Assembly (NCBI RefSeq): GCF_900302455.1
Contig: NZ_ONZG01000004.1
Location: 372,001-436,000, forward strand
Reading direction: 5' to 3'
DNA: 64,000 nucleotides
Source of the DNA: Falsiruegeria mediterranea M17
GTDB taxonomy: Bacteria; Pseudomonadota; Alphaproteobacteria; Rhodobacterales; Rhodobacteraceae
The notes under the pieces were generated by a model. It did no database searches, was not told the DNA's origin, and saw nothing but the letters and a program-made list of their open reading frames with translations. The position numbers and the translations under genes are program-made. Of the stretch, positions 1 through 64,000 are shown in pieces; within the stretch, counting starts at the first letter, position 1; the number at the start of each line of letters is the position of its first letter.

Positions 1-70
1 AAAGTCGTTTTGGCCAGCCTAAGCGGGGGAGGATGGTTTCGGCAATGGGGGATGCCGTTAGGTTATTTGA

Positions 71-805
71 CTAACTGTAACGTTCAACGAACCGTTTCAG
101 AATCTTGCCGGGCTCGGTCACATCGGCGTCGTGGCAGGCGGCGATCAGCGTCTCGGCGTCTTCGGGTGGGAAATAGCCATGGTTGCGGTAGATGTTGATG
201 CGCTGTTCAAAGTCAGCCGCATCGGCCTCGGGGTGGAACTGCGTGGCATAGACATTCTGCCCCCAGCGAACCATCTGTATCGGACAGGGGGCCGAGGCCA
301 CCAGGTGCACGCATCCCTCGGGCAGGCTCTGCACCGCTTCTTTGTGGCCGACGTAAGCGTCGAACACGTGCTTGAGCCCTGCGGTCAGGGGATCGGCCTC
401 ACCCTCGGGTGTCAGGGAACAGAGCGACGGGCCAACCGGTTCGCCATACTGCGCCTTGGACACGTCGCCGTTCAGGTGGGTCGCCAGAATGCCCAGGCCG
501 TAACAGCAGCCCATGAACGGATGATCCAGCGCGGTGATCTGCGGCATCAGCGACAGAGCCGCGGCCTCGACCCGTGCGTCCGGCGCGGATTTGGTGGCCG
601 GATCGTCGCTGACACAGCCGGGACCGCCGCCGACAATGACACCGGCATAGTCGGTAACGTTCAGGTCCGCTGGCAGGTCTTCGCAATCCAGCCGAACGCG
701 GACGGCGCGGTCAGGTGTCAGGCCGGTTTGTTTGAGGATCGAGTTGAACTCGGCATCCGAGGCATCGGTTTCAGGGCGAAGCTGCAGGATCAGGAAGGGT
801 TTCAT
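71..805 (-). CDS. Class I glutamine amidotransferase (GMP synthase-like)
   Basis: A 244-residue stand-alone class I glutamine amidotransferase, presumably cytoplasmic. The fold hydrolyses glutamine to release ammonia, or acts as a related gamma-glutamyl peptidase. The nucleophile elbow is G99-C-C-Y-G103, with Cys101 as the likely nucleophile. The catalytic His-x-Glu pair is His191/Glu193 in the QFHPEAD segment, and HKEAV around residue 154 is also typical. There is no synthetase domain, so this belongs with the GuaA-like free-standing proteins and its acceptor cannot be read from sequence. It is the first complete gene at the left edge; positions 1-70 hold no gene I can support. It lies 52 bases downstream of the cupin gene on the same strand, so the two may be co-transcribed. 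Confidence 0.85.
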   Translation of the reverse strand: MKPFLILQLRPETDASDAEFNSILKQTGLTPDRAVRVRLDCEDLPADLNVTDYAGVIVGGGPGCVSDDPATKSAPDARVEAAALSLMPQITALDHPFMGCCYGLGILATHLNGDVSKAQYGEPVGPSLCSLTPEGEADPLTAGLKHVFDAYVGHKEAVQSLPEGCVHLVASAPCPIQMVRWGQNVYATQFHPEADAADFEQRINIYRNHGYFPPEDAETLIAACHDADVTEPGKILKRFVERYS

Positions 806-857
806 GGGGTCGGATTACCCGTGCCGTGGGGAAGGGGCAAGCGGCCCCATTGCCGCG

Positions 858-1328
858 CTAAGGGTTCTTGATCGCTGAATGATCGACATAGTCCCATTCC
901 AGCGCCTCGTTTCGGTAGATGCGCTTGCCCTTGTTGGGATAGTCTCCCACGTCATGCGCCAACCGCTGTCCGATCACCAGCACGCGCAGCAGGTCTGGCC
1001 CGTCGTTGCGCAATCCGTGCGCATGGCCGCCCTTGCGGTAACCAATGAAGTCGCCGGCGGTCACGGTCCGCTCTTCACTGTCGATGATCGAGACCGCCTG
1101 ACCGGACAGGATATAGACGCATTCATCCTCGAAATGATGCACGTGGTATTCGGTGGTGTCGCGGCCTGGCTCAACCTCGATGATGTGCACGCCGATACCC
1201 GTCAGGCCGGTGGCATCGCCCAGGGATTTGTTGATGCGCTGCGCGTTGGGGTTCAGGAAATGGGTCTTTGCTGTTCCTGCCATCGCAGCGATGGCTTGGG
1301 CGGTCAGCAGGTAACCGTCGTGACTCAT
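858..1328 (-). CDS. Cupin domain protein
   Basis: A 156-residue single-domain cupin. The first metal-binding motif is visible at YHVHHFEDECVYILSG (two His, one Glu), followed by GDFIGYRKGGHAHGLRN for the second motif with its His, so the metal site looks intact. The substrate is unknown; small cupins of this type include dioxygenases, isomerases and binding proteins. It lies 18 bases downstream of the SLC13 permease on the same strand, and the amidotransferase follows. The three probably form one minus-strand transcription unit. The start with MSHDGYLL has a GGAAAGGAACC stretch just upstream that can serve as ribosome binding site. Confidence 0.8.
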   Translation of the reverse strand: MSHDGYLLTAQAIAAMAGTAKTHFLNPNAQRINKSLGDATGLTGIGVHIIEVEPGRDTTEYHVHHFEDECVYILSGQAVSIIDSEERTVTAGDFIGYRKGGHAHGLRNDGPDLLRVLVIGQRLAHDVGDYPNKGKRIYRNEALEWDYVDHSAIKNP

Positions 1329-1346
1329 GAGGTTCCTTTCCGGGGG

Positions 1347-3119
1347 TTACATTGGCCAGAAGACCAGAATGGACGGGATGGACACGGCGACGATCAGCAC
1401 CTCAAGCGGCAGACCCATGCGCCAATAATCGCCAAAGCGATAGCCGCCGGGCCCCAGGATCAGCGTGTTGTTCTTGTGCCCGATGGGGGTGAGGAAGGCC
1501 GCCGAGGCGGCCACGGCAACCGCCATCAGGAACGGATCGGGTGAGACGCCAAGCGTGTTGGCCATCTGAATGCCCACGGGTGCCGCGACGATTGTGGTGG
1601 CGGTGTTGTTGAGCACATCCGACAGGGTCATGGTCACAACCATCAGCACGGTCAGGATCGCCCAGGCAGGCAGGCCGTTGGTGAGCGAGATCAGGCTGCC
1701 CGCAATCAACTCGGTCCCGCCCGAGCTTTCGAGTGCTGCGCCCAATGGGATCATCGATCCCAGCAGCACCACGACGGGCCATTCGATGTGGTCGTAAATC
1801 TCGGCAATGGGCAGGATCTTGGTCAGGACATAGCCCACCACCACCAACCCCAGAGCAATCGGCAGGTAGAGCAGCCCGACTGAGGCCGCAATCACGGCCG
1901 CCGCAAAAAGGCCGATGGCGAGCCAGACCTTTTCGTTGGCCGTCACGCTTAGCCCGCGTTCCGCCAGCGGCAGGCAGCTCAGCCATTCGGTCACGTCCGG
2001 GCCCCGTTGACGGGGAACCATCAATAGCAAGATGTCACCCGCTTCCACCTCGGTCTTGCGTACCTGTTTGGTGATCCGCTTGCCCTGACGCGAGATGCCC
2101 ATCAGCACAGTGCTTTGCCGCCAGGCCAGACCAATGGCTTGTGAGGTCTTGCCAGTGATCCGGCTGTGTTCGGTTGCCACCACTTCGATCACTTCCAGTC
2201 CGTCACCAGCGGCTTTCAGCACCTCTTGTCGCCGACTGTCCGAGAAGTCGAGGTTCAGGGCGGTGCGGAATTCGTCGAGCGCCTCGGGCACAGCCTCCAT
2301 CACCAGTGCATCACCGGCGCGCAGGATGGCGTTTGCGGCGCGGCCATAGCGGCGTTTGCCGTCGCGGATCAGACCCAGGATTGCGACGTCGGTTTTCTCG
2401 GCGGTTTCGTCCAACTCGGCCAGACGTTTGCCGATGTGGGGGCTCTCTTCGGGCACGGTCAACTCGGCGATGTATTGGGCCAGAGCCTCGGTGTGCTCTT
2501 GATCGTCGCCGCGCGTCGGGATCAGCCGCCAGCCGATGAGGGCGACAAAGATCAGGCCCGCGATGGCGGCGATCCCGCCCACGGGGGCAAAGTCGAACAT
2601 GGCGAAAGGCTCACCCACGGCCTCGGCACGGATCGAGGCGATAATGATGTTGGGCGGCGTCCCGATCAGGGTGGCCATGCCGCCCAGGATGGTCGCAAAG
2701 CTCAGCGGCATCAGGCTCAGCCCCGGCACGCGCCCCGCCTTGCGTGCGGTTTGAATGTCGACGGGCATCAGCAGGGCCAGCGCGGCCACGTTGTTCATGA
2801 AGGCCGATAGAACCGCACCGATCCCACCCATCAGCGCAATGTGGGCGCCTAGGCCGCGGGACGCATCGACCAGCGTGCGGGTGATCAGGAACACGGCACC
2901 GGATCGAACCAGACCGGCCGAGACAACCAGCACCAACGCCACAACGACGGTGGCGGGGTGGCCAAAACCGGAAAAGGCATCTGCAACCGGAACAACCCCC
3001 AGCACAACGCCCAGCATCAGCGCCGTAAAGGCCACCAGATCGTACCTGAATCGACCCCAAAGAAGGAAAGCAAACACCAAGCCAAAGAGCGAAAACAAAA
3101 TGATCTGATCTGTCGTCAT
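1347..3119 (-). CDS. SLC13-family permease with central RCK (TrkA-C) domains
   Basis: A 590-residue inner-membrane transporter. Hydrophobic segments fill roughly residues 1-200 and 395-590. The first half contains MNNVAALALLMP and GGMATLIGTPPN, and the second half contains LNNTATTIVAAP, the paired SNT-like signatures of the DASS/SLC13 group. Residues about 215-385 are soluble and look like two TrkA-C modules (each ending in a pattern such as AGDALVM or AGDILLLM), which is common in bacterial SLC13 proteins. The substrate could be sulfate, a dicarboxylate or another anion and cannot be decided here. It is divergent from the TetR gene, with tandem inverted repeats between them that may control both. 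A second transporter of the same architecture lies at 43690-45573. Confidence 0.85.
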   Translation of the reverse strand: MTTDQIILFSLFGLVFAFLLWGRFRYDLVAFTALMLGVVLGVVPVADAFSGFGHPATVVVALVLVVSAGLVRSGAVFLITRTLVDASRGLGAHIALMGGIGAVLSAFMNNVAALALLMPVDIQTARKAGRVPGLSLMPLSFATILGGMATLIGTPPNIIIASIRAEAVGEPFAMFDFAPVGGIAAIAGLIFVALIGWRLIPTRGDDQEHTEALAQYIAELTVPEESPHIGKRLAELDETAEKTDVAILGLIRDGKRRYGRAANAILRAGDALVMEAVPEALDEFRTALNLDFSDSRRQEVLKAAGDGLEVIEVVATEHSRITGKTSQAIGLAWRQSTVLMGISRQGKRITKQVRKTEVEAGDILLLMVPRQRGPDVTEWLSCLPLAERGLSVTANEKVWLAIGLFAAAVIAASVGLLYLPIALGLVVVGYVLTKILPIAEIYDHIEWPVVVLLGSMIPLGAALESSGGTELIAGSLISLTNGLPAWAILTVLMVVTMTLSDVLNNTATTIVAAPVGIQMANTLGVSPDPFLMAVAVAASAAFLTPIGHKNNTLILGPGGYRFGDYWRMGLPLEVLIVAVSIPSILVFWPM

Positions 3120-3210
3120 GTCGGAACCCTAGCCGGTTCAACTCAAAGGTGCGACGGGGAATTCGTGGGTCGTGGAGCCATTCGTGACGCAGGGTCGGCC
3201 AACAACTAAA

Positions 3211-3261
3211 CTTGTCAAAGTGACAAGAATCACTTTATCGCGTAAGTTGTCTATCTGACAA
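3211..3261. promoter_or_regulatory. Tandem candidate TetR operators
   Basis: Two inverted repeats of the same design, TTGTC-N5-GACAA, lie at 3212-3226 and 3247-3261, with start points 35 bases apart. The first extends to a perfect 7-base arm pair (CTTGTCA / TGACAAG, 3211-3227). They sit between the divergent SLC13 permease and TetR genes, the second one about 20 bases before the TetR start. Position and symmetry fit autoregulation by the TetR protein and possible control of the permease. The repeats are seen directly; their role is inferred. Confidence 0.6.
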
Positions 3262-3282
3262 GAAACGATGAAGGCGAAACTC

Positions 3283-3867
3283 ATGGCCCGTCCCAAGATG
3301 GAAACCGAACGCAAAGCGCAGATCCTGGATGCCCTCGAACGCATCGTTCTGCGCGACGGGCTGGCCAAACTGACGCTGGCCAAAGTGGCCGAGGAGGCGG
3401 GCCTCCCGCGTTCACTGTTGCGGTATTTTGCGGGCAATAAGATCGACCTGGTTCTGCTGCTTTTTGATCGGATGATCGAACGGGGTGAGGCCAAGCTGGA
3501 ACAGCTTGAACAGGTTAAGCAGGGGAGCTTGAGCGCGCGCCAGTTGGTCGATCTGGTGCTGGATGAGCTGCTGGGGGACGAGGATCTGAGCCTGATGGTG
3601 GATGAGCTTTGGCCTTATGCCGCGCTGGACGAGCGAATTCAGGAACGGTTGCGCGGGCTTTATCAGCGACTGTGCCACGAGCTGTCCAACCTTATGGCGG
3701 CAGATGGCATCGGCAACAGCGACCAGGACCGTGAACGGCGCGCCTATGGCATTGTGTCCATGGGATTTGGCGCCACGTTTTTTGCCGACATCGGCTTTAT
3801 GCCGTCCGACCCCAAAGCGGTTCGAAAGGCCGCCCATCAGTTGCTGCTGTCGGACGGAACGGACTGA
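3283..3867 (+). CDS. TetR-family transcriptional regulator
   Basis: A 194-residue TetR/AcrR regulator. The N-terminal helix-turn-helix covers about residues 10-55 (LTLAKVAEEAGLPRSLLRYFAGNK), and the rest is an all-helical ligand domain. I chose the ATG at 3283 (MARPKMETE) because AAGGCG lies six bases upstream and MARP is a usual TetR start; an in-frame ATG at 3268 would add five residues. It lies 19 bases upstream of the serine hydrolase on the same strand, so the pair is probably an operon. Tandem TTGTC-N5-GACAA repeats directly upstream are the likely operators. The ligand is unknown; the linked hydrolase or the divergent permease may point to it. Confidence 0.85.
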   Translation: MARPKMETERKAQILDALERIVLRDGLAKLTLAKVAEEAGLPRSLLRYFAGNKIDLVLLLFDRMIERGEAKLEQLEQVKQGSLSARQLVDLVLDELLGDEDLSLMVDELWPYAALDERIQERLRGLYQRLCHELSNLMAADGIGNSDQDRERRAYGIVSMGFGATFFADIGFMPSDPKAVRKAAHQLLLSDGTD

Positions 3868-3886
3868 GAAAACGGAGGAGACCCAC

Positions 3887-5107
3887 ATGAAATGGATCAA
3901 ACGCGGGGCAGTTGCCATAGTGGCGCTGGCCCTGATCGGCGGAGCTGTGTTTTGGGACAAGATACAGGACGTGCGTGCCCTGATGGCCTATTCGGCAGTT
4001 TTTGAGCCTGAAAACATCGACGAAAATTTTCGCACGCTCTATGAAACCTACCCCTCGATCACCATCGAGCGAAGTGGTCCCGTGGCCGAGTTCGAGATGC
4101 AGGAGCAGGCCAATATCCTGCCCGAAACTTTCACCTACGAGGGGAAGGAACTGTCGGCCCAAGAGCTGTTTGATGCTTTCCACTGGACGGGTCTGGCGGT
4201 GCTAAAGGATGGTAAACTTATTCACGAGGCCTATGCCCGAGGCAACAGCGCCGAGACCCACCATATCGAAATGTCGGTGACCAAGTCGCTGACCTCGATC
4301 CTTGCGGGCGTGGCCCATGATGCGGGTGATTTGGACTTGGATGCACCGGTGACCAGTTACATCCCCGAGCTGAAGGACACCGGGTATGACGGTGTGACTG
4401 TGCAACAGGTGCTCGATATGACCTCGGGCATTCGGTATGTCGAAGACTATGACGACCTGAACTCGGACATTGTGCAGACAGTGGTCGCGACCTTGCGTGG
4501 CTCGCTGGACGAGTTTTCGACCACCATTGTGCGACAGCGCGAGCCGGGAACGTTCAACCAATATGCCAGCATTGAAACGCAAGTGCTGGCCTGGGTGCTG
4601 CGCCGGGCGACAGGGCGGGAATATGCTGACTATTTTCACGACAATCTTTGGGCCAAGATCGGCGCCGAAGCGGATGCCCAGATGCTGGTGGACCAGATGG
4701 GAGAGCCAGTGGCCTTTGGCGGCGCCAACCTGCGCCTGCGCGATCTGGCTCGCGTGGGGCAGATGGTGCTGAACGGAGGCGTGTCGATGACTGGCGAACG
4801 CGTGGTGTCCGAGGCGTGGTTGCAGCAGTCCACCACCACCGATACGCCGCAATCCAAGCCGGGGGAACACGACGCGTCGGACTATCCGCTGGGCTACAAG
4901 AACCAGTGGTGGATACCTGTTGATCGTGATGATGGTGATTTCACGGCCATCGGGATCTATGGTCAGTTCCTTTACATCAACCCTACTCGGGGCGTGGTGA
5001 TTGCGATGAACGCGGCTTATCCCGACTACAATGAAAAGCCCGAAACCGAGCTGCAGATGGTGTCGGCCTTGCAAGCCATTGCCAAACATGTGAGCCCGGA
5101 CAGCTGA
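3887..5107 (+). CDS. Serine hydrolase (class C beta-lactamase-like fold)
   Basis: A 406-residue beta-lactamase-related hydrolase. The start at ATG 3887 has GGAGGAG upstream. An N-terminal hydrophobic stretch (about residues 7-22) acts as a signal peptide or membrane anchor, so the enzyme is probably periplasmic. The catalytic S-x-x-K is S130-V-T-K133, and the tyrosine motif is Y226-A-S rather than Y-A-N. This resembles 6-aminohexanoate-dimer hydrolases and esterases more than true AmpC. A role in cleaving amides, esters or small cyclic substrates is therefore more likely than penicillin resistance, but the substrate is open. It follows the TetR gene and is probably controlled by it. Confidence 0.8.
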   Translation: MKWIKRGAVAIVALALIGGAVFWDKIQDVRALMAYSAVFEPENIDENFRTLYETYPSITIERSGPVAEFEMQEQANILPETFTYEGKELSAQELFDAFHWTGLAVLKDGKLIHEAYARGNSAETHHIEMSVTKSLTSILAGVAHDAGDLDLDAPVTSYIPELKDTGYDGVTVQQVLDMTSGIRYVEDYDDLNSDIVQTVVATLRGSLDEFSTTIVRQREPGTFNQYASIETQVLAWVLRRATGREYADYFHDNLWAKIGAEADAQMLVDQMGEPVAFGGANLRLRDLARVGQMVLNGGVSMTGERVVSEAWLQQSTTTDTPQSKPGEHDASDYPLGYKNQWWIPVDRDDGDFTAIGIYGQFLYINPTRGVVIAMNAAYPDYNEKPETELQMVSALQAIAKHVSPDS

Positions 5108-5121
5108 TCTAAGCTTCAAAC

Positions 5122-5157
5122 GGGGTGCCGGATGCTTGAACCCGGCCCCCTGCTTGT
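5122..5157 (+). terminator. Possible terminator after the serine hydrolase
   Basis: A GGGG-TG-CCGG segment faces CCGG-CCCCC about 20 bases later and is followed by a T-rich stretch (TGCTTGTTTTAT). The stem is imperfect, so this is a weak intrinsic terminator candidate between the hydrolase and yebC. Confidence 0.4.
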
Positions 5158-5199
5158 TTTATAGAGGCCTGCGAAACCAAATTCTTGCAGGAGCACCAC

Positions 5200-5940
5200 A
5201 TGGCCGGCCACTCAAAATGGGCAAACATTCAGCACCGCAAGGGCCGTCAGGATGCTTTGCGGTCCAAGCTGTTTTCCAAGCTGTCCAAAGAGATCACCGT
5301 GGCCGCCAAGATGGGCGATCCCGATCCCGAAAAAAACCCGCGTCTGCGCCTGGCCGTGAAAGAGGCCAAATCGCAGTCGGTACCCAAAGACGTCATCGAC
5401 CGCGCGATCAAGAAATCGCAGGCGGGCGAGGGTGATGACTACGAAGAAATCCGCTACGAGGGCTATGGGCCAAGTGGTGTCGCAGTGATCGTCGAGGCGA
5501 TGACCGACAACCGCAACCGCACCGCGTCGACCGTGCGTTCGACGTTTTCCAAGAACGGCGGCAACCTGGGCGAAACCGGCTCGGTCGGCTTCATGTTCGA
5601 CCGCAAGGGGGAGGTTGTATACACCGCTGACGCGGGCGACGCCGATACCGTGTTCGAAGCAGCGATCGAGGCAGGCGCCGAAGATTGCGAAAGCTCGGAT
5701 AACGGCCACATCATCTATTGCGCGGACACCGACCTGAACGACGTATCGAACGCGTTGGAAGCCGCGCTGGGCGAATCGGAATCGACCAAGCTTGTGTGGA
5801 AACCCACCACCACGACTGAGTTGGACCTGGAAGGCATGCAAAAGCTGATGAAGCTGATTGATGCGCTCGAAGACGACGACGACATCCAGCGTGTCACCGC
5901 CAACTTTGAGGCCTCGGATGAGGTGATGGAGCAGCTCTGA
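5200..5940 (+). CDS. yebC: YebC/PmpR family regulatory protein
   Basis: A 246-residue YebC/TACO1-family protein, the usual length for the family. It starts with the family hallmark [18 protein letters not shown], and the start is supported by CAGGAGC a few bases before ATG 5200. An upstream TTG in frame at 5185 is not needed. Internal signatures include [12 protein letters not shown] and the acidic C-terminus. Family members bind nucleic acid; they have been described as transcription regulators and, for some, as factors that help ribosomes through proline stretches. The gene stands alone, with a clear intrinsic terminator right after it. In many proteobacteria yebC adjoins ruvC, but no ruv gene is present here. 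Confidence 0.95.
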
Positions 5941-5963
5941 GCTTGTCAGTAATCGAGAATTCG

Positions 5964-6000
5964 AACGCCCATTCTGCCACAGGCAGGGTGGGCGTTTTCT
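5964..6000 (+). terminator. Intrinsic terminator after yebC
   Basis: AACGCCCA (5964-5971) pairs with TGGGCGTT (5989-5996), and CTGCC pairs with GGCAG inside it, giving a long two-part stem. It is followed by TTCTTTT. It lies 24 bases after the yebC stop and just before the end of the convergent WYL regulator gene. Confidence 0.85.
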
Positions 6001-6006
6001 TTTGGG

Positions 6007-6702
6007 TTATTGACCGGAATAACGCCGCGCAGTGTCCTCTTCCCAACCTTTGAGCAAGGCGGTGCGACGGCTGGGGTATTTCTCGGCCAGTACTTTCAAT
6101 TCCTGCACCCGTTCGGTTTTGAAATGGCGATAATCCTGTTTGGTCTCGCACCAAGCCACCAGGTACCGCGTACGATCCAGAAATGCGATGAAAAGCGGCC
6201 AGACGAGGCGGTCGGTGACCTGCCCGTCGTGGTCGGCATAAATCAGTTGCAGGCGATACCGCTCGCGAATGGCGTGGCGGAGAAGGGCCCCGTCAAAGCG
6301 TTCCTTGACGCTTGCACGCGTCTGGATCGGTTTTGAGCTGGCATTCAGTACGACTGGGCGCAGTTCCTTGGGGATGGCGCTCGACAGTTTAGCCACCAGA
6401 TCGCGGGCGGCGCGGGACAGCGACGGGTCCGCCTCGGATGCGACCCAGGCGGCGCCAAGAGCGGCGGCCTCTAACTCGTCGGGTGTAAACATCAGGGGCG
6501 GCATGTCGTACCCGTCGTCAAGAACATAGCCGACGCCTGCCTCGCCGGTGATCGGAATACGCTGCGCGTGCAGCTCGGCCATGTCGCGATAAAGGGTGCT
6601 GAGGGATATTTCCAACTCATCGGCAAGCTCCCGCCCTGTAATCGGTGCCTTTGTGGACCGTAGGATCTGGATAATCTGGAAAAGCCGTTCCGTGCGACGC
6701 AT
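6007..6702 (-). CDS. YafY/WYL-domain transcriptional regulator
   Basis: A 231-residue regulator with an N-terminal winged helix (about residues 1-60: RTERLFQIIQILRS, then ITGRELADELEISLSTLYRDM) and a WYL domain in the C-terminal half (about 135-215, including LVWPLFIAFLDRTRYLVAW). WYL domains sense nucleic-acid or nucleotide-type ligands. The gene is divergent from the SRPBCC protein, and the two usually occur together in Rhodobacteraceae-type genomes. Upstream, CTCTCAC (6715-6721) and GTGAGAG (6737-6743) form an inverted repeat that could be its operator; the first arm overlaps the AGGAGG ribosome binding site, which would allow autorepression. Confidence 0.85.
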   Translation of the reverse strand: MRRTERLFQIIQILRSTKAPITGRELADELEISLSTLYRDMAELHAQRIPITGEAGVGYVLDDGYDMPPLMFTPDELEAAALGAAWVASEADPSLSRAARDLVAKLSSAIPKELRPVVLNASSKPIQTRASVKERFDGALLRHAIRERYRLQLIYADHDGQVTDRLVWPLFIAFLDRTRYLVAWCETKQDYRHFKTERVQELKVLAEKYPSRRTALLKGWEEDTARRYSGQ

Positions 6703-6714
6703 TTTTGCATCCTC

Positions 6715-6743
6715 CTCTCACACTACTGTCACAACGGTGAGAG
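6715..6743. promoter_or_regulatory. Inverted repeat in the WYL regulator promoter
   Basis: CTCTCAC and GTGAGAG, separated by 15 bases, lie between the divergent WYL regulator and the SRPBCC gene. They are suitable as a dimer binding site. The arms are seen directly; the binding role is inferred from position only. Confidence 0.4.
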
Positions 6744-6815
6744 CAGGACAATTCTAGGACAGGCCCGAACACAGGAAATCGCGCAGTTCGCGCGCCCAAG
6801 CACGGAGCCATCTAA

Positions 6816-7268
6816 ATGATCCACTTTGAACGCAGTCTGTCCCTTGATGCCACCCCGGATGAGGTTTGGGCCGTCTTAGGCAGTTTCATGCAGATCGACA
6901 GATTTGCCCCCGATATCGTGTCGGTCGACGCGCTCAACACGGGTGAGGATGGCGTCGGTTCGAAACGTCGGAACCATTTCAAGAATGGAACTTCGTTGGT
7001 TGAGGAAGTCACGGATTGGTCGCCTGGACACGGCTATTCAGTCACGTTGTCTGAAATGGCGGCAATGCCACTGCATGAGGCATTTGCCGACATTCGTATC
7101 GCACCGATTGGCGGTCAGGCGCGCGTGACTTGGAGCTTTGATTATCGTGTAAAATACGGCCCCTTGGGTTGGCTGGTGGGGCAGACGATGATGAAGGTCA
7201 TGATGGGTAGGGTTCTTGGCGGGAATTTGCAGGGACTGGCCGAACGCGTGCGCGCAGAACGGCGCTAG
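6816..7268 (+). CDS. SRPBCC (START-like) ligand-binding protein
   Basis: A 150-residue single-domain SRPBCC protein. The N-terminal pattern IHFERSLSLDATPDEVWAVLGSF is typical of the polyketide-cyclase/Bet v1-like fold, which forms a hydrophobic ligand pocket, and the C-terminal long helix is present (LVGQTMMKVMMGRVLGGNL). Its ligand is unknown. It is divergent from the WYL regulator, which probably controls it, and it overlaps the convergent LysR gene by four bases at the 3' end. Confidence 0.8.
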   Translation: MIHFERSLSLDATPDEVWAVLGSFMQIDRFAPDIVSVDALNTGEDGVGSKRRNHFKNGTSLVEEVTDWSPGHGYSVTLSEMAAMPLHEAFADIRIAPIGGQARVTWSFDYRVKYGPLGWLVGQTMMKVMMGRVLGGNLQGLAERVRAERR

Positions 7269-8149
7269 GGGGGGTCCTTCAGCAGCCAATCGCGCAACAG
7301 AAGCGCGCGTTCATTGGCCGAGGCGTGGGTCTTGATGTAGAAATCCAAGGGCGCGGTTATGTCCTGCGGCAACAACCGCACCAGCGCACCTGATTGCACC
7401 AGCGGTGCGGTCAGCGCGTTCCAACCCAGCACGACGCCCATGTCATCCTGAGCCGCTTGCAAGGCAATGGTGTAGTTGTTGACCCGCAGCCCTTCGCCAA
7501 TGGGGCCATCATAGTCCAGTGCCGTGCACCAGGTGCGCCAGTCCGTCCATCGCTCGTCTGTTGCATTCAGGTGGATCAAAGGTAGGTGGGCTAGATTTGC
7601 TAATGTCTCAGCGGGATTCTCGGCGGCAAAAACAGGGCTGGCGAGCGCTGCGATCCGATCGCGGAACAACGGTCGGCAATCGCCGTTGTCGCGGGTCATG
7701 TCGCCGTAGTGAATGCTCAGGTTGCACCCCGTCTGTGCATGATCCGTGTCCGAGACGTTCTGGGTAACGGCAATGTTGCCGTGCCGTTTCCAGAACCTTG
7801 CCAACCGGGGTGTCAGCCAAAGAGACGAGACCGCGGTTGTCGCCCCGATGGTCACCGCGCGCGTCTGGCTGTCCTGCCGCAGTTGCGTGACGACATTGGA
7901 AATCTGCTCAAAACCATGTTGCAAGGTCAGCTGCAACATCTGCCCGGTTTGAGACAGTTCCACCCCGCGTTGGTGGCGGTGGAACAGCTGTTGGCCCAAT
8001 TCGGCCTCAAGCGCCTTGACCTGATGGCTGATGGCGGCCGGGGTGACGTTCAGCTCTTGAGCGGCGGATTTGAAGCTTTCGTGCCGGGCGGCGGCCTCGA
8101 AGCTGGAGAGCGCGCTGAGCGGGGGCAGATCATAGGGGCGTTTTGGCAT
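7265..8149 (-). CDS. LysR-family regulator, GcvA-like
   Basis: A 294-residue LysR-type regulator. The N-terminal helix-turn-helix (PPLSALSSFEAAARHESFKSA, then VTPAAISHQVKALEAELG) matches the GcvA subgroup, whose members often control amino-acid or amine metabolism. Residues about 90-290 form the effector domain. It is divergent from the 2OG-Fe(II) oxygenase at 8290, which is the most likely target; a small inverted repeat TTACT-TCT-AGTAA (8201-8213) lies between them. GcvA itself is not implied, since no glycine-cleavage genes are nearby. Confidence 0.85.
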   Translation of the reverse strand: MPKRPYDLPPLSALSSFEAAARHESFKSAAQELNVTPAAISHQVKALEAELGQQLFHRHQRGVELSQTGQMLQLTLQHGFEQISNVVTQLRQDSQTRAVTIGATTAVSSLWLTPRLARFWKRHGNIAVTQNVSDTDHAQTGCNLSIHYGDMTRDNGDCRPLFRDRIAALASPVFAAENPAETLANLAHLPLIHLNATDERWTDWRTWCTALDYDGPIGEGLRVNNYTIALQAAQDDMGVVLGWNALTAPLVQSGALVRLLPQDITAPLDFYIKTHASANERALLLRDWLLKDPP

Positions 8150-8200
8150 CGCCGTGCTTTCCCGATATGGTGAAGTTGTGGCTGAGTTGTTGCGGATGAC

Positions 8201-8213
8201 TTACTTCTAGTAA
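8201..8213. promoter_or_regulatory. Short inverted repeat between LysR and oxygenase genes
   Basis: TTACT and AGTAA flank a three-base spacer in the shared promoter region of the LysR gene and the 2OG oxygenase. It is short and could be chance, but it is placed where a LysR site would be expected. Confidence 0.3.
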
Positions 8214-8289
8214 TTCAAGGTGAGAATTTTCGCAATTGTCATGTCCGGCCTTGCGCGTATTTCTGGCGGCACATGAATGGAGGAACCCC

Positions 8290-9291
8290 ATGTCCGATGC
8301 CGCCCTGGCCCAACTCGACGACAGCCTGCGTGCTGCGCGCCAATCCTTTGACCGCATCCCGGTGATCGACGTTGCCCCGCTGGTGGATGGCAGCGATCCG
8401 GCGCGGGTCGCAAAAGAGATCCGGTGGGCGCTGTCCAATGTGGGTTTCATGTACGTCAAGAACCACGGCGTTGCGGCCGAGACGGTTGAGGCAGCTTTTG
8501 CCCAGACCCGCGCGTTCTTTGACCTGCCGCTGGAAGACAAGATGAAGCTGCACATCGGCAACTCGGGAGTGGCGATGCGAGGGTATATTGAGGTGTTTGG
8601 CGAAAACACCGACCCGACCAAGACCAAGGATCTAAAGGAGTGCTTCGATCTTGGTCCGGAGACACCGGGTGTTGATGTGCCGTTCTTTGGAGCCAATCAA
8701 TGGCCCGAGGCGCTGCCGGAGTTCAGCAAAGCAGTTTACGGGTATCATGAAGAGATGAAGCGGCTATCTGCCATCCTGCTGCGCGGGATTGCGCAAAGCC
8801 TGGACCTTACGCCTGATTTTTTTGAACCCAAGATGCGCGATCCGATCAGCATTCAACGCTTGCTGCATTATCCGCCGCAGACCGGCAAGATTGACGAGAG
8901 CGTCATGGGGATTGGGGCGCATACCGATTACGGCAACCTGACAATATTGGCGCAGGATGATGTGGGCGGGTTGCAGGTGATGAACCGCGACGGTGATTGG
9001 GTCGAGGGGCCGCCAATCCCGGGCACTTTTGTGATCAACATCGGCGATCTTGTGCAGCGCCTGACCAATGACGTTTATCTGGCCAACCTGCACCGTGTGG
9101 TGAACACCAGCGGGCGCGAGCGCTATTCGATCCCGTTCTTCATTGATGCCGATTACGAGGCCGAGTTTGCCCCCTTGCCGGGGTGTGTCAGCGCGGACAA
9201 TCCGGCGCGATACGAGGCGGTGACATGCGGACGCCACAAGTTCGGGCGCTTTGTCGACAGCTTTCCGCATCTGGCGGCGCAACACGGCTAG
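8290..9291 (+). CDS. 2-oxoglutarate/Fe(II) oxygenase, isopenicillin N synthase-like
   Basis: A 333-residue non-haem iron oxygenase. ATG 8290 follows GGAGG at a good distance, so I prefer it to the longer ORF starting at 8236. An N-terminal DIOX_N-type region (VIDVAPLVDG, about residues 24-130) precedes the double-stranded beta-helix. The iron triad is H211-x-D213 and H268, and R278-x-S280 would hold 2-oxoglutarate, so the active site is complete. The substrate is unknown; bacterial members hydroxylate or desaturate small metabolites. It is divergent from the GcvA-like LysR gene. A second, distinct family member is encoded at 46801-47775. Confidence 0.85.
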   Translation: MSDAALAQLDDSLRAARQSFDRIPVIDVAPLVDGSDPARVAKEIRWALSNVGFMYVKNHGVAAETVEAAFAQTRAFFDLPLEDKMKLHIGNSGVAMRGYIEVFGENTDPTKTKDLKECFDLGPETPGVDVPFFGANQWPEALPEFSKAVYGYHEEMKRLSAILLRGIAQSLDLTPDFFEPKMRDPISIQRLLHYPPQTGKIDESVMGIGAHTDYGNLTILAQDDVGGLQVMNRDGDWVEGPPIPGTFVINIGDLVQRLTNDVYLANLHRVVNTSGRERYSIPFFIDADYEAEFAPLPGCVSADNPARYEAVTCGRHKFGRFVDSFPHLAAQHG

Positions 9292-9339
9292 GGGGCGCGC
9301 TCCCGCCCTCGCTGTATGCCCTGACGGGCCTTTGCTCAG

Positions 9340-9371
9340 TTGGGCCGGGCGCCTCGCCTGCGGTGAGGCGC
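9340..9371. repeat. Intergenic hairpin with a motif repeated at 40086
   Basis: GCGCCTC (9349-9355) pairs with GAGGCGC (9365-9371), extended by three more inner pairs around a three-base loop. The left flank, TTGGGCCGGGCGCCTCG plus four bases (9340-9360), recurs with two changes at 40086-40106. It lies in the 118-base gap between convergent genes. There is no T-tract, so it is not a standard terminator on either strand. Confidence 0.55.
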
Positions 9372-9409
9372 GGCACCGCAGAACGCTAGCCGGTGATCTT
9401 GTGACGTGG

Positions 9410-10258
9410 TCAGGGGGTGATCAGACCCGCCGCGCGCGCCTCGGCCTCGGTCAGGTACCACAGGTCGGTTTTGGGGGTGTTGAACATGTCGTTCAGAAAG
9501 GACGGATGCACGCCTTGGGTCTCGAACAAGGTGCGGTCCTTGTCCTGTTCCTGTTGCAGATCGATCTGCGGCAGGGCTGTGTCAAAGTTCAGCGCGTATT
9601 GGTGAAAGCCCAGACGCGCGTCGGGGGCCAAGGAGCGGTTTTGCCCGGCCACAAAGGGCAGAGTGCAGGCTGAGGTGCAATCGCCGACGGCGTGGGTGTT
9701 CAACCCGCGATCACGGATCAGTTTGGCAAAGCCGCGCGCCTCGTAGATGTGGCCGCCGGGACTGTGGAGGGTCACTTGTGTCAACCGGGGCGCTTGATCG
9801 GCGAGGGCTGTCGCGCGGCGGGTCAGGCCAAAGGTAATCGCCCCTTGGAACATCAGCGTGGTGCCGTCTTGCGACAGCTCCAACTGGTAGGTGGCGGCAT
9901 GTTCGCGGTCCATCCGGTCGGTGAACAGCTCTTCTTCCGGCGGGGCGTGGGTGTCGAGCGCCAGCCCCCACCACAGGGCAACGCCCAAACCGGCGGCCAC
10001 CAGCAATGCCAGTTGGCCGCCCCAGACGGCGGCCAGCCCGCCGTGACCAACCACATGGGCGTCGGCGCTGCGTTGGAAGCGGGCGATCTGCCAGCCGAAG
10101 ACCACGATGTCCACCGCCAACAGCGGATAGAGGATCAGAGCAGGCATCGTCAGAGTAGATCCGAGCACGGCCAGAGCCCCCAGGATCAGCGCACGCGGCA
10201 GCACGATCCACAGCCAGAAGACGTGGGGCAGGGAAGCAGAGGCCGGATCGATGCGCAT
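9410..10258 (-). CDS. Membrane protein with ClpP-like periplasmic domain
   Basis: About 282 residues if translation begins at MRIDPASAS; the frame stays open six residues further upstream (10276). The N-terminal 110 residues carry about three hydrophobic segments (LWIVLPRALILGALAVL, LYPLLAVDIVVFGW, LALLVAAGLGVALWWGLAL). The C-terminal part resembles the ClpP/crotonase-like fold of COG3904-type predicted periplasmic proteins: LHSPGGHIYEARGFA is the oxyanion-strand region and GDCTSACTL carries the expected nucleophilic Ser. Whether it is an active protease is unknown. It is convergent with the oxygenase gene and 15 bases downstream of the nitroreductase-fold gene on the same strand. Confidence 0.7.
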   Translation of the reverse strand: MRIDPASASLPHVFWLWIVLPRALILGALAVLGSTLTMPALILYPLLAVDIVVFGWQIARFQRSADAHVVGHGGLAAVWGGQLALLVAAGLGVALWWGLALDTHAPPEEELFTDRMDREHAATYQLELSQDGTTLMFQGAITFGLTRRATALADQAPRLTQVTLHSPGGHIYEARGFAKLIRDRGLNTHAVGDCTSACTLPFVAGQNRSLAPDARLGFHQYALNFDTALPQIDLQQEQDKDRTLFETQGVHPSFLNDMFNTPKTDLWYLTEAEARAAGLITP

Positions 10259-10291
10259 GGGGCCAACCATGCACATGACCTGAGCCTTGGA

Positions 10292-10984
10292 TCAATCGCA
10301 GATGGTCAGAATCTCGTCCAAGGGTTTCTTCTTCTTGGCCACTTCGGGCACGGTCGCATCCTCGGCCGGGTGGCCCACGGCGATGATCATCGTGGGCTTT
10401 TCCGAGGCTGGACGGTCAAGCGCCTCGTTCAGAAACCGCATGGGGTTGGGGGTGTGGGTCAGCGTGCAGAGGCCTGCGTGATGCAGGGCAGCCAGCAGAA
10501 AGCCGGTGGCGATGTTGACGCTTTCGGGGACGTAGTAGTTCTTGAACCGGGTGCCATCTTCGAACTGGCCCCAGCGTTGGGCAAAGACCACGATCAGCCA
10601 GGGCGCCACGGTCAGGTGCTCCTTGACCGCATCCGTCCCGATGGGTTCCAGCGCCTTGATCCATTCGTCGCCTGCGCCGCCCGCGTAGAACCGGCGCTCT
10701 TCCTCTTCGGCCTCTTCGCGAATGCGCTGTTTCAGAGCGGGGTTCCTGATCGCAACAAAGTGCCAGGGCTGGTGATTGGCGCCTGAGGGCGCGGTGCCTG
10801 CGGTGCGAATGCAATCCTCGATCACCTGTTGCGACACGGGCCGGTCGGAATAGTCGCGTACGGTGTGGCGCTTGCCCATGACCTCGTGGAACGCTTGGGC
10901 GGCGGCGCGCATTTCGTCATCGCTCAGGTCGGCGCGGTCGGGCAGGGGCAGGGTGGTGTAGGTCAGGTCTTCGCGGGCAAACAT
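10292..10984 (-). CDS. Nitroreductase-fold flavoprotein, iodotyrosine deiodinase-like
   Basis: A 230-residue FMN-dependent nitroreductase-superfamily protein. RHTVRDYSDRPV (about 39-50) and GTAPSGANHQPWHFV (63-77) form the FMN pocket. In the lid region, E96-x3-Y100 and K121 have the same spacing (4 and 21) as Glu157, Tyr161 and Lys182 of human iodotyrosine deiodinase, as I recall them; those residues grip the zwitterion of halotyrosine. The end, DATVPEVAKKKKPLDEI, also resembles the deiodinase C-terminus. I therefore call it a likely halotyrosine dehalogenase rather than a generic nitroreductase. It is encoded next to the ArgP-like LysR gene, which is 38 bases away on the same strand. Confidence 0.75.
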   Translation of the reverse strand: MFAREDLTYTTLPLPDRADLSDDEMRAAAQAFHEVMGKRHTVRDYSDRPVSQQVIEDCIRTAGTAPSGANHQPWHFVAIRNPALKQRIREEAEEEERRFYAGGAGDEWIKALEPIGTDAVKEHLTVAPWLIVVFAQRWGQFEDGTRFKNYYVPESVNIATGFLLAALHHAGLCTLTHTPNPMRFLNEALDRPASEKPTMIIAVGHPAEDATVPEVAKKKKPLDEILTICD

Positions 10985-11022
10985 TTGGAATCCTTCATGC
11001 GTTGCCCCTTTATTGGCCGCAC

Positions 11023-11907
11023 TCAGTCGGGGATCAACCCTTTGGTCGCGGCCTGTTTAACCGCTTTGGTGGCCGGCTCCAAGGCAGGGGCCATGATGCG
11101 GCTGACCTGCCAAGCCAATGGCACATCCAGCGGCGTTTTTGGGATCAGGGGGGCCAAGCGGCCGTTGCGGATTGGGCCGCGCACCAGTTGGACCGGGTTC
11201 ATGCCCCATCCCATGCCATGGCGCGCTGCGTCTACAAAAGCCTGGGTTGACGGCAAGAAATGGGTGGGCGGAGAGATCCGGGTGTCAAAATTTTCCTGCA
11301 GCCAGGCCCGTTGCAGCCCGTCCTTGGCATTGAAAGTCAGGCAGGGGGCAACGGCCAGGGCTTTGGCGGTGACGCCTTCGGCAAACCATTGGTCCAAGAA
11401 GGATGGGCTGGCAGTCGCGATATAACGCAGCGCGCCAATCGGGTGCATGTCGCACCCCGTCACCGGTTTGGTCGATGCGGTGATGGCAGCGCTGACCTCC
11501 CCCCGCTTCAGCCAGTCGGCGGAATGGTCTTGATCGTCGATCACCAGATCAAACAAGACATCCGGCACTGCTGCCATGGCGTTGACAAACCAGGTCGCCA
11601 GGCTGTCGGCGTTGACGGCAATACGCAATCGGGCGGGGCCAGGGGCTGCATCCAGCGACAGCTCGCGGCTGACCTGAGCTTCAAGGATGCCGACGTCCTC
11701 GGCATGCTTGGCCAGACGAATGCCCGCAGGTGTGCCTGTACAGGGCGTTCCACGGTTGATCAACGACGTGCCCAGGCGATCCTCGAGCGCCTTGATCCGT
11801 TGCGAGATGGCCGATGGCGTCACCGACAGATCGGCGGCGGCGACCTCAAAGCTTCCCCGGCTGAGGATGGCAGACAGGGCGGCAAGGTGCTGTGGATCGA
11901 ATTGCAT
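11023..11907 (-). CDS. argP: LysR-family regulator ArgP (IciA)
   Basis: A 294-residue LysR regulator of the ArgP type. The N-terminus (LAALSAILSRGSFEVAAADL, then VTPSAISQRIKALEDRLG) matches ArgP, and the gene is divergent from an ArgO/LysE exporter, the classical ArgP partner. By family knowledge it senses lysine/arginine and activates the exporter. Between the two genes, GCTTA-TC-TAAGC (11915-11926) is a possible site directly ahead of its own start. The assignment rests on the gene pair as much as on the protein. Confidence 0.85.
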   Translation of the reverse strand: MQFDPQHLAALSAILSRGSFEVAAADLSVTPSAISQRIKALEDRLGTSLINRGTPCTGTPAGIRLAKHAEDVGILEAQVSRELSLDAAPGPARLRIAVNADSLATWFVNAMAAVPDVLFDLVIDDQDHSADWLKRGEVSAAITASTKPVTGCDMHPIGALRYIATASPSFLDQWFAEGVTAKALAVAPCLTFNAKDGLQRAWLQENFDTRISPPTHFLPSTQAFVDAARHGMGWGMNPVQLVRGPIRNGRLAPLIPKTPLDVPLAWQVSRIMAPALEPATKAVKQAATKGLIPD

Positions 11908-11914
11908 TAGTTTT

Positions 11915-11926
11915 GCTTATCTAAGC
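11915..11926. promoter_or_regulatory. Palindrome in argP-argO intergenic region
   Basis: GCTTA-TC-TAAGC is a 12-base palindrome eight bases upstream of the argP start codon. It is a candidate part of the ArgP binding region; ArgP sites in other bacteria are long and only partly symmetric, so this is tentative. Confidence 0.35.
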
Positions 11927-11998
11927 TGATTATCTTTAACTAGACTACGCAACGCGTGGCCTCTAGTCAAACCGGGCAGTCGAACAACAGGAGCCTTC

Positions 11999-12598
11999 AT
12001 GCTGACGTCATTTTTTCCCGGCTTTGCCCTTGGTTTTAGCCTGATTCTGGCGATCGGGGCGCAGAATGCCTTTGTTCTGCGTCAGGGGCTGCGACGCGAG
12101 CATGTCTTTGCGGTGTGCCTGACCTGTGCCGTGTCGGATGCGGTGCTGATTGCGGCTGGTGTCTACGGCATGGGTTCCTTGGCGCAGGCGGTGCCCTGGT
12201 TCGAACCCGCGATGCGCTATGGCGGGGCGCTGTTTTTGCTGTGTTACGGCGCGATGAGCTTTCGGTCGGCCTGGCGTGGTGGGGCCAGTATGGAGATGAC
12301 GGGCGCGCGAGTGACCGGATTGGCGGCCACTTTGGTAACCGTGCTTGCCTTCACGTGGCTCAACCCGCACGTCTATCTGGATACCGTCGTGTTGGTGGGT
12401 TCGATCTCGGCCCAATATGACGACCGCATGTTCTTTGCCTTGGGGGCGATGCTGGCGAGTTTTGTTTTCTTCTTTTCGCTGGGATACGGGGCGCGGGCCT
12501 TGGGGCCGCTGTTTGCCCGGCCGCGGGCCTGGCAAGTGCTGGACGCTGGTATCGGTGTCGTAATGTGGGGAATTGCCCTAAAACTTGTTGCGATGTGA
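11999..12598 (+). CDS. argO: LysE/ArgO family amino-acid exporter
   Basis: A 199-residue inner-membrane exporter of the LysE superfamily. It has about six hydrophobic segments and the family N-terminus LGFSLILAIGAQNAFVLRQG. ArgO exports arginine and LysE exports lysine or arginine, protecting cells from toxic excess such as that caused by peptide uptake or canavanine. TWLNPHVYLDTVVLVG is the conserved central motif with the N-P-H. It is divergent from argP, which should activate it. The start ATG 11999 follows AGGAGCC. Confidence 0.9.
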   Translation: MLTSFFPGFALGFSLILAIGAQNAFVLRQGLRREHVFAVCLTCAVSDAVLIAAGVYGMGSLAQAVPWFEPAMRYGGALFLLCYGAMSFRSAWRGGASMEMTGARVTGLAATLVTVLAFTWLNPHVYLDTVVLVGSISAQYDDRMFFALGAMLASFVFFFSLGYGARALGPLFARPRAWQVLDAGIGVVMWGIALKLVAM

Positions 12599-12637
12599 AG
12601 GGTTGCCCCTGCCTGTGAATGGGTGTTCAAGGGGCGT

Positions 12638-13552
12638 ATGAGCCAAGCCGACGCGACCGCCACCCAACGCCCAATTGCTGGTATCCTGTGGATGCTGGCG
12701 GCAGGGCTTTCGTTTGTGGTCATGACTGCGTTGGTGAAATCCATGGGCTCGGGCATGCATCCCACCCAGTCGGCCTTTTTGCGGTATCTGTTGGGGCTGG
12801 TGTTCTTTGTGCCTGCACTCGGCACGCTGATCCGAACGCGATTGACGGGACGCCAATGGGGTCTGTTCACCTTGCGGGGTGCGATCCACAGCGCGGCGGT
12901 CATGCTGTGGTTCTTTGCCATGACGCAGATCCCCCTGGCCGAGGTGACAGCGATGAACTACCTCACACCGGTCTATGTCACCATCGGTGCTGCGCTGTTT
13001 CTGGGCGAGACGATGGCGGCGCGCCGGATCACCGCGATCATCGTGGCGCTGATCGGGGCGATGATCATCCTGCGTCCGGGCTTTCGCGAGATCAGCCCCG
13101 GCCACCTGGCGATGCTGGGCACGACGCTGTGCATGGGCATTTCCTATCTGATGGTCAAAATGCTGGTCGAAGAGATCAGCCCTGTTGTCGTCGTCGCGAT
13201 GATGTCGATCTTTGTCACCATCGGCATTGCGCCCTTTGCCATCGCCGTCTGGGTGACGCCCACGTTGCCGCAACTTGGCATCCTGTTTGCCATCGCCTCT
13301 TTTGCGACGGGGGGGCATTACTTCATGACACTCGCAATGCAGGCGGCACCGGTGGCCGTGACGCAGCCGGTGACGTTTCTACAGTTGATCTGGGCCACGC
13401 TGCTTGGTGCGCTGGTTTTTGACGAGGGCGTCGATTTCTGGGTTGTCCTTGGCGGCACTCTGATCCTGGCGGCCATCAGCTTTATCACCTGGCGCGAGGC
13501 GGTGCTGAAGCGTCGTGAAATTACACCCAATCCCAACACGCCCAAACTCTGA
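12638..13552 (+). CDS. DMT-superfamily (EamA) transporter
   Basis: A 304-residue ten-helix drug/metabolite transporter with two EamA repeats (about residues 10-145 and 155-290). The second half has the usual VTLPVTFLQLIWATLLGALVF-like pattern. ATG 12638 has AAGGGG upstream and is preferred to a GTG in frame at 12623. The substrate is unknown; EamA proteins export amino acids or other small metabolites. It follows argO by 39 bases on the same strand and may be read from the same promoter. Confidence 0.85.
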   Translation: MSQADATATQRPIAGILWMLAAGLSFVVMTALVKSMGSGMHPTQSAFLRYLLGLVFFVPALGTLIRTRLTGRQWGLFTLRGAIHSAAVMLWFFAMTQIPLAEVTAMNYLTPVYVTIGAALFLGETMAARRITAIIVALIGAMIILRPGFREISPGHLAMLGTTLCMGISYLMVKMLVEEISPVVVVAMMSIFVTIGIAPFAIAVWVTPTLPQLGILFAIASFATGGHYFMTLAMQAAPVAVTQPVTFLQLIWATLLGALVFDEGVDFWVVLGGTLILAAISFITWREAVLKRREITPNPNTPKL

Positions 13553-13591
13553 CGCTTGTCAGGGCAACGCTCCTGCTCCTAGGGTGGCGGC

Positions 13592-14590
13592 ATGAGGTTA
13601 CGCGCGTTCTTCTTAGGCCTTGGTCTGATGGCATCCGGCCCTGCCGTGGCAGGGCTGGCGGTGTGCAATGACACCGCCGTTCTGCATTCGGTTGCTATCG
13701 GCTATCGCGGGGACGACGGCTGGGTGTCGCAAGGTTGGTGGAACATCGAACCCGACCAATGCGCCACCGTTCTGGCTGGGGATCTGGTCAACCGCTATTA
13801 CTATCTGATGGCGCAGGCCGACGGGTGGGCGTTCGACCACGAGGGGATCGGCTTTTGCATTCTGGCCGATGTGTTCGACATCGCCGGCGATCAGGAGTGT
13901 GGCGGGCGCGGCTACGGCCATGGGCAGTTCCTGGAGCTTGACACCGGCAAGACAGAAAAGGACCACGTGACCCATCTGGCTGCCGTTTCCCGGCCCGCGC
14001 CCCCAAGCGAACCGGCCTTTGTGCCACCGGGCAAATACGGCGAGCCTTACAGCGCGGCGGGCAATTTCCAGGCCTGTACAACCGAGAGCGGGCAAATCGC
14101 GTGCAGCCTGTTCGCAGATGGTGTGCAGGTGTTCTTTCGCCAGGACGGGCGCGAGGGAGAGGAGGCCTTTGCTTTTGTCGACCGCTTCCGCCCCGGCAGC
14201 CCCGTGATCGTGCATGGCGATATGGAAGCGGTCCATGATCGCACCGCCGACCTGGTGCCCTACAAGCTCTTTGCGCGCGGGTGGGGGGAGGCAGACGAGT
14301 TGCTGCAGGACATGCAGGGCAAATGGCAGTCGCGGGACGATACCGCAGCGGGTTTGATGCTGGATGGCTCACTGTTGGATCTGACTTATGACACCCAAAT
14401 CCTGGACAGCGGATCAATTCGCGTCAGCGCCAGTTGCAACGACTATTCCGAAGGCGGGCCATATCTGATTCTGCAGTCCGACGGCGACTCGGCAGCGACC
14501 TGCTATGGTGATCTACAGGTCGATGGGCCATTCCTGAACATGACCCACCTGCCGCGCGGAAATGTCCTGCGATACCAGCGGGTAGACTGA
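13592..14590 (+). CDS. Exported DUF1036 domain protein
   Basis: A 332-residue secreted protein with a signal peptide (RLRAFFLGLGLMASGPAVAG). The first part (about residues 21-130) is a DUF1036 domain: LAVCNDTAVLHSVAIGYRGDDGWVSQG with later WNIEPDQCATVLAGDL and paired cysteines, a pattern of small domains linked to intermediate-filament-like or stress proteins whose function is unknown. The second half (about 145-332) is not recognised; it has further cysteines (ACTTES, ASCNDY, ATCYGD) that suggest disulfides in the periplasm. It lies between the EamA gene and the bet cluster and appears unlinked to either. Confidence 0.7.
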   Translation: MRLRAFFLGLGLMASGPAVAGLAVCNDTAVLHSVAIGYRGDDGWVSQGWWNIEPDQCATVLAGDLVNRYYYLMAQADGWAFDHEGIGFCILADVFDIAGDQECGGRGYGHGQFLELDTGKTEKDHVTHLAAVSRPAPPSEPAFVPPGKYGEPYSAAGNFQACTTESGQIACSLFADGVQVFFRQDGREGEEAFAFVDRFRPGSPVIVHGDMEAVHDRTADLVPYKLFARGWGEADELLQDMQGKWQSRDDTAAGLMLDGSLLDLTYDTQILDSGSIRVSASCNDYSEGGPYLILQSDGDSAATCYGDLQVDGPFLNMTHLPRGNVLRYQRVD

Positions 14591-14604
14591 TCTGCGGGTT
14601 CTTG

Positions 14605-14618
14605 ATTGACGAGTCAAT
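14605..14618. promoter_or_regulatory. Candidate BetI operator upstream of betI
   Basis: A perfect inverted repeat ATTGAC-GA-GTCAAT, i.e. ATTGA-N4-TCAAT, followed at once by AAAAA. It lies 44 bases before the betI start, where autorepression by BetI is expected. The same box design occurs at 56937-56950 in front of the quaternary-amine ABC transporter. BetI is known to bind TTGA/TCAA-type inverted repeats; its binding here is inferred. Confidence 0.7.
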
Positions 14619-14661
14619 AAAAAGCGCCTAGCGTTTCCTCCAGACAGCTGGAGACGCATGA

Positions 14662-15234
14662 ATGCCCAAAGTTGGAATGGAACCCATCCGCCGTGATGCC
14701 ATCGTGCGTGCCACGATTGCCGAGCTTGGCGCCTCCAAGTCCCTGGACGTCACCGTCAGCCAGATCGCCAAACGCGCGGGCATGTCCAGTGCGCTGGCTC
14801 ACCACTACTTTGGCGGCAAGGATCAGATTTTTCTGGCCGCTATGCGACGTATCCTGACGGATTTCGGCGCCGAGGCCCGCAGTGAACTGAAAGCAGCCCC
14901 ACGTCACGAACGGGCACAGGCCATCATCCGCGCCTGTTTTGCGCAATCCTGCTTCACGCCTGATGTGATTGCAGCCTGGATGACATTCTATGTGCTGGCC
15001 CAGACCAATGACGATGCGCTGCGCCTGTGGCAGATCTATCAGGCGCGCATACGCTCGAACCTGGTTGATGCCTTGCGTCCCTTGCTGGCGGACCCGGTTG
15101 AGGGTGCCGAAAACATGATCGCCCTGATTGACGGTCTCTACATCCGCGCCGCGCTCAGCGCCCCGGAAGAGCCGCAACTGGCCGTCAACCACGCCCTGCG
15201 CGTTCTGAATACCCTGATCGAGAGCGGAAAATGA
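14662..15234 (+). CDS. betI: Choline-responsive repressor BetI
   Basis: A 190-residue TetR-family protein with the BetI N-terminus (MPKVGMEPIRRDAIVRATI) and helix-turn-helix VTVSQIAKRAGMSSALAHHYF. BetI represses choline-to-glycine-betaine genes and is released by choline. It is the first gene of a betI-betC-betA cluster, and its stop overlaps the betC start by four bases (ATGA), so the two are translationally coupled. GGAG precedes ATG 14662. A perfect inverted repeat just upstream is its likely operator. Confidence 0.93.
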   Translation: MPKVGMEPIRRDAIVRATIAELGASKSLDVTVSQIAKRAGMSSALAHHYFGGKDQIFLAAMRRILTDFGAEARSELKAAPRHERAQAIIRACFAQSCFTPDVIAAWMTFYVLAQTNDDALRLWQIYQARIRSNLVDALRPLLADPVEGAENMIALIDGLYIRAALSAPEEPQLAVNHALRVLNTLIESGK

Positions 15235-16739
15235 CAAACCCCAACATCCTGATCCTGATGGTGGATCAGCTCAACGGTACCCTCTTTCCCGATGGTCCCG
15301 CGGACTGGCTGCATGCCCCGAACCTGAAAAAGTTGGCTGAGCGCTCAACCCGGTTTGCCAATGCTTATACGGCGTCGCCACTGTGTGCACCGGGCCGGGC
15401 GTCGTTCATGTCGGGTCAGCTGCCCTCGCGTACTGGGGTCTACGACAACGCGGCCGAGTTCCGCAGTGACATTCCCACCTACGCTCACCACCTGCGCCGC
15501 GCGGGCTATTACACCTGCCTGTCGGGCAAGATGCACTTTGTTGGCCCCGATCAGCTGCACGGGTTTGAGGATCGCCTGACCACCGACATCTACCCGGCCG
15601 ATTTCGGCTGGACGCCGGATTATCGCAAACCGGGCGAGCGCATCGATTGGTGGTACCACAACATGGGCTCGGTCACCGGGGCAGGGGTCGCCGAGATCTC
15701 GAACCAGATGGAGTATGACGACGAGGTTGCCTACAACGCGACCGCCAAGCTCTATGATCTGGCGCGCGGCAATGATGACCGCCCCTGGTGCGTGACCGTG
15801 AGCTTTACCCACCCGCATGACCCTTACGTGGCGCGTAAGAAATACTGGGACCTTTACGAGGATTCCGAGCATCTGCTTCCGCAAATCCCGGCGATGGACT
15901 ACGACGATCACGACGCCCACGCCAAGCGTATCTTTGATGCCAACGACTGGCGCAGCTTTGACATCTCTGAGGAGAACATCAAACGCTCACGTCAGGCCTA
16001 TTTCGCCAATATCTCGTACCTGGATGATAAGATCGGCGAAATTCTGAATGTGCTGGAAACCACTCGGCAAGAGGCGATCATCATGTTCGTCTCGGACCAC
16101 GGCGACATGCTGGGCGAGCGGGGCCTGTGGTTCAAGATGAGCTTCTATGAGGGCTCGTCGCGTGTGCCTTTGATGATCTCGTCTCCCGACATGCCTGTCG
16201 GGTTGATTGACACGCCGGTGTCTACAATCGACGTGACCCCGACCTTGGGCGCTCTTGCGGGCGTCGACATGGCCGAGATCGAACCCTGGACTGATGGTAT
16301 GAACCTTGTGCCACTGGCGCAGGGGACCGAGCGGACAGAGCCTGTGGCGATCGAATACGCGGCCGAGGCGTCTTATGCGCCGCTGGTGTCGCTGCGCTAC
16401 GGTCCGTGGAAATACAACCGCTGCGCGCTGGACCCCGATCAGCTGTTCAATCTTGACACCGACCCGCATGAGCTGACGAACCTGGCGGACGACCCGGCCC
16501 ACGCGGGCACGCTGGCCACCATCAAGGCCAAGTCCGAGGCCCGCTGGGACCTGGACCGTTTTGATGCAGATGTGCGCGCCAGCCAAGCCCGACGTTGGGT
16601 GGTGTATGAGGCGCTGCGCCAGGGGGGCTATTACCCTTGGGACTATCAGCCACTGCAAAAGGCCTCGGAACGCTACATGCGCAACCACATGAACCTGGAC
16701 AATCTGGAGGACAGCCAACGCTTCCCGCGTGGCGAATGA
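15231..16739 (+). CDS. betC: Choline-sulfatase
   Basis: A 502-residue type I sulfatase that hydrolyses choline-O-sulfate to choline and sulfate. The residue converted to formylglycine is C52 in LCAPGRASF (C-x-P-x-R motif), and metal ligands are expected from the N-terminal MVDQ region and from FVSDHGDMLGERGLW. The C-terminal part contains the choline-sulfatase-specific RYGPWKYNRC region. The sulfatase needs a formylglycine-generating enzyme, which is not encoded here. Choline released here feeds BetA, the next gene. There is no signal peptide, so it acts in the cytoplasm and the sulfate ester must be imported. Confidence 0.95.
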   Translation: MTNPNILILMVDQLNGTLFPDGPADWLHAPNLKKLAERSTRFANAYTASPLCAPGRASFMSGQLPSRTGVYDNAAEFRSDIPTYAHHLRRAGYYTCLSGKMHFVGPDQLHGFEDRLTTDIYPADFGWTPDYRKPGERIDWWYHNMGSVTGAGVAEISNQMEYDDEVAYNATAKLYDLARGNDDRPWCVTVSFTHPHDPYVARKKYWDLYEDSEHLLPQIPAMDYDDHDAHAKRIFDANDWRSFDISEENIKRSRQAYFANISYLDDKIGEILNVLETTRQEAIIMFVSDHGDMLGERGLWFKMSFYEGSSRVPLMISSPDMPVGLIDTPVSTIDVTPTLGALAGVDMAEIEPWTDGMNLVPLAQGTERTEPVAIEYAAEASYAPLVSLRYGPWKYNRCALDPDQLFNLDTDPHELTNLADDPAHAGTLATIKAKSEARWDLDRFDADVRASQARRWVVYEALRQGGYYPWDYQPLQKASERYMRNHMNLDNLEDSQRFPRGE

Positions 16740-16749
16740 TCCTTTCACC

Positions 16750-16782
16750 TTTTTGAAAATACTCCCGCCGGAGGCATGAAAA
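16750..16782. repeat. Small intergenic hairpin of a type frequent in Rhodobacteraceae
   Basis: The segment GAAAATACTCCCGCCGGAGG (16755-16774) contains CTCC-CGCC-GGAG. From memory, closely similar CCTCCGGCGGGAGTATTTT stretches are very common between genes in this family of bacteria. It lies between betC and betA, on the reverse strand reads into a T-run, and could attenuate transcription. I saw no other copy in this window. Confidence 0.4.
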
Positions 16783-16836
16783 CTTGAACGCCCGTTGCTG
16801 CGGGCGGCCCCGGCAGGTTTGGCAGGAGCCTGAGAC

Positions 16837-18495
16837 ATGGAAGCAGATTTTGTCATCGTAGGGGCCGGGTCCGCCGGCTGTGCCATGGCCTATCGTCTGA
16901 GCGAGGCAGGGGCCTCGGTGCTGGTGATCGAACATGGCGGCACCGATGCGGGGCCGTTCATCCAGATGCCTGCGGCGCTGAGCTATCCGATGAACATGTC
17001 GCGGTATGACTGGGGCTATCAGTCCGAGCCTGAGCCGCATCTGGATGGTCGCCGTCTGGCCTGTCCGCGCGGCAAGGTGATCGGCGGTTCGTCCTCGATC
17101 AACGGCATGGTCTATGTGCGCGGTCATGCGATGGATTTCGACCATTGGTCCGAAATGGGCGCTGATGGCTGGTCTTATGCAGACGTGCTACCCTACTACA
17201 AACGGATGGAGACCTGGCACGACGGCGGCCACGGTGGCGACCCGACCTGGCGGGGCACCGATGGCCCGCTGCATGTGACACGTGGACCTCGTTCAAACCC
17301 GCTGTTCAAGGCCTTTGTCGATGCGGGTCAGCAGGCCGGATATGAGGTCACCGGCGATTACAACGGTGAGAAACAAGAGGGCTTTGGCCCGATGGAGCAG
17401 ACGGTTTACAAAGGCCGTCGCTGGTCCGCCGCCAATGCTTATCTGCGACCCGCTTTGAAACGCCCGAACTGTGATCTGGTCAATGGGCTGGCGTCGCGCG
17501 TTGTGATGGAAGAGGGGCGCGCCACCGGCGTCGAGATCATCAAGGGCGGCAAAAAACAGATTATCCGCGCCCGGCGCGAGGTGGTTCTGGCAGCCTCGTC
17601 GATCAACTCGCCCAAGCTGCTCATGCTGTCGGGCATCGGCGCGGGTGCGCATCTGGCCGAGCATGGTATCGACGTCGTAGCCGATCGCCCCAGTGTCGGC
17701 GCGAACCTGCAGGACCATCTGGAGCTTTACATCCAGCAGGCCGCGACACAGCCGATCACGCTCTACAAGCATTGGAACTTGATCTCCAAAGGGGCGATTG
17801 GGGCGCAGTGGTTGTTTACAAAAACCGGTCTGGGCGCCTCGAACCAGTTCGAAAGCGCGGCCTTCATCCGCTCGCAGGCAGGCGTGCAATATCCGGACAT
17901 TCAGTATCACTTCCTGCCGATGGCGGTGCGCTATGACGGGCAGGCGGCGGCTGAGGGGCACGGGTTTCAGGCACACGTTGGCCCGATGCGGTCCAAGTCG
18001 CGTGGCGCGGTCACCCTGCGGTCGAACCGGGCCGAGGATGCGCCCAAAATTTTGTTCAACTACATGAGCCACGAGGATGACTGGGCCGATTTCCGCACCT
18101 GTATCCGCCTTACGCGTGAGATTTTTGGGCAAGAGGCGTTCGCACCCTTTGCTGGGCATGAAATCCAGCCGGGCGATGCCCTGCAAAGCGATGACGAGCT
18201 GAACGGGTTCATCAAGGAGCACGTCGAGAGTGCCTATCACCCCTGCGGCACATGCCGGATGGGGCGCGCGGATGACGCCAATGCGGTTGTCGATCCTGAG
18301 GGTCGGGTGATCGGCGTCGACGGCCTGCGCGTTGCAGACAGCTCGATCTTTCCACGCATCACCAACGGCAACCTCAACGCGCCGTCGATCATGGTGGGCG
18401 AGAAAATGTCGGATCACTTGCTGGGGCGTGACGCGCTGGCGCGGGCAAATGATGCGCCCTGGATCAACCCGAATTGGGAAACCGCACAACGGTGA
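16837..18495 (+). CDS. betA: Choline dehydrogenase
   Basis: A 552-residue GMC-family flavoprotein that oxidises choline to betaine aldehyde and can carry it on to glycine betaine. The N-terminus has the FAD-binding [17 protein letters not shown], the first GMC signature lies around [18 protein letters not shown], and the C-terminus has the conserved [10 protein letters not shown] with the catalytic His and a matching Asn in TNGNLNAPS. Length is normal. It lies 97 bases after betC. No betaine-aldehyde dehydrogenase (betB) adjoins, unlike the betICBA order known in rhizobia. Confidence 0.95.
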
Positions 18496-18532
18496 CGAAA
18501 GGACGTTAACCTTTCTTAACAGCGCCTGTTGA

Positions 18533-18554
18533 ATGCGCCCATCCGGGGGCGCAT
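18533..18554 (+). other. Stem-loop just upstream of the nuclease start
   Basis: ATGCGCCC (18533-18540) pairs perfectly with GGGCGCAT (18547-18554) around a six-base loop. It ends nine bases before the ATG of the secreted nuclease and has no T-tract. It may cap the betA transcript or affect translation of the nuclease. Confidence 0.4.
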
Positions 18555-18563
18555 ATCAGGATC

Positions 18564-19211
18564 ATGTTAAGAATTTGTTTCGCCTTTGTTCTGGCCGCCT
18601 TTCCGGTGGTCGCATCCGCTGACCTGTCCGGTCCTGTCCGGGTGATTGATACCGACACATGGGACGTTGGCGGCACCCGAGTGCGTTTGCATGGCATTGA
18701 CGCGCCCGAGTTTGACCAGACCTGCACCCGCTCCTCGGGGCAGGGATGGGACTGCGGGGCCTGGGCGACGCAGCAGGTGCGCGGCCTCTATGATGGGCAT
18801 ACAGCGCAATGCGCGCGTATCACCCAAGATCGCTACGGCCGCACGGTCGCACGCTGTAAGGTTCAGGGCCGCGATGTCGGGCAGGCACTGGTGTCGCAAG
18901 GGCTGGCCTTTGCTTTTCGCAAGTATTCGACGGACTACGTCGGCGCCGAAAACCGCGCCAAGTTGGCGGCGGCGGGGCTGCATGCCGCGCGCGTTGCGCT
19001 GCCCTGGGATCATCGCGCCGCCAAGCGAACGGCAGATTCTCCCGCGAACTGTCAGATCAAGGGCAATATCTCGGCCAAGGGAGAGCGGATTTTCCATCGC
19101 CCCGGCCAACCGCATTACAGCCGCACACGGATCAGCACGGCCAAAGGTGAACGGTGGTTCTGCACCGCTGATGAAGCGCGGCGCGCAGGTTGGCGCGCGG
19201 CCAAAAATTAG
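18564..19211 (+). CDS. Secreted thermonuclease-like (SNase) protein
   Basis: A 215-residue exported nuclease-fold protein. Residues 1-19 form a signal peptide (RICFAFVLAAFPVVASA). The SNase domain spans about 22-150: VRVIDTDTWDVGGTRVRLHGIDAPE contains the metal-binding Asp and first catalytic Arg, and DRYGRTVARC contains the second catalytic Arg. Extra cysteines suggest disulfide stabilisation. The last 60 residues (NCQIKGNISAKGERIFH, then KGERWFCTADEARRAGWR) resemble the C-terminal extension seen in many roseobacter SNase proteins. It probably degrades extracellular or periplasmic nucleic acid. It stands alone. Confidence 0.85.
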   Translation: MLRICFAFVLAAFPVVASADLSGPVRVIDTDTWDVGGTRVRLHGIDAPEFDQTCTRSSGQGWDCGAWATQQVRGLYDGHTAQCARITQDRYGRTVARCKVQGRDVGQALVSQGLAFAFRKYSTDYVGAENRAKLAAAGLHAARVALPWDHRAAKRTADSPANCQIKGNISAKGERIFHRPGQPHYSRTRISTAKGERWFCTADEARRAGWRAAKN

Positions 19212-19240
19212 TCTCGAAAAGATGGGTTTTCTACGCGCAT

Positions 19241-19254
19241 TTGATCCGGGTCAA
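19241..19254. promoter_or_regulatory. FNR-type box upstream of the YdcH-like gene
   Basis: TTGAT-CCGG-GTCAA fits the FNR/FnrL consensus TTGAT-N4-ATCAA with one change. It lies 60 bases before the start of the YdcH-like gene, a distance suited to an activator at about -40. The same 14 bases recur at 61986-61999 before nnrU. The match is seen; oxygen control is inferred. Confidence 0.6.
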
Positions 19255-19313
19255 AGTGGCGTCGGGTGGCGTTGACGTAGGCTCTGTTCGAACCGGAAAA
19301 AAGGAGCGAACAG

Positions 19314-19553
19314 ATGTCTCACACCCCGCATGAATTGGCCGAGGAATTTCCCGACAAGATCGACGCCATGAGCGCGCTGAAACAGTCGGACGCGCATTTC
19401 GCCCGGCTTGCGGATGAGTATCACGAGATCAACCGCGCTGTGCACCGTGCCGAGACCAACATCGAGCCGCTTGAGGAGTTGGCCGAGGTGGATCTGCGCA
19501 AGAAGCGCGCTGCTCTCAAGGACGAGATTTGGGGTATCCTATCCAAGGCCTGA
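19314..19553 (+). CDS. YdcH-like DUF465 small protein
   Basis: A 79-residue helical protein of the DUF465/YdcH family. The core HELAEEFPDKIDAM, then FARLADEYHEINRAVHRAE and LRKKRAALKDEIW, forms two long helices, as is typical. The function of the family is unknown. GGAGCG precedes ATG 19314. An FNR-type box lies upstream and a strong terminator directly downstream, so it is a single-gene unit, perhaps induced at low oxygen. Confidence 0.85.
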   Translation: MSHTPHELAEEFPDKIDAMSALKQSDAHFARLADEYHEINRAVHRAETNIEPLEELAEVDLRKKRAALKDEIWGILSKA

Positions 19554-19573
19554 ATCTAGGCCGAGAAGAACAG

Positions 19574-19597
19574 AGGGGCGCTTGAGCGCCCCTTTTT
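19574..19597 (+). terminator. Intrinsic terminator after the YdcH-like gene
   Basis: AGGGGCGC (19574-19581) pairs with GCGCCCCT (19586-19593) around TTGA, followed by a run of T. It ends just before the stop of the convergent desaturase gene. Confidence 0.9.
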
Positions 19598-19601
19598 CAT
19601 G

Positions 19602-20633
19602 TCAGTCGGTCAGAGCACGGGCCTGCGCAAAAGACAGCAGGCGACGCGAGTTTTCGTCCCACAGATGCAGGCGTGCGCTATTCAGGCTCTCACGAATGGT
19701 CATGCGGTTGGCCTGGGCCAGAACGTTGTGATCCCGCAGCACTTCAGGCAGGCGGTAGAACGGGATGCGACTATACAGGTGATGCACGTGGTGAATGCCG
19801 ATGTTGGCGCTCAGCCATTGCAACACGGGCGGCAGGATATAGTGCGAGCTGCCGTGCAGAGCGGCATCATGCAACTGCCAGTCCTCGTCCGTGTCCCAAT
19901 GGGCGGTTTCAAACTGGTGCTGCACATAAAACAGCCACATGCCCGCAGTGGCCGCCAGCAGGGTGCTAGGCACAAAGATCAGCAGGATGGGCGCCCATCC
20001 ACCGAAATACCAGATCACTGCAAGAGCCGAGACAATGGCCACATTGGTGCACATGGCGCTGACCCAATATTTGGCCTGATGCGTGAACCCCAGGGGCAGG
20101 CGGTTTTGCAGAAAGAACAGGTAGCCAGGACCAAAGCCAAACAGCACGATGGGGTTGCGATAAAGCCGATACATCATCTGGCTCATAGGGCTCATCTCGC
20201 GGTATTCCGCGACCGTGGCTGTGTGGATGTCGCCAATTCCGCGCCGCGCCAGGTTGCCGGCACCGCTGTGATGGATCGAATGTGATCGCTTCCAGACGTC
20301 ATAGGGTGTCAGGGTCAACACGCCCAGGATGCGCCCGAGCCAATCGTTGAGGGTGCGGTTCTCAAAAAACGCGCCATGGCCGCAATCGTGCTGGATAGTG
20401 AACAGCCGCAGCAGAAACGCGGCGTTGATCAGCGAGAGGACAACCGCCAGACCATAGCTGACGGACAAGGCCCACCAAGCGAGTGCCCATAGCACCACAA
20501 AAGGAACTGCAGTCACCGCCAGCTCGAACCAGCTGCGGCCTGCATTGGGGGTGCGATACTGCGAGAGGACCTTGATCCAGTCTCTTGCGGCTCGGATTTC
20601 GGGCTGCGGCCGCGAAGAGGATGTGTCGAACAT
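19602..20633 (-). CDS. Membrane fatty acid desaturase
   Basis: A 343-residue integral-membrane di-iron desaturase of the FA_desaturase family. The three histidine boxes are present: HDCGHGAFF (H-x3-H), HSIHHSGAGN (H-x2-HH) and HHVHHLYSRIP (H-x2-HH). Hydrophobic pairs lie before the first box (VPFVVLWALAWWALSVSYGL) and in the middle (residues about 190-250). Members introduce double bonds into membrane acyl chains, often at the delta-12 position or on related lipids; position specificity cannot be read from the sequence. It is encoded next to pccR, a regulator that senses short-chain acyl-CoA, but the two are separated by 132 bases and probably have separate promoters. Confidence 0.9.
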   Translation of the reverse strand: MFDTSSSRPQPEIRAARDWIKVLSQYRTPNAGRSWFELAVTAVPFVVLWALAWWALSVSYGLAVVLSLINAAFLLRLFTIQHDCGHGAFFENRTLNDWLGRILGVLTLTPYDVWKRSHSIHHSGAGNLARRGIGDIHTATVAEYREMSPMSQMMYRLYRNPIVLFGFGPGYLFFLQNRLPLGFTHQAKYWVSAMCTNVAIVSALAVIWYFGGWAPILLIFVPSTLLAATAGMWLFYVQHQFETAHWDTDEDWQLHDAALHGSSHYILPPVLQWLSANIGIHHVHHLYSRIPFYRLPEVLRDHNVLAQANRMTIRESLNSARLHLWDENSRRLLSFAQARALTD

Positions 20634-20765
20634 TCGCCTGCTTTTCTGAGTCGTTTGCTCGCTCTTATAGGATTGTGTGGGTTTCGCAAACGTAACTTGA
20701 CGTGAAGTTAGGAAATGACCGGATTCCGCGTCAATTTGTACGCTTTTGGCGGTGGCAAGGGGCGG

Positions 20766-22166
20766 TCAGTTCACCTCATAGGGCAGCGTGCCGCGTTCAT
20801 TGGCGTTGATTGTCAGGCGGCGTTCCAATGGCGGGACCGAGCGCTGGTGGCAGTGTTTCCGTTCGCAGATGCGGCACGAGATACCAATAGGTTCATAGGC
20901 ACTGGCGTTGGTGACATCCATGTTGTCGGCATAGACCAGCGCGTCGGCATGGCGCACCTCGCACCCAAGCGCGATGGCATAGCGGCGCACCGGCGCGCCG
21001 AAAGATCCGCCGGGTTTCGACACATCGCGGGCCAGCGAGATATAGCGCACGCCGTCTGGCGTTTCGGCCAGCTGACGCAGGAAATGCCCTGGCGTTTCAA
21101 AGGCACGGTGCACGTTCCACAGCGGGCAGGCGCCGCCAAAGCGGGCGAATTGCAGTCGCGTGGCCGAGTGGCGCTTGGTGATGGTGCCGGCCTGATCGAC
21201 GCGGACAAAGAAGAATGGGATGCCCTTGGCACCGGGGCGTTGCATCGTCGACAGGCGGTGTGCGACCTGTTCGATAGAAGCGCCAAAGCGCGCACTCAGC
21301 AGTTCCAGATCGTGGCGGCAATCCCGTGCGGCAGCAAGAAAGGTGCCATAGGGCATCAGGGCGGCCCCGGCAAAGTAGTTGGCCAGTCCGATCTTGGCGA
21401 TCGACCGCGCCTCTTCACTGTGAAAACGGGCGAAATCCAGTGTTGCCTCTAACAGCTTGTCCTGACTGACGAGCGCCACCTGCAACAGCATCTGAAAGAC
21501 TTGTGTTTGTGGCGACGAGCGCGAGGACAGGTGCAAGACCCGCGCATTTGCGTCAAAACTGCGCAAAGCCTCGATATCCGTGAGTTTCACTTGAATACCG
21601 CGCGCCGACAGGCTGCCCAAGGCAGCCGTGCGCACGTCACCGGGGTCGTTGGCCTGGGTCGAGAACCGCTCCGCCGCATGGTCTACGGCATCGATGTAGT
21701 TGTCGCAGTAGTGAAAGAAATCCCGCACCTCTTCCCACGGGCTGGCCTGAATACGGGCATCTTCGCGACCCAGAGCTTCGTCCAGTGAAGCCAGCCGTTC
21801 GTGGGTCTGGCGATAGCTTTTGTGCAATTCGATAAAGGCGCGCGCCAGCGCAGGGGCGTTTGATGCGGTCAGGCGTAAGTCAGCGAGCGGCGGCATGGTA
21901 TCGGCAAAGATCGGGTCGGCCAGCGCCTCGCGCATGTCACTGACCAGCCGTTCGCTGTCGCCAGTGCTCAGTTCGGTCACGTCCAGCCCAAACTCTTGCG
22001 CCAGCGCCAGAACAACCGTGGTCGACACCGGTCGGTTGTTGTTTTCCATCTGGTTGAGATAGGGGAGAGACACCCCCAGCTTGGCAGCAAAATCCTTTTG
22101 CGTCAGTGTCAGGCGGGTGCGGATCTCGCGCAGTTTGGCGCCAGCATAGAGTTTTTGGGTGGCCAT
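20766..22166 (-). CDS. pccR: Short-chain fatty acyl-CoA regulator PccR (ScfR family)
   Basis: A 466-residue regulator starting at ATG 22166 (MATQKLYAGAKL); a TTG in frame at 22190 would add eight residues but lies within the operator. It has an N-terminal XRE helix-turn-helix (about residues 8-65, TQKDFAAKLGVSLPYLNQMENN), a central IrrE/DUF955-like region and a C-terminal DUF2083-type region with cysteines near 431, 434 and 439 (CRICERKHC). This is the architecture of ScfR proteins; PccR in Rhodobacter sphaeroides controls pccB in response to propionyl-CoA metabolism. pccB lies 2.7 kb away here, and TTTGCAAA-type sites occur upstream of both genes. Confidence 0.9.
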   Translation of the reverse strand: MATQKLYAGAKLREIRTRLTLTQKDFAAKLGVSLPYLNQMENNNRPVSTTVVLALAQEFGLDVTELSTGDSERLVSDMREALADPIFADTMPPLADLRLTASNAPALARAFIELHKSYRQTHERLASLDEALGREDARIQASPWEEVRDFFHYCDNYIDAVDHAAERFSTQANDPGDVRTAALGSLSARGIQVKLTDIEALRSFDANARVLHLSSRSSPQTQVFQMLLQVALVSQDKLLEATLDFARFHSEEARSIAKIGLANYFAGAALMPYGTFLAAARDCRHDLELLSARFGASIEQVAHRLSTMQRPGAKGIPFFFVRVDQAGTITKRHSATRLQFARFGGACPLWNVHRAFETPGHFLRQLAETPDGVRYISLARDVSKPGGSFGAPVRRYAIALGCEVRHADALVYADNMDVTNASAYEPIGISCRICERKHCHQRSVPPLERRLTINANERGTLPYEVN

Positions 22167-22186
22167 GGATGGGTGCCTGAATCTTT

Positions 22187-22221
22187 GCAAGTTTACTTAT
22201 TGCTCAGGTTACATTTGCAAA
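22187..22221. promoter_or_regulatory. Candidate PccR sites in the pccR promoter
   Basis: GCAAGTTTAC (22187-22196) and TTTGCAAA (22214-22221) lie 21-55 bases upstream of the pccR start. They resemble the TTTGCAAA-N4-TTTGCAAA motif reported for PccR and the GCAAATTTGC copies before pccB. Their position over the promoter suits autoregulation. Confidence 0.6.
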
Positions 22222-22236
22222 GCTAGGCGGGCAACC

Positions 22237-22524
22237 CTAGGCCCGCTGGCCATCCCGGAAAACTTGCCGCCATTCCAGGACGCTGACGCTTTTGCGCAGG
22301 CCGGTGGGCCAGAAGGGATCCTGCTCGACCAGCGATTGGACTTCGGGGGCGCTGTCCGCCTCGACCAGCCACATGCCGCCTTGCCCATCCTGGCCGTCAA
22401 ACAAGGGTCCGGCTCCGATCATCTTGGGGCCAAGCGTGGCGAGGAATACCAGATGATCAGCCATGTATTCTTGCCGCAGGTGTTCTTTCCCTGAATTGTC
22501 CTGGAAGGTGACGCAATAGAGCAT
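22237..22524 (-). CDS. YciI-like protein
   Basis: A 95-residue YciI-fold protein. The core LYCVTFQDNSGKEHLRQEYMADHL and the acidic/His positions of the dimeric ferredoxin-like fold are present, with the end PFWPTGLRKSVSVLEWRQVF. Family members have putative catalytic His-Asp pairs; function is mostly unknown. It is divergent from a LysR regulator with a strong inverted repeat between the two genes, so it may be that regulator's target. Confidence 0.85.
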   Translation of the reverse strand: MLYCVTFQDNSGKEHLRQEYMADHLVFLATLGPKMIGAGPLFDGQDGQGGMWLVEADSAPEVQSLVEQDPFWPTGLRKSVSVLEWRQVFRDGQRA

Positions 22525-22592
22525 GTTCGTGTCCTTTCTGATTGAATGGGGTCAGATTGGCGTGCTGCAAGGTTGCTGCAAAGGGTGGAAAA

Positions 22593-22611
22593 TTGCACTC
22601 CTGTAGTGCAA
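22593..22611. promoter_or_regulatory. Inverted repeat ahead of the LysR gene
   Basis: TTGCACT-CCTGT-AGTGCAA is a perfect 7-base inverted repeat that ends ten bases before the LysR start. It has the T-N11-A core expected for LysR-type sites and could control both the regulator and the divergent yciI-like gene. Confidence 0.6.
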
Positions 22612-22621
22612 GATTGCAGTC

Positions 22622-23470
22622 ATGAACTGGGACGATATGCAATTTCTCTTGGCCGTTGCGCAGGCCGGCAGCCTCAAAGGTGCGGCCCGACAGTTGGGCG
22701 TGGACAAAACCACTGTCTCGCGCCGTCTGCGTGCCATGGAACGGGGTCTTGGGCAAGCTGTGGTCGAGGTCAACGGGACGGGCCTTGGCCTGACCACATT
22801 CGGTCGCTCACTGCATCGACACGCCGAGGTCATGAGGGATGAGATGCAGGCTGTGAACGCTCTCACACAGGCCGGGTCAGAGGTTCAATTGGGAACCGTG
22901 CGGCTGACATCGGTGCCTTTGGTCATAAATCACATTCTGCTGCCTGCCTTGACCGACATGCAAGCGACGTCGAGGGGCCTGCAATTGGAGTTGATCTCGG
23001 AGGCGCGGGACCTGAGCCTTTTGCGGGGGGAGGCCGATGTTGCGCTGCGTCTTGCCCGGCCCACCGAAGGGGGGCAAAGCGTTTTGGCTCGCAAGTTGGG
23101 AGAGCTGGAGTATGCCGCATACGCAAGCCCGAGGGCCATGAACGGTTCCTGGATCGGGTATGAGCCGCGCATGCAGTATCTGTCACATGCCGAGGTGATT
23201 GCAAAAGCAGCCGCGATAGACGGCGCATGTCCGGTCCTGGTCAACGATGCCGAAACGCTGTTTCAGATGGTCTGCGCCGGGCATGGCCGAACCCTTTTGC
23301 CTCGGATCATCGGGGCGAGTGATGCGAGGTTGGTCGAGGTTCCCTTTGCCCATGGCACCCTCCCCAAGCGAGAGGTGTGGCTGATGGTCCGTAAAGAGCT
23401 GCGGGATCTGGAACGCATCCGGCTGGTTGTGGCCTGGTTGGATCGCGTGTTTTCCGACCTCAGCTCATAG
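22622..23470 (+). CDS. LysR-family transcriptional regulator
   Basis: A 282-residue LysR regulator. The helix-turn-helix is MQFLLAVAQAGSLKGAARQL, then VDKTTVSRRLRAMERGLG; the VDKTTVSRRL pattern is typical of the subgroup with short effector domains. Its effector is unknown. It is divergent from the YciI-like gene, and its end overlaps the convergent Bcr/CflA exporter gene by six bases. A perfect inverted repeat just upstream is its likely site. Confidence 0.85.
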   Translation: MNWDDMQFLLAVAQAGSLKGAARQLGVDKTTVSRRLRAMERGLGQAVVEVNGTGLGLTTFGRSLHRHAEVMRDEMQAVNALTQAGSEVQLGTVRLTSVPLVINHILLPALTDMQATSRGLQLELISEARDLSLLRGEADVALRLARPTEGGQSVLARKLGELEYAAYASPRAMNGSWIGYEPRMQYLSHAEVIAKAAAIDGACPVLVNDAETLFQMVCAGHGRTLLPRIIGASDARLVEVPFAHGTLPKREVWLMVRKELRDLERIRLVVAWLDRVFSDLSS

Positions 23471-24694
23471 GCCCAACTGCCGTTCACGCCAGATCACAAC
23501 CAGGATCGCCAGAACGCCCAGGACGCTGGTAATCAGCATGATCCACAGCAGCGGCAGCGCCCCGGTTTCCGGCGTCAGCAGGAACCCGGCAAGCGCGCTG
23601 AGTGCTGCGCCGCCGCCCAGCATAATGGCGCCGTTCAGGCCGGATGCCGTGCCAGCCAAATGCACCCGCACCGACAAGGCGCCCGCAGTGGCATTGGGGA
23701 TGGCCATGCCGTTGCCCAGGCCCACAAACGTCATGAAGCCAAAGAAGCTCAACGCAGATCCAAGCCCAAGGATCATCACGACCAGGGACAGCGCCACGCC
23801 TATGGCGTTCAGCCAGCAGCCCCACATGACCATCCGGTTTACGCCATAGCGCATGGAATAGCGTCCGCTGATGAAGTTTCCAAAGAAGTAGCCGATCGCA
23901 GGCGCGCCGAAATAGAACCCCATCTCGGCCGGGTTCATCCCGAACACCTCGGTGCCCACAAAGGGCGCGCCACCCAGATAGGCAAAGAACGCGCCCGAGC
24001 AGAAGCCGGAGGCCAACGAGTAACCCCAAAACCGGGGCGAAGTCAGCAGCTCGGGGTATTCGCGGAACTGGGCGATCAGCGTCTTGCCGCTTTTCAGGGC
24101 GGTTTCGCCAAAGTCCACGTAGATCAGTATGATTGCCAATGCGCCCAGCAGGAACAACAGCCAGAAGTTTGCTTGCCAGCCGAATGTTTCATCCAGCAAT
24201 CCGCCAATGGCCGGGCCGACCATCGGAACCACGGCCATGCCCATGGTGACATATCCCAGCATCGATGCCGCTTGATCCTGTTCGTACATATCACGCACGG
24301 CGGCGCGGCTCAGGACGATGCCAACAGCGATCACGGCCTGACACATTCGGAAGACAAGAAAGATCTCGGCCGTTGGGGCAAAGATTGTGCCGAGCGTGGC
24401 CAGAAGGAACAGTGCGAGCCCCCATAGGATGACAGGCCGACGTCCCGCTTTATCCGCGATGGGGCCAATCACAACCTGAAGTGCCGCGTTCACGGCCAGG
24501 TACAAGGCGACCGACAGCTGCATCAGGCGATAGTCCGTCTGAAAATGCTCGGTCATGTTCGGCAGGCTGGGCAGGAAAACGTTCATACCCAAAGCCGACA
24601 GCCCTGACAGCAGGATCAGCGTGGTGATGGTGGGCGGTGTGCGCCCCGACCGAGATGGCGTCTTGGATTGAGACTCAGGTTGCATGCTTCGCAT
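23465..24694 (-). CDS. Bcr/CflA-type MFS multidrug exporter
   Basis: A 409-residue twelve-helix MFS transporter. The N-terminal LSGLSALGMNVFLPSLPNMTEHF and DKAGRRPVILWG (MFS signature loop 2-3) match the Bcr/CflA drug exporter family, which expels bicyclomycin, chloramphenicol or amino-acid-like compounds by proton antiport. AGGA lies five bases before ATG 24694. It is convergent with the LysR gene and divergent from pccB; the 185-base gap to pccB holds the PccR operator candidates. No link to propionyl-CoA metabolism is implied. Confidence 0.85.
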   Translation of the reverse strand: MRSMQPESQSKTPSRSGRTPPTITTLILLSGLSALGMNVFLPSLPNMTEHFQTDYRLMQLSVALYLAVNAALQVVIGPIADKAGRRPVILWGLALFLLATLGTIFAPTAEIFLVFRMCQAVIAVGIVLSRAAVRDMYEQDQAASMLGYVTMGMAVVPMVGPAIGGLLDETFGWQANFWLLFLLGALAIILIYVDFGETALKSGKTLIAQFREYPELLTSPRFWGYSLASGFCSGAFFAYLGGAPFVGTEVFGMNPAEMGFYFGAPAIGYFFGNFISGRYSMRYGVNRMVMWGCWLNAIGVALSLVVMILGLGSALSFFGFMTFVGLGNGMAIPNATAGALSVRVHLAGTASGLNGAIMLGGGAALSALAGFLLTPETGALPLLWIMLITSVLGVLAILVVIWRERQLGL

Positions 24695-24749
24695 CTATTC
24701 CTGTCACGCGGAAAGGTCCACGGGGGACGTCGCGTTGACATGACAATTA

Positions 24750-24799
24750 GCAAATTTGCATTTCGCATGAGTTGGCGTTCTTGGGCTTTGCAAATTTGC
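24750..24799. promoter_or_regulatory. Candidate PccR operators upstream of pccB
   Basis: The 10-base palindrome GCAAATTTGC occurs twice, at 24750-24759 and 24790-24799, exactly 40 bases apart (about four helical turns). The second is preceded by TTT to give TTTGCAAATTTGCG. PccR of Rhodobacter sphaeroides was linked to TTTGCAAA-type repeats before pccB. The sites lie 81-130 bases before the pccB start. Confidence 0.7.
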
Positions 24800-24879
24800 G
24801 GAATATTCCTTTGGTTCGTGCTGCGCACTCTATATGGTCCGGCAAAATTGTACATAGGACCATCGCGAGGACAACCGCC

Positions 24880-26412
24880 ATGAAAGATATCCTGACCGAA
24901 CTCGAAGATCGCCGCAACGATGCGCGTCTGGGTGGCGGACAACGACGCATCGATGCGCAGCACGCACGCGGCAAGCTGACGGCGCGCGAACGGATCGAAC
25001 TGCTGCTGGACGAAGACAGCTTTGAAGAGTTCGACATGTTCGTCGCACATCGCTGTGTCGAGTTTGGTATGGAAAATCAAAAGCATGCGGGCGACGGTGT
25101 GATCACCGGATGGGGCACCATCAACGGTCGTATGGTTTATGTGTTCAGCCAGGATTTCACCGTCTTTGGTGGGTCTCTGTCGGAAACCCACGCGCAAAAG
25201 ATTTGCAAGATCCAAGACATGGCGATCCAGAACGGCGCGCCGATCATTGGCCTGAACGACTCGGGCGGGGCGCGTATTCAGGAAGGCGTCGACTCGCTGG
25301 CAGGCTACGCCGAAGTGTTCCAGCGCAACATCATGGCCAGCGGCGTGGTGCCGCAGATCAGCGTGATTATGGGCCCCTGCGCCGGTGGTGCCGTGTATTC
25401 GCCTGCGATGACTGACTTCATCTTCATGGTCAAAGACACTTCTTACATGTTCGTCACCGGCCCTGACGTTGTGAAAACCGTCACCAATGAAGTCGTCACC
25501 GCCGAGGAACTGGGTGGCGCATCGACCCACACCAAAAAATCATCCGTGGCCGATGGTGCGTTCGAAAACGATGTCGAGGCTCTGGCCGAAGTGCGCCGCC
25601 TGGTCGACTTCCTGCCGCTCAACAACCGCGAAAAGCCGCCTGTGCGCCCCTTCTTTGACGAACCGGGCCGGATCGAGAACTCGCTGGACACCATCGTCCC
25701 GGAAAACCCGAACACGCCCTATGACATGAAAGAGCTGATCGCCAAGGTCGCGGACGAGGGTGATTTCTACGAGATCCAGGAAGATTACGCCAAGAACATC
25801 ATCACTGGTTTCATCCGGCTTGAGGGCCAGACCGTGGGTGTCGTTGCCAACCAGCCGATGGTTCTGGCGGGCTGCCTGGATATCGACAGTTCGCGCAAGG
25901 CCGCACGGTTTGTGCGCTTCTGTGATTGCTTTGAGATCCCGATCATGACGCTGGTCGACGTTCCGGGCTTCCTGCCGGGCACCTCGCAGGAATATGGCGG
26001 CGTCATCAAACACGGTGCCAAGCTGCTGTTTGCTTATGGCGAGGCAACCGTCCCCAAAGTGACCGTGATCACCCGCAAGGCTTACGGCGGTGCCTACGAC
26101 GTTATGGCGTCCAAGCACCTGCGCGGCGATTTCAACTATGCCTGGCCCACGGCTGAGATCGCGGTGATGGGCGCCAAGGGCGCTACCGAGATCATCCACC
26201 GCGCCGACCTGGGCGATGCAGACAAGATCGCGGCGCACACAGCGGATTACGAAGATCGGTTCGCCAACCCGTTTGTGGCGGCCGAGCGCGGCTTCATCGA
26301 CGAGGTGATCATGCCTCATTCGACCCGCCGCCGCGTGTCCCGCGCGTTTGCCAGTCTGCGCAACAAGCAGCTGAAGAACCCGTGGAAAAAGCATGACAAC
26401 ATTCCGTTGTAA
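24880..26412 (+). CDS. pccB: Propionyl-CoA carboxylase beta subunit
   Basis: A 510-residue carboxyltransferase subunit, the usual PccB length. It transfers CO2 from biotin on PccA to propionyl-CoA to give methylmalonyl-CoA. The N- and C-terminal crotonase-like halves are both present: [20 protein letters not shown] is the N-terminal acyl-CoA site, and [22 protein letters not shown] with [14 protein letters not shown] covers the C-terminal biotin side. The start at ATG 24880 gives the standard MKDILTELE; upstream codons in frame lie in the operator region. It is separated from pccA by 4.4 kb of other genes. PccR probably regulates it. Confidence 0.97.
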
Positions 26413-26472
26413 TCGGAATTCGTTTTGGTGGGGCACGGCCTCCCGGTAAGCAGTGACAGAAGGAGATAGGGG

Positions 26473-26961
26473 ATGTCTGCGATACATGAGGGTGGCTGTC
26501 TTTGCGGCGACTTGCGGTATGCCCTATCCGAAAAGCCGATGCGCCTGACTTGGTGCTCATGCCAATTCTGTCAACGTATGACTGGGGCGCCGATGAACGC
26601 CCTAGCGGGGTTTCAGGGGGCGGCATTCAAGGTGATGTCGGGAGCGCCCCGAGTGTTTACGCATGTGTCCGAAGGAAGCGGTAAGGAGTTGTATCTCAAT
26701 TCGTGCCCCAATTGCGCGACCACAGTGTTTATTGAGTTGGAGCGGTTCCCCGGTTTCGTAGGTGTTATGACCGGAACGTTAGACGATCCAAACTGGTTCG
26801 AGCGCTCCCCTGAAAACTCGAAGTATATTTTCACATCTAGCGCGCAAAAAGGCACGTTGGTTCAGGCCGGTTTCCCGGTGTTTGAGGAACATGCCTCAAC
26901 GCTGGACGGGAGTGCTATCACACCCGTTGTGTATGACGAGCATTGCCTGGTGCGCGGATGA
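26473..26961 (+). CDS. GFA/CENP-V domain zinc protein
   Basis: A 162-residue member of the GFA family (glutathione-dependent formaldehyde-activating enzyme-like). Zinc-binding cysteines are arranged as GGCLCGDLRY, then CSCQFCQRMTGAPMN, then SCPNCATTVF, which is the full family pattern. True Gfa activity is doubtful for most members; many are related lyases or of unknown role. AAGGAG lies upstream of ATG 26473. Its stop overlaps the following cupin gene by four bases, and that gene overlaps the next one likewise, so the three are translationally coupled. Confidence 0.85.
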   Translation: MSAIHEGGCLCGDLRYALSEKPMRLTWCSCQFCQRMTGAPMNALAGFQGAAFKVMSGAPRVFTHVSEGSGKELYLNSCPNCATTVFIELERFPGFVGVMTGTLDDPNWFERSPENSKYIFTSSAQKGTLVQAGFPVFEEHASTLDGSAITPVVYDEHCLVRG

Positions 26962-27356
26962 CTGAGCTTTGGAAAAATCAGGCCTTCACCATTTCCCACG
27001 CCGATGATGGCAAGTTTGTGGGGCAGGGGCTGCGTGCGTTTTTCGAATATCGCGATCTGGGGATTGATGCGGCAACCCAAGGCAAGTTTGGCGCGCATGT
27101 GATCCGGGCTGTGCCGGGCATGGAAAGTCCTGGCGCGTGGCACAGTCACGAGCTGGACTTTCAGATGGTCTATGTCACCAAGGGTTGGGTCGTCTTTGAA
27201 TACGAAGGGCAGGGCGAACATGTCCTGCGCGAGGGATCGAGTGTCCTGCAACCCCCCGGCATCAAGCACCGCGAAGTCCGTCATTCTGATGACATGGAAC
27301 TAATTGAGATCACGTCACCATCTCAGTTTGACACCAAGGACGAATCAGCTCCATGA
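26958..27356 (+). CDS. Cupin domain protein
   Basis: A 132-residue cupin. The metal-binding region AWHSHELDFQMVYVTKGWVVFEYEGQ carries two His and a Gln where Glu is common, and the second motif HVLREGSSVLQPPGIKHREVRHS carries the third His. The metal site therefore looks usable but slightly altered. The start is the ATG at 26958 that overlaps the GFA stop (ATGA). The substrate is unknown. It resembles small stand-alone cupins with sensor or dioxygenase roles. Confidence 0.8.
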   Translation: MTELWKNQAFTISHADDGKFVGQGLRAFFEYRDLGIDAATQGKFGAHVIRAVPGMESPGAWHSHELDFQMVYVTKGWVVFEYEGQGEHVLREGSSVLQPPGIKHREVRHSDDMELIEITSPSQFDTKDESAP

Positions 27357-27829
27357 TCCGCGCACGCAGAGATAGAACCGCGCACGCGGATTGCTGTGCG
27401 CACGCAGCCCCGGCAGGAGGAGCTCGCCCTTGGCGAGGCTGGGGCTGCGCATTTGCGGTTCTGTCTCTGGTGTCCACCCATGTCGTCGCCGAAGCGTCGT
27501 TGCCCGTTCCCTCGGGCCAACCCATCTATCTGGACAACGTTCTGCTTGATGAAAACCCCGGCGAGTTGTGGCTGCGCTTTCGCTTTGTCGCGCCCAAGAT
27601 CGGCCAGACGGTGGGGCGTGTCGGCTATGACGTGTCTGCCGTCGACATGGACCATCTGTGCGAAACCTTGGCGGTGCCTTACGTCCTACAACGCGAGCTG
27701 GTGCCCGCGCGCGTGGTGATTTCGCTCTCGGACAAAGCCGTGGCATTTGGTGAGAGCGCGCCTGATGTAACCCAGTTTTTTGAAGCTTATCGGCTGGAAA
27801 ATGCCCGCTGTATCTGGGAGGAGTTCTGA
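27353..27829 (+). CDS. Exported DUF6497-like protein
   Basis: A 158-residue probable exported protein. It overlaps the cupin gene by four bases (ATGA). The conserved part starts near residue 49 (SLPVPSGQPIYLDNVLLDE) and includes RFRFVAPKIG, DMDHLCETLAVPY, VVISLSDKAVAFGE and DVTQFFEAYRLE; I take this as the DUF6497 pattern of Rhodobacteraceae, from memory. The first 47 residues are odd: basic and Cys/Ala-rich, then a short hydrophobic signal-like stretch (GCAFAVLSLVSTHVVAEA). They are encoded by a long nested hairpin (27367-27469), so the true start or the origin of this leader is uncertain. Function is unknown. Confidence 0.65.
   Translation: MIRARRDRTAHADCCAHAAPAGGARPWRGWGCAFAVLSLVSTHVVAEASLPVPSGQPIYLDNVLLDENPGELWLRFRFVAPKIGQTVGRVGYDVSAVDMDHLCETLAVPYVLQRELVPARVVISLSDKAVAFGESAPDVTQFFEAYRLENARCIWEEF
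27367..27469. repeat. Nested hairpin inside the 5' end of a coding region
   Basis: Three inverted-repeat pairs are nested. The outer arms are 15 bases long (27367-27381 with 27455-27469, one T-G pair). The middle arms are nine bases (27403-27411 with 27441-27449). The innermost is CTCGCC (27423-27428) with GGCGAG (27432-27437) around three bases. The whole lies within the N-terminal codons of the DUF6497-like gene. It may be an inserted palindromic element or a translational control structure. Confidence 0.65.
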
Positions 27830-28043
27830 TGACACCACAATATGTTGCGGGTCGAACTTCACCGAAAGAAGGATATGAGGCTTTGGAGTCACAGCACACA
27901 GACTTGACGCGCTTCGGATGTATTTCCGACATCTTTTCCAGTATGTTCAGGCCCGGTTCCCTATCGGGGGCCGTAACCTCGGAACTGAGGCAGGTAGAGG
28001 GTACGCCCTTTGCTGGTTTCGAAAACCTAACCAGGAGAGACGG

Positions 28044-28181
28044 ATGTCCAAGAGCATCAAATTCCTTGCAATGGTCGCCTTTGTCGGCGCCGTTGCGGCA
28101 TGCGACAACTCGCAAGAAGAAGAGTTTGTCATCGTCGAGCCCATCTCGACCGAGCCGGTCTACACCGGTAAACTCAAGTAA
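28044..28181 (+). CDS. Very small lipoprotein
   Basis: A 45-residue lipoprotein. ATG 28044 follows CAGGAGAGA. The signal peptide SKSIKFLAMVAFVGAVAAC ends in the lipobox AVAAC, with the lipidated Cys at residue 20. The mature part is only about 26 residues, acidic at first (DNSQEEEFVIVEP) and ending YTGKLK. The function is unknown; comparable tiny lipoproteins are frequent in roseobacters. It lies in the pccB-pccA interval, with 214 bases upstream that can hold a promoter. Confidence 0.8.
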   Translation: MSKSIKFLAMVAFVGAVAACDNSQEEEFVIVEPISTEPVYTGKLK

Positions 28182-28250
28182 ACTGGTCCTGGGGTCGGCC
28201 TTTGGGCCGATCCCAACCCTGCTGACCGCCCTGTACCGGGGGGCCGTGTC

Positions 28251-28601
28251 ATGCTGAAACACCGCGGATTTCCTGGCCGCCTTCCGGGCACCGATTTTCA
28301 ATTCATCATTCGCCGCCCCAACCCCAAGGGCGTCACCGCCATCACGCGGCGCGAGCGGTTTCGCGATCGCAAGCCTGCAGATCGCCGTGCCGACGCGGGG
28401 TTCATGAAGGCATTGTGGGAGCAGTTCGGCGATCAGCCGTTCGAGCGTGGCAATCTGGACGCGGGCCGCTTGAGCTGGCTGTTCGAGCGCGAGGTGATTG
28501 CCGCCGAAGATCCGTTTGATCCCGCAAGCTATGAGGCCCTGCTGGTCATCGACGTGAGTACTGCCCAGGTTTCGTTCCCGGATGTGTTCGATCGCCGCTG
28601 A
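28251..28601 (+). CDS. Hypothetical protein between pccB and pccA
   Basis: A 116-residue soluble, basic protein I do not recognise. The N-terminal half is rich in Arg/Pro/Gly (LKHRGFPGRLPGTDFQFIIRRPNPKGV), and the C-terminal half is acidic and helical, ending ALLVIDVSTAQVSFPDVFDRR. There is no signal peptide or membrane segment. It follows the small lipoprotein on the same strand and lies within the propionyl-CoA region. A DNA- or RNA-related role is possible from the charge pattern but is unsupported. Confidence 0.6.
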   Translation: MLKHRGFPGRLPGTDFQFIIRRPNPKGVTAITRRERFRDRKPADRRADAGFMKALWEQFGDQPFERGNLDAGRLSWLFEREVIAAEDPFDPASYEALLVIDVSTAQVSFPDVFDRR

Positions 28602-28644
28602 TGGATTTGGGGCGCCGACATAAGTATTGGCCACAGGCCGCGGC

Positions 28645-28664
28645 CCCGCTCGGGAAAGAGCGGG
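28645..28664. terminator. Hairpin between convergent genes
   Basis: CCCGCTC (28645-28651) pairs with GAGCGGG (28658-28664) around GGGAAA. It lies between the hypothetical gene (+) and the porin gene (-). There is no T-tract on either side, so termination is possible but not certain. Confidence 0.4.
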
Positions 28665-28678
28665 ACAGTGGTGTTGCG

Positions 28679-29821
28679 TCAGAAGTTCAGCTGAACAGCC
28701 AGCTGAATGCGGTCCCCTTCAAAGGTGGCACCGCTGGTGGCGTCGTTGCGCTCGCCGATGATGTATTCCCCGCTGAAGGTCAGGTTATCGGTGGCGTTGT
28801 AAAAGGCGTTGACGTGGATCGTTTCCAACTCGGTAAACGACAGCGCCCCGGTCGAGGTCGGAAGGTCGTAATCCTCGCGGCCATAAGCGATGCCAAAGTT
28901 CCACTTTTCCCCAACCGACTGGCGCAGTTCCAGCGTGTAGCCTTCGACGTCATTGGCCTGACCGCCAGAGATGGCGCTGCCAACGCCAACCAGAAGCGGG
29001 CCAAGCGCCTCACCCTGAACGTAGGTGGCCTGGAGCAGACCTCCGGCCCAGGGACGGACCGAGCCGGACAGTGTCACACCGGTCTGATCAACCTCGACGT
29101 TGCCTGCCTGCACCGAACCGTAAAGGCCCGCAATGCGGGCGCTGAACAGGTCGGTGTCATGCGACAGGGCCGCCGTGATGACCGGGTCGTTCGAGGCCGC
29201 AGTGTTTTCCTCGACCGAGGCGCTGAAGGTGGTTTGACCAAAGGACTTCGAGTATCGCAGCTGCGGGACGCGGGCAAAGGCGATGCCGACGGGGCCATTG
29301 AATTCCACGGTTGTGGGATATTGAGCCAGCGGCATGAAGTTGGTCCAGTACTGGCCGATCAGCCAGTTGTCGCCAATCCGCACGTTGGCATGACGCACAC
29401 GCAGTTCGGCCGTGCCGCTCGATCCGAACAGGTCGAACTCCAATTGACCTCCGATGGCGCCAAAATCGGATTGCGTGGTGGTACGTACGCCCAGGCGAGA
29501 TTGGCGCACCGTGGCGCCAAAATTGCCGTCGGTGGCGTTGGTGGGTTCGCCAATGTTATTCACAAAGGCGGTGTCGCCCTGGTTGAAGTCGAAGTCATAG
29601 TAGGCGTCGGCTTTGACATAGCCGTAAAGGTCAACAGTGGTGCCACCCAGACGGAAATCGCCCCCCTCGGGCTGGGCCTTGGCGCTCTCAAGCGCCTGAA
29701 CACGCGCATTCAGAGCGTCGATCTGGGCCTTGGTGCCGGCCTCGTCCGCCTGGGCAAGCCCGGCTGTGACCAAGCTGGCCAAGGCCGCCAAACTCAGCCG
29801 ATGCATGTGAGAATGTTGCAT
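28679..29821 (-). CDS. DcaP-like trimeric outer-membrane porin
   Basis: A 380-residue porin. The start ATG 29821 follows GGAGGAGAG; the open frame upstream to 29878 is not needed. The signal peptide ends near LVTAGLAQADEAG. A short coiled coil follows (QIDALNARVQALESAKAQ), as in DcaP-family trimeric porins, then a beta-barrel of alternating aromatic strands (VDLYGYVKADAYYDFDF) ending in the C-terminal aromatic IQLAVQLNF, the usual outer-membrane targeting Phe. It probably takes up small organic acids. It is the only outer-membrane protein gene in the propionyl-CoA region and may help substrate entry, but no regulatory link is visible. Confidence 0.85.
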   Translation of the reverse strand: MQHSHMHRLSLAALASLVTAGLAQADEAGTKAQIDALNARVQALESAKAQPEGGDFRLGGTTVDLYGYVKADAYYDFDFNQGDTAFVNNIGEPTNATDGNFGATVRQSRLGVRTTTQSDFGAIGGQLEFDLFGSSGTAELRVRHANVRIGDNWLIGQYWTNFMPLAQYPTTVEFNGPVGIAFARVPQLRYSKSFGQTTFSASVEENTAASNDPVITAALSHDTDLFSARIAGLYGSVQAGNVEVDQTGVTLSGSVRPWAGGLLQATYVQGEALGPLLVGVGSAISGGQANDVEGYTLELRQSVGEKWNFGIAYGREDYDLPTSTGALSFTELETIHVNAFYNATDNLTFSGEYIIGERNDATSGATFEGDRIQLAVQLNF

Positions 29822-30501
29822 TGGGTCTCTCCTCCATTGCGAGTGGTGCGGACCACCCCTTTCACGCAGATCGGGCACGGTGAAATGACAACGATGAGAG
29901 CGGAAGGTGTTATTTTTTCAGCGAAAATTGATGTTGATGGCGGTTCTGATCACGACAAGTTTTGGTCGCTCGCCATGTCGTTGAATTCGCGCCATACATT
30001 TCCGTGTATGGTGTACCGATCGGTTAATGAAGCGTTACCGAGACCTGGAAAGTCAGCGATTTGGTGTCACGCCGTTGTTACAAAAGCTGGCGCCTGCCAC
30101 CGGAATGCACGGTCTACAGCCACACGCGCTCGCGCTCTTCTGGGTGAGCATGGGATCGGCATGATTCTGCAAGCCCCGGTCCAAATTCGGCAGAAAGCGG
30201 CCCATCGGACCGTGTGTCAGGCAACAGGCTTGGCGCGCATCTGCCGTTGGGGCAGCGTGGCGCTTGTGGGTGGCACTACAATGCCTGCGCCATCCACACA
30301 CCATCTATTCCGTACCCCTTCTCAAGGGCGGGCCAGTTGCGAGCATTCGTATCTGCCCGCCCCTTTTTCTGCCTATCTTAAGCCCCTTGTTCGGCAGGGT
30401 TTTGCGCATGTTCTGACTGACCGCTTTGCGGTCTTGCGGGCAGGGGGCGATCCCCCTCATCTGGGCGCGCAAACACCAGAACAAAAAGAAGGATGGGCAG
30501 G
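29822..30501. other. 680-base stretch without a supported protein gene
   Basis: This stretch holds the porin promoter region at its left end (an AT-rich patch around 29920-29990) and an intrinsic terminator at 30326-30368 on the plus strand. The ORFs across it have unlikely compositions and overlap the porin in antisense. I see no tRNA cloverleaf. The terminator without an upstream gene suggests a small RNA. Confidence 0.5.
30326..30368 (+). terminator. Orphan intrinsic terminator
   Basis: GGGCGGGC (30326-30333) pairs with GCCCGCCC (30355-30362), with a 21-base loop, followed by CTTTTTC. The nearest gene on the plus strand upstream is 1.7 kb away and is convergent with the porin. It may end a small RNA transcribed from about 30000-30300. 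Confidence 0.65.
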
Positions 30502-30705
30502 ATGCGAGCAAAAGGGATTTGTATGGCCTTGGCACTGTGCGCCGGTTTGGCGGCCTGCGGGGACAACCCGACGGAACAGGCGCTCTATGGCGGCGGGGCA
30601 GGGTTCCTGGGCGCACTCGCGCTCGACGGTAACCCGGTCATCGGGGCCGCGGCTGGGGCTGCGGGCAACGTCATCTATTGCAAGACACAGAACACCTGCA
30701 ACTGA
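30502..30705 (+). CDS. Small glycine-rich lipoprotein
   Basis: A 67-residue lipoprotein. ATG 30502 has AGAAGG nine bases upstream; an ATG at 30493 lies directly against this site and is less likely. The signal RAKGICMALALCAGLAACG carries the lipobox LAAC. The mature part has a Gly/Ala-rich segment (GGGAGFLGALALDGNPVIGAA) like a glycine-zipper, and a C-terminal Cys pair (YCKTQNTC). It may insert in or against a membrane. The function is unknown. It precedes pccA, with a likely terminator between. Confidence 0.75.
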   Translation: MRAKGICMALALCAGLAACGDNPTEQALYGGGAGFLGALALDGNPVIGAAAGAAGNVIYCKTQNTCN

Positions 30706-30760
30706 CGCCTCAGCTGCACGTCACATCCAGGCCGCCTGCGGTCTGATCCAACATGCGCAG

Positions 30761-30799
30761 AACGCCGCCTTGGGCCATTTGGTCTGGGGCGGCGTTTTG
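30761..30799 (+). terminator. Terminator between the small lipoprotein and pccA
   Basis: AACGCCGCC (30761-30769) pairs with GGCGGCGTT (30788-30796) and is followed by TT-GC. The stem is strong, but the T-run is short. It suggests that pccA has a separate promoter or depends on read-through, since only 33 bases remain to the pccA start. Confidence 0.6.
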
Positions 30800-30831
30800 C
30801 GTTCTCAAACACCCAAGACAAAGGACATCGC

Positions 30832-32877
30832 ATGTTCAACAAGATCCTGATCGCCAACCGGGGCGAGATCGCCTGCCGGGTTATCAAGACCGCGCGCAAG
30901 ATGGGCATTTCCACCGTCGCCATCTATTCGGATGCGGACAAGCAGGCGCTGCACGTGCAAATGGCGGACGAGGCCATCCACATCGGCCCACCACCCGCGA
31001 ACCAGTCCTATATCGTCATCGACAAGGTGATGGACGCGATCAAGCAAAGCGGCGCACAGGCGGTGCATCCGGGCTATGGCTTCTTGTCGGAAAACGCGAG
31101 CTTTGCCGAGGCTCTGGCCGACGCTGGTGTCGCCTTTGTCGGCCCCCCCAAGGGTGCGATCGAAAAGATGGGTGACAAGATCACCTCGAAGAAGATCGCC
31201 CAAGAGGCAGGCGTTTCGACCGTTCCGGGTTACATGGGGCTGATCGAGGATGCCGATGAGGCGGTCAAGATCTCGAACGAGATCGGCTATCCGGTGATGA
31301 TCAAGGCCTCGGCTGGCGGCGGCGGCAAGGGCATGCGGATCGCCTGGAACGATGATGAGGCGCGCGAGGGCTTTCAATCGTCCAAGAACGAGGCCGCGAA
31401 TTCGTTTGGCGACGACCGGATCTTTATCGAAAAGTTCGTGACGCAGCCGCGTCATATCGAAATTCAGGTTCTGTGCGACAGCCACGGCAATGGCATCTAT
31501 CTGGGCGAGCGTGAATGTTCGATCCAGCGCCGTAATCAGAAAGTTGTCGAAGAAGCGCCTTCGCCGTTCCTGGATGAGGCCACACGCAAGGCTATGGGCG
31601 AACAGTCGGTCGCGCTGGCCAAGGCGGTGGGCTATGCCTCTGCCGGGACAGTGGAATTCATCGTCGATGGCGACAAGAACTTCTACTTCCTGGAAATGAA
31701 CACCCGCCTGCAGGTGGAACACCCCGTGACCGAGCTGATCACCGGCGTCGACCTGGTCGAACAGATGATCCGCGTCGCCGGTGGCGAGGAACTGAGCATC
31801 AAGCAGGAAGACGTGACCCTGACTGGCTGGGCCATCGAAAACCGTCTGTATGCCGAAGACCCCTATCGCGGCTTCCTGCCGTCGATTGGTCGTCTGACCC
31901 GCTATCGTCCTCCGTCCGAGGTTGCCGCCGGTCCGATGGCTGCCAATGGTACCTGGCATGGCGATGCGCCTGAAGGTGAAACGGCCGTACGGAACGATAC
32001 TGGCGTCTATGAAGGCGGCGAGATCAGCATGTATTACGACCCTATGATCGCTAAGCTTTGCACCTGGGGCCCGGATCGTGCTTCCGCAATCGAGGCGATG
32101 CGCGTGGCTCTGGACAGCTTTGAGGTTGAGGGCATCGGCCACAACCTGCCGTTTGTCTCGGCCGTGATGGACCACCAGATCTTTATCGACGGCACCATGA
32201 CGACGGCCTTCATCGAAGAGCAGTATCCCGAAGGGTTCCAGGGCGTTGAGCTGCCCGAGGCAGACCTGCGTCGCATCGCTGCTTCTGCTGCGGCCATGCA
32301 CCGTGTCGCCGAGATCCGCCGTACCCGTGTGTCGGGCCGCATGGATAACCACGAGCGCAAGGTGGGCACCGAATGGGTGGTCTCGCTGCAGGGCGAAAGC
32401 TTTGAAGTGAGCATCGCCGCTGATCATGACGGCTCGACCGTGACCTTTGCTGATGGCAGCACGCACCGTGTCGCGTCGGACTGGACGCCCGGTGATCAGC
32501 TGGCAACGCTGGATGTGGACGGTAGCCCGCTGGTTCTGAAGGTGGGCAAGGTGTCCGGTGGCTTCCGCCTGCGCTCGCGCGGGGCGGATCTGACCGTGCA
32601 CGTGCGCACCCCACGTCAGGCGGAACTGGCAGCCTTGATGCCGGAAAAGGTGGCGCCGGATACATCGAAACTGCTGCTCTGCCCGATGCCCGGCCTGATC
32701 GTAAAGGTCGACGTCGAGGTGGGCGACGAAGTGCAAGAGGGCCAGGCGCTCTGCACCGTCGAGGCGATGAAGATGGAAAACATCCTGCGCGCCGAGAAGA
32801 AGGGTGTCGTCTCCAAGATCAACGCAAGCGCAGGCGACAGCCTTGCGGTTGACGATGTGATCATGGAGTTCGAATAA
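30832..32877 (+). CDS. pccA: Propionyl-CoA carboxylase alpha subunit (biotin carboxylase and carrier)
   Basis: A 681-residue biotin-dependent carboxylase subunit. The biotin carboxylase domain fills about residues 1-445 (FNKILIANRGEIACRVI; ATP-grasp with KASAGGGGKGMRIAW; ENASFAEAL). A BT linker follows, and the C-terminal biotinyl domain carries EAMKMEN, with the biotinylated Lys at residue 647. With ATP and bicarbonate it carboxylates biotin, and PccB uses this to make (S)-methylmalonyl-CoA. Length is usual for bacterial PccA. It is separated from pccB by several unrelated genes and is followed at 1.6 kb by the mutase. Confidence 0.97.
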   Translation: MFNKILIANRGEIACRVIKTARKMGISTVAIYSDADKQALHVQMADEAIHIGPPPANQSYIVIDKVMDAIKQSGAQAVHPGYGFLSENASFAEALADAGVAFVGPPKGAIEKMGDKITSKKIAQEAGVSTVPGYMGLIEDADEAVKISNEIGYPVMIKASAGGGGKGMRIAWNDDEAREGFQSSKNEAANSFGDDRIFIEKFVTQPRHIEIQVLCDSHGNGIYLGERECSIQRRNQKVVEEAPSPFLDEATRKAMGEQSVALAKAVGYASAGTVEFIVDGDKNFYFLEMNTRLQVEHPVTELITGVDLVEQMIRVAGGEELSIKQEDVTLTGWAIENRLYAEDPYRGFLPSIGRLTRYRPPSEVAAGPMAANGTWHGDAPEGETAVRNDTGVYEGGEISMYYDPMIAKLCTWGPDRASAIEAMRVALDSFEVEGIGHNLPFVSAVMDHQIFIDGTMTTAFIEEQYPEGFQGVELPEADLRRIAASAAAMHRVAEIRRTRVSGRMDNHERKVGTEWVVSLQGESFEVSIAADHDGSTVTFADGSTHRVASDWTPGDQLATLDVDGSPLVLKVGKVSGGFRLRSRGADLTVHVRTPRQAELAALMPEKVAPDTSKLLLCPMPGLIVKVDVEVGDEVQEGQALCTVEAMKMENILRAEKKGVVSKINASAGDSLAVDDVIMEFE

Positions 32878-32926
32878 GCCTTATGTCGCTGCGGATACGT
32901 GATAATCGCGTATACGCATGTGGTGT

Positions 32927-32945
32927 CCCGGCAGGTCTTGCCGGG
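32927..32945 (+). terminator. Hairpin after pccA
   Basis: CCCGGCA (32927-32933) pairs with TGCCGGG (32939-32945) around five bases, and a second short hairpin CCCCC-TGT-GGGGG follows. There is no clear T-tract. It is placed between pccA and the convergent DUF4174 gene. Confidence 0.4.
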
Positions 32946-32980
32946 GCAACCAGTCCCCCTGTGGGGGTATCAGATCGGGT

Positions 32981-33427
32981 TCAATTCAGCCCGCGCCGCT
33001 CGCGGATTTCACGTTCGCGCAAGGGCATCTTGTCGATGGAGCGACTCAGTTCGCGCACGCTCCACGGGAAGGGCTTGCGCAGTTTTACTCCGCCGTCCTT
33101 GCCAATGAGCACCAGCTGGAAGCCACGCGGCCGCAGCTTGGTCCGCAGCGCCGAACGTGCGCCCGGGTCGGTGTCGGTCAGGACCACGACATCGCGCTCC
33201 AGCATCTCGGCCTCGCCCTTCATCAGGATGTCGAGCTGCTGCTGGAACCTTGGGTCCGCATCGGTGTCGGCAAAGACGACGATGGGCCGATTTGTCCATA
33301 AAAATTCGCTCAAATCGCTGTCACCGGCGGGCTGCACAAAGGCTGGATCGCCTGGCTGCGTGGCGTCTGCGGCCAGCGATGTGACCGGAAATAACACCGA
33401 TAAAACAAGGGCTAATGTGCGTGTCAT
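32981..33427 (-). CDS. Exported DUF4174 domain protein
   Basis: A 148-residue protein starting at ATG 33427, which has AGGAGAC upstream; the open frame beyond it to 33628 is not needed. The signal peptide is RTLALVLSVLFPVTSLAADA. The rest is a DUF4174 domain: DSDLSEFLWTNRPIVVFADT, then DPRFQQQLDILMKGEAEM, VVLTDTDPGARSALR and FQLVLIGKDGGVKL, with a thioredoxin-like pattern but no CxxC. Periplasmic function is unknown. It is convergent with pccA. Confidence 0.8.
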   Translation of the reverse strand: MTRTLALVLSVLFPVTSLAADATQPGDPAFVQPAGDSDLSEFLWTNRPIVVFADTDADPRFQQQLDILMKGEAEMLERDVVVLTDTDPGARSALRTKLRPRGFQLVLIGKDGGVKLRKPFPWSVRELSRSIDKMPLREREIRERRGLN

Positions 33428-33598
33428 TGGGTCTCCTGTTGAGTTGAATATAGACCCTCGGTCGCCGATTGCGACCACTGATCTGCACGCCATCACCAAA
33501 AAGTTTAACGTTAATCGCTTCGTCAGGGGTTGGGCATGACTGTCATTGAATACCCCCGGAACCGGTCGCCACGCGCGGCTTTGGACAAAGGCGAGCTT

Positions 33599-34531
33599 AT
33601 GGACGTTATTCTGCACATCGGCGCACATCGGTGCGCGACCACCACTTTTCAGGCCTACATGCGCGACAATGCTGAACGCCTTAGGCAGAGCGGAACGGTG
33701 TTTTGGGGGCCGTACCGGACACGCAATGGGCTATTCAACGGGATTGTTCCGAACAAGATGCCGCCTCTGCGCAAGAACCTCCAGAAACGCAGCGCGGGGC
33801 GTGTGCAGATAAACCTGGACAGCTGCGCCGCACGGGGCGCCAAGCGTCTGGTGGTCAGCGAGGAGAACATGCTGGGCTCGGTCCGGCAGAACCTGCGAGA
33901 CAAGGCGCTGTATCTGGGCGCCGGTGAACGCATGGCGCGTTATGCGCAAGCCTTTGATGGTCGGGTTACGGATGTCATGCTGAACATTCGCGGGCTCGAC
34001 CTGTATTGGGCGTCTGCGCTTGGCTATGGGTTGACCCGTGGACGTGGGGTTCCTGATGCCGAAGCGCTGGACCGGATCGCTTACGGGCTGCGCACATGGC
34101 GCGATGTGATCACCGATGTCAGCTGTGCTGTACCCGGCGCGCGACTTTGGGTGCTGCCGTTTGAGAGTTTTCAGGGGCGACCCGACGCGCAGCTGCGCTC
34201 GGTCCTGGGCTGCACCGTGCCGTCGGCGCGCAGCGACGTGCGGTTGAACGCAACGCCGCGCCTGCCCCAATTGCGGCGCAGCCTGCCGCGCAACATCTCG
34301 CGCAAGCTGCCCAAGGGCAGCGGTCGCTGGTTGCCGTTTACCGAACGACAGACCGCTGCCCTGCGCGAGGCTTATGCAGACGATTTGATGTGGTTGACCT
34401 CTGGTGCCGATGGAACGGCCTGGCTGGTCTACGACCCGGACAAAAAACCGGTGGGGCAAACCCCGCCAACGACGAACAGAACAAGAGGAAGACGTAATGA
34501 CCAAGACCGACGAATGGCGGGCGCTGGCTGA
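33599..34531 (+). CDS. Sulfotransferase-like hypothetical protein
   Basis: A 310-residue protein starting at MDVILHIG (ATG 33599, AAGGCGAG upstream); an ATG at 33536 is an alternative. The N-terminal [17 protein letters not shown] resembles the PAPS-binding loop of sulfotransferase-like proteins (usually HIGxxKTGTT-like), although Arg replaces the usual Lys. [11 protein letters not shown] and [17 protein letters not shown] fit the same fold, so the assignment is tentative. The last 35 bases overlap the start of the mutase gene, and the tail ([19 protein letters not shown]) is low-complexity, so the natural end may differ. Confidence 0.55.
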
Positions 34532-36623
34532 AAAAGAGCTGCGCGGCCGCCCGGTTGACGATTTGACCTGGACGACGCTGGAAGGCATCGACGTCAAGCC
34601 GCTCTATACCGAAGAAGACACCGCGGACCTGCCACATATGGGCACCTTGCCCGGCGTGGGTCCGTTCACCCGGGGCGTCAAGGCGACCATGTATGCAGGC
34701 CGCCCCTGGACGATCCGGCAGTACGCGGGTTTTTCGACCGCCGAGGAATCGAACGCTTTTTACCGCCGCAACCTGGCCGCCGGTCAGCAGGGCGTCTCTG
34801 TCGCCTTCGACTTGGCCACCCACCGTGGCTATGACAGCGACCACCCCCGTGTGGTTGGTGACGTCGGCAAGGCGGGCGTTGCCATTGACTCAGTCGAAGA
34901 TATGAAGGTGCTGTTTGACGGCATCCCGCTCGACAAGGTTTCGGTCTCGATGACCATGAACGGCGCCGTGATCCCGATCCTCGCGAGCTTCATCGTCGCG
35001 GGCGAAGAGCAGGGTCATGACAAGAGCTTGCTGGCGGGCACCATTCAGAACGACATTCTGAAAGAGTTCATGGTGCGCAACACCTATATCTATCCGCCGG
35101 AACCCTCGATGCGGATCATTTCGGACATCATCGAATACACCTCGAACGAGATGCCGAAATTCAACTCGATCTCGATCTCGGGCTACCATATGCAAGAGGC
35201 CGGGGCGAACCTGGTGCAGGAGCTGGCCTATACCATCGCTGATGGCCGCGAATACGTGCGCGCGGCGATCAATGCTGGCATGGATGTGGACAAGTTCGCG
35301 GGCCGCCTGTCGTTCTTCTTTGCCATCGGCATGAACTTCTTCATGGAGATCGCGAAACTGCGGGCCGCGCGGACCCTGTGGCACCGCGTCATGACCGAGT
35401 TTGGCGCAAAATCCGAACGCTCGAAAATGCTGCGCACCCATTGCCAGACCTCGGGCGTGTCGTTGCAGGAACAAGACCCCTATAACAACGTCATCCGCAC
35501 CGCGTATGAGGCGATGTCGGCGGTGCTGGGCGGCACTCAGTCGCTGCACACCAACGCTCTGGACGAGGCGATTGCGTTGCCCACCGATTTCTCGGCCCGT
35601 ATCGCGCGCAATACCCAGCTGGTGCTGCAAGAAGAAACCGGCGTGACCAATGTGGTCGATCCTTTGGCTGGCTCTTACTACATCGAAAGCTTGACGGCCG
35701 AGCTGGTCGACAAGGCTTGGGCGCTGATGGAAGAGGTCGAGGAAATGGGCGGCATGACCAAGGCCGTCGAATCCGGCATGCCCAAACTGCGGATCGAGGA
35801 ATCGGCGGCGCGCCGTCAAGCGATGATCGACCGCGGCGAAGAGGTGGTTGTTGGCGTCAACAAATACCGCAAGGAAAAAGAAGACCCGATCGACATTCTG
35901 GACGTCGACAACATGGCGGTGCGCGACAGCCAGATCGCGCGTTTGCAAAAGATGCGTGCCGAGCGCGACGAAGCCGCCTGTCAGGGCGCGTTGGACGAAC
36001 TGACCCGTCGCGCCAAAGAGGGCGGCAACGTTTTGGAAGCCGCGGTCGAAGCCGCCCGCCACCGGGCCTCTGTGGGAGAGATCAGCATGGCAATGGAAAA
36101 AGAATTCGGTCGTCACCGCGCCGAAGTCAAAACGCTGGCAGGTGTCTATGGCGCGGCCTATGAAGGCGACGAAGGCTTTGCCGCGATCCAGAAAAGCATC
36201 GACGAGTTCGCCGAGGCCGAAGGTCGCCGCCCGCGTCTGCTGGTGGTCAAGATGGGCCAGGACGGGCACGACCGCGGCGCCAAGGTGATTGCGACGGCCT
36301 TTGCCGACATCGGCTTTGACGTCGATGTGGGGCCGCTGTTCCAAACGCCCGCCGAGGCGGCGCAGGATGCGGTCGACAACGACGTGCACGTCATCGGCAT
36401 TTCGTCTCAGGCGGCAGGTCACAAGACATTGGCCCCGCAACTGGTCGAAGAACTGAAGAAGGCGGGCGCCGGGGATATCATCGTGATCTGTGGCGGTGTG
36501 ATCCCGCAGCAGGACTACCAGTTCCTTTATGACAACGGGGTCAAGGCAATCTTTGGTCCGGGCACCAACATCCCCGAAGCAGCGCAGGACATTCTGAAGC
36601 TGATCGGCGAAGCGCGTAGCTAA
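34497..36623 (+). CDS. mcm: Methylmalonyl-CoA mutase
   Basis: A 708-residue B12-dependent mutase converting (R)-methylmalonyl-CoA to succinyl-CoA. The N-terminal TIM barrel binds the CoA substrate (about residues 60-400: [21 protein letters not shown], then [17 protein letters not shown]). The C-terminal cobalamin domain has the D-x-H-x2-G motif at D589-G-H591-DRG594 and later [16 protein letters not shown]. It is a single-chain homodimer type. ATG 34497 follows AAGAGG. The start lies inside the tail of the preceding ORF. An epimerase gene is not present nearby. Its cofactor links it to the cobalamin riboswitch at the right edge only in function. Confidence 0.97.
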
Positions 36624-36631
36624 TCGTTAGG

Positions 36632-36652
36632 GAGGGGGCTGTCTGCCCCCTC
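36632..36652 (+). terminator. Hairpin after the mutase gene
   Basis: GAGGGGGC (36632-36639) pairs with GCCCCCTC (36645-36652) around five bases, directly after the stop. There is no T-run; it may protect the mRNA end. A better terminator follows at 36707. Confidence 0.5.
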
Positions 36653-36706
36653 TGCTCAAGCTTTCAGCATGAGCATTCACCCCCGACCGTATTTTGAAAC
36701 AAGAAG

Positions 36707-36736
36707 AAGCAGCGGGCCTTGGCGCGCTGCTTTTTT
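36707..36736 (+). terminator. Intrinsic terminator between mutase and VOC gene
   Basis: AAGCAGCG (36707-36714) pairs with CGCTGCTT (36725-36732), followed by a run of T up to 36736. It lies only 30 bases before the VOC gene, which must therefore use a promoter overlapping or following it. Confidence 0.85.
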
Positions 36737-36767
36737 CATGGCTAAGTCCGGGTAGGAGGACCCGAGA

Positions 36768-37376
36768 ATGAAGTTGGATCATCTTGCTGTTGCGGGCGCA
36801 ACGTTGGACGAGGCTGTGGCTCATGTCGAAAAGGCGCTTGGCGTGTCGATGGGGCCTGGTGGGCAGCATCCGCGATATGGAACCCACAACCGGCTGATCG
36901 GGCTGGAGGGTGGTCTGTATCTTGAGGCGATTGCTGTTGATCCATCTGTTGACCCTCAGGACCAACCACGGTGGTTCGATCTTGACCGGTTTGAGGGACC
37001 TGCACGCCTGACCAACTGGATTTTGCGCGCCGATGACCTGATGGCCGAGCAGGCGCAACTGCCGGACCACGCGCAACGGGTGGTCGAGATGCAGCGCGGC
37101 GATCTGCAATGGCTCATGACGGTGCCGCTGGACGGAATTCTGCCCTTCGACAACCTGTGCCCGGCTGTGCTGCAGTGGTTGGGAACACCGCCGGCAGGCT
37201 CTATGGCGCCTTCGGGGTGCTCTCTGGATCGATTGATCTTGTCGCATCCTGAGGCCCGGGAGCTTGGCAAGCTTGTCGAGGTCCTGATCCGTGACACGCG
37301 GATTGTGGTCGAGGCCGGAGCACCTGGCCTGAGGGCCGAGTTCACCACGCCGTCTGGCCCAAGGGTTCTGGCATGA
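36768..37376 (+). CDS. VOC/glyoxalase-like protein
   Basis: A 202-residue vicinal-oxygen-chelate fold protein. The N-terminus [24 protein letters not shown] and [24 protein letters not shown] match Glyoxalase_3-type proteins, which bind a metal and act on small carbonyl or phenolic compounds. It is not methylmalonyl-CoA epimerase, which is shorter and has a different motif, although it lies right after the mutase. It overlaps the GNAT gene by four bases (ATGA), so the two are coupled. Confidence 0.8.
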
Positions 37377-37855
37377 TCATCCGGCAGGCGCAGGACGGGG
37401 ATGCAGGGGCAATCGCCGAGATCACCAACGCCATCATCCGCGACACCACGATCACCTTTACCACCATCGAAAAAGATGTGGCCGAGATTGCAGACACCAT
37501 TTCGGCGCGCGGGCCTTGCTTCTTGGTCGCAGAAATGGACGGGCACGTTGCGGGTTTTGCGACCTACGGTGCATTTCGGGGCGGACCGGGATATGCAAAG
37601 ACCAAAGAGCATTCGATCCAGTTGGCCCCACGGGCCAGGGGGGCAGGCGTGGGACGCGCCTTGATGGCCGCACTGGAACAGGTGGCGCGGGATGACGGCG
37701 TGCATGTATTTGTCGCAGGGGTGAGCAGCAGCAACCCCAATGGTGTGGCCTTTCACACGGCTATTGGGTTTCACGAGGTAGGGCGTATGCCGCAGGTTGG
37801 GTGCAAGTGGGAAACGTACCTTGATCTGATCCTGATGCAGAAAATTCTGACCTAG
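37373..37855 (+). CDS. GNAT acetyltransferase (phosphinothricin/methionine sulfone type)
   Basis: A 160-residue GNAT acetyltransferase. [21 protein letters not shown] is the typical opening of phosphinothricin-type N-acetyltransferases, and [23 protein letters not shown] is the acetyl-CoA loop (R/Q-x2-G-x-G). The end, [24 protein letters not shown], contains the family's substrate-side residues. It may acetylate amino acid analogues such as methionine sulfoximine, but its natural substrate is open. Its start overlaps the VOC stop. Confidence 0.85.
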
Positions 37856-37920
37856 GGTCTTGATCCTGGTGCCACTAAGACGCACCTGACAAAGGGTTTT
37901 CTCCACGATAGGGTAACTCC

Positions 37921-38601
37921 ATGTCTTTATGGTCCCGCATCACCGACGCGCTCAGCGCACTGGCCCAGGGCGAAAGCCTTAGCCAAGTTTTCGAAAAGCT
38001 GCGCACGCCGCCCGAGCGGTCGGTGGCCTTTGCCATCGCCGTGATCGCGCTTGGCGCCAAGATGGCCAAAGCCGACGGGCAGGTCACCCGCGACGAGGTC
38101 ACCGCCTTTCGCGAAGTGTTCCAGATCGCGCGTGATGATGAGGCTGGCGCGGCGCGCGTGTTCAATATGGCGCGTACGGATGTGGCGGGCTATCGTGACT
38201 ATGCCCAGCAGATCAAGACGATGTTTGCCGAGGATCGTCAGACCCTGAATGACCTGATGGAGGGGTTGTTTCACATCGCCATGGCGGATGGGTTCTACCA
38301 CCCCAACGAGAATGAGTTCCTGGGCGATGTGGCCGGGATCTTTGGCCTGAGTGAGGCGCAATTTCTCGGTCTTAGGGCCCGTTTTGTACCCGATGCGCCC
38401 AATGACCCCTTCATGGTTCTGGGGGTCGAACCGGACATGCCGCTGCCCGAAATTCGCAAGGTCTGGCGCAAGCTGGTACGCGAAACCCACCCCGATGCGA
38501 TGATCGCGCGCGGGGTTCCAGAAGAGGCGATCAAACTGGCGGAAAAGCGCATGATCGACATCAACCGCGCCTGGGACGAGATCAATGGCGCGCGGGTCTG
38601 A
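37921..38601 (+). CDS. DjlA-like protein with TerB and J domains
   Basis: A 226-residue protein. The TerB-like helical domain covers about residues 30-145 (GAKMAKADGQVTRDEVTAF, then FHIAMADGFYHPNENEFL; both carry the acidic TerB metal pattern). A J domain ends the protein (about 160-225: DPFMVLGVEPDMPLPEIRK, then RETHPDAMIARG with the essential His-Pro-Asp). It would act as a co-chaperone for DnaK. It lacks the membrane anchor of E. coli DjlA. It precedes the nuclease-fold gene by three bases and may be co-transcribed with it. Confidence 0.85.
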   Translation: MSLWSRITDALSALAQGESLSQVFEKLRTPPERSVAFAIAVIALGAKMAKADGQVTRDEVTAFREVFQIARDDEAGAARVFNMARTDVAGYRDYAQQIKTMFAEDRQTLNDLMEGLFHIAMADGFYHPNENEFLGDVAGIFGLSEAQFLGLRARFVPDAPNDPFMVLGVEPDMPLPEIRKVWRKLVRETHPDAMIARGVPEEAIKLAEKRMIDINRAWDEINGARV

Positions 38602-38604
38602 TCC

Positions 38605-39609
38605 ATGCGCGTGGCCACCTACAATGTCGAGTGGTTCGCCAATCTCTTTGATAAGGATGACCAACTGATTGCCGACGACAGCTGGTCGGGGCGCCACGGC
38701 GTCACGCGGGTGCAGCAGATTGAGGCTTTGGCTAAGGTGTTCACCGCACTCGACGCGGACATCGTGCTGATTGTAGAGGCGCCCAACACCGGCAAGCGGC
38801 AGAGCACGGTGCGGGCGCTTGATCATTTTGTTCAGGCCTTTGGGCTGCGCACCAGCAAGGCCTTGATGGGGTTTCCCAATGACACCCATCAAGAGATTGC
38901 GGTTCTTTATGACCCGGACCGTCTGACCGTGCATCATGATCCCAAAGGGGATGAAACCGGCAAGAAAGGCAGCGCCGAGGCACCGCGGTTCGACGGAACC
39001 TTCCGCATAGATCTGGACATCGACGCGACCGAGGATCTGGTGCGGTTTTCCAAGCCGCCCCTTGAGTTGGCGGTGCAGACAGCAGCCGGATCGCAGTTTC
39101 GGATGATTGGCGTGCATCTCAAATCCAAGGCGCCGCATGGGGCCAAGACGCGCGATGAGGTGATCCGCCGGTCGATCGCAAACCGGCGCAAACAGCTGGC
39201 GCAGGCGATCTGGCTGCGGCAACGGGTGGAGGCCCATCAGGCGCGAGGCGAAGAGGTTATCCTGTTGGGGGATCTGAACGACGGTCCGGGGTTGGATGAA
39301 TTCGAAAACCTTTTTGGCAGGTCCTCGGTCGAGATCCTGCTGGATGCGGGCCTTTATGATCCTCACCCCTATGCGACGGAACAGGGACAAAAACAGGTCA
39401 CCGCCCGGTTTGAAAACCCGGAAACCGGCAGCACGCTGGAGGCTTTGCTGGACTACATCCTTGTCACTTCGACCATTCAGAACCGCCACCCGGAATGGAA
39501 AATCTGGCATCCTGATCGATGCGCAGACTGTCAGGCGTCGCCAGAGCTGCAACAGGCGCTGCGGCTCGCGTCGGATCATTTCCCGGTGACGCTGGACGTT
39601 GATCTTTGA
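38605..39609 (+). CDS. Endonuclease/exonuclease/phosphatase family protein
   Basis: A 334-residue EEP-fold protein. The N-terminus RVATYNVEWFANLF carries the Asn, LIVEAPNTGKR carries the metal-binding Glu, GVHLKSKAPHG and ILLGDLNDGP carry the central catalytic His/Asp-x-Asn, and SDHFPVTLDVDL at the end carries the Asp-His dyad. All active-site residues appear intact. Substrate may be nucleic acid, a phosphoester or a lipid; no signal peptide is seen. It starts three bases after the DjlA-like gene. Confidence 0.85.
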   Translation: MRVATYNVEWFANLFDKDDQLIADDSWSGRHGVTRVQQIEALAKVFTALDADIVLIVEAPNTGKRQSTVRALDHFVQAFGLRTSKALMGFPNDTHQEIAVLYDPDRLTVHHDPKGDETGKKGSAEAPRFDGTFRIDLDIDATEDLVRFSKPPLELAVQTAAGSQFRMIGVHLKSKAPHGAKTRDEVIRRSIANRRKQLAQAIWLRQRVEAHQARGEEVILLGDLNDGPGLDEFENLFGRSSVEILLDAGLYDPHPYATEQGQKQVTARFENPETGSTLEALLDYILVTSTIQNRHPEWKIWHPDRCADCQASPELQQALRLASDHFPVTLDVDL

Positions 39610-39630
39610 ATGGGGCCGCGAAGGTCTTAT

Positions 39631-40023
39631 ATGGAAGCCATGAAACACATCCTTATGCTATCCATGGTCGGGTTGTTGATGACTGCACCGCTTCAGGCGC
39701 AGGACACGGGTGGTGAACCGGACGAGAAATCCCTGATGGAGCAGGGCGCTGAACTGTTTTTCAAGGGGTTGCGTCAAGAGATGGAGCCAGCACTTGAAAG
39801 TATGCTGGAGATGGCCGAACAGTTTGGCCCGTCGATGTTGAGCTTTCTGGAACAGATGGGCCCGGCGCTTGCCGATCTGGTGGACCAGGTGCAGGACTGG
39901 AGCGCCTATCACGCGCCGGAAATGCTGCCCAATGGCGATATCATCATTCGCAAGAAGCGGCCCGAAGAACAGGTGCCGGAAACGGTTGAGCCAGACGGAG
40001 CGCCAGAGCAGACCGACATCTGA
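39631..40023 (+). CDS. Small exported protein of unknown function
   Basis: A 130-residue protein. I chose ATG 39631 because AAGG lies six bases upstream; ATG 39640 is close and also possible. The signal peptide is KHILMLSMVGLLMTAPLQAQ. The mature part has acidic helices (LMEQGAELFFKGLRQEMEPAL, with repeated Leu/Met/Glu) and then a tail IIIRKKRPEEQVPETVEPDG. It is probably periplasmic. I do not recognise a defined domain, although similar short proteins occur in roseobacters. It follows the EEP gene by 21 bases. Confidence 0.65.
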   Translation: MEAMKHILMLSMVGLLMTAPLQAQDTGGEPDEKSLMEQGAELFFKGLRQEMEPALESMLEMAEQFGPSMLSFLEQMGPALADLVDQVQDWSAYHAPEMLPNGDIIIRKKRPEEQVPETVEPDGAPEQTDI

Positions 40024-40085
40024 GTGCTTGGCCGAAAGGCTCCTGCGCCCGCGCCAACCTGACTTCGTCAGCTCAGCGAACGGCC

Positions 40086-40183
40086 TTGGGCCGGGTGCCT
40101 CGCTTGTCGCTCGGCGCGGTTCCGCTTGAAACGCCTGGTTTCCTACAAACGCCATCCGCCGAGCGAAGCGAGGCCCGGCCCAA
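40086..40183. repeat. Large imperfect inverted repeat in intergenic DNA
   Basis: The left arm (40086-40116) and the right arm (40157-40183) pair over most of their length: TTGGGCCGGGTGCCTCGC against GCGAGGCCCGGCCCAA, then CGCTT(GT)CGCTCGGCG against CGCCGAGCGAAGCG. Each arm has two-base bulges. The left arm repeats the motif seen at 9340-9360. It lies between the small exported protein gene and ppx (convergent). Confidence 0.6.
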
Positions 40184-40191
40184 CGGGAGGC

Positions 40192-40211
40192 GATGTCCCG
40201 CAAGGGACATC
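40192..40211. repeat. Perfect hairpin with GCAA loop
   Basis: GATGTCCC pairs perfectly with GGGACATC around the GNRA-type loop GCAA. It follows the large inverted repeat in the same 230-base intergenic region. With no T-run, it may be an RNA-stabilising element or part of the repeat unit. Confidence 0.55.
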
Positions 40212-40253
40212 AACGACGGGCGGGAGGGCCCCCGAAATGGAGGTACAAATGCC

Positions 40254-41870
40254 TTAGGCGCGCCGTTTGACGACCAGTTCGGCCTCAAGGGTCTGCGCCA
40301 GCGACTTCAATCGGGCCTCTCCAACTTCGCCATAAAGCGCTCGCGAGGAATTGGGCAGAAGCAGTTCCAGCTGCTTTTTCTTTGGATACCACTTCAAATT
40401 GCCCAATTCGGCGTCCTTTTGCATCCACAGCATCGCACCGAACCGCATAGCCTTGCCGAGGATCTCGGCCTGCTTCTGTTCTTTCTCGTCCAGCAACTCA
40501 TAGAGCGGTTCGAACCGGTTGCCTTCGCGCTTGTTGCGATAGCGATGCTGCAACGCCAGCCCAAGGAAGACCCGTTCCGAGTGTTTCAACCCGCCGAGGT
40601 TGGCGCGGGTGGCGTTGTCGAAACAAACCTCGGCGCGATAGTCGGGATGGGCACGCCAGCTCACATCATGCAGCAGGCAGGCCGCCTTTACCAAACGAAT
40701 GCGTGACTTGGGCGCGGATTTGAACAGCGGCATGACGAAGTCAAACAACTGTTTGCCAAAACCGGGCAATCGGGCGTCTTTGGATTCGGCGAAATAACAG
40801 CTTTCGATCAGCGGGTCGCGCTTGCGCAGGCGCAGGGGCATCTGCTCATACAGCAGCCCCTCGCGAATACCGTAGCTCGAGATCGCAATGTCCTTGGGTT
40901 TGAACGTGCGCAGCAATCGAACCAGCACATCCGCCGCAAAAGGCACCAGTGCCATGCGGGACGACGACACTCCGGCGGCGCTGCGGATTTTGTCCGCATT
41001 GCCGGTTTCGATAAACTTTACCGTCTCACGGACATCGTGGGCGGTCATGCGGTATTCGTGCAGAACCTTGAGCGGATAGCCCCGGCGCAGCATGTCGATG
41101 CGCGCAATCGCGCGCCAGCTGCCGCCAACCAGGAACAGGCGATCGCGTTGGGGGCCCATTTGGTCGCGCAGCCCCTCCATCACTTCCTTGATGTGTGCCC
41201 GCCGTCCCTTGCGGCCCCCTTTGATGTCACGCAGCTTGAGGGGCCCCAGGGATGAGGTCACGCGCCGACCCACCGTGTTGTCGGAAATCTCGGCGAGTTC
41301 CATGGACGAGCCGCCTATGTCGCAGATCAGGCCATAGGCCCCGGGCCAACCGAGCAAGACGCCTTGGGCCGACAGTCGCGCTTCTTCCTGGCCGTCGATG
41401 ACCTGGATGTGCAGGCCGGTCTGCTCCAGCACTTCGGCGCAAAATTCCCGCCCGTCTTCGGCGTCACGCACGGCTGCGGTGGCGACCACGTGCAGGGGGG
41501 GCAGTTCCAGGCCCTTGGCTAGATGTTGGAACCGTTCCAGCGCCGCAAGCGCCCGTTCACGTCCCTTCGGGTTCAATCGTCCAGTGTCCGACAGGCCCGC
41601 GCCAAGGGCGCACATGATCTTTTCATTGTAGAAATAGGCAGGCGAGCGCGCCGCGCCGTCAAAGACCACCATCCGGACCGAATTCGAACCGACATCGACC
41701 ACGCCGATCCGGGACAAATGCCGGACGCTCGGATCATCAAACAGCGGGCGGCCAAATACGCCCCATTCGGGCGCGCTTTCATCAGTGAGCAGATCCATGT
41801 CGTCCCCAGATAGATCATGGTCAGAGTGCGAGATTGCAGGGTCTGCGTCAATTGTCATGGTGGTCTGCAT
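40254..41870 (-). CDS. ppx: Exopolyphosphatase/GppA family phosphatase
   Basis: A 538-residue Ppx/GppA-family protein. The ASKHA-type ATPase/phosphatase core begins at RIGVVDVGSNSVRMVVFD (about residue 54) and contains GLICDIGGSSMELAEI. A C-terminal HD-like region follows (DVSWRAHPDYRAEVCFDNAT). The enzyme would split polyphosphate or convert pppGpp to ppGpp. The first 50 residues are an extension rich in Asp/Ser of unknown use. It is the last gene of perM-hdaA-ppx, only eight bases after hdaA. A polyphosphate kinase gene, often present in this neighbourhood, is absent. Confidence 0.9.
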   Translation of the reverse strand: MQTTMTIDADPAISHSDHDLSGDDMDLLTDESAPEWGVFGRPLFDDPSVRHLSRIGVVDVGSNSVRMVVFDGAARSPAYFYNEKIMCALGAGLSDTGRLNPKGRERALAALERFQHLAKGLELPPLHVVATAAVRDAEDGREFCAEVLEQTGLHIQVIDGQEEARLSAQGVLLGWPGAYGLICDIGGSSMELAEISDNTVGRRVTSSLGPLKLRDIKGGRKGRRAHIKEVMEGLRDQMGPQRDRLFLVGGSWRAIARIDMLRRGYPLKVLHEYRMTAHDVRETVKFIETGNADKIRSAAGVSSSRMALVPFAADVLVRLLRTFKPKDIAISSYGIREGLLYEQMPLRLRKRDPLIESCYFAESKDARLPGFGKQLFDFVMPLFKSAPKSRIRLVKAACLLHDVSWRAHPDYRAEVCFDNATRANLGGLKHSERVFLGLALQHRYRNKREGNRFEPLYELLDEKEQKQAEILGKAMRFGAMLWMQKDAELGNLKWYPKKKQLELLLPNSSRALYGEVGEARLKSLAQTLEAELVVKRRA

Positions 41871-41878
41871 CCAAAGGG

Positions 41879-42550
41879 TCAGAGGGTGTCATCATTCAGC
41901 AACCGGATCGCAAGCGCCCGGGTGATGGTGCGTTTTTCGGCCAGCGCCACGCGGTCCAGGCGTTCCACCACCTGGGCGGCAGTGTCGAATTGCCGGTCCA
42001 TGTGTTTGACGAGGTAGGAAATCACCTCGGGCTTGGGGCTAAGCTGGCGGTCAACAAAGAGCTTGGCCAACACAGCACAAAGGAGCGCGTCATCGGGGGG
42101 ATCAAGCGCGACGTGATGTGCCCCCTGGATGCGGCTTTGCAGGTCGGGCAGGGGCATTTCCCAGAACCGGGGCGCCAGGCGACCGGTCATCAGCAGGGTG
42201 TGCCCCTCGGCCAGGGTCAGATTGTGCAGGTGAAACAGGGCCTTCTGCTTTTCCAGATCATCAGCGACAAAAGGCACATCCTCGACCGCGATGGGGCCGG
42301 TGGCCAAATCCGGCACCGCGTCATAGGTCAGATCGCGTGCATTCACGATACGCCCGCCGGTCTCGCCTGCCCAGACGTGAGCGAGGTGGGTTTTGCCAGC
42401 CCCAGCGGGGCCTGTCAGCACCAGCTTGTTGCCCGGCCAGCTTGAGGCCGAAATCATCGCAACCGCCAGCGCGTTGGCAGGCGAGACAAAGAAATCCTCT
42501 CGCCCCAGAGCCGTCTTGGCGGGGAGATCGAAACTCAGCTGTTCGGCCAT
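41879..42550 (-). CDS. hdaA: DnaA-related regulatory ATPase HdaA
   Basis: A 223-residue AAA+ protein resembling the DnaA ATPase domain without its DNA-binding end. LVLTGPAGAGKTHLAHVWA is the Walker A region (about residues 41-60), and the start MAEQLSFDLPAK includes the QLSFDL clamp-binding motif that ties Hda to the beta clamp. In alphaproteobacteria HdaA promotes ATP hydrolysis by DnaA and prevents over-initiation. I take ATG 42550, one base after the perM stop, over the longer open frame. It forms an operon with perM and ppx. Confidence 0.9.
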   Translation of the reverse strand: MAEQLSFDLPAKTALGREDFFVSPANALAVAMISASSWPGNKLVLTGPAGAGKTHLAHVWAGETGGRIVNARDLTYDAVPDLATGPIAVEDVPFVADDLEKQKALFHLHNLTLAEGHTLLMTGRLAPRFWEMPLPDLQSRIQGAHHVALDPPDDALLCAVLAKLFVDRQLSPKPEVISYLVKHMDRQFDTAAQVVERLDRVALAEKRTITRALAIRLLNDDTL

Positions 42551-42551
42551 T

Positions 42552-43619
42552 TTATTCGACGTCCCGACCCGACACACCGCGATACAGGCGGCTGTCCAAA
42601 TATTGCGCGGTGGCAAAGCGGGCGATCACGCCAAGGGCGGCGGCGACAGGGACGGCAACCAACATGCCGACAAAGCCGAACAGCGCACCAAAGACGGATA
42701 AGGCCAAGAGCAGCCAGACCGGGTGCAGGCCGACGGAACTGCCCACCAGCTTGGGGGTCAGCACGTTGCCTTCGATCACCTGACCAAAGGCAAAGATCGC
42801 GCCGACGATGCCGATAGACACCCAGTCGCCCCAGAATTGGAACATCGCGAGACCGATGGCCAGTGCGCCACCGATCAACGCGCCCAGATACGGAATGAAC
42901 GTCACGAGACCTGCGATGAACCCCACGATCAGACCAAACTGCAAGCCAACGATCATCAGGGCGACAGCATAGTAGGTGCCAAGGATCAGGCAGACTGTGC
43001 CCATGCCGCGCACAAAAGAGGCGAGAACCTTGTCGATGTCGGCGGCCAGCGTGCGGATGATGGGCTGGTGGTCGCGGGGCAACAGCTCGTCAATGCGCTC
43101 GATCATGCGGTCCCAGTCCAGCAGCAGATAGACGGCCACGACCGGCACGATAACCAGCAGCACGACAATGTTGACGGCCGAACCCACCGAACCCAGGAGC
43201 CCCTCCAGCAAGTCGCCGCTGCGCGCCTTGAGCGTTTCGCCAATGGTGGCCAGCATTTGATGCGCGTTGGATTCGCGGTCCATCAGTGAAGGGAAGCGCT
43301 CGTCGACGAAGGCACGCAGGTCGCGGAAGAGTTGCGGCAGCACCTCAATCAGGTCGATCAGCTGCGCGATCAAGGCCGGAACAACCATCAAGATCATGAT
43401 CACGAAAAGAAGGACAGAGGCGATGGTGATCACGCCGGTCGCCGCCATGCGCGTCAGGCCCAACGCCTCAAGCCGATCTGCTATCGGGTCGATGAAATAG
43501 GCAATGGCACCGCCGATCACGAAAGGCAGAAGGACGTCACCCAGAAACCACAGGGCAAGGACGAAAACCGCCAACACAATGCCCCAATACCGTACCTGTT
43601 CTTTAACTGTCAGGGACAT
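42552..43619 (-). CDS. AI-2E/PerM family membrane protein
   Basis: A 355-residue membrane protein of the AI-2E transporter (UPF0118/PerM) family with about eight hydrophobic segments. VLLPFVIGGAIAYFIDPIADRLE is the family opening, and GNVLTPKLVGSSVGLHPVWLLLALSVFGALFG is the conserved C-terminal signature. Members export small molecules or act as Na+/H+ antiporters; the cargo is unknown. ATG 43619 follows GGAGCAGGC. It is followed directly by hdaA, a common arrangement in alphaproteobacteria. Confidence 0.88.
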   Translation of the reverse strand: MSLTVKEQVRYWGIVLAVFVLALWFLGDVLLPFVIGGAIAYFIDPIADRLEALGLTRMAATGVITIASVLLFVIMILMVVPALIAQLIDLIEVLPQLFRDLRAFVDERFPSLMDRESNAHQMLATIGETLKARSGDLLEGLLGSVGSAVNIVVLLVIVPVVAVYLLLDWDRMIERIDELLPRDHQPIIRTLAADIDKVLASFVRGMGTVCLILGTYYAVALMIVGLQFGLIVGFIAGLVTFIPYLGALIGGALAIGLAMFQFWGDWVSIGIVGAIFAFGQVIEGNVLTPKLVGSSVGLHPVWLLLALSVFGALFGFVGMLVAVPVAAALGVIARFATAQYLDSRLYRGVSGRDVE

Positions 43620-43689
43620 GCCTGCTCCAAACCCGTGAACGTTGTAGTGTACATCGCCCAAGGTGGAGCAGGTTGCAAGCGTTCTGAAC

Positions 43690-45573
43690 CTAGAACACGA
43701 CGTTCAGCATGGTCAGGGATACCACCAGGAACAGCACAGTCATGATGCCGCCCGAGCGGACAAAATCCATCACCTTATAGCCCGCGGGCCCCATGATCAG
43801 CGCATTCACCTGATGGGTCGGGATAATGAAACTGTTCGAGGTGGAGATTGCAACTGTCAGCGCGAAGATCGCCGGATTGGCCCCTGCCGCGACAGCAATT
43901 GACACGGCCAGCGGGACCAACAGCACAGTGGCACCGACATTGGACATCACCAACGAGAACACGGTCGCCAGAATGGCGACGCCTGCTTGGAGCGACCAGA
44001 TGGGCCAGCCGTCCAGGATGAACATGATTTGTTGCGCGATCCATGCAGCTGTGCCGGTGTTTTGCACAGCTTGCCCCAGTGGAATGAGGCTCGCCAACAA
44101 GAACACGGTGTTCCAACCAACCGCGCGATAAGCCTCGTCAATGCTGAGCACGCGGCTCAGCAGCATTCCGACAGCACCCACAAGCAAGCACAGCGACAGG
44201 CGAATGTCCGTGAACAGGATCAGCGAGACGGCGATGAGAAAGAACAGCAAGGCCCAGCCGACCTTTTGCGGGCGCAGCTCTTCTTGCGGGAAGTCCGATG
44301 TCACCACGATGAAATCAGAATTCTGCTTGATCCGTGTCAGGTTGTCCCAACGTGTATGCGAGACGAGCATGTCACCCGGTTTGAACTCGACCAGGCCAAT
44401 GGCCGTAGGCTCGTGGTCTTCGGTTTCCACGTGGCTGAGCGTGTCCTCGCCCCGGTGGATGGCCAGCAAGCTCAGGCCATAGGTCTTGCGCAGCTGCAGC
44501 TCGCGGGGGCATTTGCCGATCAGCTGGCTGTCGGGCGGGATGACCAGCTCGGCGATACCGGCGTTGGTGGTGGCGAACTCTTCGGAAAACACATCCAGTT
44601 CGGGGCGGACATGCAGCCCGTATTTGCGGGCAAAGCTGTGCACCACCTTGGATTTTCCGATAATCGCCAGTCGACAGGGGGCGGCGATTTCGGCCGTCAG
44701 GATCTGCACCATCGACACTTTGCCGCGATAGAAGGTCGAGATGATGTAGAGGTTGTTCTCCAGGTTGATGTCCGCCAGGATCTGCCCCACCAGCGGACTG
44801 TCGGCGGGCACGTCGACCTCGAAAACCTCTGCTTTCAGGCCATAAACCCTTTTGAGGTAGGTTTGCGTACCCTGTGCTGTGGTGCCGTCGACGCGGGCCG
44901 GAACGGCCGGAAGGACCCAGCGTCCCAGTACCAGGAAATAGACGATCCCGGTCAGGATCAGGACCGCGCCGATTGGAAAGACGGAAAACAAGCCAAATGG
45001 CTCCATCTTGCGCCCCTCGGGCAGGCCTTCGTTTGCGGTCAGGATCAGATCGTTGAGCAGGATGAGCGGTGATGAACCGACCATGGTCATGGTGCCACCC
45101 AGAATGGCGCAAAAGCCCATTGGCATCAGCAAGCGCGACAGCGGAATGCCCGAGCGGGATGAAATGCGACTTACCACAGGCAGGAAGAGGGCGGCGGCGC
45201 CAACGTTCTGCATGAAGGATGAAATCACCCCCACTGTGCCCGAAATGATCGGCAGAATGCGCCCCTCGGTCCGACCGCCATACCGCAAGATGACAGCGGC
45301 CACCTTGTTCATGATCCCGGTCTTGTCCAGGCCCGCGCCCACGATCATCACGGCGATGATCGAGATCACAGCATTGGAGGCAAAGCCGTCAAACAGGTTG
45401 TTGACGTCGGCCAGGCTTTCCAGCCCCGGCAGGTAGCTGAGCATGCCGATGATCACCAGCACAAGAATGGCGCTAAGATCTATTCGTATCAGCTCGGAAA
45501 CAAAGAGAAAAACCGTGAATGCCAAGAGCGCGGCGACCACGCCCATTTCGTAAGTAAAGGCAAGTTGTTCCAC
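43690..45573 (-). CDS. SLC13-family permease with RCK (TrkA-C) domains
   Basis: A 627-residue DASS-type transporter. Hydrophobic helices fill about residues 10-200 and 430-627. The paired signatures are SSFMQNVGAAALFLPVV plus GGTMTMVGSSPLILLND in the first half, and VMSNVGATVLLVPLA plus STSNSFIIPTHQVNALI in the second. Residues about 225-425 contain two TrkA-C modules (ending KPGDMLVS). Sequence differs clearly from the SLC13 protein at 1347-3119, so these are separate subfamilies, not a recent duplication. Substrate may be sulfate or an organic acid. It stands alone. Confidence 0.85.
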   Translation of the reverse strand: MEQLAFTYEMGVVAALLAFTVFLFVSELIRIDLSAILVLVIIGMLSYLPGLESLADVNNLFDGFASNAVISIIAVMIVGAGLDKTGIMNKVAAVILRYGGRTEGRILPIISGTVGVISSFMQNVGAAALFLPVVSRISSRSGIPLSRLLMPMGFCAILGGTMTMVGSSPLILLNDLILTANEGLPEGRKMEPFGLFSVFPIGAVLILTGIVYFLVLGRWVLPAVPARVDGTTAQGTQTYLKRVYGLKAEVFEVDVPADSPLVGQILADINLENNLYIISTFYRGKVSMVQILTAEIAAPCRLAIIGKSKVVHSFARKYGLHVRPELDVFSEEFATTNAGIAELVIPPDSQLIGKCPRELQLRKTYGLSLLAIHRGEDTLSHVETEDHEPTAIGLVEFKPGDMLVSHTRWDNLTRIKQNSDFIVVTSDFPQEELRPQKVGWALLFFLIAVSLILFTDIRLSLCLLVGAVGMLLSRVLSIDEAYRAVGWNTVFLLASLIPLGQAVQNTGTAAWIAQQIMFILDGWPIWSLQAGVAILATVFSLVMSNVGATVLLVPLAVSIAVAAGANPAIFALTVAISTSNSFIIPTHQVNALIMGPAGYKVMDFVRSGGIMTVLFLVVSLTMLNVVF

Positions 45574-45921
45574 TCCGCCCCCATTTAGTTTGTCGTTGGT
45601 ATTGAAATTACCCTAATCAATGACTGGCTATATTGTCATGATGTTTCTTTGAGTCCAGTTGCTGCGCAACAATATTTTCAGCTCATTCTGGTAACGTGCC
45701 CGACGAAGTGGAGCTGCAAAAACACACCCAGTATGTGTCAGAAGCGAGCAAATTGATCCGGACACAGCCGGCGGTTCAGAGAAAAATTTGAATTTTCTGC
45801 CTAAGTGTCTAAACTGGTTCGACAATTTTGACGAAACGCAGGGCTTGGGCTGAACCGGGGTGGCAAGGGATCGCTTGGGGGAGCTCATCCTTTGTCGCAA
45901 TCTCTCTCGGGGAGGAGGGTG
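45574..45921. other. Promoter region before the unknown membrane protein
   Basis: This 348-base gap is poorer in GC than its surroundings. It holds AT-rich patches (about 45780-45800) and a TTGACG at 45829-45834 that could be a -35 element for the gene at 45922. A palindrome GTTGCTGCGCAAC lies at about 45658-45670. No gene, tRNA or repeat is seen. Confidence 0.4.
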
Positions 45922-46794
45922 ATGGACGTGAAGCAATGTCAGGGTGAAGGCGCACAAGGAAACAGTCGGCAATTGCTTGTGGGGGTTGTGTGTTTTTCCT
46001 GCCTTTGGGTTTTGGGCGCGGTCATAGCCTACACAAGCTTTCAGGCTGAGTTAATCCACGTTATGGCAACGTATCTGTCACCTGACGGTGAGATATCTAG
46101 CCCAAGGTACACTTTTGCCAAATTTACCTTGGCACCGGTCTTGTTTGCGCTCTGGGTCGTGCTTTCGGCCGTCACATATCGGATCTGGAGTTTTCCCAGG
46201 CCATTCGCCTTTTGGTATCTGGCCTTCTTCGTCGTTCATTTCCTATTCTACAGCTACTATTTGCGGATCGTACTTCAGGGAGCGGATCCCGAAGATACAC
46301 TTTTGGAGTGGGGCACTTTTGTGCTGGCGTTGCTTGGCGGCGTGATCTTTTTGATATGCGGTTACATGGGGTCGCGGTTTTCGATCTTTTTGGGGCTTGC
46401 CTGGTTGCTTTTCGCTTTCGAGGAAATCAGCTGGGGTCAACGGGTTCTGGGAATCGAAACGCCCGACGTAATGGTGCAATACAACTATCAGGAAGAACTG
46501 AATTTCCACAATCTGATCAACCCAATACAGAAGTATTTGTATGTACCGTTCAACGCCGCTTTTTTGTGTTTCTTCACCTGGTTCCGACGGATAGAGATTT
46601 TATCTTGGGTTTATCGAATGAACGGCGTGCCCCGCATCATACAGGTCAGCGACCGCTACGGTTTGTGGATGATGCCGATGCTGTGGATTTTTGCCTCCTT
46701 CTACCCAGGAGCGGAATACGTCGAAGAACAATGGGGTTTGTATGGTTTGGTTCTATCGGTGCTGCTCTATCGGGACATGCGACGCAATCCGTAA
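45922..46794 (+). CDS. Unknown polytopic membrane protein
   Basis: A 290-residue integral-membrane protein starting at ATG 45922 with GGAGGAGG upstream. About seven hydrophobic segments are present, for example VGVVCFSCLWVLGAVIAY, FALWVVLSAVTY, FWYLAFFVVHFLFYSYYL, FVLALLGGVIFLICGYMG and FLGLAWLLFAFEE. A conspicuous conserved-looking motif, FAFEEISWGQRVLGIETP, follows the fifth segment, with acidic and Trp residues likely in a membrane-bound active site. I do not recognise a named family. GC is lower than in neighbours. It is flanked by unrelated genes. Confidence 0.6.
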   Translation: MDVKQCQGEGAQGNSRQLLVGVVCFSCLWVLGAVIAYTSFQAELIHVMATYLSPDGEISSPRYTFAKFTLAPVLFALWVVLSAVTYRIWSFPRPFAFWYLAFFVVHFLFYSYYLRIVLQGADPEDTLLEWGTFVLALLGGVIFLICGYMGSRFSIFLGLAWLLFAFEEISWGQRVLGIETPDVMVQYNYQEELNFHNLINPIQKYLYVPFNAAFLCFFTWFRRIEILSWVYRMNGVPRIIQVSDRYGLWMMPMLWIFASFYPGAEYVEEQWGLYGLVLSVLLYRDMRRNP

Positions 46795-46800
46795 CGGTGC

Positions 46801-47775
46801 CTAACTATGGATCGTACCTAATTCTGGGGTGTCTTGGTCGGCCGTCTCGTCCGGCCAGTTGGTGCGCCAGACTTCAGCAGACCAGTGACCGCAATGGACC
46901 GAAGGCCTGTTAAAACCGGGCATGGCAGGCAGAAGCGGTTCGACCACCACATCATGTCGGGGGACGGCGAAGTAAGGGAAAGAAAAGCGTTCTTTCCCGG
47001 ACCGGTTCACCACTCGGTGCGGGGTGGAAACCAAACGCCCGCCGGACCACAGCTCCAACATGTCACCGATATTCACGACAAATCCGCCCGGCGGGCAATC
47101 GGGGGTGATCCAACCGCCGTCGCGTGTCTGCACCTCTAGCCCACCGACCGGATCGGGGGCGATGATGGTTAGCGCATCGGTGTCCTTGTGCGGGTGAATG
47201 CCAAATCCAGGTTCGTCCGGGGCCTGTGGTGGGTAATGCAGAAGGGTCATGTTGGTCATGGGCGTGGCAAAAGCGTCTTGGAACGTCTTAGGCGGCAGGT
47301 TCAGTGCCTCGGCAAGGGCCCCAAGCAGCAATAGCGCCACCTCATCCAATTGAGACCAGTAGGCCAAAACCGTGTCACGCGCCTCAGATACTTCGGTGGG
47401 CCATCGGTTGGGGCCGTAAAGCGGGCATTCAGCCACAATTGGATCTGTCGCGGCCACCTCTTGATGCAGCTTGTAGCCTTCGTATTTGTCTGCCGTTCCC
47501 GACCCGTCGTTGGGAGAGAAGAAGCCAAACGGGATGAAACCCCGGTAATTGTCGCGCGTGATGGCCTGGTCCCATTTTCTGGCCTCGGGCAGGGCGAACA
47601 TCGCGCGGACACAGGCGCGCATCTCGTCGACCGTTTGTTGTGTGACACCCGTACCCACGATCGACAGGAACCCAATGTCGGTGCAGGCCTCGTGGATTTG
47701 GGCGATCACATCAGCCCTATCGGGGTGCTCTGCATCGCGCAGGGGCGAAATGTCGATGGTGGGAATGCTCTGCAT
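46801..47775 (-). CDS. 2-oxoglutarate/Fe(II) oxygenase, isopenicillin N synthase-like
   Basis: A 324-residue non-haem iron oxygenase starting at [12 protein letters not shown] (ATG 47775, GGAG upstream). DIOX_N residues come first (about 4-120). The iron triad is H196-x-D198 and H253, and R263-x-S265 binds 2-oxoglutarate. It is more distant from the oxygenase at 8290 than from gibberellin-oxidase-like bacterial proteins, so a different substrate is likely. It is convergent with the unknown membrane protein (six bases apart) and divergent from proS. Confidence 0.85.
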
Positions 47776-47936
47776 CCTGCGCTCCAATGTTGTCTGTTGG
47801 TCGAGCCTCGGCTGTGCTGTCGCAGGGATCAACCCGATTTCCGACACATCGTGGTCGCGAAAACCACAATGGCCGATTGCCCCAGGCGCAGGGATGCCTT
47901 AGATCAGCGAAAACGCCAATGATCAGAGAGACCGCA

Positions 47937-49334
47937 ATGCGCTTGTCCCGCTATTTTCTGCCTGTGCTCAAGGAAACCCCGAGCGAGGCCCAGATCGTCA
48001 GCCACCGCATGATGCTGCGGGCCGGTATGATCAAGCAATCTGCTGCCGGTATCTATTCTTGGTTGCCCTTGGGGTTCAAGGTGCTGCGCAAGCTGGAAAA
48101 CATCGTCCACGAAGAGCAGATGCGCGCCGGTCACATCCCGATGCTGATGCCGACCATGCAGTCGGCGGACCTGTGGCGCGAAAGCGGTCGCTATGATGCC
48201 TATGGCGAGGAAATGCTGCGCATCAAGGACCGGCACGACCGGGACATGCTGTTCACGCCGACCGCCGAAGAGCTGATCACTGATATCTTCCGCGCCAATG
48301 TCAGCAGCTACAAGGATTTGCCGCTGACGATGTATCAGATCCAGTGGAAGTTCCGCGACGAGATCCGTCCGCGCTTTGGCGTGATGCGGGGTCGCGAGTT
48401 CTATATGAAGGACGGGTACAACTTTGACCTGACCAAAGAGGACGCGCTGCACGCTTATAACCGTCACCTGGTCAGCTATCTGCGCACCTATGAACGCATG
48501 GGCCTGCAGGCGATCCCGATGCGCGCCGATGGCGGGCCGATTGGGGGCGATTACACGCATGAATTCCTGGTGCTGGCCGAAACTGGCGAGTCCGAGGTGT
48601 TTTATGACAGCGCCGTCACTGATCTGACCTTTGGCGACCGCGAGATCGATTATGACAGCGTCGAGCAGTGCCAGTCGGTGCTTGAAGAGTTCACATCGCG
48701 CTATGCCCGCACCGATGAAACCCACGACGAAGAGCTGTTCAACCAGATCCCCGAAGAGCGTCGTCGCGTTGCACGAGGCATCGAGGTGGGGCAGATCTTC
48801 TACTTTGGCACCAAATACTCGGAACCTCTGAATGCGGTGGTGCAGGGTCCCGATGGCAAACAGACCCCGGTTCACATGGGCAGCCATGGCATCGGCGTTT
48901 CGCGTCTGCTGGGCGCAATCATCGAGGCGAGCCACGACGAAAACGGCATCATCTGGCCCGAAGGCGTGACCCCGTTCCACTGTGGTATCGTCAATCTGAA
49001 GCAGGGCGACGAAGCCGCCGATGCAGCCTGTGAGCAGATCGAGGCGGCGCTGACCGCGGTAGGTCTGGAGCCGCTTTACGACGACCGCAAGGAACGGGCT
49101 GGCGGCAAGTTTGCCACGATGGACCTGATCGGTCTGCCCTGGCGCATCACCGTTGGTCCGCGCGGACTGAAGAACGGTGTCGTGGAACTGACCAGCCGCA
49201 AAACCGGTGAGAGCGTTGAGATGGCACCCGAAGAAGCGGTCAAGAAAGTTGCCGAGATCTATGCCCCGCACCGCGGTGGCGGCGCGGCACACCCGGAACC
49301 CATGGCCAACCGGTCGTTCCATACCTGGGTTTAA
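47937..49334 (+). CDS. proS: Prolyl-tRNA synthetase
   Basis: A 465-residue class II prolyl-tRNA synthetase of the short alphaproteobacterial type, lacking the editing insertion. The start [19 protein letters not shown] is the family standard (ATG 47937, AGAGAG upstream); MIRETAMRL from 47919 is an alternative. Class II motif 2 is at [22 protein letters not shown] and motif 3 at [18 protein letters not shown]. The anticodon domain covers the last 130 residues. The last 20 residues ([20 protein letters not shown] region) look longer than in other roseobacter ProS proteins I recall. lolCD usually follow closely; here they are 1.6 kb away. Confidence 0.95.
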
Positions 49335-49742
49335 AACCAACAAACGAAGGCTGCCTGATGAAATCGGCGGCCTTCGTCGCAAATGCGTATCTTGGGTGGC
49401 AGGTCACGCCAACGTCTCTTCGGATCGAGCCTCGCAATCAGGCTTGGAAACGAGAGACGCGTTAGTCGGCGAATATCGCGGCGTCTAAATTGATAACAGG
49501 CGTATCCTCATCGTTGTGAATGAATTGCCAATGCAGCGCTCATCAATGTGGGCCGCTCGCTTGATTGAACTTCTTGTCAGCTAAAAAACGAGCAAATCGG
49601 ATTGAATCCGAGATTGAGTGCGTGGCTGGTCAAAGCACCGTGCCCGACCCGGTGTCGTAACAATTTGGTCTCAAACCACTTATCGTGCTAGCGTGTCTGC
49701 AAGATCAATAGTTTGAGTAAGCCGAATGCAAGGAGGTGCATA
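49335..49742. other. Non-coding stretch between proS and the haemoglobin gene
   Basis: 408 bases, AT-richer than surroundings. CGAAGGCTGCC (49345-49355) pairs with GGCGGCCTTCG (49366-49376) and could end proS. TCGGATTGAATCCGA (49597-49611) is a symmetric 15-base element that may be a regulatory site for the globin. No gene was seen. Confidence 0.5.
49345..49376 (+). terminator. Hairpin after proS
   Basis: An 11-base stem with one G-T pair around a ten-base loop lies ten bases after the proS stop. No T-run follows, so it may depend on other factors or act as an mRNA end protector. Confidence 0.5.
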
Positions 49743-50102
49743 ATGACTGCTACGCTATACGATCGATTGGGGGGAACCGAGGGAATTAGGCGAATAGTCG
49801 ATAAGCTTGTCGACAATCACCTGAGCAATCCAGTCGTCTCGGCGCGCTTCTCTGGAAGTGATGCAGACAATCTTAAGGAAATGGCCGGAAACTTTTTCAT
49901 TACAGGCTCTGGCGGACCAGAGATTTATACCGGCAAAGATATGGTTACGACGCATAAACATATGAACATCAATGGCGATGAATTTGTCGCGGTTCTTGAT
50001 GATGCAATGAATGCGCTTCAGGCAAATGACATAGGCCAGCGGGAACAGGAAGAAGTCCTGTATATTCTGTACAGTTTAAAAGATCAGGTCGTCGGGATCT
50101 GA
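49743..50102 (+). CDS. Group 1 truncated haemoglobin
   Basis: A 119-residue truncated haemoglobin of group I (TrHbN-like). TLYDRLGGTEGIRRIVDKLVDN is the standard opening, with the Phe/Tyr of the distal pocket (Y6 and others), and KDMVTTHKHMNI contains the proximal His in the F helix. It binds O2 or NO and can detoxify NO. ATG 49743 follows AAGGAGG with good spacing. It sits with a hypothetical gene in lower-GC DNA between proS and lolC. It is likely a recent acquisition or at least differs in base use. Confidence 0.88.
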   Translation: MTATLYDRLGGTEGIRRIVDKLVDNHLSNPVVSARFSGSDADNLKEMAGNFFITGSGGPEIYTGKDMVTTHKHMNINGDEFVAVLDDAMNALQANDIGQREQEEVLYILYSLKDQVVGI

Positions 50103-50270
50103 GGTGCAACAAACTTTGAGTTTATGCTGATCGTCGGATCATTTTTCCTGTCGTGATCCTGCGCCCGGGCAACAATGCAAGCTGGCGACATACATTTATT
50201 GGATTGCAGGCGGGCATCAGCGGTGCCCGCAGCACTTAGCTTCGCGAACTGGGTGTTTTCTGCGGCCTGT

Positions 50271-50663
50271 TCAATGCAGCAGCGGTCCATTCGGTGGCTG
50301 GCGTAGTATCTCACCGTCAGCGGACGATCCCGAATGTGGCATGACACAAGGTCGTCCGAAACGCAGAACTAGCTCGTATATATCTAGTCCCAGAAACCGC
50401 AAGCCGCAAATTCTTGACCCGTCTGATTGTTTGGTCAGGCAAAGTTGCCCAGTGCGGAACATGGGGTGAAAGCCCTTTGCTTCTAGCTTGTCGATTAAGT
50501 CAGTCCAACTTGTGGCTGAAGCAAACAGTGGTAGCAGGATGGCCCGCAGCAGGCTTGCGGTTTCGCAATCGATCCTTGCGGGTCCGTGGGTCATTTGACG
50601 TCCCATGCTGTTGACGCGCAGTTGATGCACGTTTTGGGGTACATTGGGTCGGTTCGGTTCCAT
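50271..50663 (-). CDS. Hypothetical protein next to the haemoglobin gene
   Basis: A 130-residue protein starting at ATG 50663, with AAGGAG six bases upstream. The first part (VHQLRVNSMGRQMTHGPARID) is basic, followed by a helical region (ETASLLRAILLPLFASATSW) and a compact domain (DLIDKLEAKGFHPMFRTGQL, GLRFLGLDIYELVLRFGRPC). I recall similar proteins in roseobacters without a function. There is no signal peptide. It is convergent with the haemoglobin gene and divergent from lolC. Confidence 0.6.
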   Translation of the reverse strand: MEPNRPNVPQNVHQLRVNSMGRQMTHGPARIDCETASLLRAILLPLFASATSWTDLIDKLEAKGFHPMFRTGQLCLTKQSDGSRICGLRFLGLDIYELVLRFGRPCVMPHSGSSADGEILRQPPNGPLLH

Positions 50664-50953
50664 GAACATCTCCTTTTCGATGCTGCCCTGTGGCATTTCG
50701 CAAACCCCCTTGTGTCCTGAGGTTTGCAGATGGATCGAAGTTGACCAAAATTTGCCGCGCTTTTTTGTTAACTTTGGTTAATTGCTTGGGCTTTTTGGTG
50801 ACAATCGCGGAGTGTATCGGCACAGTGTTGCCAGATTGGAAACCATGCATGCGCGAGAAACCCCGCATATACCGCGCGAATAACGGGGCATTGACTTGAC
50901 CCCACTGACCGCAGACTTCACTCTTCGCCGCAACGACAAGAGCAGGAGCCAAA

Positions 50954-52232
50954 ATGGCCACCACCCCAGCCCCGTTTGCCCCGTTCGAATGGAAAATCGC
51001 GTGGCGATACCTGCGCGCGCGCCGTGCCGAGGGTGGGGTAAGCGTGATGACGTGGATCAGCTTGATCGGGATCACTCTGGCGGTGTTTGCCCTGGTGGCA
51101 ACCTTGGCGGTGCGCGAAGGGCTACGGTCTGACATCGTGCAGACAATGTTGGGTGCCAACGCCCATATGGATGTGCATTATCGCCGGGATTTGCAGGCTG
51201 AAATTCCCAAGGATCACCTGATCCGAGATTATGACGACTTGTCTGCGCGATTGGCGGACATGGCGGGTGTCGAGGACGTGGCCCCGCTGGTGCGGGCCCA
51301 GGTCATGGGCAGCTTTCAGGGCCGCAACATGCCTGTTGATGTCTACGGCATCACGCTGGACGACCTGCGCGACTATCCGATGATTGCCGAGGCCGAAGAC
51401 AGCTGGGGCGATCTTGCCCGGTTCGACGAAGGGGTCGCCATTGGCGGTGCTCTGGCGCGACAGCTGGGGATCGGTGTGGGCGATCGGCTCAAGCTGGTGT
51501 CGCCCGATGGGGCCCGCACGCCGATGGGGCGTTCGGTCAGGGTGTCGGTCTATGACGTGGTTTATGTCTTTACGTCTGGCCAGGGCTTTGTCGATCAAAG
51601 CCGCCTGTATATGCCGCTGAGCGAGTCGCAAAGTTTCTTCAACCGCGAAGGGGCCGTTGATCAGATCGACCTCCGGCTGAGCGATCCGCTGAGGGCCGAG
51701 GCGCTGATCCTGCCGGTGCTCGAAACCGCGGGTGACCGGGCATATCTGTATACGTGGCGGGATCGCGCGGGCGGCATGATCCGGGCCCTCAAGATGCAGG
51801 ACAACGCAATTTTTATCGTGCTGGCGATCCTGGTGCTAATCGCGGCGCTCAACATCGTCTCGGGCCTGATCATGCTGGTCAAGAACAAGGGCCGCGACAT
51901 CGGCATCCTGCGCACCATCGGGCTGACCCAAGGGGCGGTTCTGCGGGTGTTCTTTATCTGCGGCGCATCTGTTGGCACCGCCGGAACAGTGTTCGGTGTG
52001 ATCCTGGGGGTGATCTTTGCGCTCAACATCGACAGCGTTTACGCATTTGTCGATTGGGTCTCGGGCAGCGGGGTGCGGGATCTCGAAGCGAGCGGCTTCA
52101 TCTTCCCTTCCGCTATAATCACCGCGTCGGATGTGCTGTCGTCGGTTGCGCTCAGCATGGGGCTGAGCTGGCTCATCACTTACTTTCCAGCCCGCCGTGC
52201 GGCGCGGCTGAACCCGGTCGAGGCGCTGCGCT

Positions 52233-52240
<8 letters not shown>
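50954..52240 (+). CDS. lolC: Lipoprotein-releasing ABC transporter permease LolC/E
   Basis: A 428-residue inner-membrane permease of the LolCDE complex that extracts lipoproteins for transfer to Lol[21 protein letters not shown] and [20 protein letters not shown] mark the N-terminus with the first transmembrane helix; a periplasmic MacB-like domain (about residues 50-250) follows, and three more helices lie in the last third ([20 protein letters not shown]). AGGAGC precedes ATG 50954. It overlaps lolD by eight bases (ATGAATGA). Alphaproteobacteria often have one LolC/E-type permease acting as homodimer. Confidence 0.95.
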
Positions 52241-52902
<662 letters not shown>

Positions 52903-52919
<17 letters not shown>

Positions 52920-53340
52920 TCCCCACGCCTAGGGCCATCACTGCAATCCCACCTGCGCGCACCCATGTGAGCGGTGAGACCTGCGCGCCAAACAGGCCAA
53001 AGTGGTCGATGGCGGCGGCACTGATCAGCTGACCCAACAACACAAAAAACACCGCGTTTCCGACCCCGAAATGCGGTGCAACATGGGTGATTGTAAGGAC
53101 ATAAAAGGCGATCAGAAGCCCTGCGATAAACAAGTGTTTGGGCGCCCCACCCAGGTGCATCAGCGCAGCGGGGCCGGGAAAGAGCAGCATCACCACCGTC
53201 GACCCCAGAAAGGCCACGGCAAACAGCACCACACCGGCAGCCGTTGGAGAGGCGATGTGTTGCCCCAGGGCCGCATTCAGCGCGGCCAGAACCGGAATGC
53301 CGATGCCAGCGGCCAACATCAGAGTGGCGTAGTGGGTCAT
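52903..53340 (-). CDS. Small DMT-family membrane protein (DUF606/YdcZ)
   Basis: A 145-residue protein with about five hydrophobic segments, a half-size drug/metabolite transporter of the DUF606 type: [20 protein letters not shown], then [19 protein letters not shown] and [30 protein letters not shown]. Members form dimers of inverted subunits or pair with a second half; no second half is adjacent here. The substrate is unknown. It is divergent from the cytochrome c genes, with an FNR-like site near its start. Confidence 0.8.
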
Positions 53341-53369
53341 GAGGGGCCTCTTGTTGGACGGGTTTGGCG

Positions 53370-53383
53370 TTGATCTGGATCAT
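53370..53383. promoter_or_regulatory. Weak FNR-like site
   Basis: TTGAT-CTGG-ATCAT matches nine of ten FNR consensus positions. It lies 30 bases upstream of the DMT-type gene start (minus strand) and about 107 bases upstream of the first cytochrome c gene. It may be a site for either, or chance. Confidence 0.4.
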
Positions 53384-53489
53384 TGCGGCAGTCGGGGGGG
53401 TGCACAAGGCTGGACAGGGGCGCGCGGGTCACAAAGTTGTGGCGGTCTGTGCGTAGGGGTGAATAGGCGATTAGGAAAGGGAGAGTTTG

Positions 53490-53879
53490 ATGAAAGCGGT
53501 GTTGTCTTTGGTTTTGGGGTTGGCGGCTAGTGCTAGCATGGCGCAGGATGCCGAAATGGGCGAGGCTTTGTATCTGAAACACTGCGCGACGTGCCACGGG
53601 ATAGAGGCGACAGGGCAGGGACCGATGGCGGGTGTTCTGGTGATCAAGCCGGTGGACCTGACCCAGCTTGAACAGGATGGCATCTTTCCGGTCGAGCGGG
53701 TGGCCAAGCGGATCGACGGCCGCGATGCTCTGATCAGTCACGGCAGCCCGATGCCGGTTTATGGTGACTTCTTCGAAGGACGGGATGTCGCCATCAAAAC
53801 GCATACGGGGCAACCTTTGATGACAAGCCAGCCGATTGTGGACCTGATCGCTTACATGCGTACACTACAAGCGAATTGA
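53490..53879 (+). CDS. Small periplasmic c-type cytochrome
   Basis: A 129-residue exported monohaem cytochrome c. The signal peptide is KAVLSLVLGLAASASMAQDA. The haem site is C-A-T-C-H (HCATCHGIEATGQGPMAG), and M in SHGSPMPVYG is the likely axial methionine. It is an electron carrier or a subunit of an oxidoreductase; no dehydrogenase partner is adjacent. GGAAAGGGA precedes ATG 53490. It is followed after 12 bases by a second cytochrome, probably in one operon. Confidence 0.88.
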   Translation: MKAVLSLVLGLAASASMAQDAEMGEALYLKHCATCHGIEATGQGPMAGVLVIKPVDLTQLEQDGIFPVERVAKRIDGRDALISHGSPMPVYGDFFEGRDVAIKTHTGQPLMTSQPIVDLIAYMRTLQAN

Positions 53880-53891
53880 GGAGGAACGGGC

Positions 53892-54299
53892 ATGGCACGA
53901 GCAAGCATTCTGACATTGGGCACGGTGGCATTGTTGGCGGGATGCCAAGCCCAGAACGCCATGCCGACCGCCAAGGAAGGCGAGCAGATCTTTGTGGAGA
54001 ACTGCGCTGCCTGTCACAACTATGATGCCGCAGGCGGAGAGTTGAGCAGTCGGGCCATTGCGCCTGATCTGACACAGCTGGCCGCTGACAATGGCGGCAC
54101 TTTCCCGCGGGCAAAGGTGCTGTCCAAGATCGACGGATACGGACAAAAGGGGCACGCCAATCCGGGCGCCATGCCGGAATTCGGGGCGATCCTTGCGGGT
54201 GAGCAGGTGCCGATTGACATCGATGGCACGATGACACCCACGCCGCGCAGCCTCGCTGCGTTGCTGGCCTTTCTGGAAAGCATTCAGTCAGAGGGCTGA
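53892..54299 (+). CDS. Lipoprotein c-type cytochrome
   Basis: A 135-residue membrane-anchored cytochrome c. The lipobox is LLAGC (ASILTLGTVALLAGCQ), with the lipidated Cys at about 18. The haem site is C-A-A-C-H (ENCAACHNYDAAGG), and M in PGAMPEFGAIL is the axial ligand. The layout (QLAADNGGTFPRAKVLSKIDGY) parallels that of the first cytochrome (VERVAKRIDGRD), which suggests the pair arose by duplication. GAGGAACG precedes the start. Confidence 0.88.
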   Translation: MARASILTLGTVALLAGCQAQNAMPTAKEGEQIFVENCAACHNYDAAGGELSSRAIAPDLTQLAADNGGTFPRAKVLSKIDGYGQKGHANPGAMPEFGAILAGEQVPIDIDGTMTPTPRSLAALLAFLESIQSEG

Positions 54300-54980
54300 T
54301 CAGTCACAGATACCGCTCAGTTCGGCCTTTTTCCAAGGCAGATAGACGTCATGCTGCCGGGATTGTGGCAGGTCTGAAACCGGAAAGGCGTCTATCAACA
54401 TATTGTGCAACCGCTGTGTGCGGGGCGCGTCCGGAGCCAGGGCGCGACAGCAGACGTATTCTTCGACAATCGCGCCTTGTTGCTCATATCCGTAGCTCAG
54501 GAAATCCGGTGCCCCGTTCAAATCGAACAGATAGGGATCGTCCGAACGTGTGTGTTCGGCGGCCGCCAAAAGCGGGTGATATCCTGTGCGCTCGCGGTTC
54601 TGCCATTGCCAGACATGGGTCAACTCGTGGGCCAAGAGCATCGCTTCGACCAGGTAGAGCCGCTCGGGGTAGGTGGGCAGATAGTCGTCGACATACCAAT
54701 TCTTTGTGAAATAGACCTTGTTGAATAATGCCACCGCCGCCGGAGAGGTTGTCACGATCTCTTCCTTGACGGGGGGCAGAATACGTTCGCGGCAAGCAAC
54801 TCGGGGGCGCGGTGTGCGTTTGAAGGTGACGCTGCCCACGGGTGCGCCCTTAACCAAACGCACCCGTTTCAAGTTCAGATCTTCGCCATGGATCGAGGAA
54901 ACGAACGACATCTCGGTCGGCGTAAGTGGGCGCCCGCAGGACGCTAGAAGCAGCAAGAGCAAGAACGCACGCAGGATCAT
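54300..54980 (-). CDS. Lipoprotein with HExxH-type metallopeptidase motif
   Basis: A 226-residue probable lipoprotein (ILRAFLLLLLLASCG, lipobox LASC). HELTHVWQWQN near residue 118 contains the zinc-binding H-E-x2-H pattern, and GAIVEEYVCCRAL could supply a third ligand with its acidic residues. The motif resembles DUF4157-type or similar zinc-peptidase-like proteins. Whether it cleaves peptides is unknown. It ends one base after the stop of the second cytochrome gene (convergent). Confidence 0.65.
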   Translation of the reverse strand: MILRAFLLLLLLASCGRPLTPTEMSFVSSIHGEDLNLKRVRLVKGAPVGSVTFKRTPRPRVACRERILPPVKEEIVTTSPAAVALFNKVYFTKNWYVDDYLPTYPERLYLVEAMLLAHELTHVWQWQNRERTGYHPLLAAAEHTRSDDPYLFDLNGAPDFLSYGYEQQGAIVEEYVCCRALAPDAPRTQRLHNMLIDAFPVSDLPQSRQHDVYLPWKKAELSGICD

Positions 54981-55065
54981 GCGGCAAACCTAGCCCGGTC
55001 GCCTTGGCCCGGATAGGGGGCGGAAGAAAATATGTTGTGAGGTGACAAAATACCTTGTGCGCGGT

Positions 55066-55728
55066 TCACAGGCTCATCGCCAGAACGCGGCTGATTTCGG
55101 TCAGCGAGCGGCCGGATTGATCCATCCAGGTGTTGAACGCCTCTTGCGTGGCTGTCAGCGCCTTTTTCGAGGTCGGTGTTTTGTCGACAACCCCTTCGGC
55201 CACCAGCTGGGCCACCACGTCCTGGGACAGGATGAAGCCGTCGCGCCCGGCAAAACGCATGGCGAATTGTGCGGTGGTTCCACCCAGGCGCGAGGCGCGG
55301 GATTTGAGCATGGCCAGCAACCCGATGTAGTCGGTCGAAGGCCAGCCGCCCAGGGTTTGACCAACGCCCCCCTCTTGTCGCAGCTCCAGCAGAAAGGCAG
55401 CATTGTCACGCACAGTGGCGATCTTGGTGCCGTTGCGCACGATGCGAGTGTCCGTCAGAAGCGCATCGAATTTCTCGTCGTCCATGAACGCACAGCGACC
55501 CAGATCAAAACCATCAAATGCCTCTTCGAACCCGTCCCACTTTGCCTCGATGACTTTCCAGTTGAACCCGGCCTGAAAGACGCATTTGGTGATCACCGAA
55601 AGCCATCGATCATCCGGTATCTCAGTCAATTCGGCGACGGTTTTGGGCTTGGTGAGCTGGGCGTTCAGAGCGGCCTCACCCCCGTGGCGGGCAGCGGCCA
55701 GGCCAAAGATCTCGTCGAAATGATGCAT
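55066..55728 (-). CDS. DNA-3-methyladenine glycosylase I
   Basis: A 220-residue HhH-GPD-type glycosylase related to Tag. TKCVFQAGFNWKVIEAKWDGF is the typical segment around the substrate pocket, followed by FDLGRCAFMDDEKFDALLTD and IVRNGTKIATVRDNA, all familiar from Tag. It removes 3-methyladenine from alkylated DNA. The zinc-binding Cys/His ends of E. coli Tag are not obvious, so it is a Tag-like family member rather than a strict orthologue. It is followed by no co-directional partner closer than the thioesterase at 55788. Confidence 0.75.
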   Translation of the reverse strand: MHHFDEIFGLAAARHGGEAALNAQLTKPKTVAELTEIPDDRWLSVITKCVFQAGFNWKVIEAKWDGFEEAFDGFDLGRCAFMDDEKFDALLTDTRIVRNGTKIATVRDNAAFLLELRQEGGVGQTLGGWPSTDYIGLLAMLKSRASRLGGTTAQFAMRFAGRDGFILSQDVVAQLVAEGVVDKTPTSKKALTATQEAFNTWMDQSGRSLTEISRVLAMSL

Positions 55729-55787
55729 TGGGCTTGCTCTCTCGTTTGAGGTGAGTTGCCATTGTTCCCGTAAGGGGATGCCCCCCT

Positions 55788-56192
55788 CTAAGGCGCGTAG
55801 AAGGTGGCGGTTGCGGTGGCAACTTTCTTGCCGCTGTCTTCTTCGGTCATGTCACAGCGAGCAAAGACCAAAGCGCGCCCGGCGCGCACCACTTCGGCCC
55901 GGCACAGGATGGCGGTGCCAACCCCGGGACGCAGAAACTGCGTGTGCAGGTCGGTGGTGGCAAACGGTTTGAACTCGCCCGCATGGGCCACAGCGGCCAG
56001 GACCATTGTCGTATCCGCCAGCGCCGCCAGGGCTTGCCCGGATACGATCCCGCCAACACGCGCCAGATGATCGGCCAAGGGCATTCGGATCAGGGCGTGA
56101 TCCGCGTCGATCGCCTGAACCCTCAGGTCCAGTGCTTTGACCCAGTCAGCAAAGTTTTCATCCAGGATGATCTGGGCAGATTGTGGTGTCAT
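55788..56192 (-). CDS. PaaI-type hotdog thioesterase
   Basis: A 134-residue hotdog-fold thioesterase. MPLADHLARVGGIVSGQALAALADTTMV gives the PaaI pattern with its catalytic Gly and Asp; FATTDLHTQFLRP is the second conserved region. It would hydrolyse acyl-CoA, often aryl or short-chain. It stands 59 bases upstream of the Tag-like gene on the same strand and could be co-transcribed. Confidence 0.85.
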   Translation of the reverse strand: MTPQSAQIILDENFADWVKALDLRVQAIDADHALIRMPLADHLARVGGIVSGQALAALADTTMVLAAVAHAGEFKPFATTDLHTQFLRPGVGTAILCRAEVVRAGRALVFARCDMTEEDSGKKVATATATFYAP

Positions 56193-56222
56193 CGGGACCT
56201 CGGGCGGGGGGGAAAGGCGGTA

Positions 56223-56801
56223 TCAGTCAGCAAACGGATCTGACGAGCTTTGTGCGAAGGGGTCAGACGAAGACTGTGCCCGCATGTAAGAACGCTGGCA
56301 TGCAATAACCTCGTTGAACGCCGCACGCGACCCGCGCAGGGTGTAGTGCCCCAAGACAGTCGACTTGAAACTCCATTTCATCGAGTTCTCGCGCTGGAAC
56401 TCGTCAATGAACAGCTCGGCCTGATCCGATCCCGCATCGATCATGATGCCCAAACCCGGAAATTCATCTGTCTTGAGCCCGTCCATATCCATGGTCCAGG
56501 GGCTTTCGTCACCAAATTTGACTTCGATCTTGTATTCCTTGCCGGCCTCGATTGACCGCCATTTCTGATCCAGCAATGTCACGTCCAGCGACAGCTCGTT
56601 CTCGGTGTTGTCAAACCCAATGAAGAATGCGGTGTCTTCTTCGAATAGGGCAAAAGCCTGGCAGCCTTCGCTCGCAGGATAAAACGAAATATCCCAACCT
56701 CTTACGGTTTTCCAGTCGATGGGCTCTGCCAGTGCAGTTGTTCCCAAAAGACAGCCTGTGACAGCACCTACAAAACGGCTGAGTGTTGGCATCCGGTTCA
56801 T
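56223..56801 (-). CDS. Exported protein with C-terminal SSSDPFA repeats
   Basis: A 192-residue protein starting at ATG 56801, with GGAGGGGAACC upstream. The signal peptide is RFVGAVTGCLLGTTALAE. The middle (SEGCQAFALFEEDTAFFIGF, KEYKIEVKFGDESPWTMDMD) looks like a beta-rich periplasmic domain I do not recognise. The C-terminus holds two copies of QSSSDPFA in tandem, then a final D. Seven of the eight codons differ between copies while the residues are identical, so the repeat is kept at protein level. Function is unknown. Confidence 0.7.
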   Translation of the reverse strand: MNRMPTLSRFVGAVTGCLLGTTALAEPIDWKTVRGWDISFYPASEGCQAFALFEEDTAFFIGFDNTENELSLDVTLLDQKWRSIEAGKEYKIEVKFGDESPWTMDMDGLKTDEFPGLGIMIDAGSDQAELFIDEFQRENSMKWSFKSTVLGHYTLRGSRAAFNEVIACQRSYMRAQSSSDPFAQSSSDPFAD

Positions 56802-56936
56802 CTTGGGTTCCCCTCCGTCATTTCGTCTTTGGCTAACTTTAGGCGGCTTGTGCTGCTGTGCCAAGTATTGGTGCAACTAACTGAACGACATCCTGCATTG
56901 CGTAAGGGGTCGACAAATGAGCAAGAATCGTTACTG

Positions 56937-56950
56937 ATTGACTCATCAAT
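56937..56950. promoter_or_regulatory. Candidate BetI operator upstream of the ABC transporter
   Basis: ATTGA-CTCA-TCAAT followed within four bases by AATAAAAAA. It is the same box as at 14605-14618 (ATTGA-N4-TCAAT then AAAAA) before betI, including the G before it. It lies 91 bases before the substrate-binding protein gene. Confidence 0.65.
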
Positions 56951-57040
56951 CAATAAAAAACCGTCAGATAGTCAGGTGACACCTCTTGGGAATTGCCGGA
57001 TACTGATAGGGAAAACGTACAATAACAGGGAGACACCTCA

Positions 57041-57991
57041 ATGAAATCTGTAGGTCTTGGGATCGCACTGACTGCTTTGGCGGGCACCGTACACGCAGCC
57101 GAGCTTGGCGCTGTGGACGAGCCGATCAAACTGGCGGTCAATGAGTGGACGGGTCAGCACGTCACCACTCATGTGGCGGGCAAAATGCTCAAAGCGGCCG
57201 GGTACAACGTTGAATATGTGACCGCCGGTTACATGAACATGTATCAGGCGATGACCGATGGTGAGCTGCACGCGGCGCTGGAAATCTGGTCGTCGAACGT
57301 GTCCGAAGAATACGCCAAGCACATTGATGCCGGCGGCGTGACCGAGCTGGGCGATCTGGGCCTGGATGCGAAAGAGGGTATCGCGTACCCCTCGCATGTT
57401 GCCGAAATGTGCCCAGGCCTGCCTGCGTGGGAAGCCCTGAAAGAATGCGCGCAGAACTTTGCCACCGCCGAAACCCTGCCAGCGGGTCGCCTGGTTGACT
57501 ACCCAGCTGATTGGGGCACACCCGGTGCGGACCGTATGACCGGCCTTGAGTTGCCTTTCAAAGCGGTTCCGGCGGGGTCCGAGGGTGCCCTGATTGCAGA
57601 ACTGCGCGCCTCGACCGAGCGCAAGTCGCCGTTGCTGATCACCTTCTGGCAGCCGCATTGGGCGATGTCGGCCTATGATGTGCAGTTTGTTGAACTGCCC
57701 GCAGGCGAAGACGCATGCTTTACCGACGCGTCGTGGGGGCCGAACCCCAATGCCGTCAACGACTGCGACTTTGCCCCGACCCGCATCTTCAAGGCGTCCT
57801 GGTCCGGTATGGAAGACAAGTGGCCGGCCGCGTTCGAGATCCTGTCGAACTACACTCTCGATGTTGCCGACCAGCAGCCGATGATGGGTGCCGTCGACGT
57901 TGATGGCGGTTCGGTCGAAGATGTTGTCGCCGCATGGATGGCGGAAAACGAAGGCACCTGGCGTCCGGTTGTCGACGCCGCAACCAAGTGA
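57041..57991 (+). CDS. Quaternary-amine ABC transporter binding protein (TmoX-like)
   Basis: A 316-residue periplasmic binding protein of the OpuAC/ProX type. The signal peptide is KSVGLGIALTALAGTVHAA. Several Trp residues (W36, W83, W158, W203, W207) could build the aromatic box that grips a quaternary or tertiary methylamine. Length, order and the fused permease match the TmoXWV transporter for trimethylamine N-oxide in Ruegeria, as I recall it. However, no trimethylamine monooxygenase or demethylase adjoins, and a BetI-type box lies upstream, so choline or glycine betaine is a good alternative. It is the first gene of a three-gene operon. Confidence 0.85.
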   Translation: MKSVGLGIALTALAGTVHAAELGAVDEPIKLAVNEWTGQHVTTHVAGKMLKAAGYNVEYVTAGYMNMYQAMTDGELHAALEIWSSNVSEEYAKHIDAGGVTELGDLGLDAKEGIAYPSHVAEMCPGLPAWEALKECAQNFATAETLPAGRLVDYPADWGTPGADRMTGLELPFKAVPAGSEGALIAELRASTERKSPLLITFWQPHWAMSAYDVQFVELPAGEDACFTDASWGPNPNAVNDCDFAPTRIFKASWSGMEDKWPAAFEILSNYTLDVADQQPMMGAVDVDGGSVEDVVAAWMAENEGTWRPVVDAATK

Positions 57992-58001
57992 GCCACACCA
58001 C

Positions 58002-59054
58002 GTGACCGACGCAAACACGCCGGCCATCGCCTGCCAGGATCTCTGGCAGGTGTTTGGCCCGGGCGCTGAAAAGGCCCTGACCGACGCTTTGGCTCGGTCA
58101 GGGAATGACGCAGACGCCGCCTCCAAGATCTTGCGCGAAACCGGGTATGTTCCCGCCGTGCAAGACGCCAATTTCGACGTCAAAGAGGGTGAACTTTTTG
58201 TCATCATGGGCCTCTCGGGCTCGGGCAAGTCAACCCTGATCCGCTGTATCTCGCAACTTCTCGATGGCACCGGCGGACAAATTCGCATTCACGGCGAAGA
58301 CATCATGACAGCCAGCAAGCAGCGGCTGATCGAGTTGCGGCGCAAGAAGCTGGGCATGGTGTTCCAGCATTTCGGTCTGTTCCCGCATATGACCGTGCTG
58401 GACAATGTGGCCTATCCCCTGCGTGTGCAGGGTGTATCCCGCAAGGAGCGGCTGAAGAAGGCTGCCGAAGTTATTGAATTGGTTGGCCTTGAGGGGCGCG
58501 AAGATCGATATCCGCGCGAGTTGTCCGGTGGGCAGCGACAGCGGGTCGGCATCGCCCGTTCGCTGGTGGCCGATTGTGAGGTCTGGTTCCTGGATGAACC
58601 GTTCTCGGCCCTTGATCCGCTGATCCGGCGGCAGTTGCAGGACGAGTTCCTGGAGATTCAGGCCAAGCTGAAAACAACCATCGTGTTCATCACCCATGAC
58701 ATCAACGAAGCCCTGAAACTCGCTGATCGCATTGCAATTATGCGCGATGGCAAGATCGTGCAGATCGGCACACCGACCGACATCGTGCTGAACCCGGTCG
58801 ATGATTATGTGCGCGAGTTCTCCAAGGACGTGGCCAAAGGCCAGCACGCCCGTGTCGCCTCAGTCATGCACCAGGGCACCGAAGGTGTCGGCCCGGATGA
58901 TCCTGGCCTGCGCACGGATATGACGCTGGACGCGGCCCTTGCGCATTGCATGGAGCTCTATGAGCCCGTGCCGGTGCGCGACAAGGAAGGTAACCTCGTG
59001 GGCATGGTGAACCCGGCTGATCTGGCGGCCGCCCTTCAGGTGGAAGAGGCATGA
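58002..59054 (+). CDS. Quaternary-amine ABC transporter ATPase (TmoW-like)
   Basis: A 350-residue ATPase. I start it at GTG 58002 (VTDANTPAIACQDLWQVFG), ten bases after the binding-protein stop; no ATG fits. Walker A is IMGLSGSGKSTLIRC, the signature is LSGGQRQRVGIARSLVA, Walker B is VWFLDEPFSALDPL, and the switch His is in VFITHDINEALKL. After the ATPase come CBS-like or regulatory residues (about 270-350), as in ProV/OpuAA. The N-terminal 45 residues (GPGAEKALTDALARSGNDADA) extend before Walker A as in TmoW/ProV. It overlaps the permease gene by four bases. Confidence 0.85.
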   Translation: MTDANTPAIACQDLWQVFGPGAEKALTDALARSGNDADAASKILRETGYVPAVQDANFDVKEGELFVIMGLSGSGKSTLIRCISQLLDGTGGQIRIHGEDIMTASKQRLIELRRKKLGMVFQHFGLFPHMTVLDNVAYPLRVQGVSRKERLKKAAEVIELVGLEGREDRYPRELSGGQRQRVGIARSLVADCEVWFLDEPFSALDPLIRRQLQDEFLEIQAKLKTTIVFITHDINEALKLADRIAIMRDGKIVQIGTPTDIVLNPVDDYVREFSKDVAKGQHARVASVMHQGTEGVGPDDPGLRTDMTLDAALAHCMELYEPVPVRDKEGNLVGMVNPADLAAALQVEEA

Positions 59055-61114
59055 CCGCGTTGACAGACGCGCCGACGACCCGCGTGCGGCTGACGGTTGG
59101 CACGCAGGCGGCGCTGATCACTTTGCTCGTGGGGGCCATCTGTTTGGCGCTGGAGCCTGTCGCCCCTTGGCTGGTGAAATGGCCCGCGGCATGGGTGTTG
59201 CCCGCAACCGATTGGGTAGGGTCGATCCTGACCACGGTGTTGACCACGATGAAACCGGTCGCACGCGGGTTTTCGGCGCTGATGGCGTACCCGATGGACT
59301 GGGCCAACTTTGTCCTGAACGGCACGCCCTGGCCGCTGGTGATCGGCATTGTCACGGCCGTGGGGTGGTATCTGGGCGGCTTGCCGATGGCGGCGCTTGG
59401 GTTTCTTGGGCTGAGCTTCGTGCTCGCTTCGGGCTACTGGTCCGAGAGCATGAATACCTTGGCGCTGGTTGCAGTGTCAGTGCCGCTGGCCTTGCTCGTT
59501 GGGGGCGCAATCGGTGTGCTCGCAAACGAATTCCCAAGAATCAAGAATGCCTTGCAAGCCGTTCTGGACATTATGCAAACTGTACCGACCTTTGCCTACC
59601 TGACGCCGCTCTTGCTGCTCTTTGGCTTTGGTCCGGTGGTGGGTCTGATCGCCTCGGCCATCTATGCCGCCCCACCGATGGCGCGCAATGTGCTGCTGGG
59701 GTTGGAGCGCGTGGAATCCGAAGTGAAAGAAGCCGCTGTGATGGCAGGTGGAACCCGCCTGCAGCAGCTGTTTCAGGTCGAGATCCCCTCGGCCTCGACC
59801 CAGATCATGGTGGGTGTGAACCAATGTTTGATGGCGGCGCTGTCGATGGTGATCATCGCGGCCGTTATCGGCGGCTTTAACGACATTGGTTGGGAAGTGC
59901 TTTTGACCATGCGCAAGGCACAGTTCGGCGAGGCGCTGATTGCGGGCATGGTGATTGTGGTCTTTGCCATGGTCATCGACAGGATGAGCGGTGCATTGGC
60001 GACCGAGCGCAAGCGGTATGACACCCGCGTTGTGTGGGGGCTGCTCGGCTTTGCGGTGATCTTCACCGTGGCTTTCTGGACGCGCCTGCCGGTTCCGTCT
60101 GACCTGACATTGCTCGACCCGGTATCTGATGCGTTGGACAATGGCCTGACCGAGTTCACGCGCTCGAACGGTGCGGCACTGGATGCGTTCAAGAACAACG
60201 CGATGTTCTATGTGTTGCTGCCACTGCGGATCGGATTGGATCAGGCGGTTCTGCCGTTCACCTGGGGTTTTGCCTGGACCACGAACATGAGCCTTGGGCT
60301 GTTCCTGGCTGGTGCCGCGATCGGTGCGGTGCTGGCGTGGCGGGGGAATGTGACGGGGGGACTGATGGTTCTGATCGGCTTTGGCATGCTGGAAACTGGC
60401 ATTTCGAATTTGCCGTGGCCCTTTGTCCTGACCGGTGCCGCAGCACTCGGCTGGGTCGCAGGCGGCCCGCGTCTGGCGATCATGGCCGCGGGCCTGCTGT
60501 CGACGATCCTGATTTCGGGCCTCTGGGACCGGGCGCTTCTGTCGCTGTACCTCAGCGGCGCTGCGGTCTTTGCCTGCGCCGTCGTCGGCGGTTTGATCGG
60601 CCTGCTGAGTGCAATCAGCCCGCTGGCATGGAAAATCGTGCGCCCGATCTGTGACATGTTGCAGACGATCCCGTTGTTCGTGTTCCTGATCCCGGTGCTG
60701 ATGGTGTTCCAGATCGGTGAATTTTCCGCCTTTCTGGCGATCTGCGCCTATGCCATCGTGCCGATGATCCGCTATACGCGGCACGGACTGGTCAACACGC
60801 CCGAGGAAATGATGGAGGCGGCGATTGCTAGCGGAGCAACCCAGTTTCAGATCATGCGCGACGTCAAGGCCCCCTATGCGGCGCCTACCATCCTGCTGGG
60901 TCTGAACCAGACGATCCTTTATGCCTTTGCGATGCTGGTCATCGCGGCGCTGATCGGAACCACCGGTCTGGGTCAGTCGATCTATCTGGCGCTTGGCAAG
61001 GCGGACATCGGTCTTGGGATCTCGGCCGGTGCGGCGATGGCGATCCTGGCCCTTGTGGCCGACCGTCTGGTGCAGGGCTTCGCCGAAGAGCGGCGCAAGG
61101 CGTTGGGGCTATAG
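59051..61114 (+). CDS. Fused double permease of quaternary-amine ABC transporter (TmoV-like)
   Basis: A 687-residue permease with two ProW-like halves in one chain. Both halves carry the EAA loop that contacts the ATPase: SEVKEAAVMAGGTRLQQLF near residue 225 and PEEMMEAAIASGATQFQIM near 585. About twelve or more hydrophobic segments are spread along the chain. Such fusions are typical of TmoV and related transporters. It starts inside the ATPase stop (ATGA), and the EamA gene begins three bases after its end, so all four may be one transcript. Confidence 0.9.
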   Translation: MTALTDAPTTRVRLTVGTQAALITLLVGAICLALEPVAPWLVKWPAAWVLPATDWVGSILTTVLTTMKPVARGFSALMAYPMDWANFVLNGTPWPLVIGIVTAVGWYLGGLPMAALGFLGLSFVLASGYWSESMNTLALVAVSVPLALLVGGAIGVLANEFPRIKNALQAVLDIMQTVPTFAYLTPLLLLFGFGPVVGLIASAIYAAPPMARNVLLGLERVESEVKEAAVMAGGTRLQQLFQVEIPSASTQIMVGVNQCLMAALSMVIIAAVIGGFNDIGWEVLLTMRKAQFGEALIAGMVIVVFAMVIDRMSGALATERKRYDTRVVWGLLGFAVIFTVAFWTRLPVPSDLTLLDPVSDALDNGLTEFTRSNGAALDAFKNNAMFYVLLPLRIGLDQAVLPFTWGFAWTTNMSLGLFLAGAAIGAVLAWRGNVTGGLMVLIGFGMLETGISNLPWPFVLTGAAALGWVAGGPRLAIMAAGLLSTILISGLWDRALLSLYLSGAAVFACAVVGGLIGLLSAISPLAWKIVRPICDMLQTIPLFVFLIPVLMVFQIGEFSAFLAICAYAIVPMIRYTRHGLVNTPEEMMEAAIASGATQFQIMRDVKAPYAAPTILLGLNQTILYAFAMLVIAALIGTTGLGQSIYLALGKADIGLGISAGAAMAILALVADRLVQGFAEERRKALGL

Positions 61115-61117
61115 ATC

Positions 61118-62011
61118 ATGGCAGCGGCGGGGCTCAGGCCGGTCATTCTGGCTTTCCTCGCCGCGGCTCTTTGGGGGCTATGGTGGATCCCCATTCGCTG
61201 GTTCGACGCCCTTGGTCTGACCGGCGCATCGGGCGGTGCGGCGATGAACGCCGGGGCGTTCCTGTCCTGTCTTCTCTGGATGCTGATCCGACGCGAGCCG
61301 TTTTTCCTGGGCCCAAAGGCGGTGCTGGGCGCGGCCTGTGTCGGTGTGGCCATTGGCACCTATTCGGTGGCGCTGAACTATGGCGACGTGGTGCGGGTGA
61401 TCCTGCTCTTCTACCTTGCGCCTGCCTGGTCGAAGCTGATCGAGTGGCGGTTCCTGAACATGCCGTGGCGCTGGACATCCACGCTGGCCTTGATTGCAGC
61501 ACTGTCCGGGGCGTTTCTGGTTCTGGGCGGGGACATCGCAACCACCGGTGTGACGGTCGGCGACGGGTTGGCGGTGATGTCGGGCATCGCCTGGTCGGTA
61601 GGGGCAACATTGATCTTCATCAACCCCGGCAGCGCACGCCCCATTCCGCTGAGCGCAGTTTCGGCGCTGACTGCTGCCCTGATCGCCCTGTTGTTCATGA
61701 CAATCGAAGGCGATTGGCCCAACGGCGGGCAGGGGGTCTTGATCGCGGGCGGGTTGGGACTGGGGCTGCTCTATGTCGTGCCGATCCTGGCACTCACCTT
61801 GTGGAGCGCCCAGGTGCTCAGCCCGGCGACGCTGACCTTTCTGCTGACGGCCGAGATCCTTGCAGGCGTGATTTCCAGTGCCATTCTGCTGGACGAACCC
61901 TTTGGGCCGCTGCGCGTGGCGGGGGCAGCGTTGATCGTTTTGGGCGCGCTGAGTGAGATTTTGCCTTCGCTTTTCGGTCAGAAGGTTGATCCGGGTCAAG
62001 GACGGACCTGA
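61118..62011 (+). CDS. EamA-family DMT transporter
   Basis: A 297-residue ten-helix DMT transporter. The opening VILAFLAAALWGLWWIPIRWFDA is typical, and the second EamA half ends VLSPATLTFLLTAEILAGVI. The ORF starts three bases after the ABC permease stop and so may belong to the quaternary-amine operon; an export role for a related metabolite is conceivable but unproven. The FNR-type box for nnrU lies within its last codons (61986-61999). It is unlike the EamA protein at 12638 except in fold. Confidence 0.8.
   Translation: MAAAGLRPVILAFLAAALWGLWWIPIRWFDALGLTGASGGAAMNAGAFLSCLLWMLIRREPFFLGPKAVLGAACVGVAIGTYSVALNYGDVVRVILLFYLAPAWSKLIEWRFLNMPWRWTSTLALIAALSGAFLVLGGDIATTGVTVGDGLAVMSGIAWSVGATLIFINPGSARPIPLSAVSALTAALIALLFMTIEGDWPNGGQGVLIAGGLGLGLLYVVPILALTLWSAQVLSPATLTFLLTAEILAGVISSAILLDEPFGPLRVAGAALIVLGALSEILPSLFGQKVDPGQGRT
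61986..61999. promoter_or_regulatory. FNR-type box upstream of nnrU
   Basis: TTGAT-CCGG-GTCAA, identical to 19241-19254. It lies 53 bases before the nnrU start, within the 3' end of the EamA gene. FNR/NnrR-type control is common for nnrU-containing loci. Confidence 0.65.
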
Positions 62012-62051
62012 GACGCCGCCGTAAGTCTGCCAGAAAACGGATAGGGCCCTA

Positions 62052-62717
62052 ATGAGCAGTTGGTTTGAATTCAATGCGGCGCTGGTGGTGTTCTTCCTCA
62101 GTCATATGATTCCCGTGCGTCCGCCCGTGCGCCCGTGGTTGGTGTCGCGGCTGGGGCAGCGAGGCTATCTGCTGGCTTACAGCGCCTTGTCCATCGTCAT
62201 TCTGGTCTGGCTGTTTGGTGCAGCGGCCCGCGCACCGTTCGTGGGTGTCATTCCTGCCGATCCCCTGTTGCGTTGGGTGCCTTTGGTGCTGATGCCGCTT
62301 GCGAGCGTGCTGGCGGTTGCCGGTCTGCGCGCCGTAAATCCGCTGTCCTTTGGTGGCTTGGGGCGGGGCGCTTTCGATCCTATGCGCCCCGGCGTTCTGG
62401 CCGTGTCGCGTCACCCGATCCTGCTGGCGGCGTCGCTTTGGGCCAGTGCCCATTTGCTGGTCAACGGCGATCTGGCCCATGTCATCCTTTTTGGACTGAT
62501 GGGGGGATTTGCCCTGATTGGCATGCGCCTCATCGATCGGCGCAAACGTCGGGAGATGTGTCACGCGTGGGAAGCCGCGGCCGCCAGGACCGCGATGTTC
62601 AATCCGCGTGGTTTAGCGCAGGTCGCGCTGTTGGACTGGGTAATGGGGGCTGGCCTTTTCGCGCTTTTGCTGCTCGCTCATGAAACTGTCATCGGGCTGC
62701 CCCCCTTGCCCGTGTGA
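62052..62717 (+). CDS. NnrU family membrane protein
   Basis: A 221-residue membrane protein of the NnrU family, with about six hydrophobic segments. FFLSHMIPVRPPVRPWLVSRLGQRGY is the conserved N-terminus, and MRPGVLAVSRHPILLAASLW is the central motif. NnrU was first seen near denitrification genes and is required for nitrite or nitric oxide reductase expression in Rhodobacter; many members lie elsewhere and are related to short-chain isoprenylcysteine-type enzymes. No denitrification genes are nearby. An FNR-type box is just upstream. DUF2478 follows. Confidence 0.88.
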   Translation: MSSWFEFNAALVVFFLSHMIPVRPPVRPWLVSRLGQRGYLLAYSALSIVILVWLFGAAARAPFVGVIPADPLLRWVPLVLMPLASVLAVAGLRAVNPLSFGGLGRGAFDPMRPGVLAVSRHPILLAASLWASAHLLVNGDLAHVILFGLMGGFALIGMRLIDRRKRREMCHAWEAAAARTAMFNPRGLAQVALLDWVMGAGLFALLLLAHETVIGLPPLPV

Positions 62718-62788
62718 ACCGGCACGCTGGTCGAGGGCCATACTCCGTGCTAGTTGGTCGGGAACCTGGGGACGAAGGAACCTTTTTC

Positions 62789-63292
62789 ATGCATCTGGCT
62801 TATGTCACCACCACGCAGCGTGGCGAAACCGACCGCTTGCTCAGCGCCTTTGCCGAGCGGCTCGAGGCCGAGGGTGTGTCCCTGGCTGGTGTGGTCCAGA
62901 CCAACACCGAATGCGCAGACAGCGCCAAGTGCGACATGGATCTGCGGGTGCTTTCGGGCAACGGCGAGGTGATCCGAATCTCGCAGTCTCTCGGCGAGGG
63001 CTCACGCGGGTGTCGGTTGGATCCGGCCGCGCTGGAGCAATCCGTTGGGCTGGTGACGGCGGCCCTCGAGGAACAGCCGCGCTTGCTGATCGTCAACAAG
63101 TTCGGCAAGCATGAGGCTGATGGCCGGGGGTTCCGCCCTATCATCGGCGAGGCCCTTGCCCGTGACATCCCTGTCCTGGTTGGTGTGAACGGCCTGAACG
63201 AAGACCGGTTCATCACATTCTCCGAAGGGGTTGCCGAAAAGCTGCCTGCGGATCTGGATGCGATGTCGGCCTGGCTGAATGGTATTTCTTGA
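62789..63292 (+). CDS. DUF2478 domain protein
   Basis: A 167-residue DUF2478 protein. The start ATG 62789 follows GAAGGA; the frame is open further upstream and overlaps nnrU, but the core begins here (HLAYVTTTQRGETDRLLSAFAE). Cys residues (NTECADSAKCDMDLRVL) and the P-loop-like LLIVNKFGKHEADGRGFRP are characteristic. The domain occurs next to molybdenum transport or other metal genes and may be a nucleotide-binding protein; its function is not established. It is probably in one operon with nnrU. Confidence 0.8.
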   Translation: MHLAYVTTTQRGETDRLLSAFAERLEAEGVSLAGVVQTNTECADSAKCDMDLRVLSGNGEVIRISQSLGEGSRGCRLDPAALEQSVGLVTAALEEQPRLLIVNKFGKHEADGRGFRPIIGEALARDIPVLVGVNGLNEDRFITFSEGVAEKLPADLDAMSAWLNGIS

Positions 63293-63325
63293 CGCGTTTT
63301 CGAATTTCGGGCACTCAGACAAGTG

Positions 63326-63505
63326 ATGGTTCCCTTGGGATCACCCAAGGGATGAAAAGGGAACACGGTGAGGTTTGCCCCGCGCGCCAAGTCCGTGACT
63401 GCCCCCGCAACTGTAAGCGGTGAGCGAAGCCAAATGTCCACTGGCCGAAAAGGTCGGGAAGGATGGCCAAGCATCGACCCGCAAGTCAGGAGACCTGCCA
63501 TCTTA
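63326..63505 (+). promoter_or_regulatory. Cobalamin riboswitch
   Basis: The sequence shows the ordered conserved blocks of a B12 riboswitch: GGGAA-CAC-GGTG (63359-63370), CCCGCAACTGTAAGCGG (63404-63420), CCACTGG (63438-63444), GGGAAGG (63456-63462) and the B12 box AGTCAGGAGACCTGCC (63484-63499). It would turn off the downstream genes when adenosylcobalamin is plentiful. A TCCT-GGA-AGGA hairpin (63531-63541) just before the AAGGAGG ribosome binding site may be its output switch. Confidence 0.95.
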
Positions 63506-63548
63506 TGTTCAACCAACCCGGGGCGGGGCGTCCTGGAAGGAGGCTTTG

Positions 63549-63635
63549 ATGGCACGTTCGTTGCGTGTTTGCATGATCGGCACCTTCTGTCCGCGCTTGG
63601 CAACAAGCGGAGCGGACAATGCTGGAAACACTTGA
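63549..63635 (+). CDS. Possible 28-residue mini-ORF after the riboswitch
   Basis: ATG 63549 follows a strong AAGGAGG (63537-63543), and the frame runs 28 codons (MARSLRVCMIGTFC...) to a stop at 63633-63635. It could be a leader peptide through which the riboswitch acts, or the rest of a lost gene. A second mini-ORF overlaps it. There is no recognised homologue. Confidence 0.4.
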   Translation: MARSLRVCMIGTFCPRLATSGADNAGNT

Positions 63636-63678
63636 TCGAAATGTTCTGATGTCGACACCCTTTTGGGGGCTGTCATGA
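63619..63678 (+). CDS. Possible 19-residue mini-ORF overlapping the ABC ATPase start
   Basis: ATG 63619 opens a frame of 19 codons (MLETLDRNVLM...) that ends at TGA 63676-63678, overlapping the start codon of the ABC ATPase (ATGA). It begins inside the previous mini-ORF, so the three frames form a chain that could couple translation. It has no good ribosome binding site of its own. Confidence 0.35.
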   Translation: MLETLDRNVLMSTPFWGLS

Positions 63679-64000
63679 CCAGCAACTCTTTTCTGATTGC
63701 ACGCGATCTTGAATACTATGCCCTGAACGGTGACGTCCTGCTGAAAAGCACTTCATTCGAGCTGGGTGAAGGTGCCATTCTGGCGATTGCCGGTCCAAAC
63801 GGTGCGGGGAAAACCACGCTCTTGAACCTGCTTTGCGGCGCGGTCGATCTGGCGTTGGGGGATGTTCTGATCAAAGGGCACAGCCTGAAACAGATGACAG
63901 CGGTCGAGCGGGCCCGAATGATTGCCGTGGTCAGCCAGCAAGAACTGCCAGACGGGCGGCTGATGCTGCGCGACTATGTGGCCCTGGGACAGATCCCCAT
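63675..64000 (+). CDS. ABC transporter ATPase for cobalamin/iron-siderophore type, partial
   Basis: The first 108 codons of an ABC ATPase, cut by the window end. FLIARDLEYYALNGDVLLKS is followed by Walker A IAGPNGAGKTTLLNLLCGAV and a Q-loop MIAVVSQQEL. It resembles BtuD/HmuV/FecE-type ATPases of iron, haem or B12 importers. Control by the cobalamin riboswitch suggests uptake of B12 or of a precursor. Permease and binding protein should follow beyond the window. Confidence 0.85.
   Translation, partial: MTSNSFLIARDLEYYALNGDVLLKSTSFELGEGAILAIAGPNGAGKTTLLNLLCGAVDLALGDVLIKGHSLKQMTAVERARMIAVVSQQELPDGRLMLRDYVALGQIP

Follow-up and report, generated by a model that had tools for sequence, protein, structure and literature searches.

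In the window (the whole 64,000-nucleotide stretch of DNA that was analysed), we find a gene whose 230-aa product belongs to the iodotyrosine deiodinase (IYD) subgroup of the nitroreductase superfamily, a membership strongly supported by sequence, by a complete lid triad, by most of the FMN contacts and by the predicted fold. It is highly probable that this gene specifies a soluble bacterial iodotyrosine deiodinase, a nitroreductase-fold and probably homodimeric FMN enzyme acting on halotyrosine.

10292..10984, minus strand: predicted IYD-type FMN-dependent dehalogenase gene, ATG start, 230 aa, assigned from IYD sequence and fold matches

The sequence AAGGA can be read six bases 5′ of the ATG (10984) of this open reading frame. 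The gene is single-copy in the 5.28-Mb genome, with one match at E 1e-5 or better. It recurs at 97% identity in another genome of the same genus (in a family sample of 150), and its nearest named relative in a genome-collection search that possibly omitted the nearest genomes is that of Ruegeria marisrubri, a roseobacter (87% identity).

In the proposed reaction, a free halotyrosine (iodo-, bromo- and probably chloro-) would bind and stack against FMN, Glu96, Tyr100 and Lys121 of a mobile lid would hold the substrate by its amino-acid end and bring the lid down over the FMN, and the reduced flavin would strip the halide reductively, leaving tyrosine to be released. We infer FMN binding, lid closure, reductive dehalogenation and dimerization from characterized homologues. 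IYDs are homodimers with a shared active site. The 230-aa protein very probably dehalogenates halotyrosines reductively, with FMN as its cofactor.

The protein is a clear relative of the thyroid enzyme that takes iodine off iodotyrosine, and bacterial enzymes of this kind have been described before. A passage of PMC6017928 treats Iyd as an established subgroup of the nitroreductase superfamily, a passage of PMC13078365, citing a 2014 paper, reports IYD 'from mammals to bacteria', and the structure matches listed here include a bacterial IYD crystallized with iodotyrosine (5KO8). Because bacterial IYDs have already been solved and reviewed and the subfamily is common, there is little new in the assignment itself; the 230-aa protein is a well-supported further member.

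Sequence kinship and the lid triad

First, the closest solved structures are IYDs. The best match is the crystallized enzyme of Haliscomenobacter hydrossis (5KO7, 5KO8 and 5KRD; about 49% identity over 204 residues, E 3.3e-63), followed by human and mouse IYD (DEHAL1; 4TTB/4TTC and 3GB5/3GFD/3GH8) at E about 1e-48. The top five distinct solved sequences are all IYDs of H. hydrossis, human and mouse (two of them engineered variants, E 3.3e-63 to 1e-47); after them come another IYD, 6pz0 (E 3.6e-18), and then nitroreductases not named IYD, at 2.9e-12 and weaker. The protein shares an LTHTP segment with the H. hydrossis enzyme and a C-terminal LD.I segment with the human and mouse enzymes. The C-terminal likeness to the human deiodinase that the first-pass annotation had reported is visible in the alignment with mouse IYD (44% identity overall), in which VPEVAKKKKPLDEIL of the 230-aa protein stands against VPDLKRKALDQIM of the mouse enzyme. 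A passage of PMC3930498 describes an N-terminal membrane anchor in mammalian IYDs; the 230-aa protein is too short to accommodate one before its catalytic domain.

Second, the protein carries the three lid residues, encoded as follows.

10685..10699, minus strand: stretch coding for lid residues E96 to Y100 (positions reckoned from the ATG at 10984); E and Y in 118/118 relatives

10622..10624, minus strand: K121 codon, third lid residue (position reckoned likewise from 10984); K in 118/118 relatives

It had been proposed from the letters alone that E96, Y100 and K121 have the spacing of human Glu157, Tyr161 and Lys182, and this proves correct: in the lid region, they align without gaps to the E, Y and K of H. 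hydrossis, mouse and human IYD. The mouse counterparts are Glu153, Tyr157 and Lys178, in a numbering for which we took Tyr157 as the anchor. The human numbers are presumably the mouse numbers plus four, giving Glu157, Tyr161 and Lys182, and the chain ranges in the structure alignment agree, with model residue 230 at mouse 286 and human 290. With the Tyr157 offset, each of the eight mouse FMN contacts given in PMC3930498 lands on the expected residue, and the mouse numbering E153/Y157/K178 is thereby confirmed.

Chance occurrence of the spacing was gauged by shuffling the protein: the bare motif E-x3-Y-x20-K appears somewhere in 342 of 20,000 shuffles (1.7%), so the spacing alone is weak evidence, and it is the alignment, free of gaps and with E values of 1e-48 to 1e-63, that carries the case for the putative triad. 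The triad is present at exact spacing in all 118 relatives examined (80 genome-collection, 9 family-sample and 29 phylum-sample loci, chosen by similarity and not de-duplicated by species; for the two samples, the count covers the matches retained as loci), including relatives from other classes of the phylum at 52–57% identity, and the E, Y and K columns are also kept in H. hydrossis and mouse IYD. Among relatives picked by similarity, this conservation is not independent evidence of the substrate. We take the Glu/Tyr/Lys triad of the IYD lid to hold the amino-acid end of the substrate. Substrate binding by lid side chains of IYD is stated in a passage of a review (PMC5499721).

FMN contacts

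Third, most of the flavin site is retained. The FMN contacts of mouse IYD are given in a passage of PMC3930498 as R96, R97, S98, R100, P123, S124, T235 and R275. Five of the eight (R96, R100, P123, S124 and T235) are identical in the 230-aa protein, and the H. hydrossis enzyme keeps six. The corresponding segments are these.

10856..10870, minus strand: R39-H40-T41-V42-R43 codons, aligned to the FMN-contact segment R96-R97-S98-V99-R100 of mouse IYD

10778..10789, minus strand: P66-S67-G68-A69 codons, aligned to FMN contacts (mouse P123 and S124), then a G-A pair

10451..10453, minus strand: T178 codon, aligned to mouse FMN contact T235 (human Thr239); T in 118/118 relatives

The protein and the H. 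hydrossis enzyme have the same letters at R39, T41, R43, P66, S67 and T178, so that the replacement of mouse S98 by Thr (T41) is common to both. They differ at two contact positions: mouse R275 aligns, beside a gap, to Lys219, where H. hydrossis has Asp, and mouse R97 is replaced by His40, where H. hydrossis, like mouse, has Arg. Among the 118 relatives, this position is His in 112 and Arg in 6. The G-A pair that follows the FMN contacts is invariant in all 118 relatives, in H. hydrossis and in mouse IYD; we assume that the backbone of its alanine (in P66-S67-G68-A69) binds the phenolate of the substrate.

The His40 codon (window 10865-10867) corresponds to mouse Arg97 and, by the four-residue offset, to human Arg101. 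Passages of PMC3930498 and PMC13171439 name R101W of human IYD as a hypothyroidism variant; the bacterial subfamily thus carries another residue, mostly His, at a position where a change causes human disease.

Predicted fold

Fourth, structure prediction points to the same subgroup. An AlphaFold2 monomer model, built without ligand from 44 sequences (that of the window and 43 of the 80 genome-collection loci), has a mean pLDDT of 85.5 and a pTM of 0.84. It contains a long helix (residues 82-101) that ends at the Glu/Tyr pair; less certain parts are the lid (101-120, block means 62 and 71), residues 141-150 (56) and the first ten residues (65). In Foldseek, IYD chains take ranks 1-25 of the 50 matches listed, the first being iodotyrosine-bound H. 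hydrossis IYD (E 2.7e-24, TM 0.87/0.92). The same iodotyrosine-bound structure leads the VIA-align ranking, in which IYD entries occupy ranks 1-12 with Z from 24.0 to 20.5 and the next entry has 17.8. At Z 20.5, 6PZ0, which we take to be the Thermotoga neapolitana IYD, belongs to the same subgroup by fold, with a shorter chain (192 residues) and 29% identity. Among the matched structures, 215-222 residues are visible in IYD chains solved with iodotyrosine or di-iodotyrosine and 184-202 in chains with FMN alone, as would be expected if the lid lacks order until substrate is bound.

Distribution of the subfamily

At E 1e-20 or better, the subfamily is found in 54 of 150 genomes sampled from the family and in 37 of 299 sampled from the phylum, two samples that overlap in part. 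Its edge is sharp, because between the weakest full-length matches (9e-75 in the family sample, 9e-70 in the phylum sample) and E 1e-20 there are only fragments. Named holders, in a list picked by similarity to the 230-aa protein, include Ruegeria, Phaeobacter, Leisingera, Roseibium/Labrenzia and Pseudovibrio, which are mainly marine genera. Three family genomes have partial or split matches (G008:C3:3426401-3427059, G099:C61:32725-33200 and G139:C333:10419-10724), that of G099 with an internal stop; these may be broken genes, suggesting recurrent loss, or assembly edges.

Substrate and physiological role

Bacterial IYDs are known biochemically. As to their physiological purpose, our guess is that the role is to recover tyrosine from, or to detoxify, halotyrosines that come from the environment or from oxidative halogenation. 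In an excerpt of PMC4708624, the human DEHAL1 enzyme, expressed from cDNA in human cells, also debrominates bromotyrosine, which makes bromotyrosine a sensible candidate for a marine substrate. The complete triad, the single copy and the kinship to genera with cultured strains open the role of a bacterial IYD to testing by deletion.

We compared the presence of IYD with that of two other families across the 150 genomes, in crude tests of limited power whose genomes are not independent. A 4-hydroxyphenylpyruvate dioxygenase (TIGR01263 over cut-off) occurs in 30 of 54 genomes with IYD and 45 of 96 without it (Fisher p 0.40), and this co-occurrence lends no support to a link between IYD and tyrosine catabolism. 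An animal-type haem peroxidase (PF03098) occurs in 14/54 against 25/96 (p 1.0), or, counting matches over cut-off only, in 11/54 against 25/96 (p 0.55); the window's own genome has a PF03098 match only below cut-off. The reductive dehalogenase family PF13486 matches 22 of the 150 genomes, 16 of them over cut-off, always within profile positions 193-306 of 306 and with at most 33 bits. These are probably epoxyqueuosine-reductase-like iron-sulphur proteins, for which reason no contingency with IYD was drawn up. A marine halotyrosine role is plausible and gains no positive support from the co-occurrence tests.

The alternative that survives best keeps the IYD fold and lid and gives the enzyme a different natural substrate, another tyrosine-like or phenolic amino acid such as a differently substituted tyrosine, with dehalogenation as a side activity. 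Its precedent is SUP-18, the Caenorhabditis elegans IYD orthologue, which a passage of PMC3930498 describes as known for potassium-channel regulation, with its enzymatic activity undefined; IYD homology is therefore no guarantee that halotyrosine is the physiological substrate. The patchy presence in the family (54/150) and the missing association with tyrosine catabolism or haem peroxidases point the same way, but a missing association is weak evidence, and the triad and G-A pair are invariant in all 118 relatives, in H. hydrossis and in mouse IYD. We therefore regard a different natural substrate as unlikely.

Gene neighbourhood

The predicted deiodinase gene is flanked by the following genes.

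11023..11907, minus strand: ArgP/LysG-type LysR regulator, directly upstream of the IYD gene with a 38-base gap (TIGR03298, 363 bits against a cut-off of 273.55)

11999..12598, plus strand: LysE-type amino-acid exporter, divergent (PF01810)

9410-10276, minus strand: 288-aa protein, 15 bases downstream of the IYD gene, no Pfam match up to E 1

The lysE gene (11999..12598) is the presumed ArgP target. Its product scores 198.9 bits, short of the 213.65 that TIGR00948 (L-lysine exporter) requires, and 172.7 where ArgO requires 298. The N-terminal part of the 288-aa protein has hydrophobic segments, and we take its SPGG...SACT pattern, by eye, to be ClpP-like.

In such a setting, IYD could work together with ArgP and LysE in the export or sensing of amino acids, its substrate being one that the pair deals with. 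The same-strand argP directly upstream and the divergent lysE favour this, as does the recurrence of argP upstream of IYD in 30 of 112 other loci with at least 1000 bases upstream; lysE lies nearby in 21 of 69 with at least 2300 bases upstream, and the 288-aa gene follows in 9 of 75 with at least 1600 bases downstream. The argP link, however, is limited to the closest relatives (IYD identity to the 230-aa protein 74-97%, median 80, with argP; 52-80, median 71, without it) and belongs to a larger stretch of conserved synteny that also takes in YebC and a sulfatase gene. In the 88 loci not bearing argP, some of which have a flank of only 1500 bases (the flanks of family- and phylum-sample loci are short, 1500 bases in the two looked at), no family of neighbours up to four genes away turns up more than 6 times; the commonest neighbour cluster other than IYD, by eye an ABC-transporter ATPase, reaches 6 of 88. 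For these neighbour families and for the clusters of the larger stretch, genes were called by a home-made longest-ORF rule, by which some may be missed or misplaced. An export or sensing unit is accordingly very doubtful. With argP found only in close relatives and no other neighbour recurring in more than 6 of 88 loci, the IYD gene behaves like one whose enzyme works alone, and local synteny best accounts for the argP link.

A bolder synthesis would have a broad marine alphaproteobacterial set keep a dedicated halotyrosine-salvage enzyme that, in Ruegeria, Phaeobacter and Leisingera, stands under ArgP control beside LysE, so that dehalogenation would be joined in one unit to the sensing and export of unusual amino acids; we consider this a long shot. 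The favoured reading, a soluble halotyrosine deiodinase, thus preserves one part of what the first-pass annotation had suggested. Membership of the IYD subgroup stands, on sequence, triad, FMN contacts and fold, and the marine ecological function proposed with it is left without support, there being no recurrent partner outside close relatives and no co-occurrence with 4-hydroxyphenylpyruvate dioxygenase or haem peroxidase.

Elsewhere in the window, positions 14662-16739 hold a BetI-like TetR regulator and a choline-sulfatase-like gene (PF00884 with PF12411); clusters with a BetI-like regulator and with a sulfatase-like gene lie near IYD in 20 and 11, respectively, of 120 loci, the window counted. 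A defence-system reading was dropped, with no PADLOC match.

Annotation as nitroreductase

Automated labels place the 230-aa protein only broadly. Its Pfam matches are all to broad nitroreductase families, none of the seven NCBIfam models listed for it reaches cut-off, and the PDB molecule name of H. hydrossis IYD is itself 'Nitroreductase'. Two other branches of the superfamily were compared. BluB (5,6-dimethylbenzimidazole synthase) reaches a Z of only 17.5 and was rejected as an assignment, at 58 bits against the NCBIfam TIGR02476 cut-off of 150; the FbiB C-terminal domain reaches Z 17.7 and 45.2 bits against an NCBIfam cut-off of 249.55. Pfam Nitroreductase has five matches genome-wide, the IYD gene included, and all three triad residues are found together in none of the three alignable paralogues, in alignments that are gappy in the lid region (20-26% identity).

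It is hardly credible that the protein is a nitroreductase or flavin reductase of the general type whose lid motif arose by chance. The broad Pfam matches and the appearance of the bare motif in shuffles would allow it, but in the lid region the protein aligns to IYDs without gaps, at E 1e-48 or better and so far ahead of other nitroreductases; the Foldseek and VIA-align rankings and the missing motif in the genome's three other alignable nitroreductases also stand against it. The earlier suspicion that a general nitroreductase annotation would conceal an iodotyrosine deiodinase is thus borne out, and beyond this one gene, a subfamily with a sharp edge, found in about one third of the family genomes sampled (54/150), goes unseen under 'nitroreductase' labels.
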